The notes under the pieces: generated by a model | What the model saw: only the letters and a program-made list of their open reading frames with translations | Database searches by the model: none | Told to the model about the DNA's origin: nothing | In this document: piece by piece, positions 1-64,000 of the stretch | Position numbering within the stretch: position 1 is the stretch's first letter | How the letters are laid out: each line of letters starts with the position of its first letter | Program-made: the position numbers and the translations under genes | Assembly (NCBI GenBank): GCA_950295325.1 | Contig: OX485806.1 | Location: 12,152,001-12,216,000 of the forward strand | Reading direction: 5' to 3' | Origin: Polytrichum commune | Lineage: Eukaryota; Streptophyta; Polytrichopsida; Polytrichales; Polytrichaceae | Length of the DNA stretch: 64,000 nucleotides

Positions 1-1794
1 TAGGCCGCTGCGGATGGGCATGGTCAGGGTATGGGTGCAATTTTAAAGGAAAATGTTGGGCTCTGCTAGAAACCTCCTCCTCTTAATACCATTGAGAGCG
101 CTCTATCTCATCTTTCATAATGACGGATTGTAGTTTCCACATGGATTCAAGAGGGTCTCAACCAATGAAAGATTGACACATGGCAAAGTTCAAGGGGAAA
201 ATAATTTGTTCTTTCTTGGAATAGATAGTCCTCTATGATAGTAACAACAACAACAACAACAACAACAATGATAATAACAATAATGATAGCAATGATAATA
301 GTTGAGAAGCTTATGTGAATAGATGAAAAATAGAGATAGATAATAGTGTTGGTTTGTATTGTTTTTTTCTACGGATATATTAAGGCATTTATTACAAGAA
401 TTTTTCCATCTTAATTTTTAATTATTCTAATACAAGTAGAGTATGGGTATTTGAAGTTGCTTTTGTTTTTGATCCTATTTAAGTCTATATACAAATGCAA
501 GAACCTTTGCATGTAGGCAAAATTGTCCTATTATCAATATGGTTTAGAATGGTATTTGTACATATAATAACTTGAGCATATGAAGATGTCTCCCACCTTG
601 ACAAAGCCACCAATTAACATATATTTGATTGATATTACAAACTTGATACTCGTGAAGAAGTTTTTTGATACCATTACCTACTGATGTTGATTATTGAATC
701 CATGCATTCATAAATCACCTACATACGTAACATTACTAAGTTGTTAGATGATGATTTCTTTCCAAAAGAAGACGTTGCAATTAAAACACTCTAAATTTAT
801 AACTGCTTGTTGAGAACTCCACAATTTATACCACGAGTGCTCCTCATAAACGGGAATCCTGGTATTAAAGGATCAATACATGGTCACACAAAATGCTTGT
901 AAAGAGCTTAGCGATATTGCGGACTTTCTTATGGTATTGGATTTTTGTTACAATAACAACAATAATAAATAAATAATTTTAACTTTAAATTTCATTTCAT
1001 TTCATGTTTGTTCCATAAACCTTAACTTAGCAAGCTCAAAAGGTAATGTCTGGTCATTTGGACTCAAGCCCATGATAAATCAAGTGGTTGAAGACCTCAC
1101 AATAATAATAATAATAATAATAATAATAGTGGGTGTTAAGTGGCTTGATTTTTATCATTTGCAACTTCTATGGACAAAATTTTCAGAATGAAAGTTGGGT
1201 TGCATTAGTAAATTATGATGAAGCATCATCAAAATAAATGGATTGACATTCAAGCTTCCCTCTATTTAGTTATGGAAATTGAGGATGCATGTGTGTTGGT
1301 TCTTTGAATGAAGTACCTTCAGGTCCATGTAGTTTAAATTTTAGATAAAACAAAAAGCCAAGGAAAAACTTAGGGAAGACTTAGAGAATAATTTATGTAT
1401 CTTCTAGGTGTCCCAAATAAGTTTGATTAGGAAAATTATAGGTTTGTTTCATATGGTTTAGGAATTAGGCTAATAATTCATTCATTTATACAAGCAAAGA
1501 GTGTGGAAATCTCTTGACTTCAGTACATGTATTTGTGGTTGTCACACATCTCACTCTATTTACCCAATCAATAATCGAGCAATGGATTCATATTAATTGG
1601 ACCTTATGCGGTGTTCAATCATATGCATGACCCTTGACAATAGTCTTGCATTAAGTATCCCATTTTACTTTCTTACCAAAACCAAGGGCACTTTGGTTTT
1701 GGTAACTAACTGAACACCATTGAAATATAGGTGTCCAATTAAGATAAGTAACCGAATAAGGCCCGCTTCCATGATATGATAAGCTTTTTATTAT
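1..1794. other. AT-rich gene-free stretch with microsatellites
   Basis: No coding exon is recognised here. The stretch holds a CAA microsatellite (about 243-267) and an ATA/ATT-type run (about 1100-1126). The first 70 bases resemble 40041-40080 (ATGGGTATGGG followed by GGGCTCTGCTA), so the window opens inside a dispersed repeat. Confidence 0.6.
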
Positions 1795-1925
1795 TATTGA
1801 GGCAAACAACACTTATTCAGTCACTTTTCTTAATCAAATACCCATATTTGAGTGGTATGTGGCTAGGTGTGGCTCTAAAAACAAATACCAAAAAGACATG
1901 TACTCACAAAAGATTGAATGACACA
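1795..1925 (-). repeat. dispersed ~120 bp repeat, four copies
   Basis: Read on the minus strand, this segment matches plus-strand copies at about 14695-14810, 32435-32555 and 32835-32965. All contain TAGTCCAATCT or a close variant, then an ACACGTG/CATGTC block, a GAGCCACAC-like block, and a 3' part resembling GGTGTTTGGTTAAGAAAAGT. It is a short interspersed element of unknown class with no coding capacity. Confidence 0.55.
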
Positions 1926-2065
1926 CTCAAAACGTTAACTATTCTAGGCTCAAATTGGCGACATGATTTGAGGGGAGGGAGGAGAGGGGATGTACGATCA
2001 TTTAACGAGCATGAGAATATTCACTTTGATATTATTAAAATATTTATATGAACTCCCAAAATAAT

Positions 2066-2165
2066 GTGGCAAGTGGCTACGGCCTTAATTTGTGTTCGCT
2101 AACCATCTTGTACTAACTGCATATTTCACATCCTACTAAAAGCGAGCTAGTCGGGAAAAGAAAAA
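2066..2165 (+). repeat. dispersed repeat shared with 44695-44795
   Basis: About 100 bp aligns in direct orientation with the sequence immediately upstream of the CMC2 promoter. Both copies carry AAGTGGCTAYGGCC, CTAACCATCT and TACTAA blocks in the same order and spacing. The class is unknown. Confidence 0.5.
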
Positions 2166-2653
2166 GAAAAAACCTATGAAGACCCATCTACCGTAGGTGA
2201 AATTAGACGTAGGTAAGGTAATATTTGGTTCATTTTTCATATTCTCCAGCTTCTACCGATCAGATCAACACCACAAAACTCGTGTTGCATTCGAAAATCT
2301 CCGACGAAAGGTTTGCAAAAACTGGATTGAAAATCGAACCACCCATTATTGGGTCATGGTTACCAAAAGCGCATGTTTGCTGGTTGCTTATTTGTTGGTA
2401 ACCAGATACATAGGTCCTCCCAACTGTGTTCACTACTGAGTGTAGAGTAGTCATTAATATGTGAGGACGCAGTCCGGTCTCTTTCAAACATGTGTCGTTA
2501 CGATGTTTGCTCTTTGACCCTCACCGAACCACATACCCATCAAATCTAGGGGTCAGATTAAGAAATGGAGCCACTTAGGACCCATCCACGTTGTTGCATA
2601 TAGGTAATAATAAGTAGGTATACTTTGGTATTTGGAGTTTTTGGTGGCAATAA

Positions 2654-3201
2654 GGGCCAAGTTCCATGTGCCGGTCCCGGTCCGTTTTTTAAATGGGTGA
2701 GAAACGGGTGAGATCATCCAAAAAATGGGTGATGTCACCCATTTTATGGAGGGGTACTTCTATGTGGGGTGCCGGTTTTTTCCGATTTCCTACTTTCTAA
2801 CTAAATTTGGTGAGTGATAAGACATGACACTTTATGAAGGTCACCGGCAATGAAGGTCACCTAGATTCTAAAAACATCATAAAATACATGTTCCCTAGGA
2901 GTACTCCTCAAAAGAAGGGATTAGAAGAACAAAGTGGCCTTTAGTATCCAAGGGTGTACCCTAGGTGACCGGACGATCCGGTCACCGGAGCTTTCTAACC
3001 GGCACATGTCCTTCTCGTTACCGTTAGGACCGCCGGTCCTTTGGCACCCGTTCTTGCACAACACAAAACGTGGGACACCCATCCATGGGGGGTACCGGTC
3101 CTTGGGTGAGAAGGATGGGCACATGGCACCACCCTCTTTTCACCGGCCCACCCATTTATTTTGATAAAAACGGACCGGGACCGGCACATGGAACTTGGCC
3201 C
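2654..3201. mobile_element. Harbinger-type MITE, 548 bp
   Basis: Terminal inverted repeats of about 35 bp are near identical. They begin GGGCCAAGTTCCATGTGCCG and continue with the GGTCCCGGTCCG block. The element is flanked on both sides by TAA (2651-2653 and 3202-3204), the 3 bp TWA target duplication typical of PIF/Harbinger. The interior has no transposase and short overlapping ORFs only. The near-perfect ends suggest fairly recent insertion. Confidence 0.8.
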
Positions 3202-3204
3202 TAA

Positions 3205-4260
3205 TACAACAACAAAAAGGGGACCAGACTCCGGAGCGAGTCATGGCGGCTTTGTCTCCACATTGTCACACGATTGTGATGCTTGCTTTCAAGCAATGCA
3301 CATCATCCACTCCCAAGTGGAGGGATGAAAGCAAAGGAATAGGGGAAAAGGAAGCCCAATATTCCGACTCCTAGTCACGCCTACCAACTTACTTAGGTGG
3401 CCTTATCCCAATGGAAGCCTTAGATCCAACCACAAGCTTCGTCCGAACCCAAGCTTTTCGGATGAAGACATGCCCACCAAGTTCAAGTTGCAACGGGTGG
3501 GGCCCACATGTATATTTTCCCCCATGTGATCTTAGGAGGGCCTATTCTTTTTAGGGCACGATTCAAGTGCCAACCCTTTTGCATTTGTGGGCTTGCTTTG
3601 TATTGGGTTGTGCCAAGCCCATGCGTTTTTGATGTAATGCACGACATGTGACTACTTCGTATTATTATACATGGGGGGGGGGGGGGTATAGAAGCCTAAA
3701 AGGGGTAGTGCCTCCGAGCCACTCGTTCTCGACATGTGGGGGGGTCATCCTTTACACGTCCAAAACCGACATTGTTGAAGGGCAAGCCCCACACACACAC
3801 ACACGTTTGAAAGCCACCCGTAAGCCAAGGTAAAAGGGATTTCGACCTGGACATGTGCCTAACTTCAACGACATTGGTTTCAAGGTTGGTCCCTCTTTTT
3901 GATTTGGTTGGAACCATGTGGTGTTGACTCCGACAGAAAACGGAAGTTTCAAGCCTTGCAAACCCAGTGTCTTGGATCGGAGTTGGAAACAACTCGTGTT
4001 AATCTCAAAAAGAGGGACCGGCCTTGAAACCAAGCTACTCAAAGTTAGACATATGTTAGGGTTGAAATTCTTTTACATTGGTTTACCAAGCTTCAAACCC
4101 AACTTTCTGAGTGTGTGTGGCCTCCACATGAAATGGGGTGCAATAGGACAAGGTAGAAAGAAATTTGGCTTTGACCCGTGCTTGATTTTGGGGAGTGTGG
4201 TTTCAAGGTTGGTCCCCTTTTTTGGAGTACGAAAATTTAGTTTCAAGTCTGGTTGGAAAT
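3205..4260. repeat. gene-free region with a foldback (inverted repeat) around 3780-4130
   Basis: The left arm (about 3785-3905) and right arm (about 3995-4115) are imperfect reverse complements: GGTTTCAAGGTTGGTCCCTC on one side faces GAGGGACCGGCCTTGAAACC on the other, and CA-rich ends face GT-rich ends. A related copy of the motif recurs at about 4198-4225 and again at about 4735-4800. A G homopolymer lies at 3674-3686. ORFs on both strands are by-products of the symmetry. No gene is seen. Confidence 0.6.
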
Positions 4261-4268
4261 AGTAGTTC

Positions 4269-4678
4269 CACGGGGAGGTCACTTCATTGTCAAGTTGACA
4301 CCACGTGCGGACAAAGTTTGCTACCCCTATATTACATGCCATATATAATTTTAAAATTTATGATATTTTTCCTACATATACATAACCATTGATAGTATCT
4401 TTTGTATATTTTTTTGAAATTTTTAGTCATCTTTAATTTTTTTAGTAAATTTTTTAGTTCAATTCTGTGTCATTCTAGTTAGAAACGGTATATTTTATGA
4501 AAAAAACAAATCATCAAATTTAGTTACCACTTTTAACTATGTCATAGGTACTGTGTATATCTACTTATGAAAAAAAATTGATAAAATTTTGACCCATTGT
4601 GGTGGTGCAACTTACCAAAGGAAGATTTTTTTTGGTCGCACGTGGTGTTCAACTTGACAATGGAGTGATCTACCCGTG
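4269..4678. mobile_element. hAT-type MITE, 410 bp
   Basis: The left end starts CACGGGGAGGTCACTTCATT and the right end, reverse-complemented, starts CACGGGTAGATCACTCCATT. The similarity continues through TGTCAAGTTGA-ACACCACGTGCG, making a terminal inverted repeat of about 50 bp. An 8 bp direct duplication AGTAGTTC flanks both ends (4261-4268, 4679-4686), the hAT signature. The interior is very AT-rich and non-coding. Confidence 0.8.
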
Positions 4679-4686
4679 AGTAGTTC

Positions 4687-7155
4687 TAAGCCTTACAAAA
4701 CTCTTGTCTTGGATTGAAGTCACATTTTTGGACCTGAAACAAAGTGGGACCAACCTTGAAACCAAGATGCCCAACATTAGGCATATGTCAAGGCCAAAAT
4801 TCTTTTACCCCAACCTAATGGAGTCCATTTTGGAATTGACGCTTTTGAAAGTGTGGCGTTTGAGCATGAGCTCTCAGTTTTCTCCCAAAGACAACACAAA
4901 TGAGAATATCATAGTATTCATGAAAACATCACATTCACCATGTGACATTTTTTTCCTTCAAGGCCGACTCGGTTTCTAGTTTTGTGGAGTGCATTTCAAC
5001 TATGAAAATATTTGCATGTTGAATTTAATTTTATGTGAGCACCTATGGTACAAGCTCATAGACTAAAGAAGTCGTCTTGTTATACCATGAATGTTATACT
5101 TTGATTGCTATATATCAAGAGTGTTTGAAGTAACAATGAAGAACATAACATTCACAATATATAAAGACTCCCTCCCTCGTTATCACTAGGACATGCTACT
5201 AGCATTTTGTAAATACATTTAGATGTAATTGACAAAAATTAGTATCATCATCACTCCTTCGACAATGGCTTTAAATCCTCTAGGGTAGTCTGATATTTCT
5301 AGGGTCGTCATTGGCCTTGACCACGGAGAGAGAAAGGCTTGAGGTGAGTGATCCATAAATGGACACCCCCAATTCATTTGCATACTTTTGATAGACTTAT
5401 AAACACTTTCCAAATTTCATGTCATGTCGGGTCATTTCCGAAGGTCATGCCAGTCCTTGAAAACTAATAGTAGTAGGTATATCCAATGAGGATCTATGTT
5501 CGGGGAAAACCGACGGCTAGTTCATTATCAGCCGATGGATTTCCCCTCATGGCCGGTCCAAATTTCCAACCATCGGATGGCAATCCAACTGTAATTTCAA
5601 TCCTCCGGCAATTAGCCGATGGACCATAAAATGTCCCGGAAATGTAGCCGATTCTTCTTGTGAGTTATTGGATTTCAGCCGGAAGCATCCAGAGCGCTAT
5701 TTGTCTGGAGCATCTGATGATGCACTTGAGGAAGTACCCTAAACCTTAAACTTTTTGAATTATGCAACCTTTCCATGACCAAATCCAATTGCTTCTATGA
5801 AGAATTGGGGGACCCTTGGCCTTCAAGCGGTGAAGGCATTGCTAGGTTCAATTCATGCCAAGGATATTAACTCTTCAAATTTAAAGTTTTGAACATGCCT
5901 TTTCTTTTCACTTATTCAAGATTTTGTACTAAGAAATGATTTTCTAATAACTTTTCATACATTTGTTGAACAATTAGTGCCGATATGAATTCCATTTAAT
6001 CGGATATTGGCCAATGAAAATATGAAAATATAGGCAATTGGCCGATTGATTTTACAAAAGACTGGCTCTTGCCGATGTAAATTGGAAAAAATCCGACCCT
6101 TCGTAGCAACTACCGGCAATTAGCCACTAACTAAGGCTTCAAAAACTTCCCGAACTCTGCTCAATGAGGATCTTGATTGATTGCAATGGCAAATTGAAAT
6201 TGAAATTGAAAAAAGCATTACAAGTACGAGGACAATACACCAAAAGGACAAAACAATAGGATTTCCTTATCAAGGCTTGTGGACCAACCATTGGAAGGTT
6301 GGTTGGGAATGAAATCCATGCTCCCCATTTCCCGAGACTTTGACTTATTGGTGGCGGTGGAGCTTCCAAAGGCCGCACTCTTCTTTGATCTCTAAACAAA
6401 GTCAAAGCTACTTCTCGTACAATAGTCCAAACAACACTTTCAAAATTCAAAATTGAAATGGTAGGTATTGTACTATACATGATTGTGGCTCTTCTTATAG
6501 ATATTTTCACAATGAACCGCACCATTTGTGGTATTTAGTGTTACGTGCGTAATAGTGTCACTTATTCTATTTGGAAGCATATGTTAGGTTACATTGATGG
6601 TTAATGACTTCACCTAAAGTATCAGACATTTGGCGTTCAAGTGTATTTACTAATATCTTGGCATGAGTATGTTCAGTAATGTAATGAGGTGCATGCATGT
6701 GTTACACAATGGTCTACAAGTTGACTAAAGTGTACACAAATGGCACTTGCCATTAGTATGCTCAAGAATGTCTTCCTCTTGAATACTAAAACACAAGACT
6801 ATCATCGTACATATCCTCATGTGCTACTCCAAGTGCCATAATGTAGATATTTTTTCACTTACATATTTTACTTATGTTGACAAATAGAATCACATTGCCA
6901 ATTAGCAGGCGTGACACATTGAGACCTCTAGGCATTTAGTTTAGGCCATTCACAAATAGTGTACATGGCACTAAATACCATAAACGGTGTACATCAACTT
7001 GCATCAAATATTTGAAAGCCTTAGCCCGCGAGTGTGGTGGGGTAGGGTAATGCCTACCTTATGGTTGATGAACCTATGGGAGGACAAGGAAAATGACTCA
7101 TGACCATCTTTATTTTTAGCTAACCCAATCGGTCAGTAAGGGCAAGAGGGTTTTA
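4687..7155. other. gene-free stretch
   Basis: No conserved coding exon is recognised. About 4735-4870 repeats the GGTTTCAAGG/CCTTGAAACC motif of the foldback at 3.8-4.1 kb. The segment 5500-6130 contains many GCCGATGG/CCGATTG words, probably a degenerate repeat. The longest ORF (about 6139-6525, minus) shows no recognisable domain and ordinary AT-rich composition. Confidence 0.5.
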
Positions 7156-7368
7156 TTGCATACAAGTGTACCTCTCGTTCATTCAACACTAAAGCCCTAA
7201 AACAATATGTGGTTTGGAGGTTACTTTTTGAAATCTCATTTGGCACATGGAATTGCCTTCAACCATCCCAGACTAGTCTACCCTATTATACTAGTGATGA
7301 GTCACCCACAAACCTATAAGAGGGTCAAGTGTTTATGTTGGATGGATGAGAGGTACACTCGTATGCAA
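7156..7368. mobile_element. small MITE, ~213 bp
   Basis: The ends are inverted repeats: TTGCATACAAGTGTACCTCT on the left, and on the right its reverse-complement relative around GAGAGGTACACTCGTATGCAA. A degenerate tandem partner follows at about 7385-7580 with the same GGATGGATGAGAGGTACAC right end. A third copy lies at 40212-40422. No target duplication could be assigned with confidence. Non-coding. Confidence 0.6.
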
Positions 7369-8023
7369 CAAATGAGTGAAACTATGATTCATCCAACATA
7401 ATCAACCTTGAAATAGTATATAATTTGGAGGTTACTTTATGAAGCTAATTTGACACTCGGAATTAGTTGCAAACAAACATAATGAACTAGGTCATTTGAG
7501 ATGAATCGGCCACAAACCTAGAGGGCCAAGTTTTTTGTGTTGGATGGATGGATGAGAGGTACACCCATATGCAACAATTCCCTTCCCATGGCATTGGTTG
7601 TTTGTTATTTTCAAGGGGAAGTGCAATAAGCACTGTTATTGTTTTTTTGATGAGACTATGGAGGCCAAAAACTAATGTCACACTATGGATTTTTGCACGC
7701 AAATTCAAGATCATCCAAAAGTCGAATCATTGGTAGACTATGACATTGTTTCCGCAAAATCACATGACAATTTTGTTAACACACCCTAAATAATCACATA
7801 TTCAAAGCATGCCTATCAACTCAATATCAGGGATGGTGAAGTGGATAGTAAATATGGTCCCTTCATCCATCACCCATGGGGTATTCATAAGTGTAAATTT
7901 ATTCCCACATAAGTTTTGCCAAAGTTATATCTAAGAGGACTACTCTATTTAAAAAAGGTTGTAAAACATAATATCCACCAACTACATTAATATGGTCATT
8001 CACGTCCAGCACAACTACACTAA

Positions 8024-8558
8024 GGGCGGGTTTAGACTTGGAGTCAGGGCTCAAAAATGGGTTGGGGTGCAAGAAATCCACTCCTCTCATTGGGAGAGAG
8101 GCTGGGACTCGCCTCTTTAAGTTTACACCATGAGTTGGGGCCAATTAACAAATAAATTATTTTATTCATCATGACAATGGCCTCAAGCCTTGGAAAAGAG
8201 AGCTCTCAACCTTGTGGACTCTTTCCCTCTAGTTGAGGCCATTGTCAAAGCTTTTATTTGCTTGTAGTAATTTATTCTTTGAGCATTGAATAGGAGGGGA
8301 GAAATTCTAAATTTATTATACTTTAATCATTATCCATAAAATAGTTCATGAGTATGTTGGTAACTTGGTACGTGGATAAGCCTCTCATAATTGCAGCCTC
8401 CAAATGGCTCCAACCCCACCTAAATAGGTTTACACATGAAAGCAATGAATGGAGTTAGGTTACTTTCTTATTAATGGCCTTGGGGACGCATTTGCATGCC
8501 ACATGGGACATATTGGCCTTCGTCCCCAATGGCCTTGGCCCCAAGTCTAAACAGGCCC
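8024..8558. mobile_element. Harbinger-type MITE, 535 bp
   Basis: The left end is GGGCGGGTTTAGACTTGG and the right end, reverse-complemented, is GGGCCTGTTTAGACTTGGGG. TAA flanks both sides (8021-8023, 8559-8561). The inverted repeats are about 28 bp and moderately diverged. The GGGCCTGTTTAGA-like terminus and 3 bp target site fit the Tourist/Harbinger group. The interior is non-coding. Confidence 0.8.
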
Positions 8559-8569
8559 TAAGTATGTTA

Positions 8570-8905
8570 TTTAGTGTCATATGGTATTTAATGTCCCTAT
8601 GATAACTTTTCGGATGATACTTCCTATGAATAAGTTTCCAAATACTGTCATGGATGACGGATGAGTTTATCCATGAGCCAAAACCCTACCTTCTCTTGTC
8701 AGCAACTTGTGATGAAGAATTGTCATGGATGATTGAAATTTGGATAAAAAATCCCTTCGTCAGTGACGGTAGTTGCAACACTGTAAATCTATAATCCCCA
8801 ACTGAATTTACAAGGAATAACAAATAGTGTTGGTGACAGTATACCACGGTTTACAATTAGTATTGAGCAAGATGATTAGTATTGATATCATATTCAGTGT
8901 ACCTA
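8570..8905 (+). repeat. ~330 bp repeat shared with 50878-51205
   Basis: The two copies are in direct orientation, about 42 kb apart, and collinear over the whole length: GTCATGGATGATTG, TTTGGAT-AAAAATC, ATTGCAACA-TGTAAATCT, and GTGTTGGTGACA-TATACCAC blocks. The other copy begins just 3' of the Tc1-like element. It is a transposon fragment of unknown class. Confidence 0.6.
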
Positions 8906-10223
8906 GTTTCAAAGCTCAATTAAAACACTCATGCAACTAGGTTGCCTTCACGAATAGGTTATCCATGCTAATTACCTTAAGCTAATAGTAGATCTCAGAA
9001 ACTTGTAACTCTGTCTATCAATCCATATGGCAACCACAGTACAAAGTCCTGCACTTGTATATCGTGGCAGCAAATATTTAAATTAGTGTAGAATGCCAAT
9101 ATATTAGCAAGGGACAACCTAATTGAGGGTATCGATGTAGGTGCCACACTGGTGCATCATGACTTTAGGATTAACCAACCAATCACTGGATCACATGAAC
9201 ATTCTTATTTTTTCTATACAAGTAATTTTCCATCCACATTGAACCATATTTGGTGTACATGAGAATTGATGAATTGATATGGCCAAAATTGCAAGTGTCT
9301 CAAGTTATCCAACAACAACATATAGAGGTAGTTGTCCTCAACCCAAGTGCTTGTCAAGGAATAGTTGCATACATGTTAAGCAGATAAAAGAAAACCTTGG
9401 CACCAACAGGACGAAAATGAAAGTTCTTCACTTCTGCCGCATCCGGCTACTCCATGTAGCTTGTGACCAAGTTTCGTTACTTCACTGAGTTTCTTGCAAC
9501 ACACAACCTTCATAGTATGTTAATAAACAATTATAGGAAATAGAGCTCCAACTTTTGGAGGACTGAGTTTACAGAAGTTATTAATCCCCACAAACTGGAT
9601 TCTGGATAAAAAGCAAACAGAAGAGTAATTTTGTACTGCAGCAAGCACCTTTCCATATTTGGCATTACAGCTAAGTACGTTAACTTGAACAGGAAAAACA
9701 TGCATCCCATGTGGTTCATGCTGCAGAAGGAGTACCTTTAGAGGCCCTTGGGATATATATTTAGAAGCCTTGAATACCTCTTATGAAGAATAAATCCAAG
9801 GCACGAATAATTGCATAGGTGTGCGGTAAGCTGACATCTGGTGGAAAAGTTGGAAGGAAATTGGGACCTGCCATTTGTCTAGTGAAGCCAAAGAGTCAGG
9901 TGGTGATGAAGTATTAAATGGGGCAAGTGTTCCGATGTGAAAGGATGGACCCTTCTAAACAGATGCTGATTGATGTTATGTCAAAGGTCATCTTGACGGA
10001 TGCCAGAAGACCTGACACAGCCAGAAAACCAAGCTTTTACTTGAACTCTCACTGTGCAGATTTGTACAGGATAACAAATATGAATAGACACAAACAAAAT
10101 CTAATTTCGAGGTTCTAACCAAAGTTTTGCAGCTCAACCTGAAAGCATCCCTGACGGAAGGCTGCAACCAGAAGGCTAAATTTTTTCCTGCTCTTTGTAG
10201 ACAAGTCTTGAATTTGCAACATC
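8906..10223. other. gene-free stretch / 3' flank of the tri-snRNP 27K gene
   Basis: No conserved exon is recognised. The part nearest 10.2 kb probably includes the 3' UTR of the minus-strand gene that ends at 10224. Short ORFs here match no known family by eye. Confidence 0.4.
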
Positions 10224-11743
10224 TCAAATTTGAAAACAGAGCTCGTCATTCTCATCTATTTGATTCAGCAGGCAATGGCCTATTAAATCCACCTGTAACA
10301 GACAAAGAATCTAGTCAGTAACTGGAGCTCCAGGCAACTTCATGACAATCAATTACCTTGGGCTTTGTGAACATACATATTTAAGTATACATATTGAAAC
10401 AAACAAGTCAACTTCTTGTGTTTGTGACACTATAGGACAAAGCACCTAGGTAATAGCGATTGTTGACTATAGAAAACAACACATGATGTGTAGCATTCAA
10501 CATTTATGCAGAGAAAAAAAAAATTAGGATGGAAAAAATATGTCCTATTGTTATAACGAACCAGCTAACAGAGATCTAGAAGTGATTACCTCTTCTATTC
10601 ATGTACTGTCTGGGCTGCCGCTTTGTTGTGAGCTTAACAGCACTGTGGTTAGCATCCGGAACATATTTTCCCTGTCAAAATAACCAGCCTCAGTACACAT
10701 ACTTGTAAACCTGGTTCATGAAAGATCTGTATAACTTGTTCTTGAATACATTGATTGCAGAAAATGATAATCCTACTACCTCGACTATAATCACTCTCTA
10801 CTAAAGTAGGCAGCTATCTAGGGTACCTCCATGAACAAACATACAAGAGAGGAATCACACCCCATTCCCACACCCGGTTGATAGCAGTAGATAAAGGTGA
10901 ACTTGCAGCTGACTACATGACATACTAGAGATTGGAAGAGACTCTCTATATGAACTTACTGCTTTCCATGTTCACCTAGATATGGTCCTTCACTCGAGCT
11001 TGAACAATATGTCTAAATACAGGTAACGACTGATCCTTGAGGCTACAGCTCTGACCTTTTCAGTCAGCAACTATACAAATGGTAACAAAAGTCACATTTA
11101 CACACATTATTCAACTTTTAGAAGAGGTCAGCGATTTTGAGAGATGGGAAAGATGACTAACCTTTGTGGTTTTAAACCCAGTGGGTATGCCAAACTTCTT
11201 CATGAGATTCTCATCATCATCATCAAGAGCAAGAGGAGATGCATTCACCATGAAGTCTGTTTTCTGCTCACTTGCAATACCATCTACAAAATCTGCCACA
11301 ATAGCTGCCCGCTGCCCATCCAATCCGTTTGCACCCTCCCCTCTGTCTCTCCTCTCTGAACTTCTTTTGTCATTCCTATCTCTTCCTCTGTCATTGTCCC
11401 CTCCATATCCCCTATCCCGGCTCCTCTCCCGATCTCGGCTCCTCTCCCGATCTCGACTTCTCTCCCGATCTCGACTCTTGTCTCTCTCCCTCCTGTTATC
11501 TCGTCTATCATCCAGTTTATGTGCTCGGTCATGGGACGAAGAACGTCGATGTCTGTCCTGTAGCGGAGACCTTGATCTGGATCTTGACCTAGGCCTTCTT
11601 TTGTCTCTGTCTCTGTCTCTCTCCCAGTCCCGGCCCTCAATGCCACGGTCCCGATCGCGGTCTCTGTCTCGGTCTCTGTCTCTTCCTCTGTCCCTCTCTC
11701 TTTCAAGACCCCGTTCTCTCTCTCGCCTTCGATCCACTGCCAT
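10224..11743 (-). CDS. U4/U6.U5 tri-snRNP 27 kDa protein (SNRNP27 homolog)
   Basis: This is a component of the U4/U6.U5 tri-snRNP, acting in the nucleus during spliceosome activation. Coding exons (minus): 11743-11162, 10671-10590 and 10291-10224, all with GT-AG borders and matching phases, giving 243 residues. Residues 1 to about 135 are an Arg/Asp/Ser repeat domain (RDRDRD, RSRSRS, SRDRER). The C-terminal third carries the diagnostic family block: GKYVPDANHSAVK, then RQYMNRRGGFNRPL, built across all three exons. The short tail after the block is ESIDENDELCFQI. The start is the first ATG of the RS domain. Upstream lies an untranslated leader exon (about 13600-13800) and an intron of about 1.8 kb. 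The exact acceptor before the ATG was not resolved. Identification rests on the C-terminal block and is firm. Confidence 0.9.
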
Positions 11744-11759
11744 GAGGGAGTGTAAGTGA

Positions 11760-13599
11760 CAAATCTTGTGTCAATGAAGGGACGATCATGAGATAAAAAT
11801 TTAAATTTAAATGGCAATCAAAAGTTCAAACACAATCCAACTAAACCCTAATTTTAGGCATGGAAGAGACCTAACATCTACAGAAAAGTTGTAACAAGCC
11901 TAAATTATTGGACTCCAAGCTGAGAAAACCTCTCGACCCAAGCACAGACATTAGTGAACAGGAGCAATATCCTTGCAGAATATATAAAGTAGGATCCATC
12001 AGAGTATACATAGAGCCTGTAACTTTAGCTCCAAACATGACTGAGGGGTTTCCCAGCCTTTTAACTACAAGGAACTAGAGAGAGCTAATCAAGAATGACT
12101 TGCTTGTAAATGTGAGAGATAGAAATATACAATGCACTTCAAATCCCCTAAAAAATACAGAAAAGTGCCAATATAAACAGAATATATGTCCGCTTTAAAT
12201 TGAAATCAACTACACAGCATTTACACTACCTATGACATCAGTTCAGATGATCAAGTGTAGGCCGGCATAAATAGTTCACAAATTCAAAATCGCATGTATA
12301 CAGTAATAAGAAAAGTTTCAGATGGCAGAATGTCCATATAGCACTGCAACAACCACATGTTCCACCCAAACCCTGGTATTGCCTTACAGCAAGCTGAGGG
12401 GGTACAACCCGGAGCAACCCTAAGGTTCTGGGGCGAACCCGCTAAACAGCCAAGAATCGGCAATGAACTCTTGGCCTTATTATTCCTTGCTCTTAGCAAG
12501 ATAGGCACCATAATTCATGTGGCTTAGAAAAATCATGAACAATGAGGGTGATGCACTCCTTGTGTTCCTGCAGATGAGTGATCCCATTCACTTTCTTCAG
12601 ACCCTAAGTATGACTGTACACGCTGAAAACCTTGTGATTCTTGGCATGGCCCGAATAAACCCTAAGGAACCTGCTACACTGCAGACTTGCTTGCATGACT
12701 GCTGACCATCAATTTAGTTGATGCGCATGGCGACAACCTTGCACGTTCAGTTGATGGCCACCAAAACTCAGTATAATCAGAACCCCAAAACTCTACAACA
12801 GACTGTTTGGAAGACTAATTGGAAGATCACTGGTGTAGTCCATAGGAAGAGGAACTTCTGTAAACTACAGTGGTCACAAGGAAAACAGAACCATTGGCTT
12901 CTTCGTGCACAGCTCCGGCAACTAGTGTATAATCACATCTGCGGCATGAATCCTGGACGCTCATTGAATTCTGGACGCAAATTAGCTAGATTGACCGGAA
13001 ACAACCTTGCCCGTTCACTCGGGTAACTCAGGATGTCAAACCCTAAACAGACAAAACTACATGAAACACATCCACTCTGTGGCAGCCGACTGTGTGAGCA
13101 AATTACAACACATAAGTTCATTAGCCCAAAAGTCCGTCAAAAAACAGCATCTTCCCTCACCAAACATAGCCATGAGGAAACAGAACCAAAAGCTCCCTCC
13201 ATACTGCCATGGACATGTTGGAAGGAGATAGTGCGCATAGTGTAAAATTACATGTGTCGCATGTAGCCTTCTGCCACATTGATTGATTCTGAACGCCAAT
13301 TAGGTGTATAAGACCGGGTTTTGTTGCCCACTCACATGACTCCGGATAATCAAACCCTAAACAGACAGAACCACACGAAACACATCTACTCTGCAGCAGC
13401 CCGAGTGTTTGAGCAAATTATAACGCATGGATTTATTAGCCTAGAAGGTCGTAAGGACATGGCACCTTCCATCACAAAGGAAAGCCATGGGGAAACAGAA
13501 CCAAATGGCTCCCTCCATGCTGCCATGCGCACATTGAAATCGAAAGGAGGAGTTAAGGGGAAAGGAAAGAAAACGAAACGAAGAGAGACACTTACTTAC
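11760..13599 (-). other. leader intron of the tri-snRNP 27K gene, internally repeated
   Basis: The donor GTAAGTAAG reads on the minus strand from 13599, and the acceptor lies shortly before the ATG at 11743. The intron contains tandem repeats of about 300-340 bp: a CATGGCAG-ATGGAGGGAGC block followed by TTTGGTTCTGTTTCC occurs near 13480-13530 and 13170-13215, with a partial third copy near 12840-12960. The same unit is present in the CMC2 leader intron. ORFs in this stretch look non-functional. Confidence 0.65.
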
Positions 13600-13890
13600 T
13601 GTGAGAAGGCTCTATGAAACGCCGAAATTGAAATTGGAGAGAGATGGAACTTGACGCTGATTGATAGAAGCGATCGAAAAGCACAGCATTGGTATGAATT
13701 TGCAAAGTTTCGCTCGCCTTTCTGAGTCTCTGTTACGGAACAGAACCCTAGAAATGTCCGCCCTCTTCTCCTATTTCGAAACTCCTCCAAGGGAAGCTAG
13801 ATAGACTTGTGTGGGAAATCTAGGAGGGGTCAACATAACGTAGAATCCACGTTAAGCTAAATTTGAGCCATTTATGGATTAGATATCCAT
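13600..13890 (-). promoter_or_regulatory. promoter and 5' UTR exon of the tri-snRNP 27K gene
   Basis: The 5' UTR exon is inferred from the strong donor at 13599/13600 and from strict collinearity with the CMC2 leader at 44870-45152. Shared words include GACCCCTCCTAGATT (13817-13831, minus) and a block around GATCGCTTCTATCAA and AGCGTCAAGTTCCATC (about 13640-13678). GAACCCTAG, close to a telo-box, lies at about 13742-13750. The transcription start is not determined. Confidence 0.6.
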
Positions 13891-15720
13891 TGAGAAGAGA
13901 GTGGATGACGTAATAGGTAATGCATTTGGAGGAGTGCATTATGGGGAACACAAGCACTTATGCTTGGGAATTGTCTTACAGGGTGTCCTTATGAAGATGT
14001 ACCTTGTGTGGCAGTAGCTGAGCATAGGTGTTCGTGTTCCCCATAATGCACTCCCTAAGTGCGTTACTGAACGTAAAGGCCCAAGGATGGATTACTATGG
14101 CACCAATTGGTTAAGAAAGGTAATGTCCTTCCCATAAGTGTAATGCCATGTCCATAATCGTGATGCACTTCGAAGTATGTGGGGTGCATCATGCTAAGTA
14201 AGGCTATCTCATTTTACAAAGGGAAATTCAGCATGGGTCTTTACGAGTGGTGAAAGCAGTGTGTCATCCACCTCCCCAAGTTGGTTTTCGGTCATAATCA
14301 ATCTTCTCATGGATGTAAAATAAATGTTATGAATGAGTTGCCCTCTATGTGGAAAGAAAAGCAAGAGCGTTGTGGGAAGTACCCTCCACTTGGATGATGG
14401 ACTACATATGTAGAGTGCCAGTCAAAGGATTTGAGTTATGAGTTTTCAATCTTGTAACTTCACTAAGAACTAAGATTATTGTGTATAAAATGGTTAGACT
14501 TTATTGTTTGTCATGAAGTTCTTTTGGGATTTCAATGTTAGGATTTTTCTTGTATTTGTATGAAATTTTATGATCTTCCGTGATGCTACTATGATTTTTC
14601 AAAGTCAAAAGTGTTGGAATCATACAACAAGCAAGTTCCCCCTACCCTAATTATGGTGACTAATGAACGGAGAATGGTTTAACACATTTTGAGCATGTAG
14701 TCCAATCTCTTTTGGTGACCGTTTTTGGATCCACACCTAAAAACAAACCACTCAAAAATAGGGTGTTTGATAAAGATAAGTAACCAAACTAAGCATGTTA
14801 ACCGTACACTAAACATTGGATTCATAATGGCCCGTGCAAATTCCATCAGGAAGAGATTTATATGTCTTGCACATGAAGTTTCTTAGGGTGCCCTACATAT
14901 CCGAGCACATCCACCTTGCTTTTAAAATGTCATACGGTTCCACAAATTGTTCACAAAAGGTTTAATGACGTATATAAGTTATTCTTAATGAAATTTACAT
15001 TATATAATGGCCATTGGGTGGACCCAACTCATAGCCACCGGCTGCTCGCCTAGGTCCACCCAATGGCTATATTTTAGTACATTATTCATCATTGACCCAC
15101 ATTAATTGTTTTCCAACCAGTGGGTGGCAACTAAATAAATTGACACATGACACTTGATGTTCAATGACAAGTGAAATTGACCACTCTAATTCTAATGGCA
15201 CACCAAATCTGATGTTTAGATGAATTTAGCACCATCCATACATGAATCACAAAGTGGCAGGACTTATAAGCTAATAAGCATGGCATGTGTCTTTCATGGC
15301 AACTCCAATTACTCTTTCAAGTTCACATGTGCATGTCACATATATGCACCCATGGTAGATAGATGGACAAGTATGTAGGCCAGTAGGTAGGTTGCCGCAT
15401 TTTGTATTGCACAAAGTAAAAAGTGAAAAAGTCAATATGCAATTACATACCAATTTAAGATTACATACAAAAAATCATATAATATATAATATATAATATT
15501 TTCCACATAGAACTACGAGCCTTGCCAAATTAGGGTCCAATCCCCCACACCCACTAATTAATAAATTATGAAAATCAAGTTGCTCAACCACGGCCTTGTG
15601 TGTATGCATATAGAATGAAGGTGTATGTTTCTTCCATCATATTCCTTCTCTATTAACCCTAAACCATTCTCTATTCCAAATATGAATAATCAATTACACA
15701 AGATGCCATGATATACCCTC
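13891..15720. other. gene-free stretch
   Basis: No exon is recognised. It contains one copy of the dispersed ~120 bp repeat (about 14695-14810). A GTGCATTATGGGGAAC word near 13935-13950 faces GTTCCCCATAATGCAC near 14034-14050, a short inverted pair around a loop of about 85 bp. A CCACCCAATGGC/GCCATTGGGTGG pair lies near 15009-15070. Confidence 0.45.
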
Positions 15721-16103
15721 AAGAAGAAGAAGAAGAAGAAGAAGAAGAAGAAGAAGAAGAAATGCTGACCATGTGATCAGCGTGATTGGAATGCCCGTTC
15801 AACCCACCCTTGGCATTAAACCCTTAGGGCATAATACCAGTGGTGCAGGACTACTAACCCCTCTCGGGGTGGGCACTATAGTGACACACTATACTAGTTC
15901 CTAGCTAGCCACTAGTGCCTTGAGGATACCGGACATGGAATCCCCCCAAAGGGCTTTGAGGTACCCATACAACAAGGTCCAAGGACCCCCCACCATAGTT
16001 GGGTGGACTAAGGTGGTAAGCACCACGCCGGCATGGGGAATAGAACCCACAACCTCCTCATTGGGGGCCATGAGCCCTAACCACCAAGCCAAGCCCATGG
16101 TGC
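15721..16103 (-). mobile_element. tRNA-derived SINE, apparently full length
   Basis: Read on the minus strand from about 16103, the element starts with a tRNA-like head. An A box TGGCTTGGTGG lies at 16091-16081 and a B box GGGTTCTATTCC at 16048-16037, with normal spacing for an RNA polymerase III promoter. The body runs to a conserved 3' segment (GGGTTTAATGCCAAGGGTGG, then CATTCCAATCACGCTGATC). It ends in a TTC repeat (plus-strand GAA run, 15721-15761). CCTCAA occurs at both borders and may be the target duplication. Two 3' fragments of the same family are at 16959-17110 and 34228-34292. It needs LINE enzymes in trans to move. Confidence 0.75.
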
Positions 16104-16548
16104 CTCAACTTGAAGAACTAAATACCATCAAACACTATCCAATCATTCCCGAAAGCAAGTAAATTCCCCAAAGTGGAACGGGGGCTCTTACAAACAATTC
16201 CCAATTCAAGTTGATTTTCCATATAGATCAAACTCCCAAAAAGTATGAATCAAATTCGCATGACGCGTATTCATCGTTTTCGTTGTCCTTCCCAATTTAT
16301 ACATTTTTCAAATGATACCTACTTACACAATCGGAGTAATTTCTCTCCAAGTACCCAACCGAGTAGTACGTTGAAATTGACGATAGTACGTCGCGGTTGT
16401 GCCAAACTCAAAATTTAGTCATACCGTAATAGGACGTCATTTGTTTACTTTGTGTATCATATCATATGACAACTCTTGTGTTCTTCATTTCCAAAAATCT
16501 AATTCCAAACTTACAAGACACACTTGGAACTGAACTTATGCAGTCAAC

Positions 16549-16912
16549 TGTAATGGGCTAATTTGGAAATGTATTGTCGAGGATGGAAATAAATGGCAGG
16601 GATGAATGTCCAAGACTAAGAAGCGTGGATCGATGGGAAGTCGAGGGACGAGCAGTTGGATAAGTCTTGTTTATGTAAAGTAAAGTGAAAGTGATATACA
16701 CATATAGATAAGGAGACTTTAGTTTATGTATAGAAAGACTTGAGACCTCTAAAATTATTTTATGGATACTATGTATAAATAGGGCTCGGGGGAAGGAGAA
16801 CACATATTATGTTTTGTGTGTGTCTCCAAGTTGGGAGGTGAGCCTTTTGTCAATAAATGTTTGTTTATCGTTTATGAATAGTTTAACGAGGTACATTATA
16901 AATTTGGTATCA
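16549..16912 (+). mobile_element. LTR plus primer-binding-site remnant
   Basis: TTTGGTATCAGAGC at about 16898-16911 matches the standard plant LTR-retrotransposon primer-binding site, complementary to the 3' end of initiator tRNA-Met. Upstream, sequence starting TGTAATGGGCTA (about 16549) and containing a TATAAATAGGG box (about 16771) looks like an LTR. No gag or pol follows: the next sequence is a SINE 3' fragment. The 3' limit of the LTR is uncertain. Confidence 0.55.
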
Positions 16913-16958
16913 GAGCGTCGTTTTGTTGAATTGTATTGTCAGAGACAAAATGATGGTT

Positions 16959-17110
16959 ACTATAGTGCCCACCCCGAGAGGGTTAGTAGTCATGTATCAC
17001 TGGTATTATGTCATTGTCTAGTGGACATAATACCAAGGGTTGGTCAAACGGGTATTTCAATCACACTGATCCCACTAAGGTTAGCACTTCTTCTCTCTCT
17101 CTCTACTCCC
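16959..17110 (+). mobile_element. SINE 3' fragment (5'-truncated copy)
   Basis: This plus-strand segment is homologous to the 3' half of the SINE at 15721-16103, sharing ACTATAGTGCCCACCCCGAG, a TACTAACC/GGTTAGTA block, and AATACCAAGGGTTGG. It ends in CACACTGATC and a CTTCTTCTCTCTCT tail. It is diverged by roughly 10-15% by eye. Confidence 0.65.
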
Positions 17111-18229
17111 CCCACCCCCCAAACAACATTCCATTCTCAAAAGGGACCTCCCACTATGTCCCAAGCTTAAGACCACAATGTGGTCTCAAATAACATTTAA
17201 GGTTAAGTTAAAACCATCATTAACCCCTAATGTCCTATGCAATCATAATCTAGCCATGAACAATTAATCCATTGTGACCCCTTTAACACTAGTTCTAGAT
17301 TGTTCCAACTACTCCTTTTCATGCATGCTCAGGTCTAATATGTCATGCCACATGGATGAATTTTATTCAACAAAGTTAGCTTTTTTTTGGATTAACCTAA
17401 ATATGGGAATGTGTTCTCAACTAGTTTACAATGGAACCACTCCACAAATGTATGCTTGACATTTGTCACCTCCAAAATGTAGGGGCAACATATTCTAAGC
17501 ATGTTTTATGTTGACCCCTCTTTGCAAAATGATTCCCAATTGATCTGAAAATTTGCATGACACTCAAACACAACATATCCTAAGCAACTATCATTCATTG
17601 GTATTGTTAGTTGGACATGTAAATCCATGTGGAAGGTGCACAATTGTGGCACTGCTACCTCAAACTACAAAGCTTCCCAAAAAATCACAAAATAATGGAT
17701 TCAAGATTTGTGAGTGGAGTTGAGTAGATATATTGCACCTATTTTGAATGGGGGTAACATTTTGTCATTTGGAGAAGATTTGAGTAGAGGTTCAATCAGA
17801 AAACCAACCCTAATTTAATCCCTCAACTACTACCCCTCAAGATCACTATTGACATTCATATTATAATTTCCTACAAAACAGAACTTCAGTGTTTAGATTT
17901 GAAACCTGAAATGTATAGAAAGATGATTTTAAGACTCGGCGAAGCTCATAGAAATTGTGTGTAGGTCACAAAAGGGTTAATCCAATTCAACCTTGACAGA
18001 ACAAAATAGTCTGGTTCCTCGGGCAACAAGCTTGCCCTGTGTGTGTTTTTTTTTGTTTTGTTTTTTTTTATTGATGTTCAATAGGATGAAACTCAGGTAA
18101 TATACATGGCAAATGCCTGGTGTATGGAAAGAAAGAAAAAAGAGGGTCTCAACAAGGTCAAAATAACATCTACCGTGAGAGTAGGTATCTCTCATGCAAC
18201 ACAAAAATAATAATACATGAGCTTGTAGA
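17111..18229. other. gene-free stretch / 3' flank of the phosphatase gene
   Basis: No exon is recognised. The last few hundred bases before 18230 are likely 3' UTR of the minus-strand phosphatase gene. A T-rich tract lies at 18045-18072. Confidence 0.4.
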
Positions 18230-21200
18230 TCACAAACCCAGGAGAACAAAGAGATGGGGAGCTACCTCTACAACTGCCCATCCCAGGCCGGCATACTGGA
18301 CCAATCTGATAGCAGTATCAACATCCCATGATTCATCATCTGTGGATTCTAGGCTCTTCATCTTATCCTCAAACTCCTTCCTCAGATATGGTACATAGGA
18401 AGATGATCGGACACAAATCCCTAACAAGCTGCAAATGCGAGGAAGTAGGATAATTGCCAGTGATTTGCTCACTTCTTTTGCGATTGCAATCGTCAATAAT
18501 CCAACTATGAGTCTTGAACCAACACCTGCTAAAGTGAGTGGGAATGTTTGGGCCCCTGAATGAAACAGCGAAAATGTTCGGTGGACTCCACTGACCTGGA
18601 TAAGCAAATCAAGTGGTCAACAATTAGAACACAAACCTGGCACAAAGCTCTAGCCGTATTATATTACCAGAAACTCTAATACAAGTAGTAATAACCAAGA
18701 GTTTCTGAAGATTTGAGCTGGAGAAATAGAAAAATAATCACGAGACATGATGTCTCAACAATTGTGTTGAAAGCTCACAATGCCAAAAGCAACACCGTTG
18801 AAACAAGTATGGTCCCCAAAGCTGGGAGTGGGTTGCTCTGGTGTAGGGTATGCGAATGAAGCAAGCACAGCAGCAGTCGCCCATAATGAAATAACTGTAG
18901 CACAAGCAATCTCAAATCTGTCACTCCATGTGGCACTGCTAGAAACCTGAGGTCCTATTACAACTAAAAGGATTACCCACTTCCCAATCCATATAGAGAA
19001 CCTTCTTATGTACGGACATACAAGAAAGTGACAATAGTTGTGGCTGAACAAAATTTCTCAAATTGAGCTGAGATGTTGAGCCATGAAGATTTGTCACCGC
19101 TTGGATAAAAACCCAAGAAAATTATGTTTGATAAGGCTTAGCACTGAGACAGCCACCAAACACACCTACAAGATAAAAATCCTTGTCAAATACTGATAAA
19201 AACGTACCATTTTCACCACTGATGATGAACGCATCCAGATAGCTATCTATGAGACACCAGCCAAGGAGCAGCAAGTTCCCAATCACACCTCCAGCAAGTA
19301 TGTCGATTGGAGAATGCATCCCCAAGTATACCCTCCCTGAGGCAAGGACAAAAATCAGGTATAAGAATGTGGACCTTTTCTAAGGCAGCAAAGACCCACA
19401 CACAAGGTTAAAAGAAAGTGGGAAGAATTCCACTCAAAAATAGTCCAGTGTAGTACAGAAGTAGGGCTACAACATACAGGCACAAGAACATAGGAGATCA
19501 AGGATATGAATAAAGATTGTAGAATGCAAACTTAAAAGTTTCTGAGTATCTACCTAACTTTCCACCTCTCTACTAGTCTCTATAGCATTAAATAAACTAG
19601 TCACTAAACTTTCACATGTAACAGGAAGAGAGAAATATTGATCATTGTACCAGTTACAACCAAGACCTGAATCGTAAAGAGAAACACTGCTATTGCACTG
19701 ATAGTAAGTGATCCCAAGCTGCCTGAGTCCATCATAAGATATTTAAAGATGTATCTGATGACAACACCAACCACATAAGTTCTTGTCAATTCAGCTCCAT
19801 ATATATCATACTTTAATACCCCAGGCAAACAGAGGTATCAAATGCAACTACTTGCACTTGGCAGCAAAAAATTTACTTGAGAAACGGGAAAATAGAAAGA
19901 TGACTGCATTTGCCAAACAAACATAGATATGAATCAAATGCTATTGAGGATACATGTTGTTTACATACAAGTCTCATTACACATGCAGGATAGGGTCAAC
20001 ATCAGAGAGGACACTGAGACTGTAAACTTACCCTGTGAAGCAAATTGTATTGATGGTATGTGAGGAAGGCAACCCATACTCTTCAGACCACTTTTCAGCA
20101 TTATCAGTTGAGATGACTCTGCGTACAGGAGGTGAAGGTGGCCTGGGGGCAGAGACAAGATCCTACACAGCAGGCAAAATCAAGGTCTTTAATAAGGACC
20201 TTGGCTACTAATGAGAACTATATGGATCAGATATTTATGCCCCATCTTAAATAGAACAGTAGTCATCTCTACTTTTGCAGCTACAAATGGATGGACAGCA
20301 CAGATCAAGAACCCCAGTTTACGTAAGATAAACTATATGACATACCAACAAGCCCCCATTCCAGTCCCTTGAGAAAGAATTAAAAGTCAAGAAAAAGATG
20401 TAAATACTAGGGTGGTATGACAGCTGAGTACCTTCACACTGTTGCCTGCATATATGCCCACTGCCATCAACAGTGTCAATTGCCTTGCAAGCCTAACTTG
20501 TCCGATCTGAGAACCCCCACATTTTGAATAAATGTCATGCAATAAAAGACCAGTACGAGACGCACACAAAAAGTAACCAGATGTGTGATGCTTCAATTAA
20601 GGCCCAACATAAGAGCAATGCATGAAACATCTCCAACCTTACAATAAATGGGAAGTGAGTTTGACTGGAATAAAAACCTGAAGCCAGAGTACCCATGAAT
20701 ATTCTAGCAACTCTAAAACACAAGTTACCATCTTGTGAGGATAAGTCATTCTCCATTATGCACTCGGTATGTGAAGTAAAAATTGGTGAAGGTTCTCAAC
20801 TAAACCCCCAAACAAACTGATTCCCAATTTATATTGAATATCAAGGTTACAGAATCAATAAAGATAGATAGTATCTGTCCTGCTTTTTATTATGGATTTA
20901 AACTGCATTACAAAGTTTATGACACAACTATGACTAGGGTAGAGTAATTTGTAGGTGCTGCAAACTTACCCAGAAAAGGAGCGGTAGAATTAACGTGTAG
21001 AACTCCACAGATACAACAAGTGCTATCGCCCCCATGAACGTATCAAGCAGCGGATGTGAGTACTTCTGCAATACAATAACCATAAGAATGAGCCAAGTCT
21101 TTTCGACATTGCTTGGAATTTGCAATAACACTGTCTCATTTGGATCCAAGAACTTGCTGCAGAATTCCCATCCATGACGATAGAATCCAGAGGTAAAGAG

Positions 21201-21810
21201 TAAGTCGTGCTGGAATGCATTGCGAGAACTCAAGAAAGGAAGACATCGAAAAAAAATCGCCGAGTGATTCTGCCTATCAAATACAACCCTAAAACAGAAA
21301 AATTATGAACTTGATGATTTTCTAGTTTCTTAAAACTATGATATCGGTAAATTCCACATTGCTTTTCCCATTGCCTTACACAATGGTTCATCGTTAGTTC
21401 ACAATTGATACAGAAATAACTTGCAAAACTCAGAAGTACGTGTTGAGATTGACTACTTGACAACTACATACCTGGACAAGAAGGACCGCGGAAACCTCTT
21501 TCTCCACTTGTCGACACACATATGGTTGTATCCTGGCCCGAATACGCTTCGACAATTCCATCCGTTGCAATACAAATAGAAATCCAAAAACCCCGGCCGT
21601 CACTAACAGCTGCCACAACGGGATGATGGGCAATTCGAATCCTGTAAAGGCCTGGCTCTTCATGACCGTAAATCCTAATCCAGACATGTGACTGTCGGAG
21701 CATGCTGCTGCATACATCTTCGAATTTATGCTTTCACAGGCACAGCTTGCAGCTGATGAGATGTCCCAATCTAAGCTTACTATATTGTCTGTCATATTTA
21801 AGTGAGGCAT
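18230..21810 (-). CDS. long-chain base-1-phosphate phosphatase (lipid phosphate phosphatase delta type)
   Basis: This enzyme removes phosphate from phosphorylated sphingoid bases at the ER membrane, as in Arabidopsis SPP1/LPP-delta, whose layout it follows. Eight exons on the minus strand: 21810-21472, 21065-20970, 20506-20432, 20162-20032, 19781-19651, 19336-19208, 18954-18779, 18595-18230. All phases join, giving 480 residues. The three PAP2 phosphatase motifs are intact. K170-x6-R177-P178 spans the exon 3/4 join, PSSH is at 202-205 with catalytic H205, and GR-x5-H265-x3-D269 is in exon 6. Several hydrophobic membrane segments flank them. The conserved FAYPTPE-PTPSF stretch is in exon 7. 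The protein is longer than the roughly 416-residue Arabidopsis protein because of an N-terminal extension of about 55 residues and an insertion near residue 300. The exon 5 acceptor (19781) and exon 7 acceptor (18954) were chosen by phase. A telo-box AAACCCTAA lies at 21952-21960, upstream of the start. Confidence 0.9.
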
Positions 21811-22700
21811 AATAGACCCGGGCAGCCAAGTGGAGGAAAAGTGTTGGAGTTTGAATATTCTGAATACTCTTCACACACAGCAAAACGCTGTATGAATATA
21901 TACGGCAGACGAGCTATACGCAGGCAGATGAATCCGGGGTTCCAAAGAAATAAACCCTAATGAACTCTATAGCAACTAATTGATAGACGTGGATGTACAG
22001 ATTAGATTCGAATACGAACTGGTGAATAATTCGATCAACGAGAAGTCAAGGAATTTTGAGATACATTAGAGCCTGAAGATTTTGTAGATAGGCTTTACGA
22101 CAGCCGGCCTCACGGCCACAACATCATCACTGTGAGGTAGGGTTTTTGCAAGATTACGCATGGCAAGTGGTCGGAGCAGCGATCGAAGAAATGCTACTTA
22201 GACAAGGAAGCCAAAAAAAAATTCGATGCCGCTTAGACCTGCTACTCCGACCACGAAGTTTGCCATCTTGAGGAACCAAATACTCTAGTCCTTTGTAGCG
22301 ACCTTTTAAAATTCGACAATGTAAAAAGTAAAATGTATCAAAATTCAACTAAAAGTCAAAGGCGAGACCGGGAAATCACGACGAAGCTAACGCTGCAAGC
22401 ACCGGAATCGTGGAATCCAGTTCTAAAAATTTCTTACAAATCTCAAAACCCTCAAAAGAGAGAGACGTAGATAAGTTAGATGCACCGATCACAACTAAAG
22501 CCCTCGCGCATCTCAACCCCAACCTACTAACGCACTACACAACCTAGAAACCCAGACAGCCAAAAAAAACTCTCTAAGAGCGCAAAAAAAAGCCTTAAAA
22601 CGATAGATGGGAGTCGGATAGTACAGCAGGTCGGAAATAGCCACGGGACAGCGGAACCAGCGCAGGTAAATGATTCCTCTCAGCTTTCAAGCAAGAAGCC
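21811..22700. other. upstream region of the phosphatase gene
   Basis: No coding exon is seen. The telo-box at 21952-21960 and moderately GC-rich sequence suggest promoter and 5' UTR for the minus-strand gene. Confidence 0.4.
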
Positions 22701-22702
22701 AA

Positions 22703-23095
22703 GAAGAAGGGACTCGTCTCGTTGACAGTTGTTCCTCCTTTTCTGTTGTTAGACCAAGAGACTCAGGGGAAATAAAAGAATTGGAATAAGCTTAACACTC
22801 CAATACTAACTTGACTAAGTAGCCGCTACGGACACCGTATGAATCACAAGAAACACTCAAGAAAAAAGAACACGCAGCTACTTATTTAGCCCGAACAAAC
22901 TCACAGGCAGCCTTGATACAAAGCAATGAGACGAGTCCTCAAGTCCTCGTTGCATACTCCTCCTCTCTCTGTTGTCAAGTTAGGTAAAGCCCAAATAGAA
23001 GGCCAAAGAAATGGAGTGAGCTTAACAAATAATGCTCAGCAGCCACTACGTCCGTCACCGAATCACCGGACGAACTCCAACACACACGTAGCTAC
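22703..23095. repeat. imperfect tandem duplication, ~220 bp period
   Basis: About 22705-22865 and 22925-23095 align throughout. Both contain CGAGTC/GACTCGTC, CTCCT-TCTGTTGT, AAATA-AAG, GAGCTTAACA or AAGCTTAACA, and AGC(C/A)GC(T/C)ACG blocks. No conserved protein is encoded, and the ORFs across it differ in frame. Confidence 0.6.
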
Positions 23096-24200
23096 AACAA
23101 CGACGACTGTTCAAGAGATTGAAATTTGAGAATCGAGAGATTTCTGTCAGAAGCAAGGCATGGCAGCACAGTGGAAACCAGGCTGTCACCACCAAGGAAA
23201 AGTGGCAGCAGCAGAGGCGGCCCTCGTGCAAGATCGCGGCTCCTTCTATGTCTTTCTTTTCAGCAACCACAATTCCACTTACTGTAACTTAAGACTCGTA
23301 AAGTAAGTACCAAGCTCCAATCCGATGGAATACAACATTCAAATGACAAAAAAAAATACTACTGAAACCTGCGAGGAATGACCGTCGAAGTTCGGGTCGG
23401 AGAGATTATCATAATATCCTATTGCATGGCATGGTCAAAGGGCGGAAGTAAAGAAATGGAGGAAGGAATAGTTCTCGAGCGAAAGAAGGAAGGAAGGAAG
23501 GAAGGCAGGAAGGAAGGATCCCTTGTTATGTTATGCTTTGTTTTGTTTTGTTTTGTTTTGTTGTTGCGAAGACAAAGGGAGAGCACGTGACCGCCTGTGC
23601 AGGGCCGGGTAAAGTGGCGGGGTAAAGTGGCGGTGGTTTTGGGGCCGATGGGGAAGGGCGCTTTAGATGGGGGTTCCACAGTCCAAGAATGTAGGGACCA
23701 ATTTGAGGGCAATGAATGGGGAGAACTGGCTGCTAGTTACAAATGAATTGGTTGAGTTTGAGAAATAACCGGTTGACGTTTAAGACTTTAGGAAAATCAC
23801 CGATCATTCTAGAGGAATCTATGGAATACACCTCAAATTTAGTAGAAGAGAACTAAAAGACCACATCATGTAACCAATCGGGCTTGGAAACATTAGGATT
23901 TTGACGAATTATGTCCAAGAATATCCCCGGACATTGTTTGAGGTAAATTGAACCCTTGAACTAGACCCTCCATTGTATTCTTCTATCTTCCAAAATGGTT
24001 TTCCAGAACATGAGCTCTCCTTTGAGCTTCATTTCTTCGTTCAAACCATTAGTGACTCCCTCCAAAATGATGTCATGTAAGAGACACCTCACTTTGCCTC
24101 TTCTTGATCTTGGGCCCTAATCTAAAGTCTTACCTCCAATTTACACTTCACGGCCAATAGGATTGCTCTATTTTGTTGGGCTACCCCTTCAATCCTCATC
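23096..24200. other. gene-free stretch with simple repeats
   Basis: It contains an AAGG tetranucleotide run (about 23485-23517) followed by a GTTTT run (about 23539-23562). Both sit within otherwise unremarkable sequence. No exon is recognised. Confidence 0.5.
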
Positions 24201-24203
24201 TAA

Positions 24204-24790
24204 AGCAGGCCTAAAGGTGGGTTTACATTAGGGTCCAAAAGCAAAGAAACTCCAAAAATCGAGAGATCCTATTGGTTGAGAGCAAATTTTCAAACGCAAG
24301 GAGTTTACACAAGGGCTTGGGTGAAGGTATGAAGAGATGACATTGACGCTAGTGTGGCGTCACTTTCCCTCCAAATCTCGAGTGTCCTCACGCATGAATA
24401 TACTCTGCCTAGTTTGAGAAACAGATCTTCAATCTTAGGCCCCAAGATCAAAAAAACCCCAAAATTGAGCGATCCTATTGGTCGAGATCAACATTTCAAA
24501 CCCAAGGAGTTTACATAAGGGTCTACTTCCACAGTATGAACAAATGAGATGGTGTTAATATGACATCACTTTCCCATCAAATCTCGGTGGTCCATACTCA
24601 AGACACTCCCCCCAATTTGAGAAACCAATCTTCAAGCTTGGATCCAAGACCAAGAATTTCACATTAGAGTCCAATTCCAAAGTATGAAAACATGGAGTGC
24701 ATTGATGTGGCAATCACTTTCTCACAATCCCCACTCAAGAAAACAGTCCTAGTTTGAGAAACCAGTTGTCAGGATTGGGCCCATGCTCAA
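24204..24790. repeat. array of ~210 bp repeats
   Basis: Three imperfect units start near 24204, 24430 and 24640. They share blocks around TTTACATTAGGGTCCAA, GATCCTATTGGTYGAGA, CCAAGGAGTTTACA-AAGGG, CAAATCTCG and TAGTTTGAGAAAC. An inverted relative lies at about 51745-51910, and shares the GGTGGGTTTACATTAGGGTC end. No coding capacity. Confidence 0.55.
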
Positions 24791-25358
24791 GTACGAAAGC
24801 AAGGCCCATAACCCTTGGAAGACCAAGGAGCTCAATATACGGGCATATTGACAGGTTTTGCGAACCTTATTCACAGGTCTTTAAATCACTAGTAGAATTC
24901 TTAACCAGCTTAGTGATTGTCGTATAGTTGTCCATGTGGGGAGCACAGTCTCTCATGAGAGAAATCTGACAAATTCATTCATGTGCTGAGTTTCTAGGAC
25001 CAAGGCGTGAAAAACAACTGCATGAATGTGCTCTACACAGCGGCATGAGACAATAATAACCATGGGAAGAAAATTACCTTCCCAAGCTCGTTTATTAAAA
25101 GATAAGGTAAGCAAATAGAGAGGAGTGCAAGGGCAAACATAGCCAAACCAATTTGTAAGCCTTATATGATCACCTCCCGCACTTTCGTCAAACAAAACAA
25201 TAACTCTCGTTATCCACCTGCTTCCTCTGAAACAAATTCAACAATCGTGTAGGAACCTAATGTACAAACATCCCTTGCCTTCCTTGTTGCAAAAGGAAGA
25301 ATATTTGGACCTACCACTGGATTAACACAACCAGATTTCTTATGTTCATATCCACCAC
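24791..25358. other. 3' flank of the receptor kinase gene
   Basis: No exon is recognised. Probably intergenic DNA and 3' UTR of the minus-strand receptor gene. Confidence 0.4.
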
Positions 25359-28300
25359 TTAACGTTGAGATTGAAGCCTGCTCTCGTCATCCGATTCATC
25401 TGCAACTTCCTCGATTGGCTCCGGGACGATGTCACTGGAGCCACGCCGGGTGTGATGCAAATGGTAAACTTCTCGTGATGATGAGTTTGGACCACTGGAG
25501 GATGCCGACCCTGCTTGTCTTGCAATTGGTAACATTCCCGGGTAACTATCATCTCCGCTACGGTAATGCCCCGAGGCAGCGTTCGTATGCTGCCTCCAGC
25601 TGCCAAACAACGCATCGTTCCACGAACTGTGCAGGGAAGTGCGAAGCGCAAATGGCTCACCAAAATTCTCCTCCCTCACCACTTTATGAGGGTTTTCAAG
25701 GGCCTTCAGAATGTGCTTCATGCTGGGTCGCTTGGAAGGCTTAGAGTTCAGGCATGCCTTGGCGATGATGGCCACGGCCCAGACCTCTTCAAATAAATCC
25801 TCATCGATGATTAAAGATGGGTCGACGATCCTCGGCAAGGCATCCTTGTCGTTGACGTTGATAAGGGGGAGTGCCCAGTCAAGCCATTGTTGATCCGTTG
25901 AACCGCTAATGCCAAGCTTCCCAGAGACAAGCTCAAGAAGAATCTTTCCAAAACAGTAAACATCATATGCACCTGACACAACCCCATGACCTGGAGGAAC
26001 ATAGAGTGTTAACTGCAGCTCAGAAACTAAATACAACCGATCTGAGACCTTGATCTGTACTTCTTAATATTAAGCTCAGGTTGACATACAAAGTCCCTTG
26101 ACATACAACATCCAAACTCTATAGTATCTAAAGACAGAAAACCATAAAACAAAACTTTAAAAAAAAAATCAGACACAAGGAAAGAAAGGGATAAGAGAGT
26201 TCTATAAGGAAAAGTGAACTCACTTGGATCTGCCTGATCGTAGAATGAGCTGCAATCACAAAATTAGGTCACACACGTGAGTGTGTAGACAGGAATTACC
26301 TTGTGTGAATATGTCACCAAAAGAGTACACACACTACAGATAAACAATGATTTAAGCCTTAAACAAATGCCCAGATTGTTGTATCAAATAATAAAAGAAT
26401 TTCTGTCCAGATTATATCTGCACATGTGACAATCACGGGTTTCAGAATGGGCCTAACCTCGAAAATCCAAACATACGCGAGAAGATACTGGAGTTCTGGT
26501 CCCCATCTTGCATCCGTGCATCGCTCAAGCTCCCAATCCTTACCTCATATTTATCATCAAGCAGAATGCTGCTGGCTTTAACATCTCTGAAGAAAGTTAA
26601 GTACAGAAAAAAGTAAGAACCGATTTATGACAACCATGCTCACAAAAAAATGTGGTCTTGTCTGCAGAAAGAAGTGTTTCTGCATCATTCTGGTAGAACT
26701 AAGTCACAGTATTCAAGAAGTTTGCATCGCATCCAAAAATTCACTACTTCAATCATTCATAACCAGAGCCAATAAAAAAATGGCATTGTGTCACCGATTG
26801 ACACTAAGTCATGGATGTTTGGCAACAGGGACACCAACATTACCTGTGGATAATGGGTGGAGTACATTCAGAGTGCAAGTATGCCAGGCCCTCAGCAGTC
26901 CCAATGGCAATCTTGAGACGGGTAATCCAGTCCAGAGATTGCAAGCCATCTTCACAGGGACCTGAGCTGCTCTTCTTATGCAACGAAGATGCAAGGTCTG
27001 AATTTGGGTAGAATCTGTACACCAAAAACTTTTCTTCTTCCCGATCTAGGCAATGTCCAAGGAGCGAAACCAACTTTGTATGTGAAGCTTTGTCGAAAAC
27101 TTCCAGCTCTGACAGATACAGATCTCTCTTTACCTTATTAAGATCTATTTTCTTGACAACAATGGAGGTCCCACCACTGATCTCACCCCTGTAAAGATCA
27201 CCGGTGTGGCCAGTGGTAATCAAATTAGAAACTGAGAACTTGTTCGTTGCACTTTGAAGCTGTGAGTAAGTGAAGGTCTGACCCCATCCCCCAACAGCTG
27301 ACACTCTGCCGCTTACCATTGCCTCCTTGTTGCGCAGCATCTGGCATGGGTGGAGGCAGAACACCATCACACCCACAAACAATATCAAGCCAATGCCGCC
27401 GAAAACTCCTGCAAGGATGGGACCTAGGTGTTTTTGGTTCTTGTCCTGCTGAATGGCTGAGGGGAGTCCGTAGGGAGTTGTTGCAGAGACAGGCGGAGGT
27501 CCAAAATAGGTACTTGGAGAGGAGGCATTGAAGCTAAAATCAACCCCCAGTCTGAGGTAAAAGATCTTGCAAGCTCTCAAAGTGTGTTGTCTCTCCACTT
27601 GCGCCAAGCAGTTTTTCTTCGTGTTTGAGGAGGGAAAAAAACCCATCGGAAGGCTGCCATTGAAATAGTTGTTTTCCATGTCGAGGATCTGAATTGTCTG
27701 TTGGTTAGTAACCTGCTGGGGTATAGGACCGTAAAAACTGTTTAATGAGATGTCAATAACCTGCAAATCAGGAAGAGCGAGCAAGCCGCTGGGATACAAA
27801 CTTCTGAGATTGTTGCCAGAAACATGGAACACCTGTAGGCTTTGCAATGAGCTCACAAAAGCCGGGATCTCTCCTTCAAGGTGGTTGTTGTCCAAATTCA
27901 GTACTCTCAAAGCTTTGCACCCTGTCATAATCTCCCCAGGTATCAACCCTGTAAGATTATTATTTGAAAGATTCAGCTGTGTAAGATTTGCCAGCCTCCC
28001 AAGCTCCAGTGGGATTGAGCCTTGCAAAAAGTTGCTAGAAAGGTCTAATTGGTTGAGAGATGCAAAACTCCCAAGGTCCGGTGACACGGTTGAGTTCAAC
28101 ATGTTGTTTGCCAAATTCAGTATCTGAAGATTCTGATGGGAACTTACAGACAACTGCATTGCCCCGGTCATGTTATTTTGAGATAAATCCAAGATGGTCA
28201 ACTGAGGTGCACTTAGGTCAGGAATTGACCCCACAAAGCTATTCCCAGAGAGATTCAGGTAAGTCAAGTTGCTGAAGGTACCAAAGATTGGCTGTATACT

Positions 28301-28777
28301 TCCACCAAGCTGGTTGTTTGCAAGGGATAAGTATTGCAGACTTGATAGATTTGTAAAAGTAGATGGAATTGAGCCATTGAGGGAGCATCCTGAAAGATCT
28401 AAAGTCTCCAGAGTGGATAAACTCCCGAACCAGTCAGGCACAGAACCTGAAATTGGTAATTGAGAGGCATTCAAGGAGACCAAGAATGGCAATTGCATCA
28501 AAGCAGTCAAATTCGATAAGTAGGGCTTCACTGACGACCTAGGTAAGCCTGTCAAGATTAATGATTCAATGTGGCGGTTGTCTTTGGTACATGCCACTCC
28601 ACGCCAGAACGCACACGGATCCATAAGTGGCTGCCAGGCACTACTGGAGATAGACAGCTGCATTGTCAGTTGCTTCATTGCCGTTGTTTCGTTCGCATCC
28701 AATATTGCCATTGCTGGCAACAGAAGTAGCCAGCATTGAAGGGCCAGGGCCAATGCCCAAATCATCCAAACCCTCAT
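25359..28777 (-). CDS. LRR receptor-like (pseudo)kinase, At2g16250 type
   Basis: This is a single-pass plasma-membrane receptor-like protein. Exons (minus): 28777-26844, 26586-26458, 26249-26224 (a 26 nt micro-exon) and 25990-25359, all in phase, giving 906 residues. Residues 1-24 are a signal peptide. An LRR N-cap with W58 and paired Cys (C55, C63) is followed by about 11-12 leucine-rich repeats to about residue 380. The membrane span is at 451-476 and the kinase-like domain at about 512-790. The C-terminal tail is Ser/Arg-rich. The DVYCFGKILLELVSGKLGIS segment is typical of the At2g16250 subgroup. The kinase core is degenerate. The glycine loop is GHTGDLY. HRD is kept (644-646), but the loop Asn is Ser651 (HRDVKASS). 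The DFG position reads GSL (664-666). Catalysis is therefore doubtful, as expected for this subgroup. The ligand is unknown. Confidence 0.88.
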
Positions 28778-29870
28778 AGTGGAAGTACTTTTTCAATCTT
28801 CCCGCACTGTCTGTCTGCAACCCATCGGCACGAAATACTTCTGACCTGTCACTGCAAATGCCGTTTCTAGAAAATCCTACAGACTCTCCCACACCAACCT
28901 GCAATACCTATGTTTATCGACCATGAACAAAGTGCTCCTCCTGTTGCTGGGCTAACAAAGTGTTGTGGTTTCACTGTCCTGCATCCTGTTTGCTGTGGCG
29001 CATCTTGACTTCAATTCAAGCAGAACCAGTCAAAACTCATCAGAAATGCTCTGCTTCTTTCCATGACTTTGTAATAATGGCACACCATCCTCCCACCAAA
29101 ATATTTGATCCTCACATAGTGAGGCCACTGCTACAGCGTCCATTTTGTACTCCTGAAGACACCAACAGTCCGTGAGTTGAGCGCAACACATGTCTGTTCA
29201 GAGGACAGGATTTCATTGAGAGCTGGTAATCATTTCAGGTTGAATGAAAGAAATGAGGAGAAAGCACTATCACTAAACAGAGACATACCTCCACACTCAG
29301 AATGCATACATCCAACCCAAACATTATGGCAGTTATTGATCAATGGAACAGAGTAGAAGCTGGATATCCAAGGTTCTCAAAACTCCAATTCTAGGTCTAT
29401 TTCTGATACATTACTAAAATTTCATAACTGCACCACATTCACAAATTTACGTAAACCTCAAAATAACCTAGCAGATTATAAACACGCACAAGTTTTGGAT
29501 TCAACAAAACGTGCTTTAACCAGGGGGTAGTTATTTGAAGAAATTATTCCACTTAACCACTTCCGGTTTGAACTAGACAAAGCATTCACCCGGTTCCAGA
29601 GACGAAGATTCAAGAAACAACAAAAGAGTTCAAAAGCTTATACCCCAAACAAAATGGAACGCTCTCGACAGCGACTTTCTCTTACTACTGTTCCCCCAGC
29701 AAACTAGATTGCACACCTCGGCTGCCTAAGTAGACACATGTGCTTCTTTAATGGCCAGCAAGAAAAAAGCTGATTGGTCGAACACAACACAATCTACTCC
29801 CCCGTGGCCAAATTGCTCACGGAACGCAACACTTCACAATGTTGGAAATGACCATATTTGAATGTCTATG
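28778..29870. other. upstream region of the receptor kinase gene
   Basis: No conserved coding exon is recognised. It probably contains 5' UTR and promoter of the minus-strand receptor gene. Confidence 0.4.
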
Positions 29871-29874
29871 TTAT

Positions 29875-30470
29875 AGAAGCGCTTCCGATCGTGCAAGCCA
29901 TTCTTTAAAACTGAGTAGCAAATATATCAATTTGTGACGAATATGAGTACACCCATGTCCACATTTACATAGAACACAAATACACATGCTTATTTGATGT
30001 GCACTTTCGCCTCAAATGTGAATTCTCGCACATTGGCGTTGCTATCAGAAGTTCGCTAGTCGCACACAACGACAAAGACCAGCTACAGAAAAGCAAAGAA
30101 AGCAGACATTACAATCAACAGCAGAGTGGAGGACCGACCATATGAACAGATCAAGAGACCAATAGAGAAGGGAAGAGCTATGGTTTTTAAGTATATGCCG
30201 GTGCCAGCATTGCAGCAATTGTAACCGGAACAAAAACCGATTCCCTCCTTGTGCACAATCCAGACTCCTCAAAAACCGCAAAGCCACCTTTATCTATGTT
30301 ATCGAATCCCTTCCAATCGTGCAAGCCATTCTCTACGGCTTGGTAGAGCCCCATATCAGTGTATGGCGAACATAAGTGCACACAATGATGTGGAACATAG
30401 ATGCTTATTTGATACGCGTCTAACGAATCTACCTTCACTTTCGCTCCAAACATGCCATTCACAGAATTCA
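29875..30470. repeat. duplicated ~155 bp segment containing a 94-codon ORF of unknown nature
   Basis: About 29880-30035 and 30310-30465 align: both have TTCC(G/A)ATCGTGCAAGCCATTCT, an ATATCA/TATCAGT block, CATAG-ACA, GATGCTTATTTGAT or TGCTTATTTGAT, and CACTTTCGC. The second copy lies in an uninterrupted minus-strand ORF (30471-30187, 94 codons) that contains FGAKVKVDSLDAYQISIYV. The ORF matches no family I recognise. It may be a real small gene, or a fragment of an unidentified element. Confidence 0.4.
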
Positions 30471-30589
30471 CACATTCACAACAGAGAACAGAAACACCAT
30501 CACCACTCGCATCCTACTTACTCCTCTTCGATCGAAAGCTCCCTACACCTTCCTCATCGAGTGCAATCGTTGTAGCTGCATTGCTCCAA

Positions 30590-31100
30590 AATCCTCGCTC
30601 CAAACCCTATCCCGGCCGTTCTGTTTCGTTTCTGTTCTATTCTACTCTATTCTGTTCCTGCTTCTGCTTCTGTTTCTGTTCAGTTCAAGGTGCAATGTGA
30701 TTGTAATGCTGCACGGATTACGGCGGTGGCGAGCGGAGGCGCGTCGCCATTGCCGCAGTCGCGATGGTGCAAGAAAACCTTGCGATCTGCGATTGCGGCT
30801 ACAATGACGCGCGAGGCCCTTGCGAATAATGCGAATGCGAGAAGCAAAGCCCAGCAAACAGCTGAGCTCCGAGCTCCGAGCTCCGCTCGCAAGTGTGTAT
30901 TTTCGGAGTGTCTCTCCCTCCCTCCCTCCCTCGCGGGAATCATGAGTGGATGAATAAACGAACGAACGTGGTGATGAGTGGATGAATGTGTTCTGTCGCG
31001 TAGTGGATGAGGAGTACGGGTGTCCCGCTTTTGAGGGGCGCGCAGGTGGATGAACAGAGTATTCCAGCTGAGCTCCGCCGTTTTTAGACAACCGGGGGCG
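30590..31100. other. locally GC-rich, CpG-containing segment
   Basis: This segment is visibly richer in GC and CpG than its surroundings (GGCGGTGGCG, GCGCGTCGCC, GACGCGCGAGG). It has a CTGCTT/TGTTCT-type pyrimidine tract at about 30640-30680 and a CTCC run at 30910-30930. ORFs run on both strands (to about 174 codons, minus), but none looks like a conserved protein. It could be a promoter or leader of an unannotated transcript. Confidence 0.35.
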
Positions 31101-31172
31101 GACAGATAGGGTGGATAAAGGCTTGGAGCATGAAACTTTTAAGAGGGATGGCCCGGGTCCCAACAAACTTGA

Positions 31173-31825
31173 GGGCCCACTTCACACACGACCCAAGAGC
31201 CGTGACTATGAAATTGTGAGAGCCCAAAAGAAAGCGTCCCAAGGCCATCCCAACACACCACCAAAATCATCTAGTGTGGTCACGGACCCTCGAGTGTACT
31301 TTCAAGTCATATGCGACCGGGCCCCCAACCAAATGCTCTTTCAATGATTTTTATGCATGCGGGTCCCACACATGATTGTGAGGGCCCAAAAGAAAGTGTC
31401 CCAAGGCCATCCCAACACACCACCAAAATCATCTAGTGTGGTCACGGACCCTCGAGTGTACTTTCAAGTCATATGTGACTGGGCCCCCAACCAAATGCTC
31501 TTTCGATGATTTTTATGCATGCGGGGTCCCACACTTGATAAAATAGAATAAATCAACGGTTATGAATGTTCGGAGTACCATGGTCTCCCGGTTTTGTGTT
31601 AGGCCTATTTCCAAGAAGTGGTTTTTGAAAATAGTTCAAGTGATCACGAAACGTGATCCATTTGATGCCATTTAGACTCTACATCCATCTCGCATTCACA
31701 TACTGTGTTGGTCCCTCAAGCGTAGTGTGAAGCGAACTTGGACCGGCTCCGCCATTTCCACCAATGAGAGTGCTTGAAGTGTAATGGCCACAGGCTCTGA
31801 GTCTCTTGTGTGAAGTGGCCCTTAC
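31173..31825. mobile_element. MITE of the GGGCCACTTCACAC family with an internal tandem duplication
   Basis: The left end is GGGCCCACTTCACACACGAC and the right end, reverse-complemented, is GGGCCACTTCACACAAGAGA. They match the termini of the elements at 31935 and 38898. Inside, 31213-31374 and 31375-31538 are a direct 162 bp tandem duplication that is about 95% identical by eye. TTA follows the right end. The left target site is not clear. Confidence 0.55.
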
Positions 31826-31934
31826 GGTATAAAGTGCCCCTTCACTACACTAGGTAAATGGTACATGGGGTCTTGAATGGTTACATTTTCCGCCTAAGTG
31901 GGCCACTTCTACTAGGATATGAAACACACGATTA

Positions 31935-32251
31935 GGGCCACTTCGCACACGAGACTGAAGGCCCGTGAGCGTTGCATTCTAAGATCTCTCATTGGTTGAA
32001 AAGGCCAAGACCGTTCGAGTTCACTTCAAACTACAAGGTGTGAGGCCTAAGGACCCAAAGCAATTATCACGGATGAAAGGTCTACATGGGTTTCGGCATA
32101 CTATAAAATAATGTTTCATGGTATGTCAGAATTTGCATCAGGTTGCATGCAAATTATGGCAAACCGCGTCAATGGTACAACCTTTGGGATGAGAATCAAG
32201 GGCCCTCACAACTATGTGAACATGGCCCTTGGCTCCTGTGTGAAGTGGCCC
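31935..32251. mobile_element. Harbinger-like MITE, ~317 bp
   Basis: The termini are GGGCCACTTCGCACACGAG and, reverse-complemented on the right, GGGCCACTTCACACAGGAG. It is flanked by TTA on the left and TTG on the right, so the target duplication is imperfect. It is collinear with the longer copy at 38898-39440, which carries about 270 bp of extra sequence in the middle. Non-coding. Confidence 0.6.
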
Positions 32252-34227
32252 TTGGTACAGTACCAAATCCAAATGAAGGGCATAACCACTTTCCTCGTCA
32301 TCTTCGGAGCTCATATGAACGTCTTACTCACTATCAAAGTGCATATATTGGTGCTCATTAAATGGCCGTATAGGTTACCTCCCCCCAACCACCAATGGTG
32401 TTGATGATTGAGCCTAGAATAATTATCATATCTTGAACACATAGTCCAATCTTTTTTAAACACGTGTCTTTTTGGTGTCCATTCTTGGAGCCACACCGAA
32501 CCCACATACCATTCAAATACACGTGCCTTGGTAAGAGAAGTTAACATAACAAGGTTTGCCTCCTTGGATTTGACTTACTAGTGTGCCCCCACACTATTGA
32601 AATTCCATCATCGACCCCTCTCAATGACTTTGCAATTGCTAAGGTGGGCATGCCCTTTAGCTATGCACCCCCACTTCTCGTCAATTCCGAAACTCGTATT
32701 TCTTTTTTGGAGCCTGAATAATTTGTTTATTCTCGATGTCAATATTCTTGAGGTCATTAAATGGTCATATAGGTCTCCCCTCCTCCCCTCTACGAGTATG
32801 TTGAATATTGAGCCTAGAATGGTCAAGATATTTTCACCATGTAGTCCAATCTCTTTTAAACACGTGTATTTTTGTTGGTTTTCATTCTTATATCCACACT
32901 GAACCGCATGTTGCTCAGAATATAGGTGTTTGGTTAGGAAAAGTAACCAAGTAAGGGCGACGTATATGAGGTGGTGTAGGCCACATTGTTGCTCCAAGAT
33001 AAATCATGGAGGTCATTCTGATTAACATGGCATGTTCATATTAATGTCACTAATAAAAGGGGGTCTTTTCAATATGGCCCATTTGACACATTGTTTTATT
33101 TGAAGATTTGTCACTACACCACATGTCTGATTAGTGCAGCCCACACTATTCATCAACATGTGTAAATGACCTTACAATCACTAGGTGGCAACCAAAAATA
33201 AATAAAGTGGGTTAGGACACTTGTTGCTACGAGATACGTCATGGAGGTCACTTAATTAGCATGCCACATTGATAATTGTGCTACACTACTTCATGTTTAT
33301 AGTGGAGTAGGAAAACGGGTGTGGGGGAAGGGGGGAGGGGGGAGGGGGGGGAGGGGAGTGTTTATATTTTACACGAGACTTGACACATTGTCTTATAGAC
33401 AAAAACATCACACTTTGGGTCAAATTGGTCGATTTGACACATGTTTGACACATAACGAGATACTTTACAAGGCGTCCTTGTAGGTGACTCGTATCAAGCG
33501 AACTTGTTGAGAATACTTCATTCTTTTGTTCTTTTTTCTTCTCTCCGAGTGTGTCATGGACCTTATTATTGGACTCATGGTTGGACCAAGCTCAATAGTT
33601 GGTTTCTGCAATAGGTGGAGGATTTGTTGAGTTGAGACCGAAAAGAATTGGCAGGATATTGGCGCCACTTCAATCTTCCATACTTTAGACTTGGACCTTG
33701 ATGTAACTTCTCCTTGCATCCAAACTTTAGCTCTTGACCATTTGAATTTCTCAATTTTGGAGTTCCCTGGGTCCTCAACCCTAGCAATCCACCGTGAACA
33801 TGTCCACCGATCTTTGTTACACAATTTTTGATTGAATTTTCTAAAGGTATTCAAGATCGTCTTGAAAGTGGGAAGGAGTCTAAGGCACAATTCCATGTGA
33901 CACTAGAGTTGGCAAAAACATTTGCAAGCTTGCCACCTAAATCTTAGCCATGACCATTCAAATATCAATTCCTCTTCATTTTGGTTTTTGGTTTTTCGCC
34001 CTCAAATGTTGGATTTAGAAAGTGAGATTATGCTCACCGGATTTTGTCAAGACCTTTTCATTTTGACAAGTATATCACAAAACATAGTGAGCCATTAAAG
34101 ACCAAAGAAATTGTTGGAGTTGTTGAGGGAGGGTGCCACTATACATAACTTGTCACCTCACTTTTGAATGTTATTTTAGGTTTGAGGCCTTGAGGGGTAA
34201 GTAAGAGCAATAGAGTTGAGATTGGGT
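32252..34227. other. gene-free stretch with repeats and a G-rich run
   Basis: It holds two copies of the ~120 bp dispersed repeat (about 32435-32555 and 32835-32965). A purine/G tract at 33323-33358 consists of several runs of 4-8 G separated by single A or AA. The longest ORF (33896-33465, minus, 143 codons) shows no recognisable domain. Confidence 0.5.
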
Positions 34228-34292
34228 ACCTTAACAGGGTTTAATGCCAAGGGTGGGTCGAACGGGCATTCCAATCACGCTGATCACATGGT
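34228..34292 (+). mobile_element. SINE 3' end fragment
   Basis: About 55-60 bp is nearly identical to the 3' end of the SINE at 15721-16103: GGGTTTAATGCCAAGGGTGG, then GAACGGGCATTCCAATCACG, then CTGATCACATGGTCA. There is no tRNA head. Confidence 0.65.
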
Positions 34293-34738
34293 CAACGTTT
34301 ATTCTTTTGGGTACCTTAACTTTATGGAGCCCACGTTAATTTTTAACCCACATCAAAGCTCCTATTTGCAACTAGTTTGGATCACACTAATCGTTTCCTA
34401 AAAGATCGACACATGTGAATGTTACGCTTTGATGTAAGGTGATTATTTGTATTCTATGCAACAAGTTCACCATAAACTTCAAGCAAGATCGAGGGCGGAC
34501 TCTACGCCTTGGATGTACATTATTTCCACCCCAACTAGACAATTTGAGTGGCACAACTTCACTATTTCCATGCATATCTCACACACTAATAGGATTCTTT
34601 AGTATACCATGAAAGATTGAATGTTATATTGAATGGACACCATTGGGAGAGGAGGGAGAAGAAGAAGAAGAAGAAGAATGTTGGTAAGGTAGTTGGTAGG
34701 AGAAATCGTCATTTGACCTACTTAGTTAAGACTAGACT

Positions 34739-37112
34739 AATTATCTAGTCAGTGCATGTTACTATTTGGAGTTATGCAATGCTAAATCGATTTATCGAGA
34801 ACGTAGCATTTTACCAAGCAAAGCAGTCAACGTTCTATAATGTCCGCACAACCTATTGAACTACTGTAGACCCCCAAGCATTCATGCACCTGTAGGGGAG
34901 AAAATTAAAGAAGCAGGGATCCACAAACGAAGGGCTGCAAGGGTACATCAGATCTCAAAGAAGCAAAACCAGGTAACAGAGCAGGGAGGGAGCCGTTCAG
35001 AGCAAGCGGAGACGGAGCGACGTCGGAGGAAGAGCGAAGCACCAGGGACAGGTGGAGGACAGAGAGCAGTGACAGCTCATCAAGACGCGGGGCAGCGGGT
35101 AGGAAAGGAGACCCGGGTAATGAACCCCTGGGCCGGGTACTTAAGAGCAACCAGAGAAGACTGAAGGCCGGCCGGATAGCGAAGGGGGCATTAAGTTAGG
35201 GTTACGGCCTATTAAGCCGCGGACAACCTATTAGTGAGAACCCCTGGTGATTAGTAGGTGACGGCTAATTTTGAGTAAACTTATTAGTGACTCCTTACAC
35301 TAGTAGGCTGGGAGCCACTTAGTAGAGTAGCTAAATAGAAGTAGTAAACACTTAGGATAGAGGTAGATGGAAGGACCTAACCGAGGGGGATGAAATCCCT
35401 TCGGATGAACATAACTACCCATTTCTTTTAAATGAACTCATGCAATGTGAATGAATGGATGGGTGCAATGCGGATGAATGGTTGAAGGAGGGTTGTAACT
35501 ACCCAGGCACATCTAGGCGGTTAGAACATGGCCGCATGTACTTAATGAGTATATCTATTTAAAGCACGTACCAGTCTAATTATAGATCTGACCGAGCCGA
35601 ATTTAGACTGTAAGAATATACATGGCTAAAATTAGTAAATTCAGACATTTAAAGGCCTAACCGCCACATCTTAAAATCCTTTGGATTCAAAGCCTATATA
35701 AAGGGGCCACTTAGGGCACCTAAGACACCTCATTCAACGCAAGCAACTCGAGGTGGCGGACTAGAAGACCGGTGGCCTACGGACTTTAAAGGATTGAAAT
35801 ATATCCTCGCAGAGTTAAAGGATTGAAATACATCCTCGCGGAGTTTAAAGGATTGAAATAATATCCTCGGAGGCGTTTGAACTTAAAGGATTGAAATATT
35901 ATCCTCGGAGGCGTTTGAACTTAAAGGTTTGAAATATTATCCTCGGAGGCGTTGAGGCCCATGAGTGACTGGAGGCCCTTGAGATTGGAGGCCGCGAGTT
36001 TAGAAAACATTAAGGATCGAAAGATCCTCGGCATTCGAGATTCAAAGAATTGAAGAATCCTTGCACTCGAAGACTTGGAAGGATTCGGAAAGTCCTCAAA
36101 AACTTGGAGAATGGGCAAATAGGAGAATTTGAAGGTGTACGGCCGTAAAACAATACCCAAGCCTAGTTTCGTTTGGAGAAGTTTGAAAACCGAATGTGGG
36201 TTAAAATAGCAAAAAGAGAAGGACCTCTTTGAGAAATTACGTTTCGAACTTGGAGGATACATTTTCGGAATCGGAGCAATTTCATCTAAAGTTAGCTTGG
36301 AATCGGAGAATCGTAAGTTAAAGAGTACACGGTACTTTACTCGGTGGAGATATCGGTTTCACCATCAAGAGGAGGACCGAAAGGAGATGGCCGTCGATTA
36401 GGCCACATCAACTACAATCCAAGTTGTCATCTCTAAACACATCTTGTCATTCAAATGAACTTGAAATGATTACGTAGGAATTCCTAAAGATCTCCAAAGA
36501 AACTCTAAAATGATGATTTAGGGATTACAAAGGAAAGAACTTGAGTAACCATAGGGCAAGCATTTGGAATGAAAGATTTCATGCATATGAATGTGGACTC
36601 TAGGAATTAAGTATCGGAAGAAAATCTTATGAATATACTTTAGTGAAGGAGTATGTTTGGACTTTCAAGGAATTGTAACCTTATCATAAGTACATATTCT
36701 TAAATGAATTAAGAATCTTTTACGATCATTCAAACCATGAAAGATATTGTATGTATGAACGATGTTCTCCCTAAAACACTTAACCTTGACATTAGGGTTT
36801 TGGGGAACATAAACTTAAAGACTTGGACACTTTATCCTTAAAGATTTATAAAGGGCATTAAAATTATGTATCACAAAATTAAGATTATATGAGTGCAAAC
36901 ACCTTCACCAGAAATGGAAAACCTAATGAAGGTCTAATTTTGGTGGGAGTAACTTCCATGTAAACCGGTCAGCATCGGGTTACACCGTCTAAGTTTGCTG
37001 AGGGTTTGAAGGTGACCTCGACAACTACTCTCGTTAGCAAAATTTGAACTCACGAGTAAGCCATTATTGCATTGCGTAACTCCAAATAGTAGCATGCACT
37101 AATTGGGATAAT
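34739..37112. mobile_element. ~2.4 kb element bounded by inverted repeats
   Basis: The left arm at 34739-34792 and the right arm at 37062-37112 are reverse complements with few mismatches. The shared core is GTGCATG(T/C)TACTATTTGGAG, then TTA(T/C)GCAATGC. No transposase is recognisable. The inside has a moderately GC-rich part (34.9-35.2 kb) and the mini-hairpin array at 35.8-36.1 kb. The true ends and target duplication were not resolved, so the superfamily is undetermined. Confidence 0.5.
35786..35957 (+). repeat. minisatellite of mini-hairpin units
   Basis: Five tandem units are built on AAAGGATTGAAATAT-ATCCTCG. Two are about 30 bp, and the later ones are about 38-40 bp with an added GGCGTTTGAACTT. 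Each unit contains the self-complementary pair GGAT/ATCC. Just downstream a perfect stem GGATC-GAAA-GATCC occurs at about 36013-36026. Related GAATT/AATCC words follow to about 36110. Confidence 0.65.
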
Positions 37113-38890
37113 CAACGTATTTGACTTCGTTTGCAAGGGGGTGCTAACCTAGTTGTGGGTGAGGGGCTGATCACACAGGTCAGTTATGACACTATTTGTC
37201 GGCATCTCCGGCTGCAATAGTGTGAGAAGTGGTGGGCCATCGTCTATTTCTCAACATAATCCCCAACAATTTCACGTTTGGAACTGGACAAATTTTTTGG
37301 TGTGATCGGGGCACGAGACTTGAAGTTTGTGCCATGCCATTGTGCGAAGAATCTTTTGAGAGGGATCTAACTAATTATTCCACCAAGCAAAAAGTTTCTT
37401 CGGGTGTCTAGAACACTTGTAGCATATGGCCCCACAGTATCCTAAGGTCCTTTAGGATAACATATCCTTCTCTTGATACTCTTCGAACAAGGGCCCATGA
37501 CCAGGGCTGATTTTTCACAAAGTTTTTGCCCCTCCACGTCCAAAAACCTTGAATTGAAAGGCAAAAAAAATTGCAACCCGTCCCAAAGCCGGTAGTTTCT
37601 AAACCAACATGTCCTTGGAAAGGTTAAAGAAAAAACAACCCGTCCCAAAACTGGTTTGAAAATGAAAGTACCCGTCCCGCAAGAGGTATCAATAAGTCTC
37701 TTATGACGTTGGTAAAAAATTAGGAAAAAAAAACAAAAAAACCCGAAAGATGTCGACATGTGACTGGTTGCACTTGGAAACAATAGGATCTTGACAAATT
37801 ATGCCTTCAATGTTTGTCAATTATTTGTCTTTTGATGTCGATTCTCATCTTTCCAGTACACCCCATTCTAAAATTTGTGGTTGATGAATTAATGTATGCA
37901 GGTGAATCAAGCACTTCAAGATTGATATTTTGATTGTGTATTAGTGGTTTGATTGCATTATGCTTATATTCACATGTCATATATGACATAATGTAACTGA
38001 TATTTGTACCATTTCTTTTATTTGAAAAATTTATCAAACAAATTGTTATTTTTAGAACCCGTCCAAAGTGAATTTGACACATCCAAAAACCGGTTCATTT
38101 TCTAAGAACCCGTCCACTGGATTTTTTTATTTTTTTATGTTTTTTAATGAACATGTCCCTGGACATGTTAGGTACCTTGTGAAAAATCACCACTGCCCAT
38201 GCCATGACCATTGACTGTCCATTGAATTGTCAAATTTTATAGTCACATTCATCATTGGAACGTGTGCCTTTCACGAACACTTCCAACTTCTCGTACCAAT
38301 TTGGCGGTCAGGTCAACAAGTTGAGGAAATCATTATGTTAGCATTAAACTTATTGAACGAGGAAGGTTGTCATTTAGAAACGGGATGATCTCCAACCAAA
38401 GTGTAGGTTCCATCGTACTTTATAGAGTGGTTGTATATATATGGGAGGCCATTTTTGAAGTTCACATGTGTTTAGAATGACCATTTTGTGTGTCGACTCA
38501 AGTGTTAATGAATAGGAGGATGTCTTGTTCCAAAACGCATGTCGTGTATTTCAAACTCTGCAAATGAGTCATGCAATGGATATATGGAAGTTGTCCCAAA
38601 AGTTGATTTGTCATCATGCAGTTCCACAAGTGAAACTAGACACTTGATTCAAGGTTGTCCAAGTTGATGTTGCCCTAAAATGATGTGATCCATGCTGAAA
38701 TACACATGACCAATTGCTAAATTCCCTCCCTCATTGTTTGAAAACAAGTGGCGGTCCCACTTCGCTTTATACAAGGTCACCAAAAACAAAGGTGACCATG
38801 TCATAAAATGAACGAGAAAGTGATATGAAGTCTTTTATATATATATATAGATGAATAATTTATGGCGGTCACTTGGATTTTGCGGCAAGA
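37113..38890. other. gene-free stretch
   Basis: No exon is recognised. The CACTATT/AATAGTG pair at about 37190-37224 can form a stem around a GC-rich loop. ACCCGTCC words recur between 37575 and 38115. A TCTTGACAAATTATG stretch near 37790 resembles 23900. Confidence 0.4.
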
Positions 38891-38897
38891 CAACTTA

Positions 38898-39440
38898 GGA
38901 CCACTTCACACACAAGTCTGAAGGCTCGTGACCATTTCAACCTAAGAGCTCTCATTGGTTGAAAGGGCGGAGACCGTCCAAGTTCACTTTACACACGAAG
39001 GTGAAGGCCTAAAGGCCCAAAGAAGACTTCATGGATGAAAAGTCTACGTGGAGTCCTACATGGTGGACTTGGGATGAGGTTTCATGGTCTCCCGGAATTT
39101 TAATTCCGTGAGACCATGGTTTTTTTAATATTTTTCCAACGTGGCATATTTTAAGACATATTGCAAGGCATAATCCAAGACAGACAACACACCACCAAGT
39201 AATTTTCTCAAATTGATAGAGTTTGAGACATATTATATTAAACCAAATCCTCCCGTCATTTTCTGCCAACAAAATATGCAACGGTCCTTCAACATGGTCC
39301 ATTCTCACTTCACACTATGCTTAAGGGCCCATGACTAAATAAAACGGCTTTCCCAACACCCATGGTACGGCCTTTGGATGAGAGTTAAGGGTCCTCACCA
39401 TTATAAAGTCACGGCTCTTGGCTCACGTGTGAAGTGGCCC
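38898..39440. mobile_element. Harbinger-like MITE, 543 bp
   Basis: The left end is GGACCACTTCACACACAAG and the right end, reverse-complemented, is GGGCCACTTCACACGTGAG. The element is flanked by TTA on both sides (38895-38897, 39441-39443). It is the long version of the 31935-32251 element, with about 270 bp extra starting at the near-perfect palindrome of 39081-39118. Non-coding. Confidence 0.7.
39081..39118. repeat. near-perfect 17 bp-arm palindrome
   Basis: CATGGTCTCCCGGAATT and AATTCCGTGAGACCATG are reverse complements with one mismatch and a loop of a few T. A related half-site ACCATGGTCTCCCGG is at about 31576. Confidence 0.7.
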
Positions 39441-39689
39441 TTAGACAAGTCATCTCAACCAAAAATTGAAGTTGATTGTCAAGAGAAAAGAACTATGTAT
39501 ATAAATGCTAAAAATGCACTTTTAACAATTCATTATTTTATATTTTTAGTTTTGGTATTTTAGTATATTTTATTCGTTAAAAAATGTGTGTCCTGGTCTA
39601 AGTGTACTTTAAAATATATTTAACTGCAACCATGGCTAAAAAAAAACCTTTCATGTGGTCATGGCTTCAGACTACCTACCAGAGCCCAA

Positions 39690-40060
39690 CATTTTCCTTT
39701 CTAATTGCACCCATACCCAGACCATGCCCATCAGCAGCGACCTATGCCCACCCATGCCCACCCATAGCATGACATGTGTGCACCCATGCCCACCCATGCC
39801 CACACATAGCATGACATGTGCCCACCCATGCCCACCCATGCTATTCAAATTGCGCCCATGTATTCAAAAATTATGTAATGTGTATTGTGTAATTGTGTAA
39901 TTGTGCCCCACCATACCCACCCATGAACAATAATATCGCAACTATGCCCACCCATGCCCACCCATGAACAATAATAGCGCAGCCATGGCCACCCATGCCC
40001 GCCCATGAACAATAATATTGCACCCATGCCCACCCAAAACCCATGGGCATGGGTATGGGC
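39690..40060 (+). repeat. CCCATGCCCA minisatellite
   Basis: Short units of CCCACCCATGCC-type sequence recur throughout, in two blocks. One is interspersed with TAGCATGACATGTG and the other with GAACAATAATATCG/TAGCGC. ORFs across it on both strands are repeat translations. Confidence 0.75.
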
Positions 40061-40211
40061 GCCCAATGTAGGGCTCTGCTACCTACCATCACCACAAGAT
40101 ATACCATGAGACCATGAGACTAGGACCATAGGACTATGTTGTTGTTTTTTCTCATGACTTTTGGTCACGTGTTTAGAACGACCCCTGATATATGGGGGGG
40201 AGAGGGAGTTA

Positions 40212-40422
40212 TTGTGTACGAGCGGACCTCTCATGCATCCAACATAAAAACCTAAAATAGTATGTAGTTCAAAGGTTACTTTTCCTTGGTTGATTTGGCA
40301 CCAAAATTAGTTCTAAAAACCCCGAATTTGGCTGCTCAACATTATTTGACATGAATAGGCAACAAACTTACAGAGGGTCAAGTTTTTATGTCAGATGGAT
40401 GAGAGGTACGCTTGTATACGGC
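40212..40422. mobile_element. small MITE, copy of the 7156-7368 family
   Basis: The left end is TTGTGTACGAGCGGACCTCT and the right end around GAGAGGTACGCTTGTATACGG is its inverted partner. The inside is collinear with 7156-7580, including the TTTGGCAC, ACAAACTTA(C)AGAGGGTCAAGT and GATGGATGAGAGGTAC blocks. Confidence 0.6.
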
Positions 40423-42435
40423 AATTGCCTCTATCTTAATATACATGTGCTTCACATTTAAAGGAAGTCCCACCAACCACATAGAAGAATGCACATACAT
40501 TTATTGCATTAAATATCACTGTGGATCTAATGTTACATACACTTTTATACTCCGTACTATCAACCTCCTAAATGTCACTCCTTCTCTTATATCCCCAAAC
40601 CCTAGGGAGTATATGTTTACATTATAAATCTCACTCCTTGTTATCATGTTTTCCTCCCATATACTCATGGATTTTGACATTGAAGTAATTTGCCAAAGAA
40701 TTCAAACCACGTGCTCGCACGCATCATGTTGTTATTATTGCACTATTGACTATATGTTATTCTAGAACATCACATGCTACACTAGTTCTTTTTTTCATGG
40801 ATCCGTGTTAACACTATGAAACTCCTTAATATCACATGCACTTTCGTCACCACAAGCATAGTATTACGTAATTTAGAGTTTACTTCAATTTACGTAAGGC
40901 CATCTACTCAGAAGACAACATCAACACCAACCTTCCAGAGGTCATACCAAAAAAGAAAAGAAGAGAAGAAAAAAGATTTTATGTGCTTCATTCTTACTTC
41001 AAACAATCTTGATAGTAATCAAAACATAACAATCGTGATAAAAAAAAAAAAAAAAAAAAATTCTTACTTTATGGACTTTTTCCATACTAGGTTCTCATAC
41101 AAAATTAGTTTCAAAATACAATTTTTTTCCAAAGTTGAAGTGCACTCCACAAGACTAGAAAATGAGTCAGCTTGGAACAAAATAGCCACACATGAATGTG
41201 CCTTTTTGCATGAATACTATGTTAAAGCTATATGACAACAATAAAGAATCTTGGTGGCAATATGTACACTGATATGTGCAATTAGGTTGCCCCACACCAA
41301 TTTATTAACATTTCATATTATTTAGACTACTTTTGACCACAATATCAAAATACAATTGGTACTTTATTATATTTTATTATTGCTTCATAAATATTTAAAC
41401 CAAATAACATGTGTGATATGGTTTTGACCCAATAACATTTGCATGGGTAAAGAGACAACCTATTCATGAAGACAACCTATTCGTGAAGACAACCTATTCG
41501 TGAAAGGAACCTACTTGCACTATGTATGAGTGTCAAGACCAAGTTATACAATATGAAAGTTGTAGACATGGAATCTTCATATCATGCATCTGTGCAATTA
41601 GAGAATGTTGTAAGCATTAAGGAACCTTGAGAAACATTGTGAACATATCTCTTCAATACAAATGTTCTTTTCATACTTATGTGTCTTCATTGTGATTACT
41701 AAATGACAATTCCATTGAAATAAGCCATTCACTTGAAAAACCTTGATAGTGCAACATTTGGGGCCAAAATATCATATTACCAATAATATGACATTTGGAT
41801 AATACAACACTTTCTTACATGGCCTATCATGTATGAATAAAAAGGGAGAACAATAGTACATCAAGACACTTACTCCTAACCAATAAGGAACAACATTGGA
41901 AACATAAAAAAAATTAGCTTAAACAATGCTTGGATTTACAAGTCGTTTATTCGCATAAATTTGGGTTTACAAATTATTCGAGATGGAGGGGAAAGATGTC
42001 CATTATTCACAAAAGAGAAAGAGAAAGATGTAAGTTATTTGAAGCTCTCCAAGGTAGATATGCTTAATTCAGTGTCTAACCTTAAATGGACACCTACCAT
42101 GACTTCCATAAGTAATGCAACACCCTTTACAAATATAAAAAATGGACATTATCTCATAAACAAGAAAATCTTACATCATGTGATGCCAACACAATCTAAA
42201 TAAAGTATATAGATAACCTCATGTCAATTTTCATGGTGATCGGACTCACATGTTGATAGTAAATGGTGAAAACATGAATTTGGGGTGTTGCATTACTATT
42301 GACACTTTCGACATTATTATGTTCCGAGACGCATGAACCACTTTCAATGACATTGAAAACATTGCTAAGCATACTGGAAAACGTAGTTTATTTGTCGCTC
42401 ATTTTGTATCAATAATATGTAACATGGCTAGTATT
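40423..42435. other. gene-free stretch
   Basis: It is AT-rich with no recognised exon. An A homopolymer of about 22 lies at 41040-41060, without a recognisable retroelement body beside it. A short GACAACCTATTCRTGAA tandem (about 41455-41505) is present. Confidence 0.5.
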
Positions 42436-42439
42436 TGGT

Positions 42440-43330
42440 GAATCATCCTTTTGCCTTCAACAATGCTTGCACTCTATTGGGCATTGTTTTCACCAACTTC
42501 TGTACGACTTCCACCTCAACGTTGTTCCATTCCTCTCATAGCTTCTTCCAAATGTCAAACTTGCTAATGGCGAGGTCTTGATGAAGTCGGAGGCCCTCAC
42601 CCATTTCATTCCAAAAGTATTCGATAGGATTCATGTCCGGATTGTGGACTCCATGGCAATATTGTGATTGTTGACATGTTGATATATTTTGGATCATATC
42701 TTTGTTGGAACACCCACTTCTCTGTTTTTTTCCTCTCGAAATTCACAACTAACATGCTTAGGTTGTTTTGTGAGATGTTATGACAATGCTCACTATTTGT
42801 TTTTCCTTCAGTTTTGGTCAACTCCCCGATGCCCTCCCAACTCATGCAACCCCAAATCATATTACTTCCTCCTATGTGCTTCAAATTGTTACTAACCAAA
42901 CTATTGCTTAGGGATTCCCCATGCCTCTTCAAACACCACTCCTAACTATCATACCGTCAATAAATTATGACTTTCCTCCACTACTCCTCCATCCAATCCT
43001 TATGCTCTTTTGCCCATTCAAACCTTAATTGTTGTGACAATCCGAATGAGAGGTTTTCTTCTTCTTAAGTGCAAACTATAATCCTTGGGGCTTTAATGCT
43101 CTTCTTATCGTGTTAAGGGATTGTGATATTTGAAACCTTTGAGAATAATCCTCTAACATTTTATTGCAACACGTTGCTCTTTTGTTTGCACCAATCCTGC
43201 CAAGTAACGATCATCCCTCTCAATGAGAATGTGTGGGACGCCTTGACCTTCGTTTATCCTCCAATTTCCTTGTAGATCCGTAATTGTCGCAACCTTGCTA
43301 GTGCCCTTTAATTCATCTTGACCGCTTTAC
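42440..43330 (-). pseudogene. Tc1-like transposase, heavily decayed
   Basis: On the minus strand, the pieces follow Tc1-like transposase order. The N-terminal part has an SRRP-like linker and a SLNTIRRAL-type helix (about 43130-43260). It is followed by an EWAKEHKDW segment (about 43000-43030). Next come GGSNMIWGCMSWEGIG and FQQRYDPKYI (42932-42606). The C-terminal part has FDIWKKL and VVQKLVKTMPNRVQALLKAK (about 42440-42580). Stops and frame changes interrupt it, and the second catalytic Asp position reads QRYD instead of the usual QDND. The sequence is distinct from the Tc1-like element at 49.3 kb. Terminal repeats were not found. Confidence 0.75.
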
Positions 43331-44694
43331 AACTCTAGCAAATGTCATGAGCGCTAATCTGCACATACCACACATGTACATGGTTAACTCCCTATATTGC
43401 AAACCTCCAAGCCCATGGCTTGGTAACCAACCTTCCTACACATGCATTTGGGATTCTCCCCTTAGTAGGTAGCCAATGGTTAGATGTGGACTTCCATGGA
43501 TGGAAGTCCAATCTTAAGTTGATCATCGCGTTGCCGGAGCAACACTACAACAATCCGAACCATAATTGCCAAGTATGCTTCAAGGGGGGTAGGTCAGCAA
43601 CGTCGCCTCACCCTTATAAGCCTCTAGGACTTTAGGCAAGGCCCCTACCCACCGTCAAGTAACATTTTTGTTTCTCTCCTAAGAGTTGGAGCCAAGTAGA
43701 CATTTCCCCTTAGCCGTTGGGGCAGGGAGCCCCCAACAACTTCATACCTTCATAACTTCGTTGTATGATCTCTGCTTATATCAAGCGACCACTTCATCGA
43801 CATCTACGCTATGCGTAGATGCCGATAGACTCCTCACTTGCACATTCAAGCAAGTATTGAGGAAGTTATGGTTGTTCTAACTTTGGCGGTCCCGGGTGCC
43901 ACTCCTAGGTTATTGTTGTCTTAGGGCGTTGTCCCTAGGCAACATCCCACTCAAATTGCCATATCTCCTAGCTCACACCTATGATTGGGGAGTTCTTGAG
44001 CATTATAGAATCCAGACGCCATAAGCTACTCAATGCTCATGGCCTTGTCTTAGTGACTCATAGTCGTTGTGGGTGGGAGGCGTTCTCAACGCCCAAGGCC
44101 CTCACCCACATTTGGAGCAATTGGGCCCTCTCACCTATGGCACCACAAGTCCCGGGGGTCACTCCGGGGTCCCCCTTGTGCCCATGGTGTTGCGGGCACT
44201 CATGGAGAGGTGCGCGACAATAACGTTTAATGATGCAACTTACTGTTGATGGTGTTGTTGTTAGTTTCATGGCTATTATACGACAACTTTAACATTCAAT
44301 ATGGAAGGCAATAACATGTGCACAAGTTTCTAAGGAAACAATAATCATGGTGGAAGAGGAAATTAAACCAAGGACCTCGTGAATGCAAAACAAACGTGTT
44401 AACCAATGAGTTTTTCCATACTATAATGTGGAATACTCCTGTAATTCAACAAATTTGAAGAGTTCCAAAGACAATGTAATACCCCAAACTCATGTTTTTA
44501 CCATTTTACTGATGGCATGTGAGTATGATCACCATGGAATCTAATGTGAGGTTATCTACACACTTTATTTAGACCGTGTTGACACCACACGACGTAAGAT
44601 TATCCCAATTATGAGACAATGTCAGTTTTGTATGTTTGTAAAAGGTTGCATTTACTTTTGGAAGTCACTGTATGCATATGAGCTCCAAAATTTA
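43331..44694. other. gene-free stretch, unidentified
   Basis: This stretch is somewhat GC-richer than its neighbours between 43.4 and 44.25 kb and has ORFs of 60-80 codons on both strands, none recognised. It could be a non-autonomous retroelement, but no terminal structure was found. Confidence 0.35.
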
Positions 44695-44869
44695 CGAGGA
44701 AAGTGGCTATGGCCTCAATTTGGATTTGCTAACCATCTCATACTAATTCTACGTTTCATATCCTAGGAGAAGTGGGCTACTTAGTCAAGGAAAATGAACC
44801 ATTTCAAACTCATCTATTATTACAAGATTTTAAAAAGCTCATATTTCAATTTTATTGGATGGCGCTCTT

Positions 44870-45152
44870 CATAGATGGCTCTGGCTCAGATTACCATGAA
44901 TTTTGCGCTATGTCGACCCCTCCTAGATTCTGGACGCAGCCAATCTACATAGCGTCTCGCGGAGTTTTGAAATGGCATAAAAGTGCGCGGAAGACATTAT
45001 AGGGTTTGGTTGTGACACAGAGAAGGAAGGCAATCGAAGCTGTGGAAATTTCTTACGGACGCCGTGCATTTGGATCGCTTCTATCAAGGAGCGTCAAGTT
45101 CCATCCCTCTTCAATTCCAACTGATTCCTTTCATAGATTCTGCTCACAGCAA
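44870..45152 (+). promoter_or_regulatory. promoter and 5' UTR exon of CMC2
   Basis: This is collinear with the promoter and leader exon of the tri-snRNP 27K gene at 13600-13890 (opposite strand). GACCCCTCCTAGATT is at 44915-44929, and GGATCGCTTCTATCAA followed by GAGCGTCAAGTTCCATC is at 45072-45105. A strong donor AAGTAAGT follows CACAGC, with the exon ending at about 45152. The start of transcription is inferred only from this alignment. A 100 bp dispersed repeat (44695-44795) abuts it upstream. Confidence 0.6.
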
Positions 45153-46788
45153 GTAAGTAAATTGCCTCTCTTCCTGTGCGTTCATAGTCATGGTCGTTCA
45201 TGTGCTTGCTGGGGCTTGGTTTATGGTATTTCTGAAATACTGGGGGCGGATTTTGGGATCCGATGGATATGTTTAAATGCGTCCTGAAACTATTTCAATG
45301 TCGGTGGTCTGGTAGAATGATCCTTGAGGAAAGCTTCAAACTTAAGAGTAGTGTGGGAGCATGGCATTTTGGGGGGTTAGGGTTTAGTGGAGGAATTCCA
45401 AGAACTGAAATAAGGAGGGGTTGAGGTTGCGGGTGCCTGAGCTGTTTCCACTTCTGAATGCTAACGAGCCTCACATGTTAATCTAAGTCACAAAATCAAT
45501 CTAAATGTGTTATACAGACTTTGGCATGGACCGTGGTCTTTACTTAGATTGGCCAGCTCGTTCAATTCACTTGTCCATGGTAAGGGTCTCGAATGAAAGA
45601 TGCAGTTTCTTTAGGTCCTTCTAGGCTAGTAAGTTGAGGTGTCGTAATTTGCTCAAACGCTCTGGTGCGACAGAGTAGAGGTGTTTCATGTGATTCTGTT
45701 TGCTTAGGGGTTTGATAGTCCTGAGTTAGGTGGCCATCAAGCGAACGGGCAGGTTGTTTTCAGTCTTATGTGCTGAAATTGGCATTCAGAATCAAAGCTT
45801 TAATAGACTCCATGCCGCACATGAGATCCATCCGCTTATGTACTTTGGCATTCAAAATCAATGCAATGGTAGGCTTCCTGCTGCGTATGTGATTTATACA
45901 CTATGCACACTATCTCCTCCTTTTAATATGCGTATGGCAGCATTTGGAACCTTTGGTTATGTTTCCCTATGGCTATCCTTTGTGACGGAACATGCTGTTT
46001 GGGTAATGCCTCTCAGGCTAATGAGTGATGAGTAACTGGCTCCAACATTTTCGTGCCAGAGAGTAGACGTGCTTCATGTCGTTCTATCATATTTGTTTAG
46101 AGTTTGACAATCCTGAGTTAGGTGGCCTTTGGCTGAACTGGTATAGATTACCATCCTGTTAAGAACTGTTGCTGAGGTGCACAGTATAGAATTATGTCTT
46201 AGCACCTAGTTTTGATTTCGTCTGTTAGCTACTATGAATTTGTGGTTGTAATTTTTTATGATGAATGGTAGTTTGCTTGGTTACCATGTCAAACAAAGGA
46301 TTGAAATTTCAGAACCCTAAACCTTTGGATCGTATAGAAAGCTTTGCAGTTCGCAAAGACATATGACTTATGTGATGAGGAGGGCTAGAACACGTTTGAC
46401 ATGTTCAGGGTTGAAGATCTGTTTATCTTCATCTCCACCAAATGCAGTTGTCTTGTAAAGTTCACCAACTGATATGGAACTTTAACCATGTGCATTGAAG
46501 AGTAGACTTTCACCTAAGGGTCTCATGCTTGGAGGATGGAAGCGATTGTGACAGCAAGGATTGATATATGATAAGTAGCACAGTAGGGAGGGCAGTATCT
46601 AGAGAATGATCATTATCAGTAAAATAACTCTATCATCCCTTTTTAAGAGTCAATCTATTTGCACAAAGTGTAGTATTATAGTATATAATTTTTTTTTGGA
46701 ACATTGCATTATTTCTTCACAACTGTTATCAATATGCTTTGAAAATCTGGACGGGGCGCTAATGAGTTTACTTCTTGTGAGTGTGCAG
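45153..46788 (+). other. leader intron of CMC2
   Basis: The intron runs from the donor at 45153 to an acceptor before the ATG at 46902, probably the TGTGCAG ending at 46788. The part at 45650-46140 contains two related units (TTTGATAGTCCTGAGTTAGGTGGCC and TTTGACAATCCTGAGTTAGG). It aligns with the repeats in the leader intron of the tri-snRNP 27K gene. Confidence 0.55.
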
Positions 46789-46901
46789 CAATGTTCTGTC
46801 TCAATACAGACATCTGATTCAGGGTTTGGATTGAAGGCAAGGGAGAGGAGCCAACAAATTGATGAAGGGAGATTATACATCTGGGCTGTGATTTGCTCCA
46901 A

Positions 46902-47493
46902 ATGCATCCTCCTCTCACCCTGCACAAGCATCCAGCCTGTGCTGAGGTGCTTTACTTTTCCTTTTCTTCTGTGCAGACCCATCTCAATTCGATGTTTCCT
47001 CATGTTCACATATTTCTTCTCGCATGAGTGCTGTGCTTCGTATGGAATTAGATCTTGATGAGCCTAGTTGGATGCGAGGTGTTGCAGATAATTGTGAAGT
47101 TCAAGAGGTGTCATGAGGACCACCCTGTCCAGAAGTTCTTTGGAGCTTGCAATGACTTGAAAGTACAGCTTGATTTATGCTTCCGTGAAGAGGTTTGGTT
47201 CTGCTTCTATTGCCCCCTGCATAAGAAAAAACTTTTTATACACATTTATAGTTGGCTTGCATGAGTCATAACACAATTTACTCAATGTAAGTTGGTAGAT
47301 GTTAATTGTGCACATCTTATTTGATCATGAGTGGAGCTATTAAAGAGAAAATTCACATCTCTGAATGAGTTGGCATATGCTCTGAAATGGATTTACACAG
47401 AAACAGGTGAAGCGAAAGGCAAATTTCGAGGAAAGCAAGAAGTTTAAGGAAAAGCTTCGAGCTAGCAAGGCTGCCAAGGCTGCCACTGAATAA
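46902..47493 (+). CDS. CMC2: CMC2, twin CX9C mitochondrial protein
   Basis: This small protein of the mitochondrial intermembrane space is needed for cytochrome c oxidase biogenesis and is imported by the Mia40 disulfide relay. Exons: 46902-46946, 47088-47192 and 47401-47493, all phase 0, giving 80 residues, the usual family size. It starts MHPPLTLHKHPAC, which is the plant CMC2 N-terminus. The four cysteines C13, C23, C36 and C46 form two CX9C pairs in a helical hairpin. KFFGACNDLK is the conserved centre. The C-terminal helix is Lys-rich. The gene is too fragmented by introns to show as one ORF. It is followed, 287 bp later on the same strand, by PPCDC. The upstream leader is shared with an unrelated gene (see findings). 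Confidence 0.92.
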
Positions 47494-47780
47494 TATAACT
47501 GAGTTTGCATGACCTTCACTTGACTGGAATATACATAGGTTTTAAAAGTCTTGTGTTACAACTTTTGCATCAATATTTGGTAGGTCAAACTACATCCATT
47601 GGGCTTCTATCCAAAATTGTACTGACCAGACCTAGGTGCTGAGAAAGTGGTGTTTCTGGCGTCTCTGTGACGTTACACATACACTTGGTTATCAGTATAA
47701 CAGTAAAGATTGTCAAACTGAAAGGCGTGCAAGCAGGAAAATTTACATAGGAAGGCACCCTGCTTGGGTGTACAGACAGT

Positions 47781-48705
47781 ATGGCATCTCTGACATCAGA
47801 AGCAAATAATCTTAGTTGGGAGAAACTACCTGATAGTGGAGCTTCTGGAGCTTCTGGAGCTTCTGGATCTTCTGACAGATCTCTGTCATTAGGGTGGGAC
47901 AAGAGGTCACCAACACTAGGGTGGGAGAAACGGGGAGTTCGGAAGCCCCGGATTATTTTGGCAGCAAGTGGCAGTGTAGCTGCAATAAAGTTTGGGATAC
48001 TGGCTGATAGCCTATCAGATTGGGCGGAAGTAAGAGCAGTGGCCACAAAACCTGCATTGCATTTTGTGGACAGGAGTGGCCTGCCTGCCAGTGTGAAACT
48101 ATATACAGATGAAGATGAGTGGTCAAGCTGGAGCAAAATAGGAGACAATGTTCTTCATATAGAGCTTCGGAAGTGGGCTGATGCCATGCTCATTGCACCC
48201 CTGTCTGCTAATACACTTGCAAAGGTACAGATCCTGTTGTTGCGTTTTCTGGGATATGTTCTGCTTGAGGGCTATCTTTTGCTATTGTAGAATCCTCACT
48301 AGCTCATTTTCCAAAATTTGTCATTCTGTAGTTATTATTCGATTGTTTGAATGGAAATGTTTGTGTGATGTACAGGTTGCTGGTGGGCTCTGTGACAATC
48401 TTCTTACATGCATTGTCCGGGCCTGGGACTTCTCAAAGCCTATGTTTGTGGCACCAGCAATGAACACATTTATGTGGACTAGCCCTTTCACTCAGCGTCA
48501 CTTGACTTCAATAGAAGATCTTGGCATTATAGTCATTTCACCAATATCCAAAAAGCTGGCATGTGGAGACACAGGGAATGGTGCTATGGCAGAGCCTGCA
48601 GCTATTGATTCTACCATGAGGTTATCAATTTTGACATCTGAGAGCATCATCCAGCACCAGACTGCACCCTCACATTCTTTGGCAGCACCACCCAACACCA
48701 TATGA
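47781..48705 (+). CDS. phosphopantothenoylcysteine decarboxylase (HAL3 type)
   Basis: This FMN flavoprotein decarboxylates 4'-phosphopantothenoylcysteine to 4'-phosphopantetheine in coenzyme A synthesis. Exons 47781-48224 and 48376-48705 (intron phase 0) give 257 residues. The plant HAL3 core is complete. ILAASGSVAAIK (59-70) binds FMN. LHIELRKWAD carries catalytic H126. APLSANTLAK spans 139-148. PAMN is at 175-178, and LACGD with C211 is at 209-213, on the substrate-clamping flap. The N-terminal 50 residues hold a short Gly-Ala-Ser repeat and two similar SLGWDKRSP/TLGWEKRGV segments, longer than in Arabidopsis HAL3. The tail after residue 228 is Ser-rich. All known catalytic residues are present, so it should be active. 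Confidence 0.93.
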
Positions 48706-49317
48706 TTTTTTGCTTTTGAAGTGCATACCATTACAGTTAGCTTGAGCCTTTGCACAATTTTTAGTTATAGATGAGCATTTAGAGTACCTTGGAAAGTTTT
48801 CAACTTGGTATTAATTCTACTGTAGTGTTTTAATACTCATGTAGGTGTGAGAATATCACATGATATTTAAGCTCAGTCTAAGTGCTTAACGAAGAATGAA
48901 ATTGTCATAGGATGATTGCTGACATTACATTGTCCAGGAAAAGGTCAAACAATTCAGGTGTTTGTTGCTTTAGATTGAAAAGTTCATTGTTTTTACTGCT
49001 AATTGCAATTCAATAGCACAAACTATTGACTTTCATGTCAGACGAGGGTCTCAATATACTGATATTTTGATTTTACTATGCGGACCGTAAAGTTTCAAGT
49101 TGTAGTGTATAAACATATGGCGTGCATATTTGCTGTGATAGATGTAAGAGTGATAGTTTACATTCATTCTCTCACCCCTGTCCTTCAGTTTCAAAACCAT
49201 GTCCTTATTAGGTTTTGTTGACTATTTTCATTAAATAAGAACTGGAAGTCTGATGAAAAGGATCACATGAGATCAGCCCCCCTCCCCCCCCCCCTTTTTT
49301 TCCCCGGCTACTACATA
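48706..49317. other. 3' flank of PPCDC
   Basis: This is probably 3' UTR and intergenic DNA. A C/T homopolymer tract lies at 49277-49305, directly before the Tc1-like element. Confidence 0.4.
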
Positions 49318-50868
49318 CAGTTACGAACAAAACTGAGTATGTTGTACACAAACTCAACTTCGGCTCCCATTGATGTCTGATTCAAATAAAAAAACAAAGC
49401 GATCAAGTCATGAAAGCAAGAGTCCCAAGTAGTTAATTGCATAAATGTGAAACCAAAAAGTGACAAGGATTTAGGGTTTCTAAAGTAAGAAATGTTGAGG
49501 TGGTTAGGGTTACAATACTCGCTTTTGTTTGCCGCCACTCTTCCAACATCGACATCTTTGTGTGCATTGTGTAGCCTTGGTTTTATAATACGTGAGGTGC
49601 AATTTGTATAATTGTTTGTAGCCGTATGCCTCCGTTGTCTCAAGAATAAAAGCACCAAGCTTTGGTGCAACTTAGAAGCAATGTTTCTATTTGCAAAGTT
49701 GTTGCTTTAGTGGGCATGAGCCAATCTTCTGTAGCGCATCTGAGAAGGATGTAACGGGCGAGATTGAGAGGCAAAGAGGAGGGCGTCCAAAGCTTCTTAC
49801 AAACCGAGAGAAAAGGCGTTGTGTCACTCTTGTTACCGAAGATCGACTTGGAATTGCATCTGCGACAACAAAACAACTTTGATCTTAACATGTGAATTGT
49901 TGTTTGACATCATTGTGAGGCGTGCTTTTAGGGAGGTTGGATTTGATACACAAGTGCAACAAAAGAAGCCAATTTTGAGTCATAAACATGTTCTTGCACA
50001 CTTGAGGTTTGCTCAAAGGTATGAGAATTGGCCCTTTGATGTTTGGAAACATGTGATTTTCAGTGACGAGACAAAGATAAATAGGTTTAACTCAAATGGT
50101 AGGTCATGATGTTGGATTGGAGATGGAGAACATGTTGGACCTGAACATGTCCATCAGATTGTGAAGCATAGTGGTGGGTCGGTGACGATTTGGAGATGCA
50201 GGACAACTTTTGGGTTGGGAGCATAATACAAAATTGAAGGTAGGGTGTATAGGAATTTGTACAAATTTATTTTAGAAATTTTTTTGTGGTCAACTATGCA
50301 GAAGTACAATATGGATCCGGGTAGGTTGGTCTTTCAACATGATAATGATCCCAAGCACACAACCAAGATTGTGCAAGGATGGTTGGTATCACAACCATTT
50401 CAACTCCTTCAATGGCATGTACAATGTCCGGATTTGAATCTCGTTGAACAATTATGGGCACTTCTCGAGCGGCACTTGAACGAATTTACGACACCTCCAA
50501 GAGGTATACAAGAATTGTGGGAGCGTGTGTGTTCAATGTATCCCAATTTCGGTGAACAAGATTGCATGGTGCTTTATGAGAGCATGCCATGAAGATTTGA
50601 CATTGTGTTGAAGAGCATGAGTTACTAGACCAATTACTAAAGATTTTGTAGGCAACTTGAACAAAACTGAGTATTTGTTTATAATTTCCCATTTGGCTTT
50701 GCAACATATTTTCTTACTATCAATGTAATGTGAACTTTTGCATACATGTGCATAAGTTTGTGCAATATCATATCCAATGTTCAAATTTGTAAAAGAGTAT
50801 GTGGTTTGTTCGTGCTTGTTTGTTGAAGATGAGTTTGTTTAAAGTATACTCAATTTTGTTCAAACCTG
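49318..50868 (+). mobile_element. Tc1-like transposon, structurally complete, 1551 bp
   Basis: Both ends are visible. The left end is CAGTTACGAACAAAACTGAG and the right end, reverse-complemented, is CAGGTTTGAACAAAATTGAG. The inverted repeats extend about 40 bp to ACAAACTCA. TA flanks both ends (49316-49317, 50869-50870), the Tc1/mariner target site. A third copy of the core GAACAAAACTGAGTAT lies inside at 50659-50674, in the orientation of the left end. The size is normal for Tc1-like elements. It carries one broken transposase gene. Confidence 0.85.
49640..50628 (+). pseudogene. DD34E Tc1-like transposase, broken
   Basis: The N-terminal helix-turn-helix part (ALVGMSQSSVAHLRR, about 49695-49745) shifts frame into a GRPKLLTNREKRR linker. 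A stop ends that frame at about 49880, and a later frame continues with RRAFREVGFDTQ (from about 49919). Catalytic residues are visible: FSDETKINRF (first Asp), FQHDNDPKHT (second Asp), then PDLNLVEQLW with the Glu after 34 intervening residues, giving DD34E. Further breaks are a TGA at 50107-50109 (GRS*CW) and a TAA at 50226-50228. The protein would be about 330 residues if whole. Not functional as read. Confidence 0.85.
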
Positions 50869-50877
50869 TATATTATT

Positions 50878-51205
50878 TTATGTCAATATGGTAACTTTGC
50901 GGATGGCATTTCTTATGAACAAGTGAACAAATACTATCATGGATGATGAATGAGTTTGTCCATTGGCCAAAACCCTACATTCTCTTGTAAGTGACTTGTG
51001 ATAAAATTTTGTCATGGATGATTGGAATTTGGATGAAAAATCATTTTATAAGTGACAATAATTGCAACATTGTAAATCTCTAATCCCCCAAAAAATTCAC
51101 AAGGAATGACAAATAATGTTGGTTAACATGTAGTGTTGGTGACACTATACCACAATTTACAATTAGTATTGAGCAAGACAATTAGAATTGGTGACATGTG
51201 ACACT
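50878..51205 (+). repeat. ~330 bp repeat shared with 8570-8905
   Basis: This is the direct-orientation partner of 8570-8905. It begins about 10 bp after the Tc1-like element's right end, so the Tc1 element probably inserted at or beside an older repeat copy. This copy has an extra TTAACATGTAGTGTTGG block. Confidence 0.6.
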
Positions 51206-53635
51206 ACATATTATACTTAGTCTAGTAGCCTCTTTGCTACAATGAAGTGAATTGATTTACACACACATGTTTAAAAAAAAAAGGATTTTTGCCTTCTAAA
51301 ATGTCACCTCCATTCTTTGTGGGTAAGATGTAGTGCTAACTCCACTAAATTGTCCTACTAGTGTGGGTTACATACATTACATAGGCAAACAATTGTCTAG
51401 AAAAATAGCACATTTCTCCCACTATCCTTGCAAAACAAAAGCTTGCATGTTCACAACATGTTGCACTAAGTTGTGCAAGCACATATAACCCTAATGCCAA
51501 GCCAATATTACTTCTCCTTTCTTCCGTTGCAACCTAAAAAACAAAACCTCAAGAAGAAAAATGAAAGAAAGAAGATGGAGAGGACAAAAGGAGGAAGAAT
51601 AAGAATATTTTTGAAAGATGGGCATCCTATTTTACTTTTTCATTTAAAACACTATGTCCTAAATTAAGTTTTCTTTACGCTATAATGCTCGACCAAGGCT
51701 TTTAAAAATTGTGATGTGTTTTTCTCTTGGTCATAGTCTTTGGACCACCAGCCATGACCATGACAAAGCCTAAATCATTTTTCTTGCAGCTCTTGGACAC
51801 ATGTGTGAAATGGCCCAAACTCCTTAGATCCAAATATTGCTCTTGACCAATAGGATCATTATTTTTTGGGTTTCTTTGGTGTTGGACCCTAATGTAAACC
51901 CACCTTAGGGCATGTTTGCACAAAAACCATTAGGCCATGGCTCTTGTGAAACCTTGAATTCTCACTGGTTAAAAGTGTCATGGGCCCCTACTTTAGGTTT
52001 ACATGAAAGTGGTTTTGAACCACAACCCATAACATCTTCAATAAATTATAAAAAAAATAAAAAAAACTACATGGAATCCCACATATCAAGTATAGACAAA
52101 GTTGTTAGGATTGTAGAGTTTTTTTTTCAAGACAACTCTTGAAAGTAGGCATGACAAAATTTGTGGCATGAATTTGGGTTTACGCCAAGGGTTTGTGCCC
52201 TCCAAAAGGCTTTGGGCTATGATGGTCAATCATGTCCATTTAACCACTCACTAGGGTCACATAATGCCGCCATAGATGAGATATGTATTTTTTAGGCGAA
52301 CAAAGTTAAAGTTTATGTGTTGGTGGCTTGTCATTGATCATAAGAGTTTCGACAATTATCACAGTCAAGGAGTAGCATTTAGATGAGAGTTTATGGGTTT
52401 ACCATATCAACTATGTGTAACCCTAAAAATTACGCTTTAAAATTTGTAATAATGTCCATCCTCGTGAATTTCTCAAAAAAATCACAGCATTCTCCTTAGA
52501 ATTTGTTCCTCTTCGCAAAAATAAATAAAGAAATCCGCTATTATACCTCCTAAACAAATGCAAACTCTGTTATTGTATCGATCATAGATGCCTCAACCTT
52601 ACTATTGTTCTCCCTCTTTAGTATGACACGTTTGGGAAACACAAGAAAGTCATATTTATCGAGGTCTCATCTTCTCATTAATATGACAAATGGCGTAAAG
52701 TTGTCGTATTATTGAGGGAATACGAAAACATAAGTAATATGAGCTCAATAATAATAATAATAATAATAATAAACAACGAGTTTAAGCAATATAGATGGTA
52801 TGAAATAATAACTTATAATTCTTTTACAGATCTTGGTGTCATATTTCTCGGCTTTCTTCGAATAGCTTCTACCCATTAAGGGGGGGGGGTACGTGGCATA
52901 CTCAAGTAGCATGAAGAGATCGATTCGACTTCGTTCAACCGACATAAATCGCCAAATAAATACAAATATTTGAACATTTGAAATAGGAGTCCAAAGATCT
53001 TTGGTGTTGCCTACCCAAGTTAGCAACTATCATCTTATCTAAATTCCCTACTAACTTTTGAAATCTAATAATTTCATTAACACCAAAATATAAAGAGTTC
53101 TCCAATAGGAAACTAGACAACAATGATGCATGACGTTTAGCATCAAGATACTGGTGATACTATATCACCCGTGCACAAGGCAACATACTAGGCAGGAGGC
53201 CACTCTAACCCTAACCATGTCCATTCTACACTAGTAACCCTAATTATCATTCAAGTTCCCAATGATAAGTGAAGTTCCCAAGTAGTTCCCAAGTGAAAAT
53301 GGATGTATTTTAGACGTACGTAACAGGGATGAAAGGAATTTTAGCATTCACTACCTCTTTCATATGAAAAAATGGAGATTCTAAATGTCGCATTATTGAG
53401 TGTCGTAGTCATGTAAAAGAGGGAGTTTCGAACTAAAAAAATTGGTGTCGCAATATCGAAGGTGTCATATAAACAAGGTTAGATTGTAGTACATGGAGTT
53501 CTCTATGGTCTCATCCCAATAGCGGAGTACCATGATCATTTAAGAGCCATGCCCTAGTGCCTTTGGTGTAAATAGGCCCTTAGCAATTAACGTTTATAGG
53601 GTTTCATGTCATTTAATGGTTTTGATTCCGACTTG
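51206..53635. other. gene-free stretch with degenerate repeats
   Basis: 51745-51910 is an inverted relative of the 24.2 kb repeat array. The segment 52605-53425 is bordered by CTCCCTCTTTAGTATGACA on the left and, inverted, CTCCCTCTTTTACATGACT on the right, resembling a degenerate mariner-type MITE. A TAA microsatellite (52748-52771) and a G run (about 52880-52888) are present. The ORFs have no recognised domain. Confidence 0.45.
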
Positions 53636-54868
53636 GCTGGCACATAGAACAAGTTCTATTTGGAGTGCAAATTAGGGTTCCGAAATCTTCCTTCCCCTGT
53701 GTTGTGGGCCTTGCTTGCCTTCGCTGCTTGGTATTCCTTCGCCATCCCTGGCGTTTTGTAATCCTTGCCCTGCTCCTGCTGGTGTGGCCTCCGTTCACAC
53801 TTCGACGAGCCCTCTTCTTCAGAGGAGAGAAAAAACTTCTTTGTTTTGTTTTGTTTGCTTTTTACATTTGAGATTGACACGCGTGTTCGTCAGTGACTGG
53901 GCCGAATACGAGCTTCTTTGTGGAGACGTGCACACAGATTGTCTTTCTGTTGCAATCGAGGTCAGACACTTTTTTTTGCTTTTGCTGAAAATAAAGAGCA
54001 CCTTGAGAAGATCGTTCATGTGTTTGATGTAGTCAAGCTAAATTGTTACCGGGTTTTACTTCTTGGAGGAATTAGGGGTTTAAGGCATTGTAAGGGACGT
54101 CTGGTGCCCTAAAAGTAACTGCTTTTTAGTCCTGCATTTGGGATTTGACAGTCTTCGTTGAGTGAGTTGGCCAAATAAGAGCTTCTGGGAGACGCGTACG
54201 CCAATTGTATGTGTGTTGCACTGGGAGTTTGTGTCTGTACGTCAATATGCTTGGCAATTTTAACTGTCTCGAGAAGATTGTTCCTGTATGTGATGTAGGG
54301 AAGCTAAACCGTGTTTCACTTCTTGGAGGTTGCAGGGTTGAAGGTTTTTGTGTTTTAAAATTAAAATCATCTAGTCCCGCATTTGGGATTTGACTATCGT
54401 CAGTGATTAAGCGGGTTCATGAAGGTCTCCTTGGAGACCTGTACGCTTGATTTCATGTATAGAACTTGGGTTATGTGTGATGTCAGTCTGCTTGCTTTTG
54501 GGTGGCGGCAGAAACTCTTTTTAGTAGGCGGTGTGTATATTAGGCTGATTCACTTTTATTTTATTGCTCGGATAAGTACAGCTTTAAATGTAGGGTTTTA
54601 GGTCTTTTTTTATGGTAAACGTGATTTATGAAACCACTTATTGATGATCATGGATGTGCTTGTTTTTGTACAGCTTGTCGGAGAGATTTGCAGTCTCAAA
54701 GGTTTTGTTACACAAAACCCAGCTCTTAAAACCCTAAACGACAAAGCTCTCCCCTTCGATAGGGATACTGTCTAAAAACGTTGGATTCGGAAATTGTGCT
54801 TCGCGATGCCAATTGCAGTCTCGAACGTTTTATTACACAAACCCCAGCTCTCGAAATTCTAAACGACA
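53636..54868 (+). promoter_or_regulatory. upstream/leader region of FCF2 with tandem repeats and a telo-box
   Basis: 53640-53870 looks like a GC-richer leader exon. From about 53880 to 54470 a unit of about 255-265 bp is repeated at least twice and partly a third time (GCATTTGGGATTTGAC, GAGACG(C/T)G, GAGAAGAT(C/T)GTTC, ACTTCTTGGAGG). A separate 90 bp duplication with a 125 bp period (about 54685-54775 and 54810-54900) runs into the start codon region. AAACCCTAA (telo-box) is at 54729-54737, a motif common in plant ribosome-biogenesis promoters. Confidence 0.5.
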
Positions 54869-57343
54869 ATGCTCTCCCCTTCGATAGGGTTTAGCGGTAT
54901 GGCAGGAGGTGCGGAAGAGGACGATGGGAAGCTGTACCTCAGCAATGTAGAGTAAGTATCGTCAGCATTTCATTCCATCACTAGGGTTTTTTTAATTTTC
55001 TGGTATCCCAATCACTTACTGATAGTGTACAATTGATGTTTATGCTACATTGATTTTGGTAATTAGTGGGGGCAGATGCTTAGTGTGACTTGCCCTGGGC
55101 AACACTTTAGTGTGGCTCATAGTATACACAATCACGCAGCAAAACAGTTTGCAAACCTAGTTACACTTGTCATGCCTCTGCGATGTACCCACTTCGGTTC
55201 CCTCAAGTTTCCAGTCTCTCAAATGCACACTATTATCAATCTATTACAAAATATTGTATTGTAAAATGTGGACCTTTGATGGGAAAATTCACCTCGGCAC
55301 AACAAAATCTTCAAATTAGAATGCGTTCAAGGATCCACAGATATTGCCTAGACACAAGCTCAGTTTTCAATATGAGTTTTTTAATATCCCTTTTCAGGGT
55401 TGGTATTGATATATTTTACGCTACCAAGAACATTTGAGTGTTATTAATCTGAAACAACTTTATACAAATGTGTATGTAGTGCTGCAGAAGCTGCAGCAAG
55501 GGCTTTGAAGACTGTTTGGACTCCTGCAGCGACCAGTTTGCCAATGATAGGGGGGAAACCAGTAGTTTTGGCCAAAAACACTGTACCCCAAAACTTATTG
55601 AAGTTGGAGAAAGGTTTGGTAGACACATTATTAGATCCCAAGAAGCAAAGTAAGCTGGGAAAGAAAATTGTGGGAGGAACATCTGTGGCGAAGTGGTATG
55701 TTTTGGTCCCTTTTGATTCAACTGTGTTCAGCAATATTTGAGCTGGCGTGCTATTAATGGTTGCCTCATTTGTAGTTGGAACTATGTGTATGTTGTTTTG
55801 GTTTTGATGGTTCTGATTATTAATGTGGTGACCAGGACTGATATGCCAACTCCAACTCTGACACCTGAACTAAAAAAACAGTTTCAGCTCCTGAAGGTAC
55901 TCTTACATGAATAGTTCTTCTGAGCTTCATACTAGATTGTTAAGAGGGATGACTTATCTAGTCACTTCCTATGCTTTGCTAGATGTATTAGTTGAGGCAT
56001 TCACATTTATGTGGGTATTAAAGAATTTTGTATGGTAGTAAGATCATGTAGAAGCATAAGGCAGCAAGTGTCAATGAGGTCATGGGCTTATCACTGTCAG
56101 CTGAAAATGGAAGTTGCACATTATAAGGAGTTGAGAGACTTCAGACCTGGGAGGAGAGGTTAAAATCTGAAGATCTTCTGCTTGTCTTAAGACAATGTCA
56201 CAAGTACCTTTCAATATAGTTTGTTGGATTTCTAAGCAGAATAGACTGAATGTGTGTTTGAGTTGTACTACCACCTTTATGTCACATTAGAGATGTGTGT
56301 CAGACTGCTTTTGTTGGCTGATATGCACTGTGGGTATGTGTGATTCACTATTCTCAGTTCTTTTGTAGGTTTACACGATTTTAAATATAAAAGTAAGGCT
56401 TTGTTAGCCAGACGCTGGCATGGATATATAGCTGTGAAACGTGCCTAAAGTTGTAGCTGTGGAATCACTGGATGGCCTGCAGGTGAGAAGTGCGATGGAT
56501 CCTAAACGCCATTATAAGGCGAATGATACAAAGGGCATACCCACACATTTCCAGGTGAAATGTCCTTCCATGCCTAGGAATTTTCTGTATATTTGCAATA
56601 TGAATTGTATGTCTTCATTTACTTGTTCAAGAGCTTGAGGGCAGCTTTTCCCCACCTCAAATCAATTCATTTTTAAGTACAACTTGACCTTCCTTATCTT
56701 GCAATGGTGACACTCAACATCTGCTGCTATGATCATGTCTGTGGTCATAATTTCTGTTTCAACTGTGTGATGCCCATCCTCATTAAGACATTCCTGATTT
56801 CATTTCTGTGTCACCAACAATTGTCCACTTTGTACCTCTGCAGGTAGGAACAGTAATTGAGGGAAACACTGACTTCTATTCTGGGAGGCTCACAAAGAAG
56901 GAGCGGAAACAAACTTTTGCTGATGAGCTTCTTGCTAATTCACAGCTGAAGTCTTTCAGGTAATAGCTGTTTTACTATTGTGCCCATTTTGAGTGGTCAC
57001 AACCTTGAGGAAGAGTTGGAAGTCCATTGGAATTTTGAAATGTTGAAGTGGTGGGATTTCTGTCATACCACCATATTGAAGTTGGCAGATATCTGTCTGG
57101 TCTCTCTAAATTCAATGTGATGCAAGCTTCTTGTCTCAGCAGTTCCTTTAGCCTGTGTGTATATATATAACTTTTCTTTTTTGTACCGAAAGGTTTTCAC
57201 GTTTAGGAGCATTTATCTCACATCCCATATGATGTTGCAGGAAGCGAAAGTACACAGAAATACAAGAAGAGAAGGGAAAAGGTGGTAAGAAGTTCTATAA
57301 GCAGAAGAAGAATCGACAGAAGAGTTCATGGGCCAAGACTTGA
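54869..57343 (+). CDS. FCF2-type pre-rRNA processing protein (DNTTIP2/TdIF2 family)
   Basis: This is a nucleolar factor required for early cleavages of pre-rRNA leading to 18S rRNA, as in yeast Fcf2. Six exons, 54869-54951, 55480-55695, 55836-55896, 56483-56554, 56844-56959 and 57241-57343, join in phase to 216 residues. The Fcf2 domain covers about residues 100-205: WTDMPTPTLTPELKK, then DPKRHYK (126-132), then VGTVIEG, and the family hallmark RLTKKERKQT. A lysine-rich tail ends KKNRQKSSWAKT. The N-terminal region is acidic (GGAEEDDGK). Two start codons are possible: 54869 and 54899 (206 residues). The second begins MAGGAEEDDG and looks as likely. The first lies inside a local 90 bp duplication. 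Confidence 0.92.
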
Positions 57344-57861
57344 TGGATGTCTAAGAAGCTCACAGAAATTTTGACCTCCTAGTGCACTACCCATATGTTT
57401 AGTTTAGCAAGAAGGCAAGAGTCCTAGCGTCCTGTCAGAAAAATCACACAAATTAGTGAGTTAGTGTGCTTGAGGAGTTTATGTTCAATGCAGATTAATC
57501 TGTAATGGAATGTGAGTTCTATGTTGGATAAGTCAGGCATTAAAGTTTGTCATGGCAAAACATTTAATTCATTTGCTTGGGCTCTGCTGTATCATACCCT
57601 ACATTCAGGCTTTTGAAACAGATTGGAACCATACTGTGGAACGTAAATTTAATGTCTGCAGATTCTGCTAAATCATATGGTGCTCCAGGGGTTCAAAATA
57701 CTGTTCTCCCTCATTAAATATGACACATTTAGTTGCACAAGAAAGTGTCGTATTACCTGAATATTGTACTCTCAATAATGTGATAGTCTGGCCTCAATTG
57801 TTCACATCTTGTTCAATTTATCCAAAAACAATTGCATGGTCATCATATTTGTAAAAAGCGG
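57344..57861. other. 3' flank of FCF2 with a mariner-type end
   Basis: TGTTCTCCCTCATTAAATATG near 57703 matches the terminus seen at 52605, followed by GAAAGTGTCGTATTA. This is a small remnant of the same family. No gene is seen. Confidence 0.4.
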
Positions 57862-58500
57862 CTAGTCGTGTGGTCTCTGCCCTAGTATTTGAGCAAAAAA
57901 ATTAACATGACGATATTGTGGAACATAATTTGGAAGTTTAAATGCAAAATATATTGGTTTATGGTCTGTCCAATATGCTTCAAGAACTCCAGAGATGCAT
58001 TGTTGAGTTGGAGCATTTGTCCATACATGATCAATTTGGGAATCATACATGATTGTACTTTCTTGAAATTGAAGATACATGTTATAAAATTTCATGAAAT
58101 GTTGGAGTTCTTTGACATCAGATGAATTTTGGTTGAGCATGTTGATGTTAAAATCACCTAATATTGTTGTAGGACAAGAGGTTGGTATTGTACTTAAAAA
58201 GTGTCGAAGGTGGTTCAATAAGGCTGGGGATTCGTGGCACTCACTTAAAATCATCCATCCAAGATATTGTGGATGAAGTGGCTCCAATAAAAAAAGCCCC
58301 CCTATGGGGTTGAGGGCCGATTCATTCGAATGTGATGTCACTAGACTAATTCGGGGCCTTTGACTTTATTTCCGGAATCAAATTGCCCAAAAATAGCCAT
58401 TTAGATGATTCCTGTGTTTTTTTCATCCGCACGGATGATTTTACTTGAGTGCCACGAATCCCTGGCCGTTCAATAATGTTTGATGACTGTGAAAATATAA
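57862..58500 (-). pseudogene. endonuclease/exonuclease/phosphatase (EEP) domain fragment, interrupted
   Basis: This is the C-terminal part of an EEP endonuclease domain on the minus strand. Visible are ILGDFNINML (catalytic Asp/Asn), IDHVWTN, and TDHKPIYFAF (catalytic Asp-His) in one frame from 58221 down to 57862. The frame is split by a 246 bp insertion at 58222-58467. Beyond it (58477-58500) the reading continues for a few codons (HSHQT before LLNHLRHF) and then meets a stop. Such domains occur in LINEs and at the C-terminus of Helentron-type Helitron proteins. The spacing and the RPA-like gene next to it favour the latter, but a LINE is not excluded. No reverse transcriptase was found. 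Confidence 0.65.
58222..58467. mobile_element. Mutator-type MITE, 246 bp, nested in the EEP fragment
   Basis: The termini are GGCTGGGGATTCGTGGCACT and, reverse-complemented on the right, GGCCAGGGATTCGTGGCACT. The inverted repeats extend about 35 bp (CA-A/CTTAAAATCATCC). A 9 bp direct duplication GTTCAATAA flanks both sides (58213-58221, 58468-58476), the length expected for MULEs. Taking out the element and one duplicate restores the surrounding reading frame for several codons. Non-coding. Confidence 0.85.
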
Positions 58501-58875
58501 TTAGTAATAAGGAAATGTGAAAAAAATAGTGGCCAACTAATGAATGCGAAAATACAATGAGGAAATAGGAAAAATGAAAATATAGTAAGCAAGAAAAGTG
58601 AAAATGCAGTGAGTATTAGAAAAAGTGGAAATGCAGTGAATAATAGAGAAAGTGAAATGCAGTGAATAAAATACGGATGGATGTGAAAATGCAGTGAATA
58701 AGATTTGGATGGATGTGAAAATGCAGTAAATGAGTAGGCACAATGAAAATGCAATGATAAAAATGACAATGTAAAATGCACTGAATAATTAGGTAATGTG
58801 AAAATACATCGAGTAACAATTGAACATGAAAATGCAATGAGTAACTAAAGAATGCCAAAATGAAATATTGAATAC
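58490..58875. repeat. degenerate tandem repeat, ~30 bp unit
   Basis: Units of GTGAAAATGCAGTGAATAA-type sequence recur about ten times with spacers of 8-14 bases, two of which contain GGATGGAT. ORFs on the minus strand are repeat translations. Confidence 0.7.
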
Positions 58876-59098
58876 GATGGTATAAATATGATGATATGTT
58901 GTTGTTTTCACAATCGTAGATGTTGTCGCTTTTGGGCAAAATGCCAAAGTCAATACACATATGTAAAATTTAAAGTTCAAATCAAATTTGAATTTGCTAT
59001 ATAGTATAACATACTATAACACACAACCAATATAACACATTAGAACACATTAGAACACACTATGACATATATATTAAGACAAATTTTTGTAAACTATA

Positions 59099-60510
59099 TC
59101 AAACAAAAGAAGATGTTATGATCACACCAAGATTATCATTGGATTCATTGAATCCAATAAGCTCACCCAAAGGCCTCAAATGAAACTCACCTTCTGCAAC
59201 TAGGGATACTAGTGCTTCAATTGCTGCAATGCGGTCGGTTGCATAAAAATCAAGGAAATTAGATTTAGACTTGTGCAACATGGCCTGAATCCATGCGGCG
59301 CTCACAAATGCAGCAACAGAGGGTGCATCCTTGACAGCAATAGTAGCATTGATATGAATCACAAAAGAGTACGGATCATCCAGCTTGCAAATGTTGCAAT
59401 GGTAATTACCGGATTGTTGACGATAGATATCCCCGAGCTTACAATTACCACACACCCGCTTGTGTGGTAATGCGGATGGGTTGACCACGGTCATACACCC
59501 CGTAATCTGCAATAATCCAACAAGAAATGCACGTTCATATTTGCACATAATTTATAAAAATGAATGAAAGAAGAACACCAATCAAATAGAATAGTATCAT
59601 TACCTTCCGAGCAACAACTTGGCCTTGATTTTTTATGTGTGTGTTGAAAACAACGGTAAGCTTGGATTTCAATGTGTTAGAATGAACTGGTGCCAGAATA
59701 GATGACCCAATTATAAGAAGCCGAACATCTCCTTTATTGGATCATGCTATGTTTTTTATGATAATATGGGTAGGTTCACCTTTGCGGAATTGTTCCGCAA
59801 GTGAATGAAAATCACTTTGAAAAGCTGGTAAAAAATTCACCTACATATGCAAACTGAAATTAGAATAGATGAAGGTGATTTTCAAAATGACAATAATCAA
59901 AATAAGGTACTGGAAGTACTTACAACTTGAATGTCTTCAGCATCATGTCCGTGAACAACTAGGAGCTCAAATTTTTGATCAACTTCCCCTCTCACGCCAA
60001 TGACAGTTATAACAAGTGTGGAAGTGACAAACGGTTGGAGCATTCGCCGTGTAAAGGAACGGATCGTATCTGATACGTGGAAGAAAAATTTAATTGGAGC
60101 ATCAAATGATGGAATCTTAGAGACCTTTGTGGCAGTAGAGATATCTATTGTCCAGTCCGAATCTCCCTGGTCATAATATGACCGGCCTCTCACACTAAAA
60201 TGCTCCAACCTCAAAACTTCCCCCTCTTCAGTTTATTCACGTGCATTTTCACCAAAATTCCCTTCACAGTTACGGTTATAGTCGTTGTACCAACTGTGTC
60301 CGTAACATCTGCGTGGAAAAACCAGTGAGTTGGAGATTTCGATGGTGACATGGTGCTCCCATAACAAGACAATACAAAACATTCAAAAACCACATCCCGA
60401 ATAGCATTATCTATCTCTTCCAAAAATACTGTGGGACGCTCAGCTCGTTTCGTCATGACACCTCCAAAAGAACGATGACACACAAGGTAGCAACAAGCAG
60501 ACGAAAACAA
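59099..60510 (-). pseudogene. RPA70-like (replication protein A large subunit) gene of Helitron type, broken
   Basis: This was a single-strand DNA-binding OB-fold protein. Minus-strand pieces come in RPA order. 60510-60211 is an N-terminal segment ending KMHVNKLKRG. The next piece continues in another frame from about 60225 to 59930 (EGEVLRLEHFSVRG, VITVIGVRGEVDQ, an OB fold), with a good donor TT-GTAAGTACT. A third piece spans 59859 to about 59606. The C-terminal zinc-ribbon OB fold is at about 59510-59099, with CGNCKLGD-x10-CNIC (VCGNCK and YHCNIC cysteine pairs). Two lesions are seen: a frame change at the G run near 60212-60216, and an in-frame TGA in the third piece (IA*SNK, about 59745). 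Cellular RPA1 genes are longer. Proteins of this length are typical passengers of plant Helitrons. Confidence 0.7.
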
Positions 60511-61840
60511 AGCCAGAGAGAGCTCTCAGGGAAGAATGACGAGCTCGAAGAAGAATGAGGAAGAAGATGAAGGACGAGATTCGCATTGAAGCTCTTAGGA
60601 GGCGGCTCTACAAATCTAGTAAGAGTTTTCACTAGTACTACAGTTCTAGTCAGTTTATTTTTTATTTTTTATTTTTACGCCATAGTTTCACTGTTTAGCA
60701 GAGTTTCATTGTTCAACAACGTAACTCCTGAAAACGCAGCGTTTTCGTGGTCTCACCCCTTTAGGGGCAGAGACAATAAAAACTTGGAGGAATTATCCAA
60801 AATTTGTCAGTAAATGGGCATACTCACATGACTATAGGTGCTGGTCATTCACATCATTCCCCTCCATGGCCTCTTCATTCAAATCTAAACCCAAATGGAG
60901 TTTTCTACCCCATGCATTCAACACATCCCTCCCATCACACCATTCATAATTAAACCTAGGATGTGAGATTGATCTCATCACTAGCAATCCATCGATCAAT
61001 TGCAAGATCAAGAGAATAATACCCAACAATACACTATCACTATTCCCTTGACACTCATCAAATCAATACCCTACTCTACGTTTTATACAAGATCTACTCC
61101 ACAAGATTTCACTAAGCTCCAACAATCCATTCATTCACCCCTTTGCATCTTTTCAATCCACTATCCCTACACTACTAGGAGCCCAACAACACCTTCGTGC
61201 CGCTCCACCCACAAACCCTCTCTCAAATCCACAATCTGCTAGTTACTCACACATGCTCATGCCCCAACAATACCCACACAAGACATGGCCAACCATTTGC
61301 CATTTGCCATTTTCCCACATCCACAGCCCGTGTCTCAACACCCGTTCCGCAACGACATGCTTTGCCGAACACACTAGACCATCAACTTGAACAACCACCT
61401 TCAAACCCAACAAAACAAAGGTAAGTATTTCCACACCTCAATAAAAAAAACACACGCCCCCACAAAAGTAACTCCACACTAAAAAAAACTATGTACAAAT
61501 TCTTTCATTGCAATTGACCCCCATTCAGTGCTCACCACGTCCAATTCACCTCCTCCCCCCCCCCCCCCCAAAAGAATAGACTTGGCCACCGTAGCCAACA
61601 AATCACAAAACACCCTACACACATTGCCATGCATGAGTAGAGTGAGGTCCACAAAGCAAAGGCTGAGAGAAAAGCCCGGGACCCAACAACGACGACACCT
61701 TTACACCACCACAAACATCTCTCAAGACACATAAAACCAACTCCACACACACACCATCTTCGAGCAAAAATCAAAATTTATGACACCTTTGCACCACCAC
61801 AAACATGCCTTAAGATAGTTGCAAACACTAAGCCAACCAT
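60511..61840. other. gene-free stretch
   Basis: No exon is recognised. 60.9-61.7 kb on the plus strand is strongly C/A-rich with many CCACA and CAACA words and a C homopolymer of about 18 at 61552-61570. ORFs follow this composition. It sits immediately before the LTR. Confidence 0.45.
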
Positions 61841-62097
61841 TGTAATATGGCCCACTATTGGTCCATGTTAACTGGAACTAAGATAACGGTAGTCTAGAAT
61901 GAGTTTAATTAAAAGTAAAAGCATAGAGTTCATTATAGTTGAACTTGCTTTTTACTTTAGTTAAACTTAAGACAACCAGGCATGGTGGGGAGGTATATAA
62001 AGGGCTCTTGTGCAAGGGTGAGGGGTCTTTATCTTATCTCGTGGTTGGGTGGTTCATGCCAAAGTAACTTCCAACGAAGAATTAGAGTTTCGTTACA
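61841..62097 (+). mobile_element. 5' LTR of a Ty3/gypsy element, 257 bp
   Basis: It runs from TGTAATATGG to CGTTACA, so TGTAA and TTACA form the short inverted ends of an LTR. A TATATAAAGG promoter box is at about 61993-62002. It is followed after TTT by the primer-binding site. The partner LTR lies beyond the window. Confidence 0.7.
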
Positions 62098-62100
62098 TTT

Positions 62101-62112
62101 TGGTATCAGAGC
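62101..62112 (+). other. primer-binding site (initiator tRNA-Met)
   Basis: TGGTATCAGAGC is complementary to the 3' end of plant initiator tRNA-Met and begins 4 bases after the LTR end. Confidence 0.85.
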
Positions 62113-64000
62113 GAGGTTATGCTAGTCATTGTTATTTGAATTCATCATATGTCAAACATATTGGTTTGCGTATGAAAGACAATAATGGTAAAGTGGTATT
62201 GGGAAATGGATTGGAAGTTGACATGGAGGGGACCGTCAATGTGCATGTGAAAATTCAACAATACCAATCTCAAGTCTCTTGTTTGGTTATCCAATTAAGT
62301 GATGGCTTTGACTTGATTTTGGGAAATGATTAGTTGAATAAGCATAGAGCCCACATTGATTACAATTCTGAAGCTTGTATATTGCATAAGGACAATAAGA
62401 AAATCACAATTCAAAGTGTGGTAACAAGCAAGATGAAGTCCATGCCTCAAGGCAACATGTTATCAACTTTGCAATTCAAGAGGGTAGTAAAGAAAGGTTA
62501 TACACCTTTACTCATTCATTTGAAAGATGTACAAAATAAAGAACCATCTTCAAGGTTGGAAAATAACCTTATAGGGTCTTTGGTGAAGGAATATGAAGAC
62601 ATATTTTAACCCATACATGCAGGGCTTCCACCAGTGAGAGAGATGGCCCATACCATACCATTAAAAGAGGGTCATAAACCACCTTTTAGACCTATTTATA
62701 GACTCAATCCTTTGGAGATTGAAGAAGCCAAGAGACAAATTACAAAATATATCTACAAAAGGTGGATAGAACCAAGTTCTTCACCTTATGGATCACCAAT
62801 CTTATTTGTTAAGAAGAAAGATGGTGGACTAAGAATGGTGATAGATTATAGAGCTTTGAATAAACTAACCATAAAGAATCGATATCCATTGCCAAGAATT
62901 GTTGATTTATTTGATCAATTGGCCGGATCTCGTGTGTTTAGTTCATTAGATTTTGCTCAAGGTTATTATCAAATTTGAATTTTAGAAGATGTACCGAACA
63001 TTGCATTTAGAGTGTCTTTTGGCCATTATCAATTCAAGGTTTTGAGTTTTGGATTGACTAATGCACATGCAACTTTCCAAGGGGTGATGAATGGAATTTT
63101 TCAACAACACTTGGGAAAGTTTGTCTTGGTATATCTTGATGATATTTTGGTGTTTTCAAACACACAAGAAGAACACCTTGAACATTTACGCAAAGTATTT
63201 GAGATACTACGCAAGAACAATTTATTTCCTAAGTTGACTAAGTGTCGCTTTGCAAAGAGTGAGTTAGAATACCTTGGCCATGTGGTGGGTAAGGACAGAA
63301 TTAAGGTGGACCCTCGAAAGATTGAGACGTTGACTACATGGGCAAGGCCCAACGATGTAAGTCAATTGCGTTCATTCTTGGGTCTTAGTATTTATTTCCG
63401 TCGATTTATTCAAGTTTATTCAACTTTAGTTGCTCCTTTGACTCATTTGACAAGAAAAGATGTGAAGTACATTTGGATTGAACAATGTCAAGAGTCTTTT
63501 GAAGATGTTAAGTATGCGTTAACTCACGCAACTGTTTTGAGTTTACCAATATTTGGTGAAAGATTTGAAGTCATATGTGATGCTTCTTTGTTGGGTATAG
63601 GGGCATTTCTTTTATAGAAAGGTAGACCAATTACGTTTGAAAGCCGCAAGCTCACACCTGCCGAGAAAAACTATACCACAAGTGAACAAGAATTAACAGC
63701 CATTGTGCATGCCTTACGAACATGGCAATGTTATTTAGAAGGTTCTGAATGTGTAGTGATTACAGATCACAATTCATAAACCTATCTAAAGTCACAACAA
63801 AATTTGTCAAGGCATTAGGCTCGATGGTTAGAGTATTTGGAGCAAACTTTTATTATCGATGGGAGTATCGTCCTGGGAGAAGCAATGTCGCTGATCCATT
63901 AAGCAGGAACCCATTAGATGAAAAGCGGGTCAGGTTAGCTTTACTAACAAGAAGTGCTTCAAATCGTAGCTTCCAACCAGTGGCGGCCGACATTGGGAGG
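62113..64000 (+). pseudogene. Ty3/gypsy pol remnant: protease, reverse transcriptase, RNase H
   Basis: Directly after the primer site comes a retropepsin-like segment (SHCYLNSSYVKHIGL, LILGND), with gag and the protease's own D-(T/S)-G entirely missing. Reverse transcriptase follows: [38 protein letters not shown], then the catalytic VYLDDILVFS. Next are the connection (FLGLSIYFRRFI) and RNase H (VICDASLLGIGAFLL, TSEQELTAIVHAL, ITDHN). Stop codons interrupt at 62331-62333, 62607-62609, 62976-62978 and 63615-63617, and again near 63778 and beyond. The element was transcribed left to right and continues past the window end. It cannot be autonomous. Confidence 0.88.

Follow-up and report, generated by a model that had tools for sequence, protein, structure and literature searches.

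The window, a 64,000-nucleotide stretch of the Polytrichum commune genome (C4:12152001-12216000), holds two divergently oriented genes about 31 kb apart (Table 1). In our judgement, its gene structure and promoter motifs resemble those of land plants. One encodes a protein of 78 residues in which a Cmc1 domain covers residues 1-67 (54.4 bits against a cut-off of 22). We take this Cmc1-family gene (twin CX9C protein) to be CMC2, from the N-terminal start MHPPLTLHKHP. The protein had no convincing match in the PDB, where a complex I subunit came closest (E 0.03). The other gene, SNRNP27 (27K), encodes an arginine-rich protein with a conserved C-terminal SNRNP27 domain (76.4 bits), and its product matches the 27 kDa tri-snRNP protein (PDB 6qw6_X, E 3.9e-9). 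CMC2 and SNRNP27 are long-standing nuclear genes. Genome searches with each gene returned its own exons only (three matches from three candidates for CMC2; two from two for 27K, whose short last exon went unseen), so that one copy of each was found.

The interval between the two holds a gene that resembles leucine-rich-repeat receptor kinases (26843-28792, minus strand). A flavoprotein gene (47751-48702; two ORFs match Pfam Flavoprotein, at 62.4 and 24.5 bits), presumably HAL3/PPCDC-like, follows CMC2 in the same orientation, its start codon lying about 290 bp 3' of the stop codon of CMC2. The window also contains a Tc1/mariner-like transposase remnant at 49768-50589 (HTH_Tnp_Tc3_2 and DDE_3 matches, both under the curated cut-off). 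Self-comparison of the window yielded 33 repeat pairs, the most identical being a tandem 165-bp pair at 31213-31539 (96%).

Table 1. Coordinates in the window of the two genes, their leaders and the adjoining repeats.
Feature	Position	Strand	Evidence or remark
CMC2 upstream promoter segment	44820-44873	+	Common to 27K only across the repeat insertion; single CATA (empty site)
CMC2 proximal promoter (shared, putative)	44874-44997	+	73% to 27K, 130 columns; z 26.6
CMC2 untranslated exon 1 (shared)	44998-45152, donor GTAAGT at 45153	+	77%, 153 columns
CMC2-only stretch in intron 1	45175-45592	+	Single copy in genome
CMC2 intron unit V1 (shared)	45593-45762, model match back to 45574	+	78% to U1, 139 columns; 128 bits (training sequence)
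CMC2 intron unit V2 (shared), module end	45930-46142	+	156.8 bits (training sequence)
CMC2 coding exons	46902-46946, 47088-47192, 47407-47493	+	Pfam Cmc1, 54.4 bits
27K upstream promoter segment	14407-14457	-	Severed from the rest by element insertion
27K proximal promoter (shared, putative)	13752-13872	-	Alignment, shuffles
27K untranslated exon 1 (shared)	13596-13751, donor GTAAGT at 13595	-	Alignment, shuffles
27K intron unit U1	13300-13530	-	Model match (training sequence)
27K intron unit U2	12987-13211	-	Model match (training sequence)
27K intron unit U3 (decayed)	12732-12903	-	11.2 bits, E 0.009 over window; non-training sequence
SNRNP27 (27K) coding exons	11743-11162, 10671-10590, 10292-10252	-	Pfam SNRNP27, 76.4 bits
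Element A (CATA ... CATA) in 27K promoter	13873-14410	-	Two parts, 14410-14263 and 13910-13873
Element B, nested in A	~13911-14262	-	Copies elsewhere with the A parts close together
Dispersed repeat C	44671-44816, one match to 44836	+	Ends 3-4 bp before the CMC2 module

We aligned the region 5' of the 27K coding sequence (14600-12001, reverse complement) with that of CMC2 (44301-47200). The CMC2 leader (44820-46142, plus strand) is an inverted copy of the 27K leader (14457-12732, minus strand) at about 72-78% identity. The common parts are the promoter, an untranslated exon, its donor (GTAAGT) and, within intron 1, a series of repeat units, with their order kept and their orientation inverted. 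Promoter, exon and donor aligned as one block of 296 columns (72%, E 8e-40), and the intron contributed two more (141 columns at 77% and 287 columns at 71%). Scored against 200 dinucleotide shuffles each, the similarity reached z 26.6 for the promoter, 49.9 for the exon and 84 for the intron units. An earlier note on this DNA had proposed that the two leaders match from the promoter through the untranslated exon and its donor into the intron, and both the alignment and the shuffles bear this out. Its stretch of about 75 bp of promoter without length change is real, at about 68 ungapped columns. Its several hundred base pairs of matching intron 1 hold as homology but not as a continuous match, because 45160-45596 of CMC2 is unmatched. 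The first 59 bp 3' of the 27K donor did not match the CMC2 stretch that precedes the units (z 1.3), nor did the distal introns of the two genes match each other (z -0.9).

The genome searches covered the 408-Mb assembly (64 contigs, gaps present) and scored the best candidates only. The CMC2 version (44870-45100) returned itself and the 27K copy (E 1.2e-21; both candidates scored). The 27K version (13912-13590) returned itself, the CMC2 copy (E 2.3e-35) and five short matches (all seven candidates scored); these five were 35-50 bp long and confined to query positions 3-53, which are the end of a repeat. With the 27K intron stretch (13589-13024) we recovered the query and two CMC2 pieces, and the 27K version disclosed no further intron-unit copies elsewhere in the genome. 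The core of the exon is identical in 31 of 33 bases between CMC2 and 27K. A search for this 33-letter core (31 fixed, up to 3 mismatches) found it twice in the genome, both times exactly, and a reversed control gave none. The search for further copies thus ended at two rather than many hundreds. With only two copies found in 408 Mb, among the best candidates in a gapped assembly, the module is unlike a dispersed repeat in its behaviour. Copies that have decayed strongly may have escaped the genome search, which did not report the likeness of 27K unit U3 to CMC2.

The ends of exon 1 in both genes were deduced from the conserved donor and a shared AGGGTT block, and transcription and splicing from both leaders are predicted from sequence. 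In 27K, a second GTAAGT at 13599 is a possible alternative donor. A simple pyrimidine scan gave candidate acceptors at 46788 and 46809 in CMC2, and at 11878 and five other positions in 27K. AGGGTTT motifs occur in the presumed CMC2 exon 1, ahead of the CMC2 start codon and in the 27K distal introns, so that either gene may still hold a native promoter of older date. Read by eye, an ATG in the 27K exon starts an upstream frame of 25 codons (13612-13689, minus strand), and the CMC2 exon has no ATG.

Within intron 1, the match resumes after a gap with two units in CMC2 (V1 and V2) and three in 27K (U1 to U3), and it ends at about 46142 and 12732, inside intron 1 of each gene. The CMC2 sequence in the gap (45160-45596) has no second place in the genome. 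We considered and rejected a decayed extra unit in 45160-45592: its two weak model matches had a score that 182 of 500 shuffles reached. The score of U3 was reached by none of 500. Outside the module, the model also matched 49574-49692, more strongly than it did 45160-45592, and 43657-43738. Rfam returned nothing in the window at gathering scores and nothing up to E 5 in 44800-46300, and we discarded the idea that a snoRNA or another known RNA within the intron explains why it is shared.

Unit V2 is 77% identical to U2 (265 columns, for 45845-46120), and U1 is 74% identical to U2 (296 columns). Over 138 common columns the identities were 80% for U1-V1, 78% for U1-U2, 76% for U2-V1, 72% for U2-V2, 69% for V1-V2 and 68% for U1-V2. 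Three informative sites united U1 with V1, one U1 with U2 and none U1 with V2. On the other hand, a 7-bp deletion is common to U1 and U2 and absent from U3, V1 and V2, and this conflict with the sites that favour U1 and V1 points to a mixed history of the array. A further motif is common to U3 and V1, and U1 and U2 lack it. The array probably predated the duplication, its units later exchanging sequence in an order that is not secure. The number of units (three in 27K, two in CMC2) was rejected as a guide to the donor gene: U3 carries the V1 motif, and the two arrays may end at the same point.

Beyond 46142 the CMC2 sequence is single in the genome, as is the 27K sequence beyond 12732 except for a partial match on contig C3. 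There, 217 bp of 27K distal intron (12458-12674, minus strand) match region L001:7105-7443, the sole other place found, in two blocks (74% and 79%; E 1e-10 and 2e-9), and the C3 copy shows a short internal duplication by eye. Eight ORFs of that region were compared with Pfam: six had no match, one had a match below the cut-off (E 0.08) and one, further upstream, matched the DDE_1 transposase family. One ORF compared with the PDB had no convincing match (E 0.19). The C3 match has no link to the module.

Dispersed repeats lie at the upstream edge of both copies. In 27K, a 538-bp repeat stretch, consisting of element A with element B nested in it, splits the promoter about 120 bp above where exon 1 is presumed to start. 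Beside CMC2, where the earlier note had placed a dispersed repeat, repeat C adjoins the module. For the repeats 5' of 27K the best 40 of 228 candidates were scored, and for repeat C the best 40 of 3496. Ten A-bearing loci were fetched: both parts of A were present 1-28 bp apart in six, only the first part in two and only the second in two. Among nine copies of the terminal part (8 loci), four end in TCCATA exactly as in 27K, four in a variant, and one departs earlier; past this terminal point the sequence is unrelated between copies. CATA precedes the conserved part of A in 6 of 7 copies, and 5 of 9 copies have it at the last end of A, possibly a target preference. By eye, element B has 21-base inverted arms.

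In the 27K promoter, CATA bounds element A on both sides; CMC2 has a single CATA there. When the 27K flanks of A were joined, about 50 more bases became homologous to CMC2 (38 of 50 identical; 27K 14456-14407, CATA included), which carried the match to 44820. The gain in score on bridging (44) was reached by none of 20000 random window flanks, with the two real sites excluded, and by none of 5000 dinucleotide shuffles; in a smaller test with the real sites left in the draw, the count was 4 of 5000. The 27K flank beyond A had no other match longer than 11 bases in the fetched loci. Because bridging A restores about 50 bp of homology, the duplication predates A and the CMC2 copy is the empty site. 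The upstream limit first seen, 44870/13876, is therefore false and moves to 44820/14457, and the first four 27K bases then counted as matching (13876-13873) are the end of the inserted repeat. Repeat C ends 3-4 bp from the new limit at 44820 and so hides where the duplication truly ended upstream. Inverted arms of at least 11 nt pairing the ends of the CMC2 copy were absent from 44780-46260, though old copies could have lost them; on the 27K side the search took in 12600-13960, which stops short of the upstream end.

We measured the divergence of the copies as K2P distances. The promoter gave 0.34 (117 columns, or 130 with some element A sequence), the exon 0.27 (153 columns), U1-V1 0.26 (139 columns), U2-V2 0.27 (265 columns), U1-U2 0.27 (283 columns) and V1-V2 0.23 (91 columns). 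The promoter is somewhat more diverged than the other parts. Roughly uniform distances between 0.23 and 0.34 agree with one old duplication event.

Taken together, these results make it likely that a promoter and leader were captured through a local inverted duplication, one gene apparently having taken its leader from the other. The local inverted segmental duplication put forward in the earlier note agrees with the inverted order, the two copies and the unmatched flanks and coding parts. We propose that a single copying event placed the promoter, untranslated exon 1, donor and repeat-bearing start of the intron of one gene, in inverted orientation, 31 kb away on the chromosome, where the copied segment came to lie 5' of the other gene's first coding exon. 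The copied donor would then have spliced to an acceptor ahead of the start codon of the recipient, which would thereby have gained a chimeric leader intron with a copied 5' part and a native 3' part. A copied promoter, start region, non-coding exon and 5' splice site would suffice to drive a downstream gene that has an acceptor, and such fusions can presumably work because breakpoints in an intron need no precision. Later insertions would have altered the edges: A, with B inside, in the 27K promoter, and C beside the CMC2 copy. We infer that the duplication was a single event. It may originally have been longer and later partly lost, since its 5' end beside CMC2 is masked by a repeat.

The same final anatomy would be expected if a whole gene, 27K or CMC2, had been duplicated in inverted orientation, had lost its coding part by deletion and had its remainder fused to the other gene; and with the upstream limit hidden by the repeat, the first duplication may have been larger than what is now seen. 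We nevertheless consider this course unlikely. No trace of 27K coding sequence was found near CMC2 or the reverse, the gene bodies scoring z 1.2 and 1.6 against each other, and no second copy of either gene was found. As the earlier note had stated, the coding parts are unrelated: they belong to separate Pfam families (Cmc1 and SNRNP27) and the gene bodies are unmatched. The compared flanks had no match in the orientation of the module and gave no sign of a wider duplication, the sole match below E 0.05 being one of 127 bp in the opposite orientation. The 27K upstream sequence (14800-14440) scored 32 against 41000-44840 beside CMC2, where 100 shuffles had a mean of 31.5 and a maximum of 51.

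Alternatively, an old leader could have been held alike by selection for common regulation, CMC2 and 27K forming a coordinated pair. Each gene, found once, retains promoter, exon and donor, and the near-identical exon core would fit such constraint. We regard this as quite improbable, because conservation of the shared exon as a whole does not exceed that of the intron units and the 27K promoter is split by the repeat stretch. For the same two reasons the sequences carry no sign that common regulation was kept. That CMC2 and 27K are now regulated alike would be a guess, and it is very doubtful that the leader cassette long kept a splicing-factor gene and a mitochondrial-assembly gene under one control. 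If it had, a linked regulon would have been created by duplicating control DNA alone.

Least probable of all, with hardly any chance of being right, is that a transposable element (as the earlier note had allowed for an unrecognised transposon) carried promoter, exon and donor to both genes, as described for rice OsRpl6-1: dispersed repeats do touch both sides of the module and that rice leader is a precedent of identical anatomy (PMC2631504), but only two copies were found in the 408-Mb assembly, the two ends of the CMC2 copy lack pairing inverted arms (which old copies could have lost), and the adjoining repeats cut into the module, one of them interrupting it where the other copy is the empty site. 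The data thus suggest that neighbouring repeats trimmed the module, and nothing suggests that they carried it.

The proposed capture of the leader by local inverted duplication matters for what it leaves visible. Genes that obtained their whole control leader from an unrelated neighbour are rarely found while the donor and the copy can both still be seen. Here some of the history can be reconstructed, because the copies are still 31 kb apart, the match ends in the intron and the site of a later insertion is empty in the other copy. The pair could serve as a testbed for promoter, untranslated exon and leader intron as a portable unit. Our literature search found neither the CMC2/27K pair nor a local inverted leader duplication, which says little about what is in print.

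Comparable cases are described in two articles. In the first (PMC2631504), the plant cases listed are genes moved from the mitochondrion. The homology of the OsRpl6-1 leader starts 5' of the transcript start, keeps the intron GT and reaches into the 5' part of the intron, and it was carried by a PIF/Harbinger-like element. In both that gene and ours, homology spans the upstream sequence, untranslated exon, donor GT and 5' part of the intron, while the 3' part of the intron is native. However, the OsRpl6-1 module belongs to an element with many copies, spread over all chromosomes of rice (PMC2631504), whereas the present one is local, inverted and was found in two copies; the many dispersed copies expected of a transposon-borne leader were not found in the 408 Mb. 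The partner here is also a known gene of another function.

A second rice gene, rpl27, gained its promoter by what was ascribed to chromosomal recombination, or "promoter shuffling" (Ueda et al. 2006, cited in PMC2631504). Our pair displays the feature that characterizes such shuffling, a homologous promoter and leader on genes with unrelated coding regions. As at rpl27, a promoter and 5' UTR would have been gained by DNA recombination between loci; in contrast, rpl27 is a mitochondrial ribosomal protein gene discussed among genes transferred to the nucleus (PMC2631504). In Schistosoma japonicum, a family of different genes likewise shares a core promoter and 5' region that were duplicated in the vicinity of repeats (PMC3434034). 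That family differs in having many dispersed copies and a shared part that includes coding sequence (a signal sequence) (PMC3434034), as against two copies found of a non-coding leader here. By analogy, the CMC2/27K case would work like rice rpl27 and OsRpl6-1, as a known kind of event in an unusual setting.
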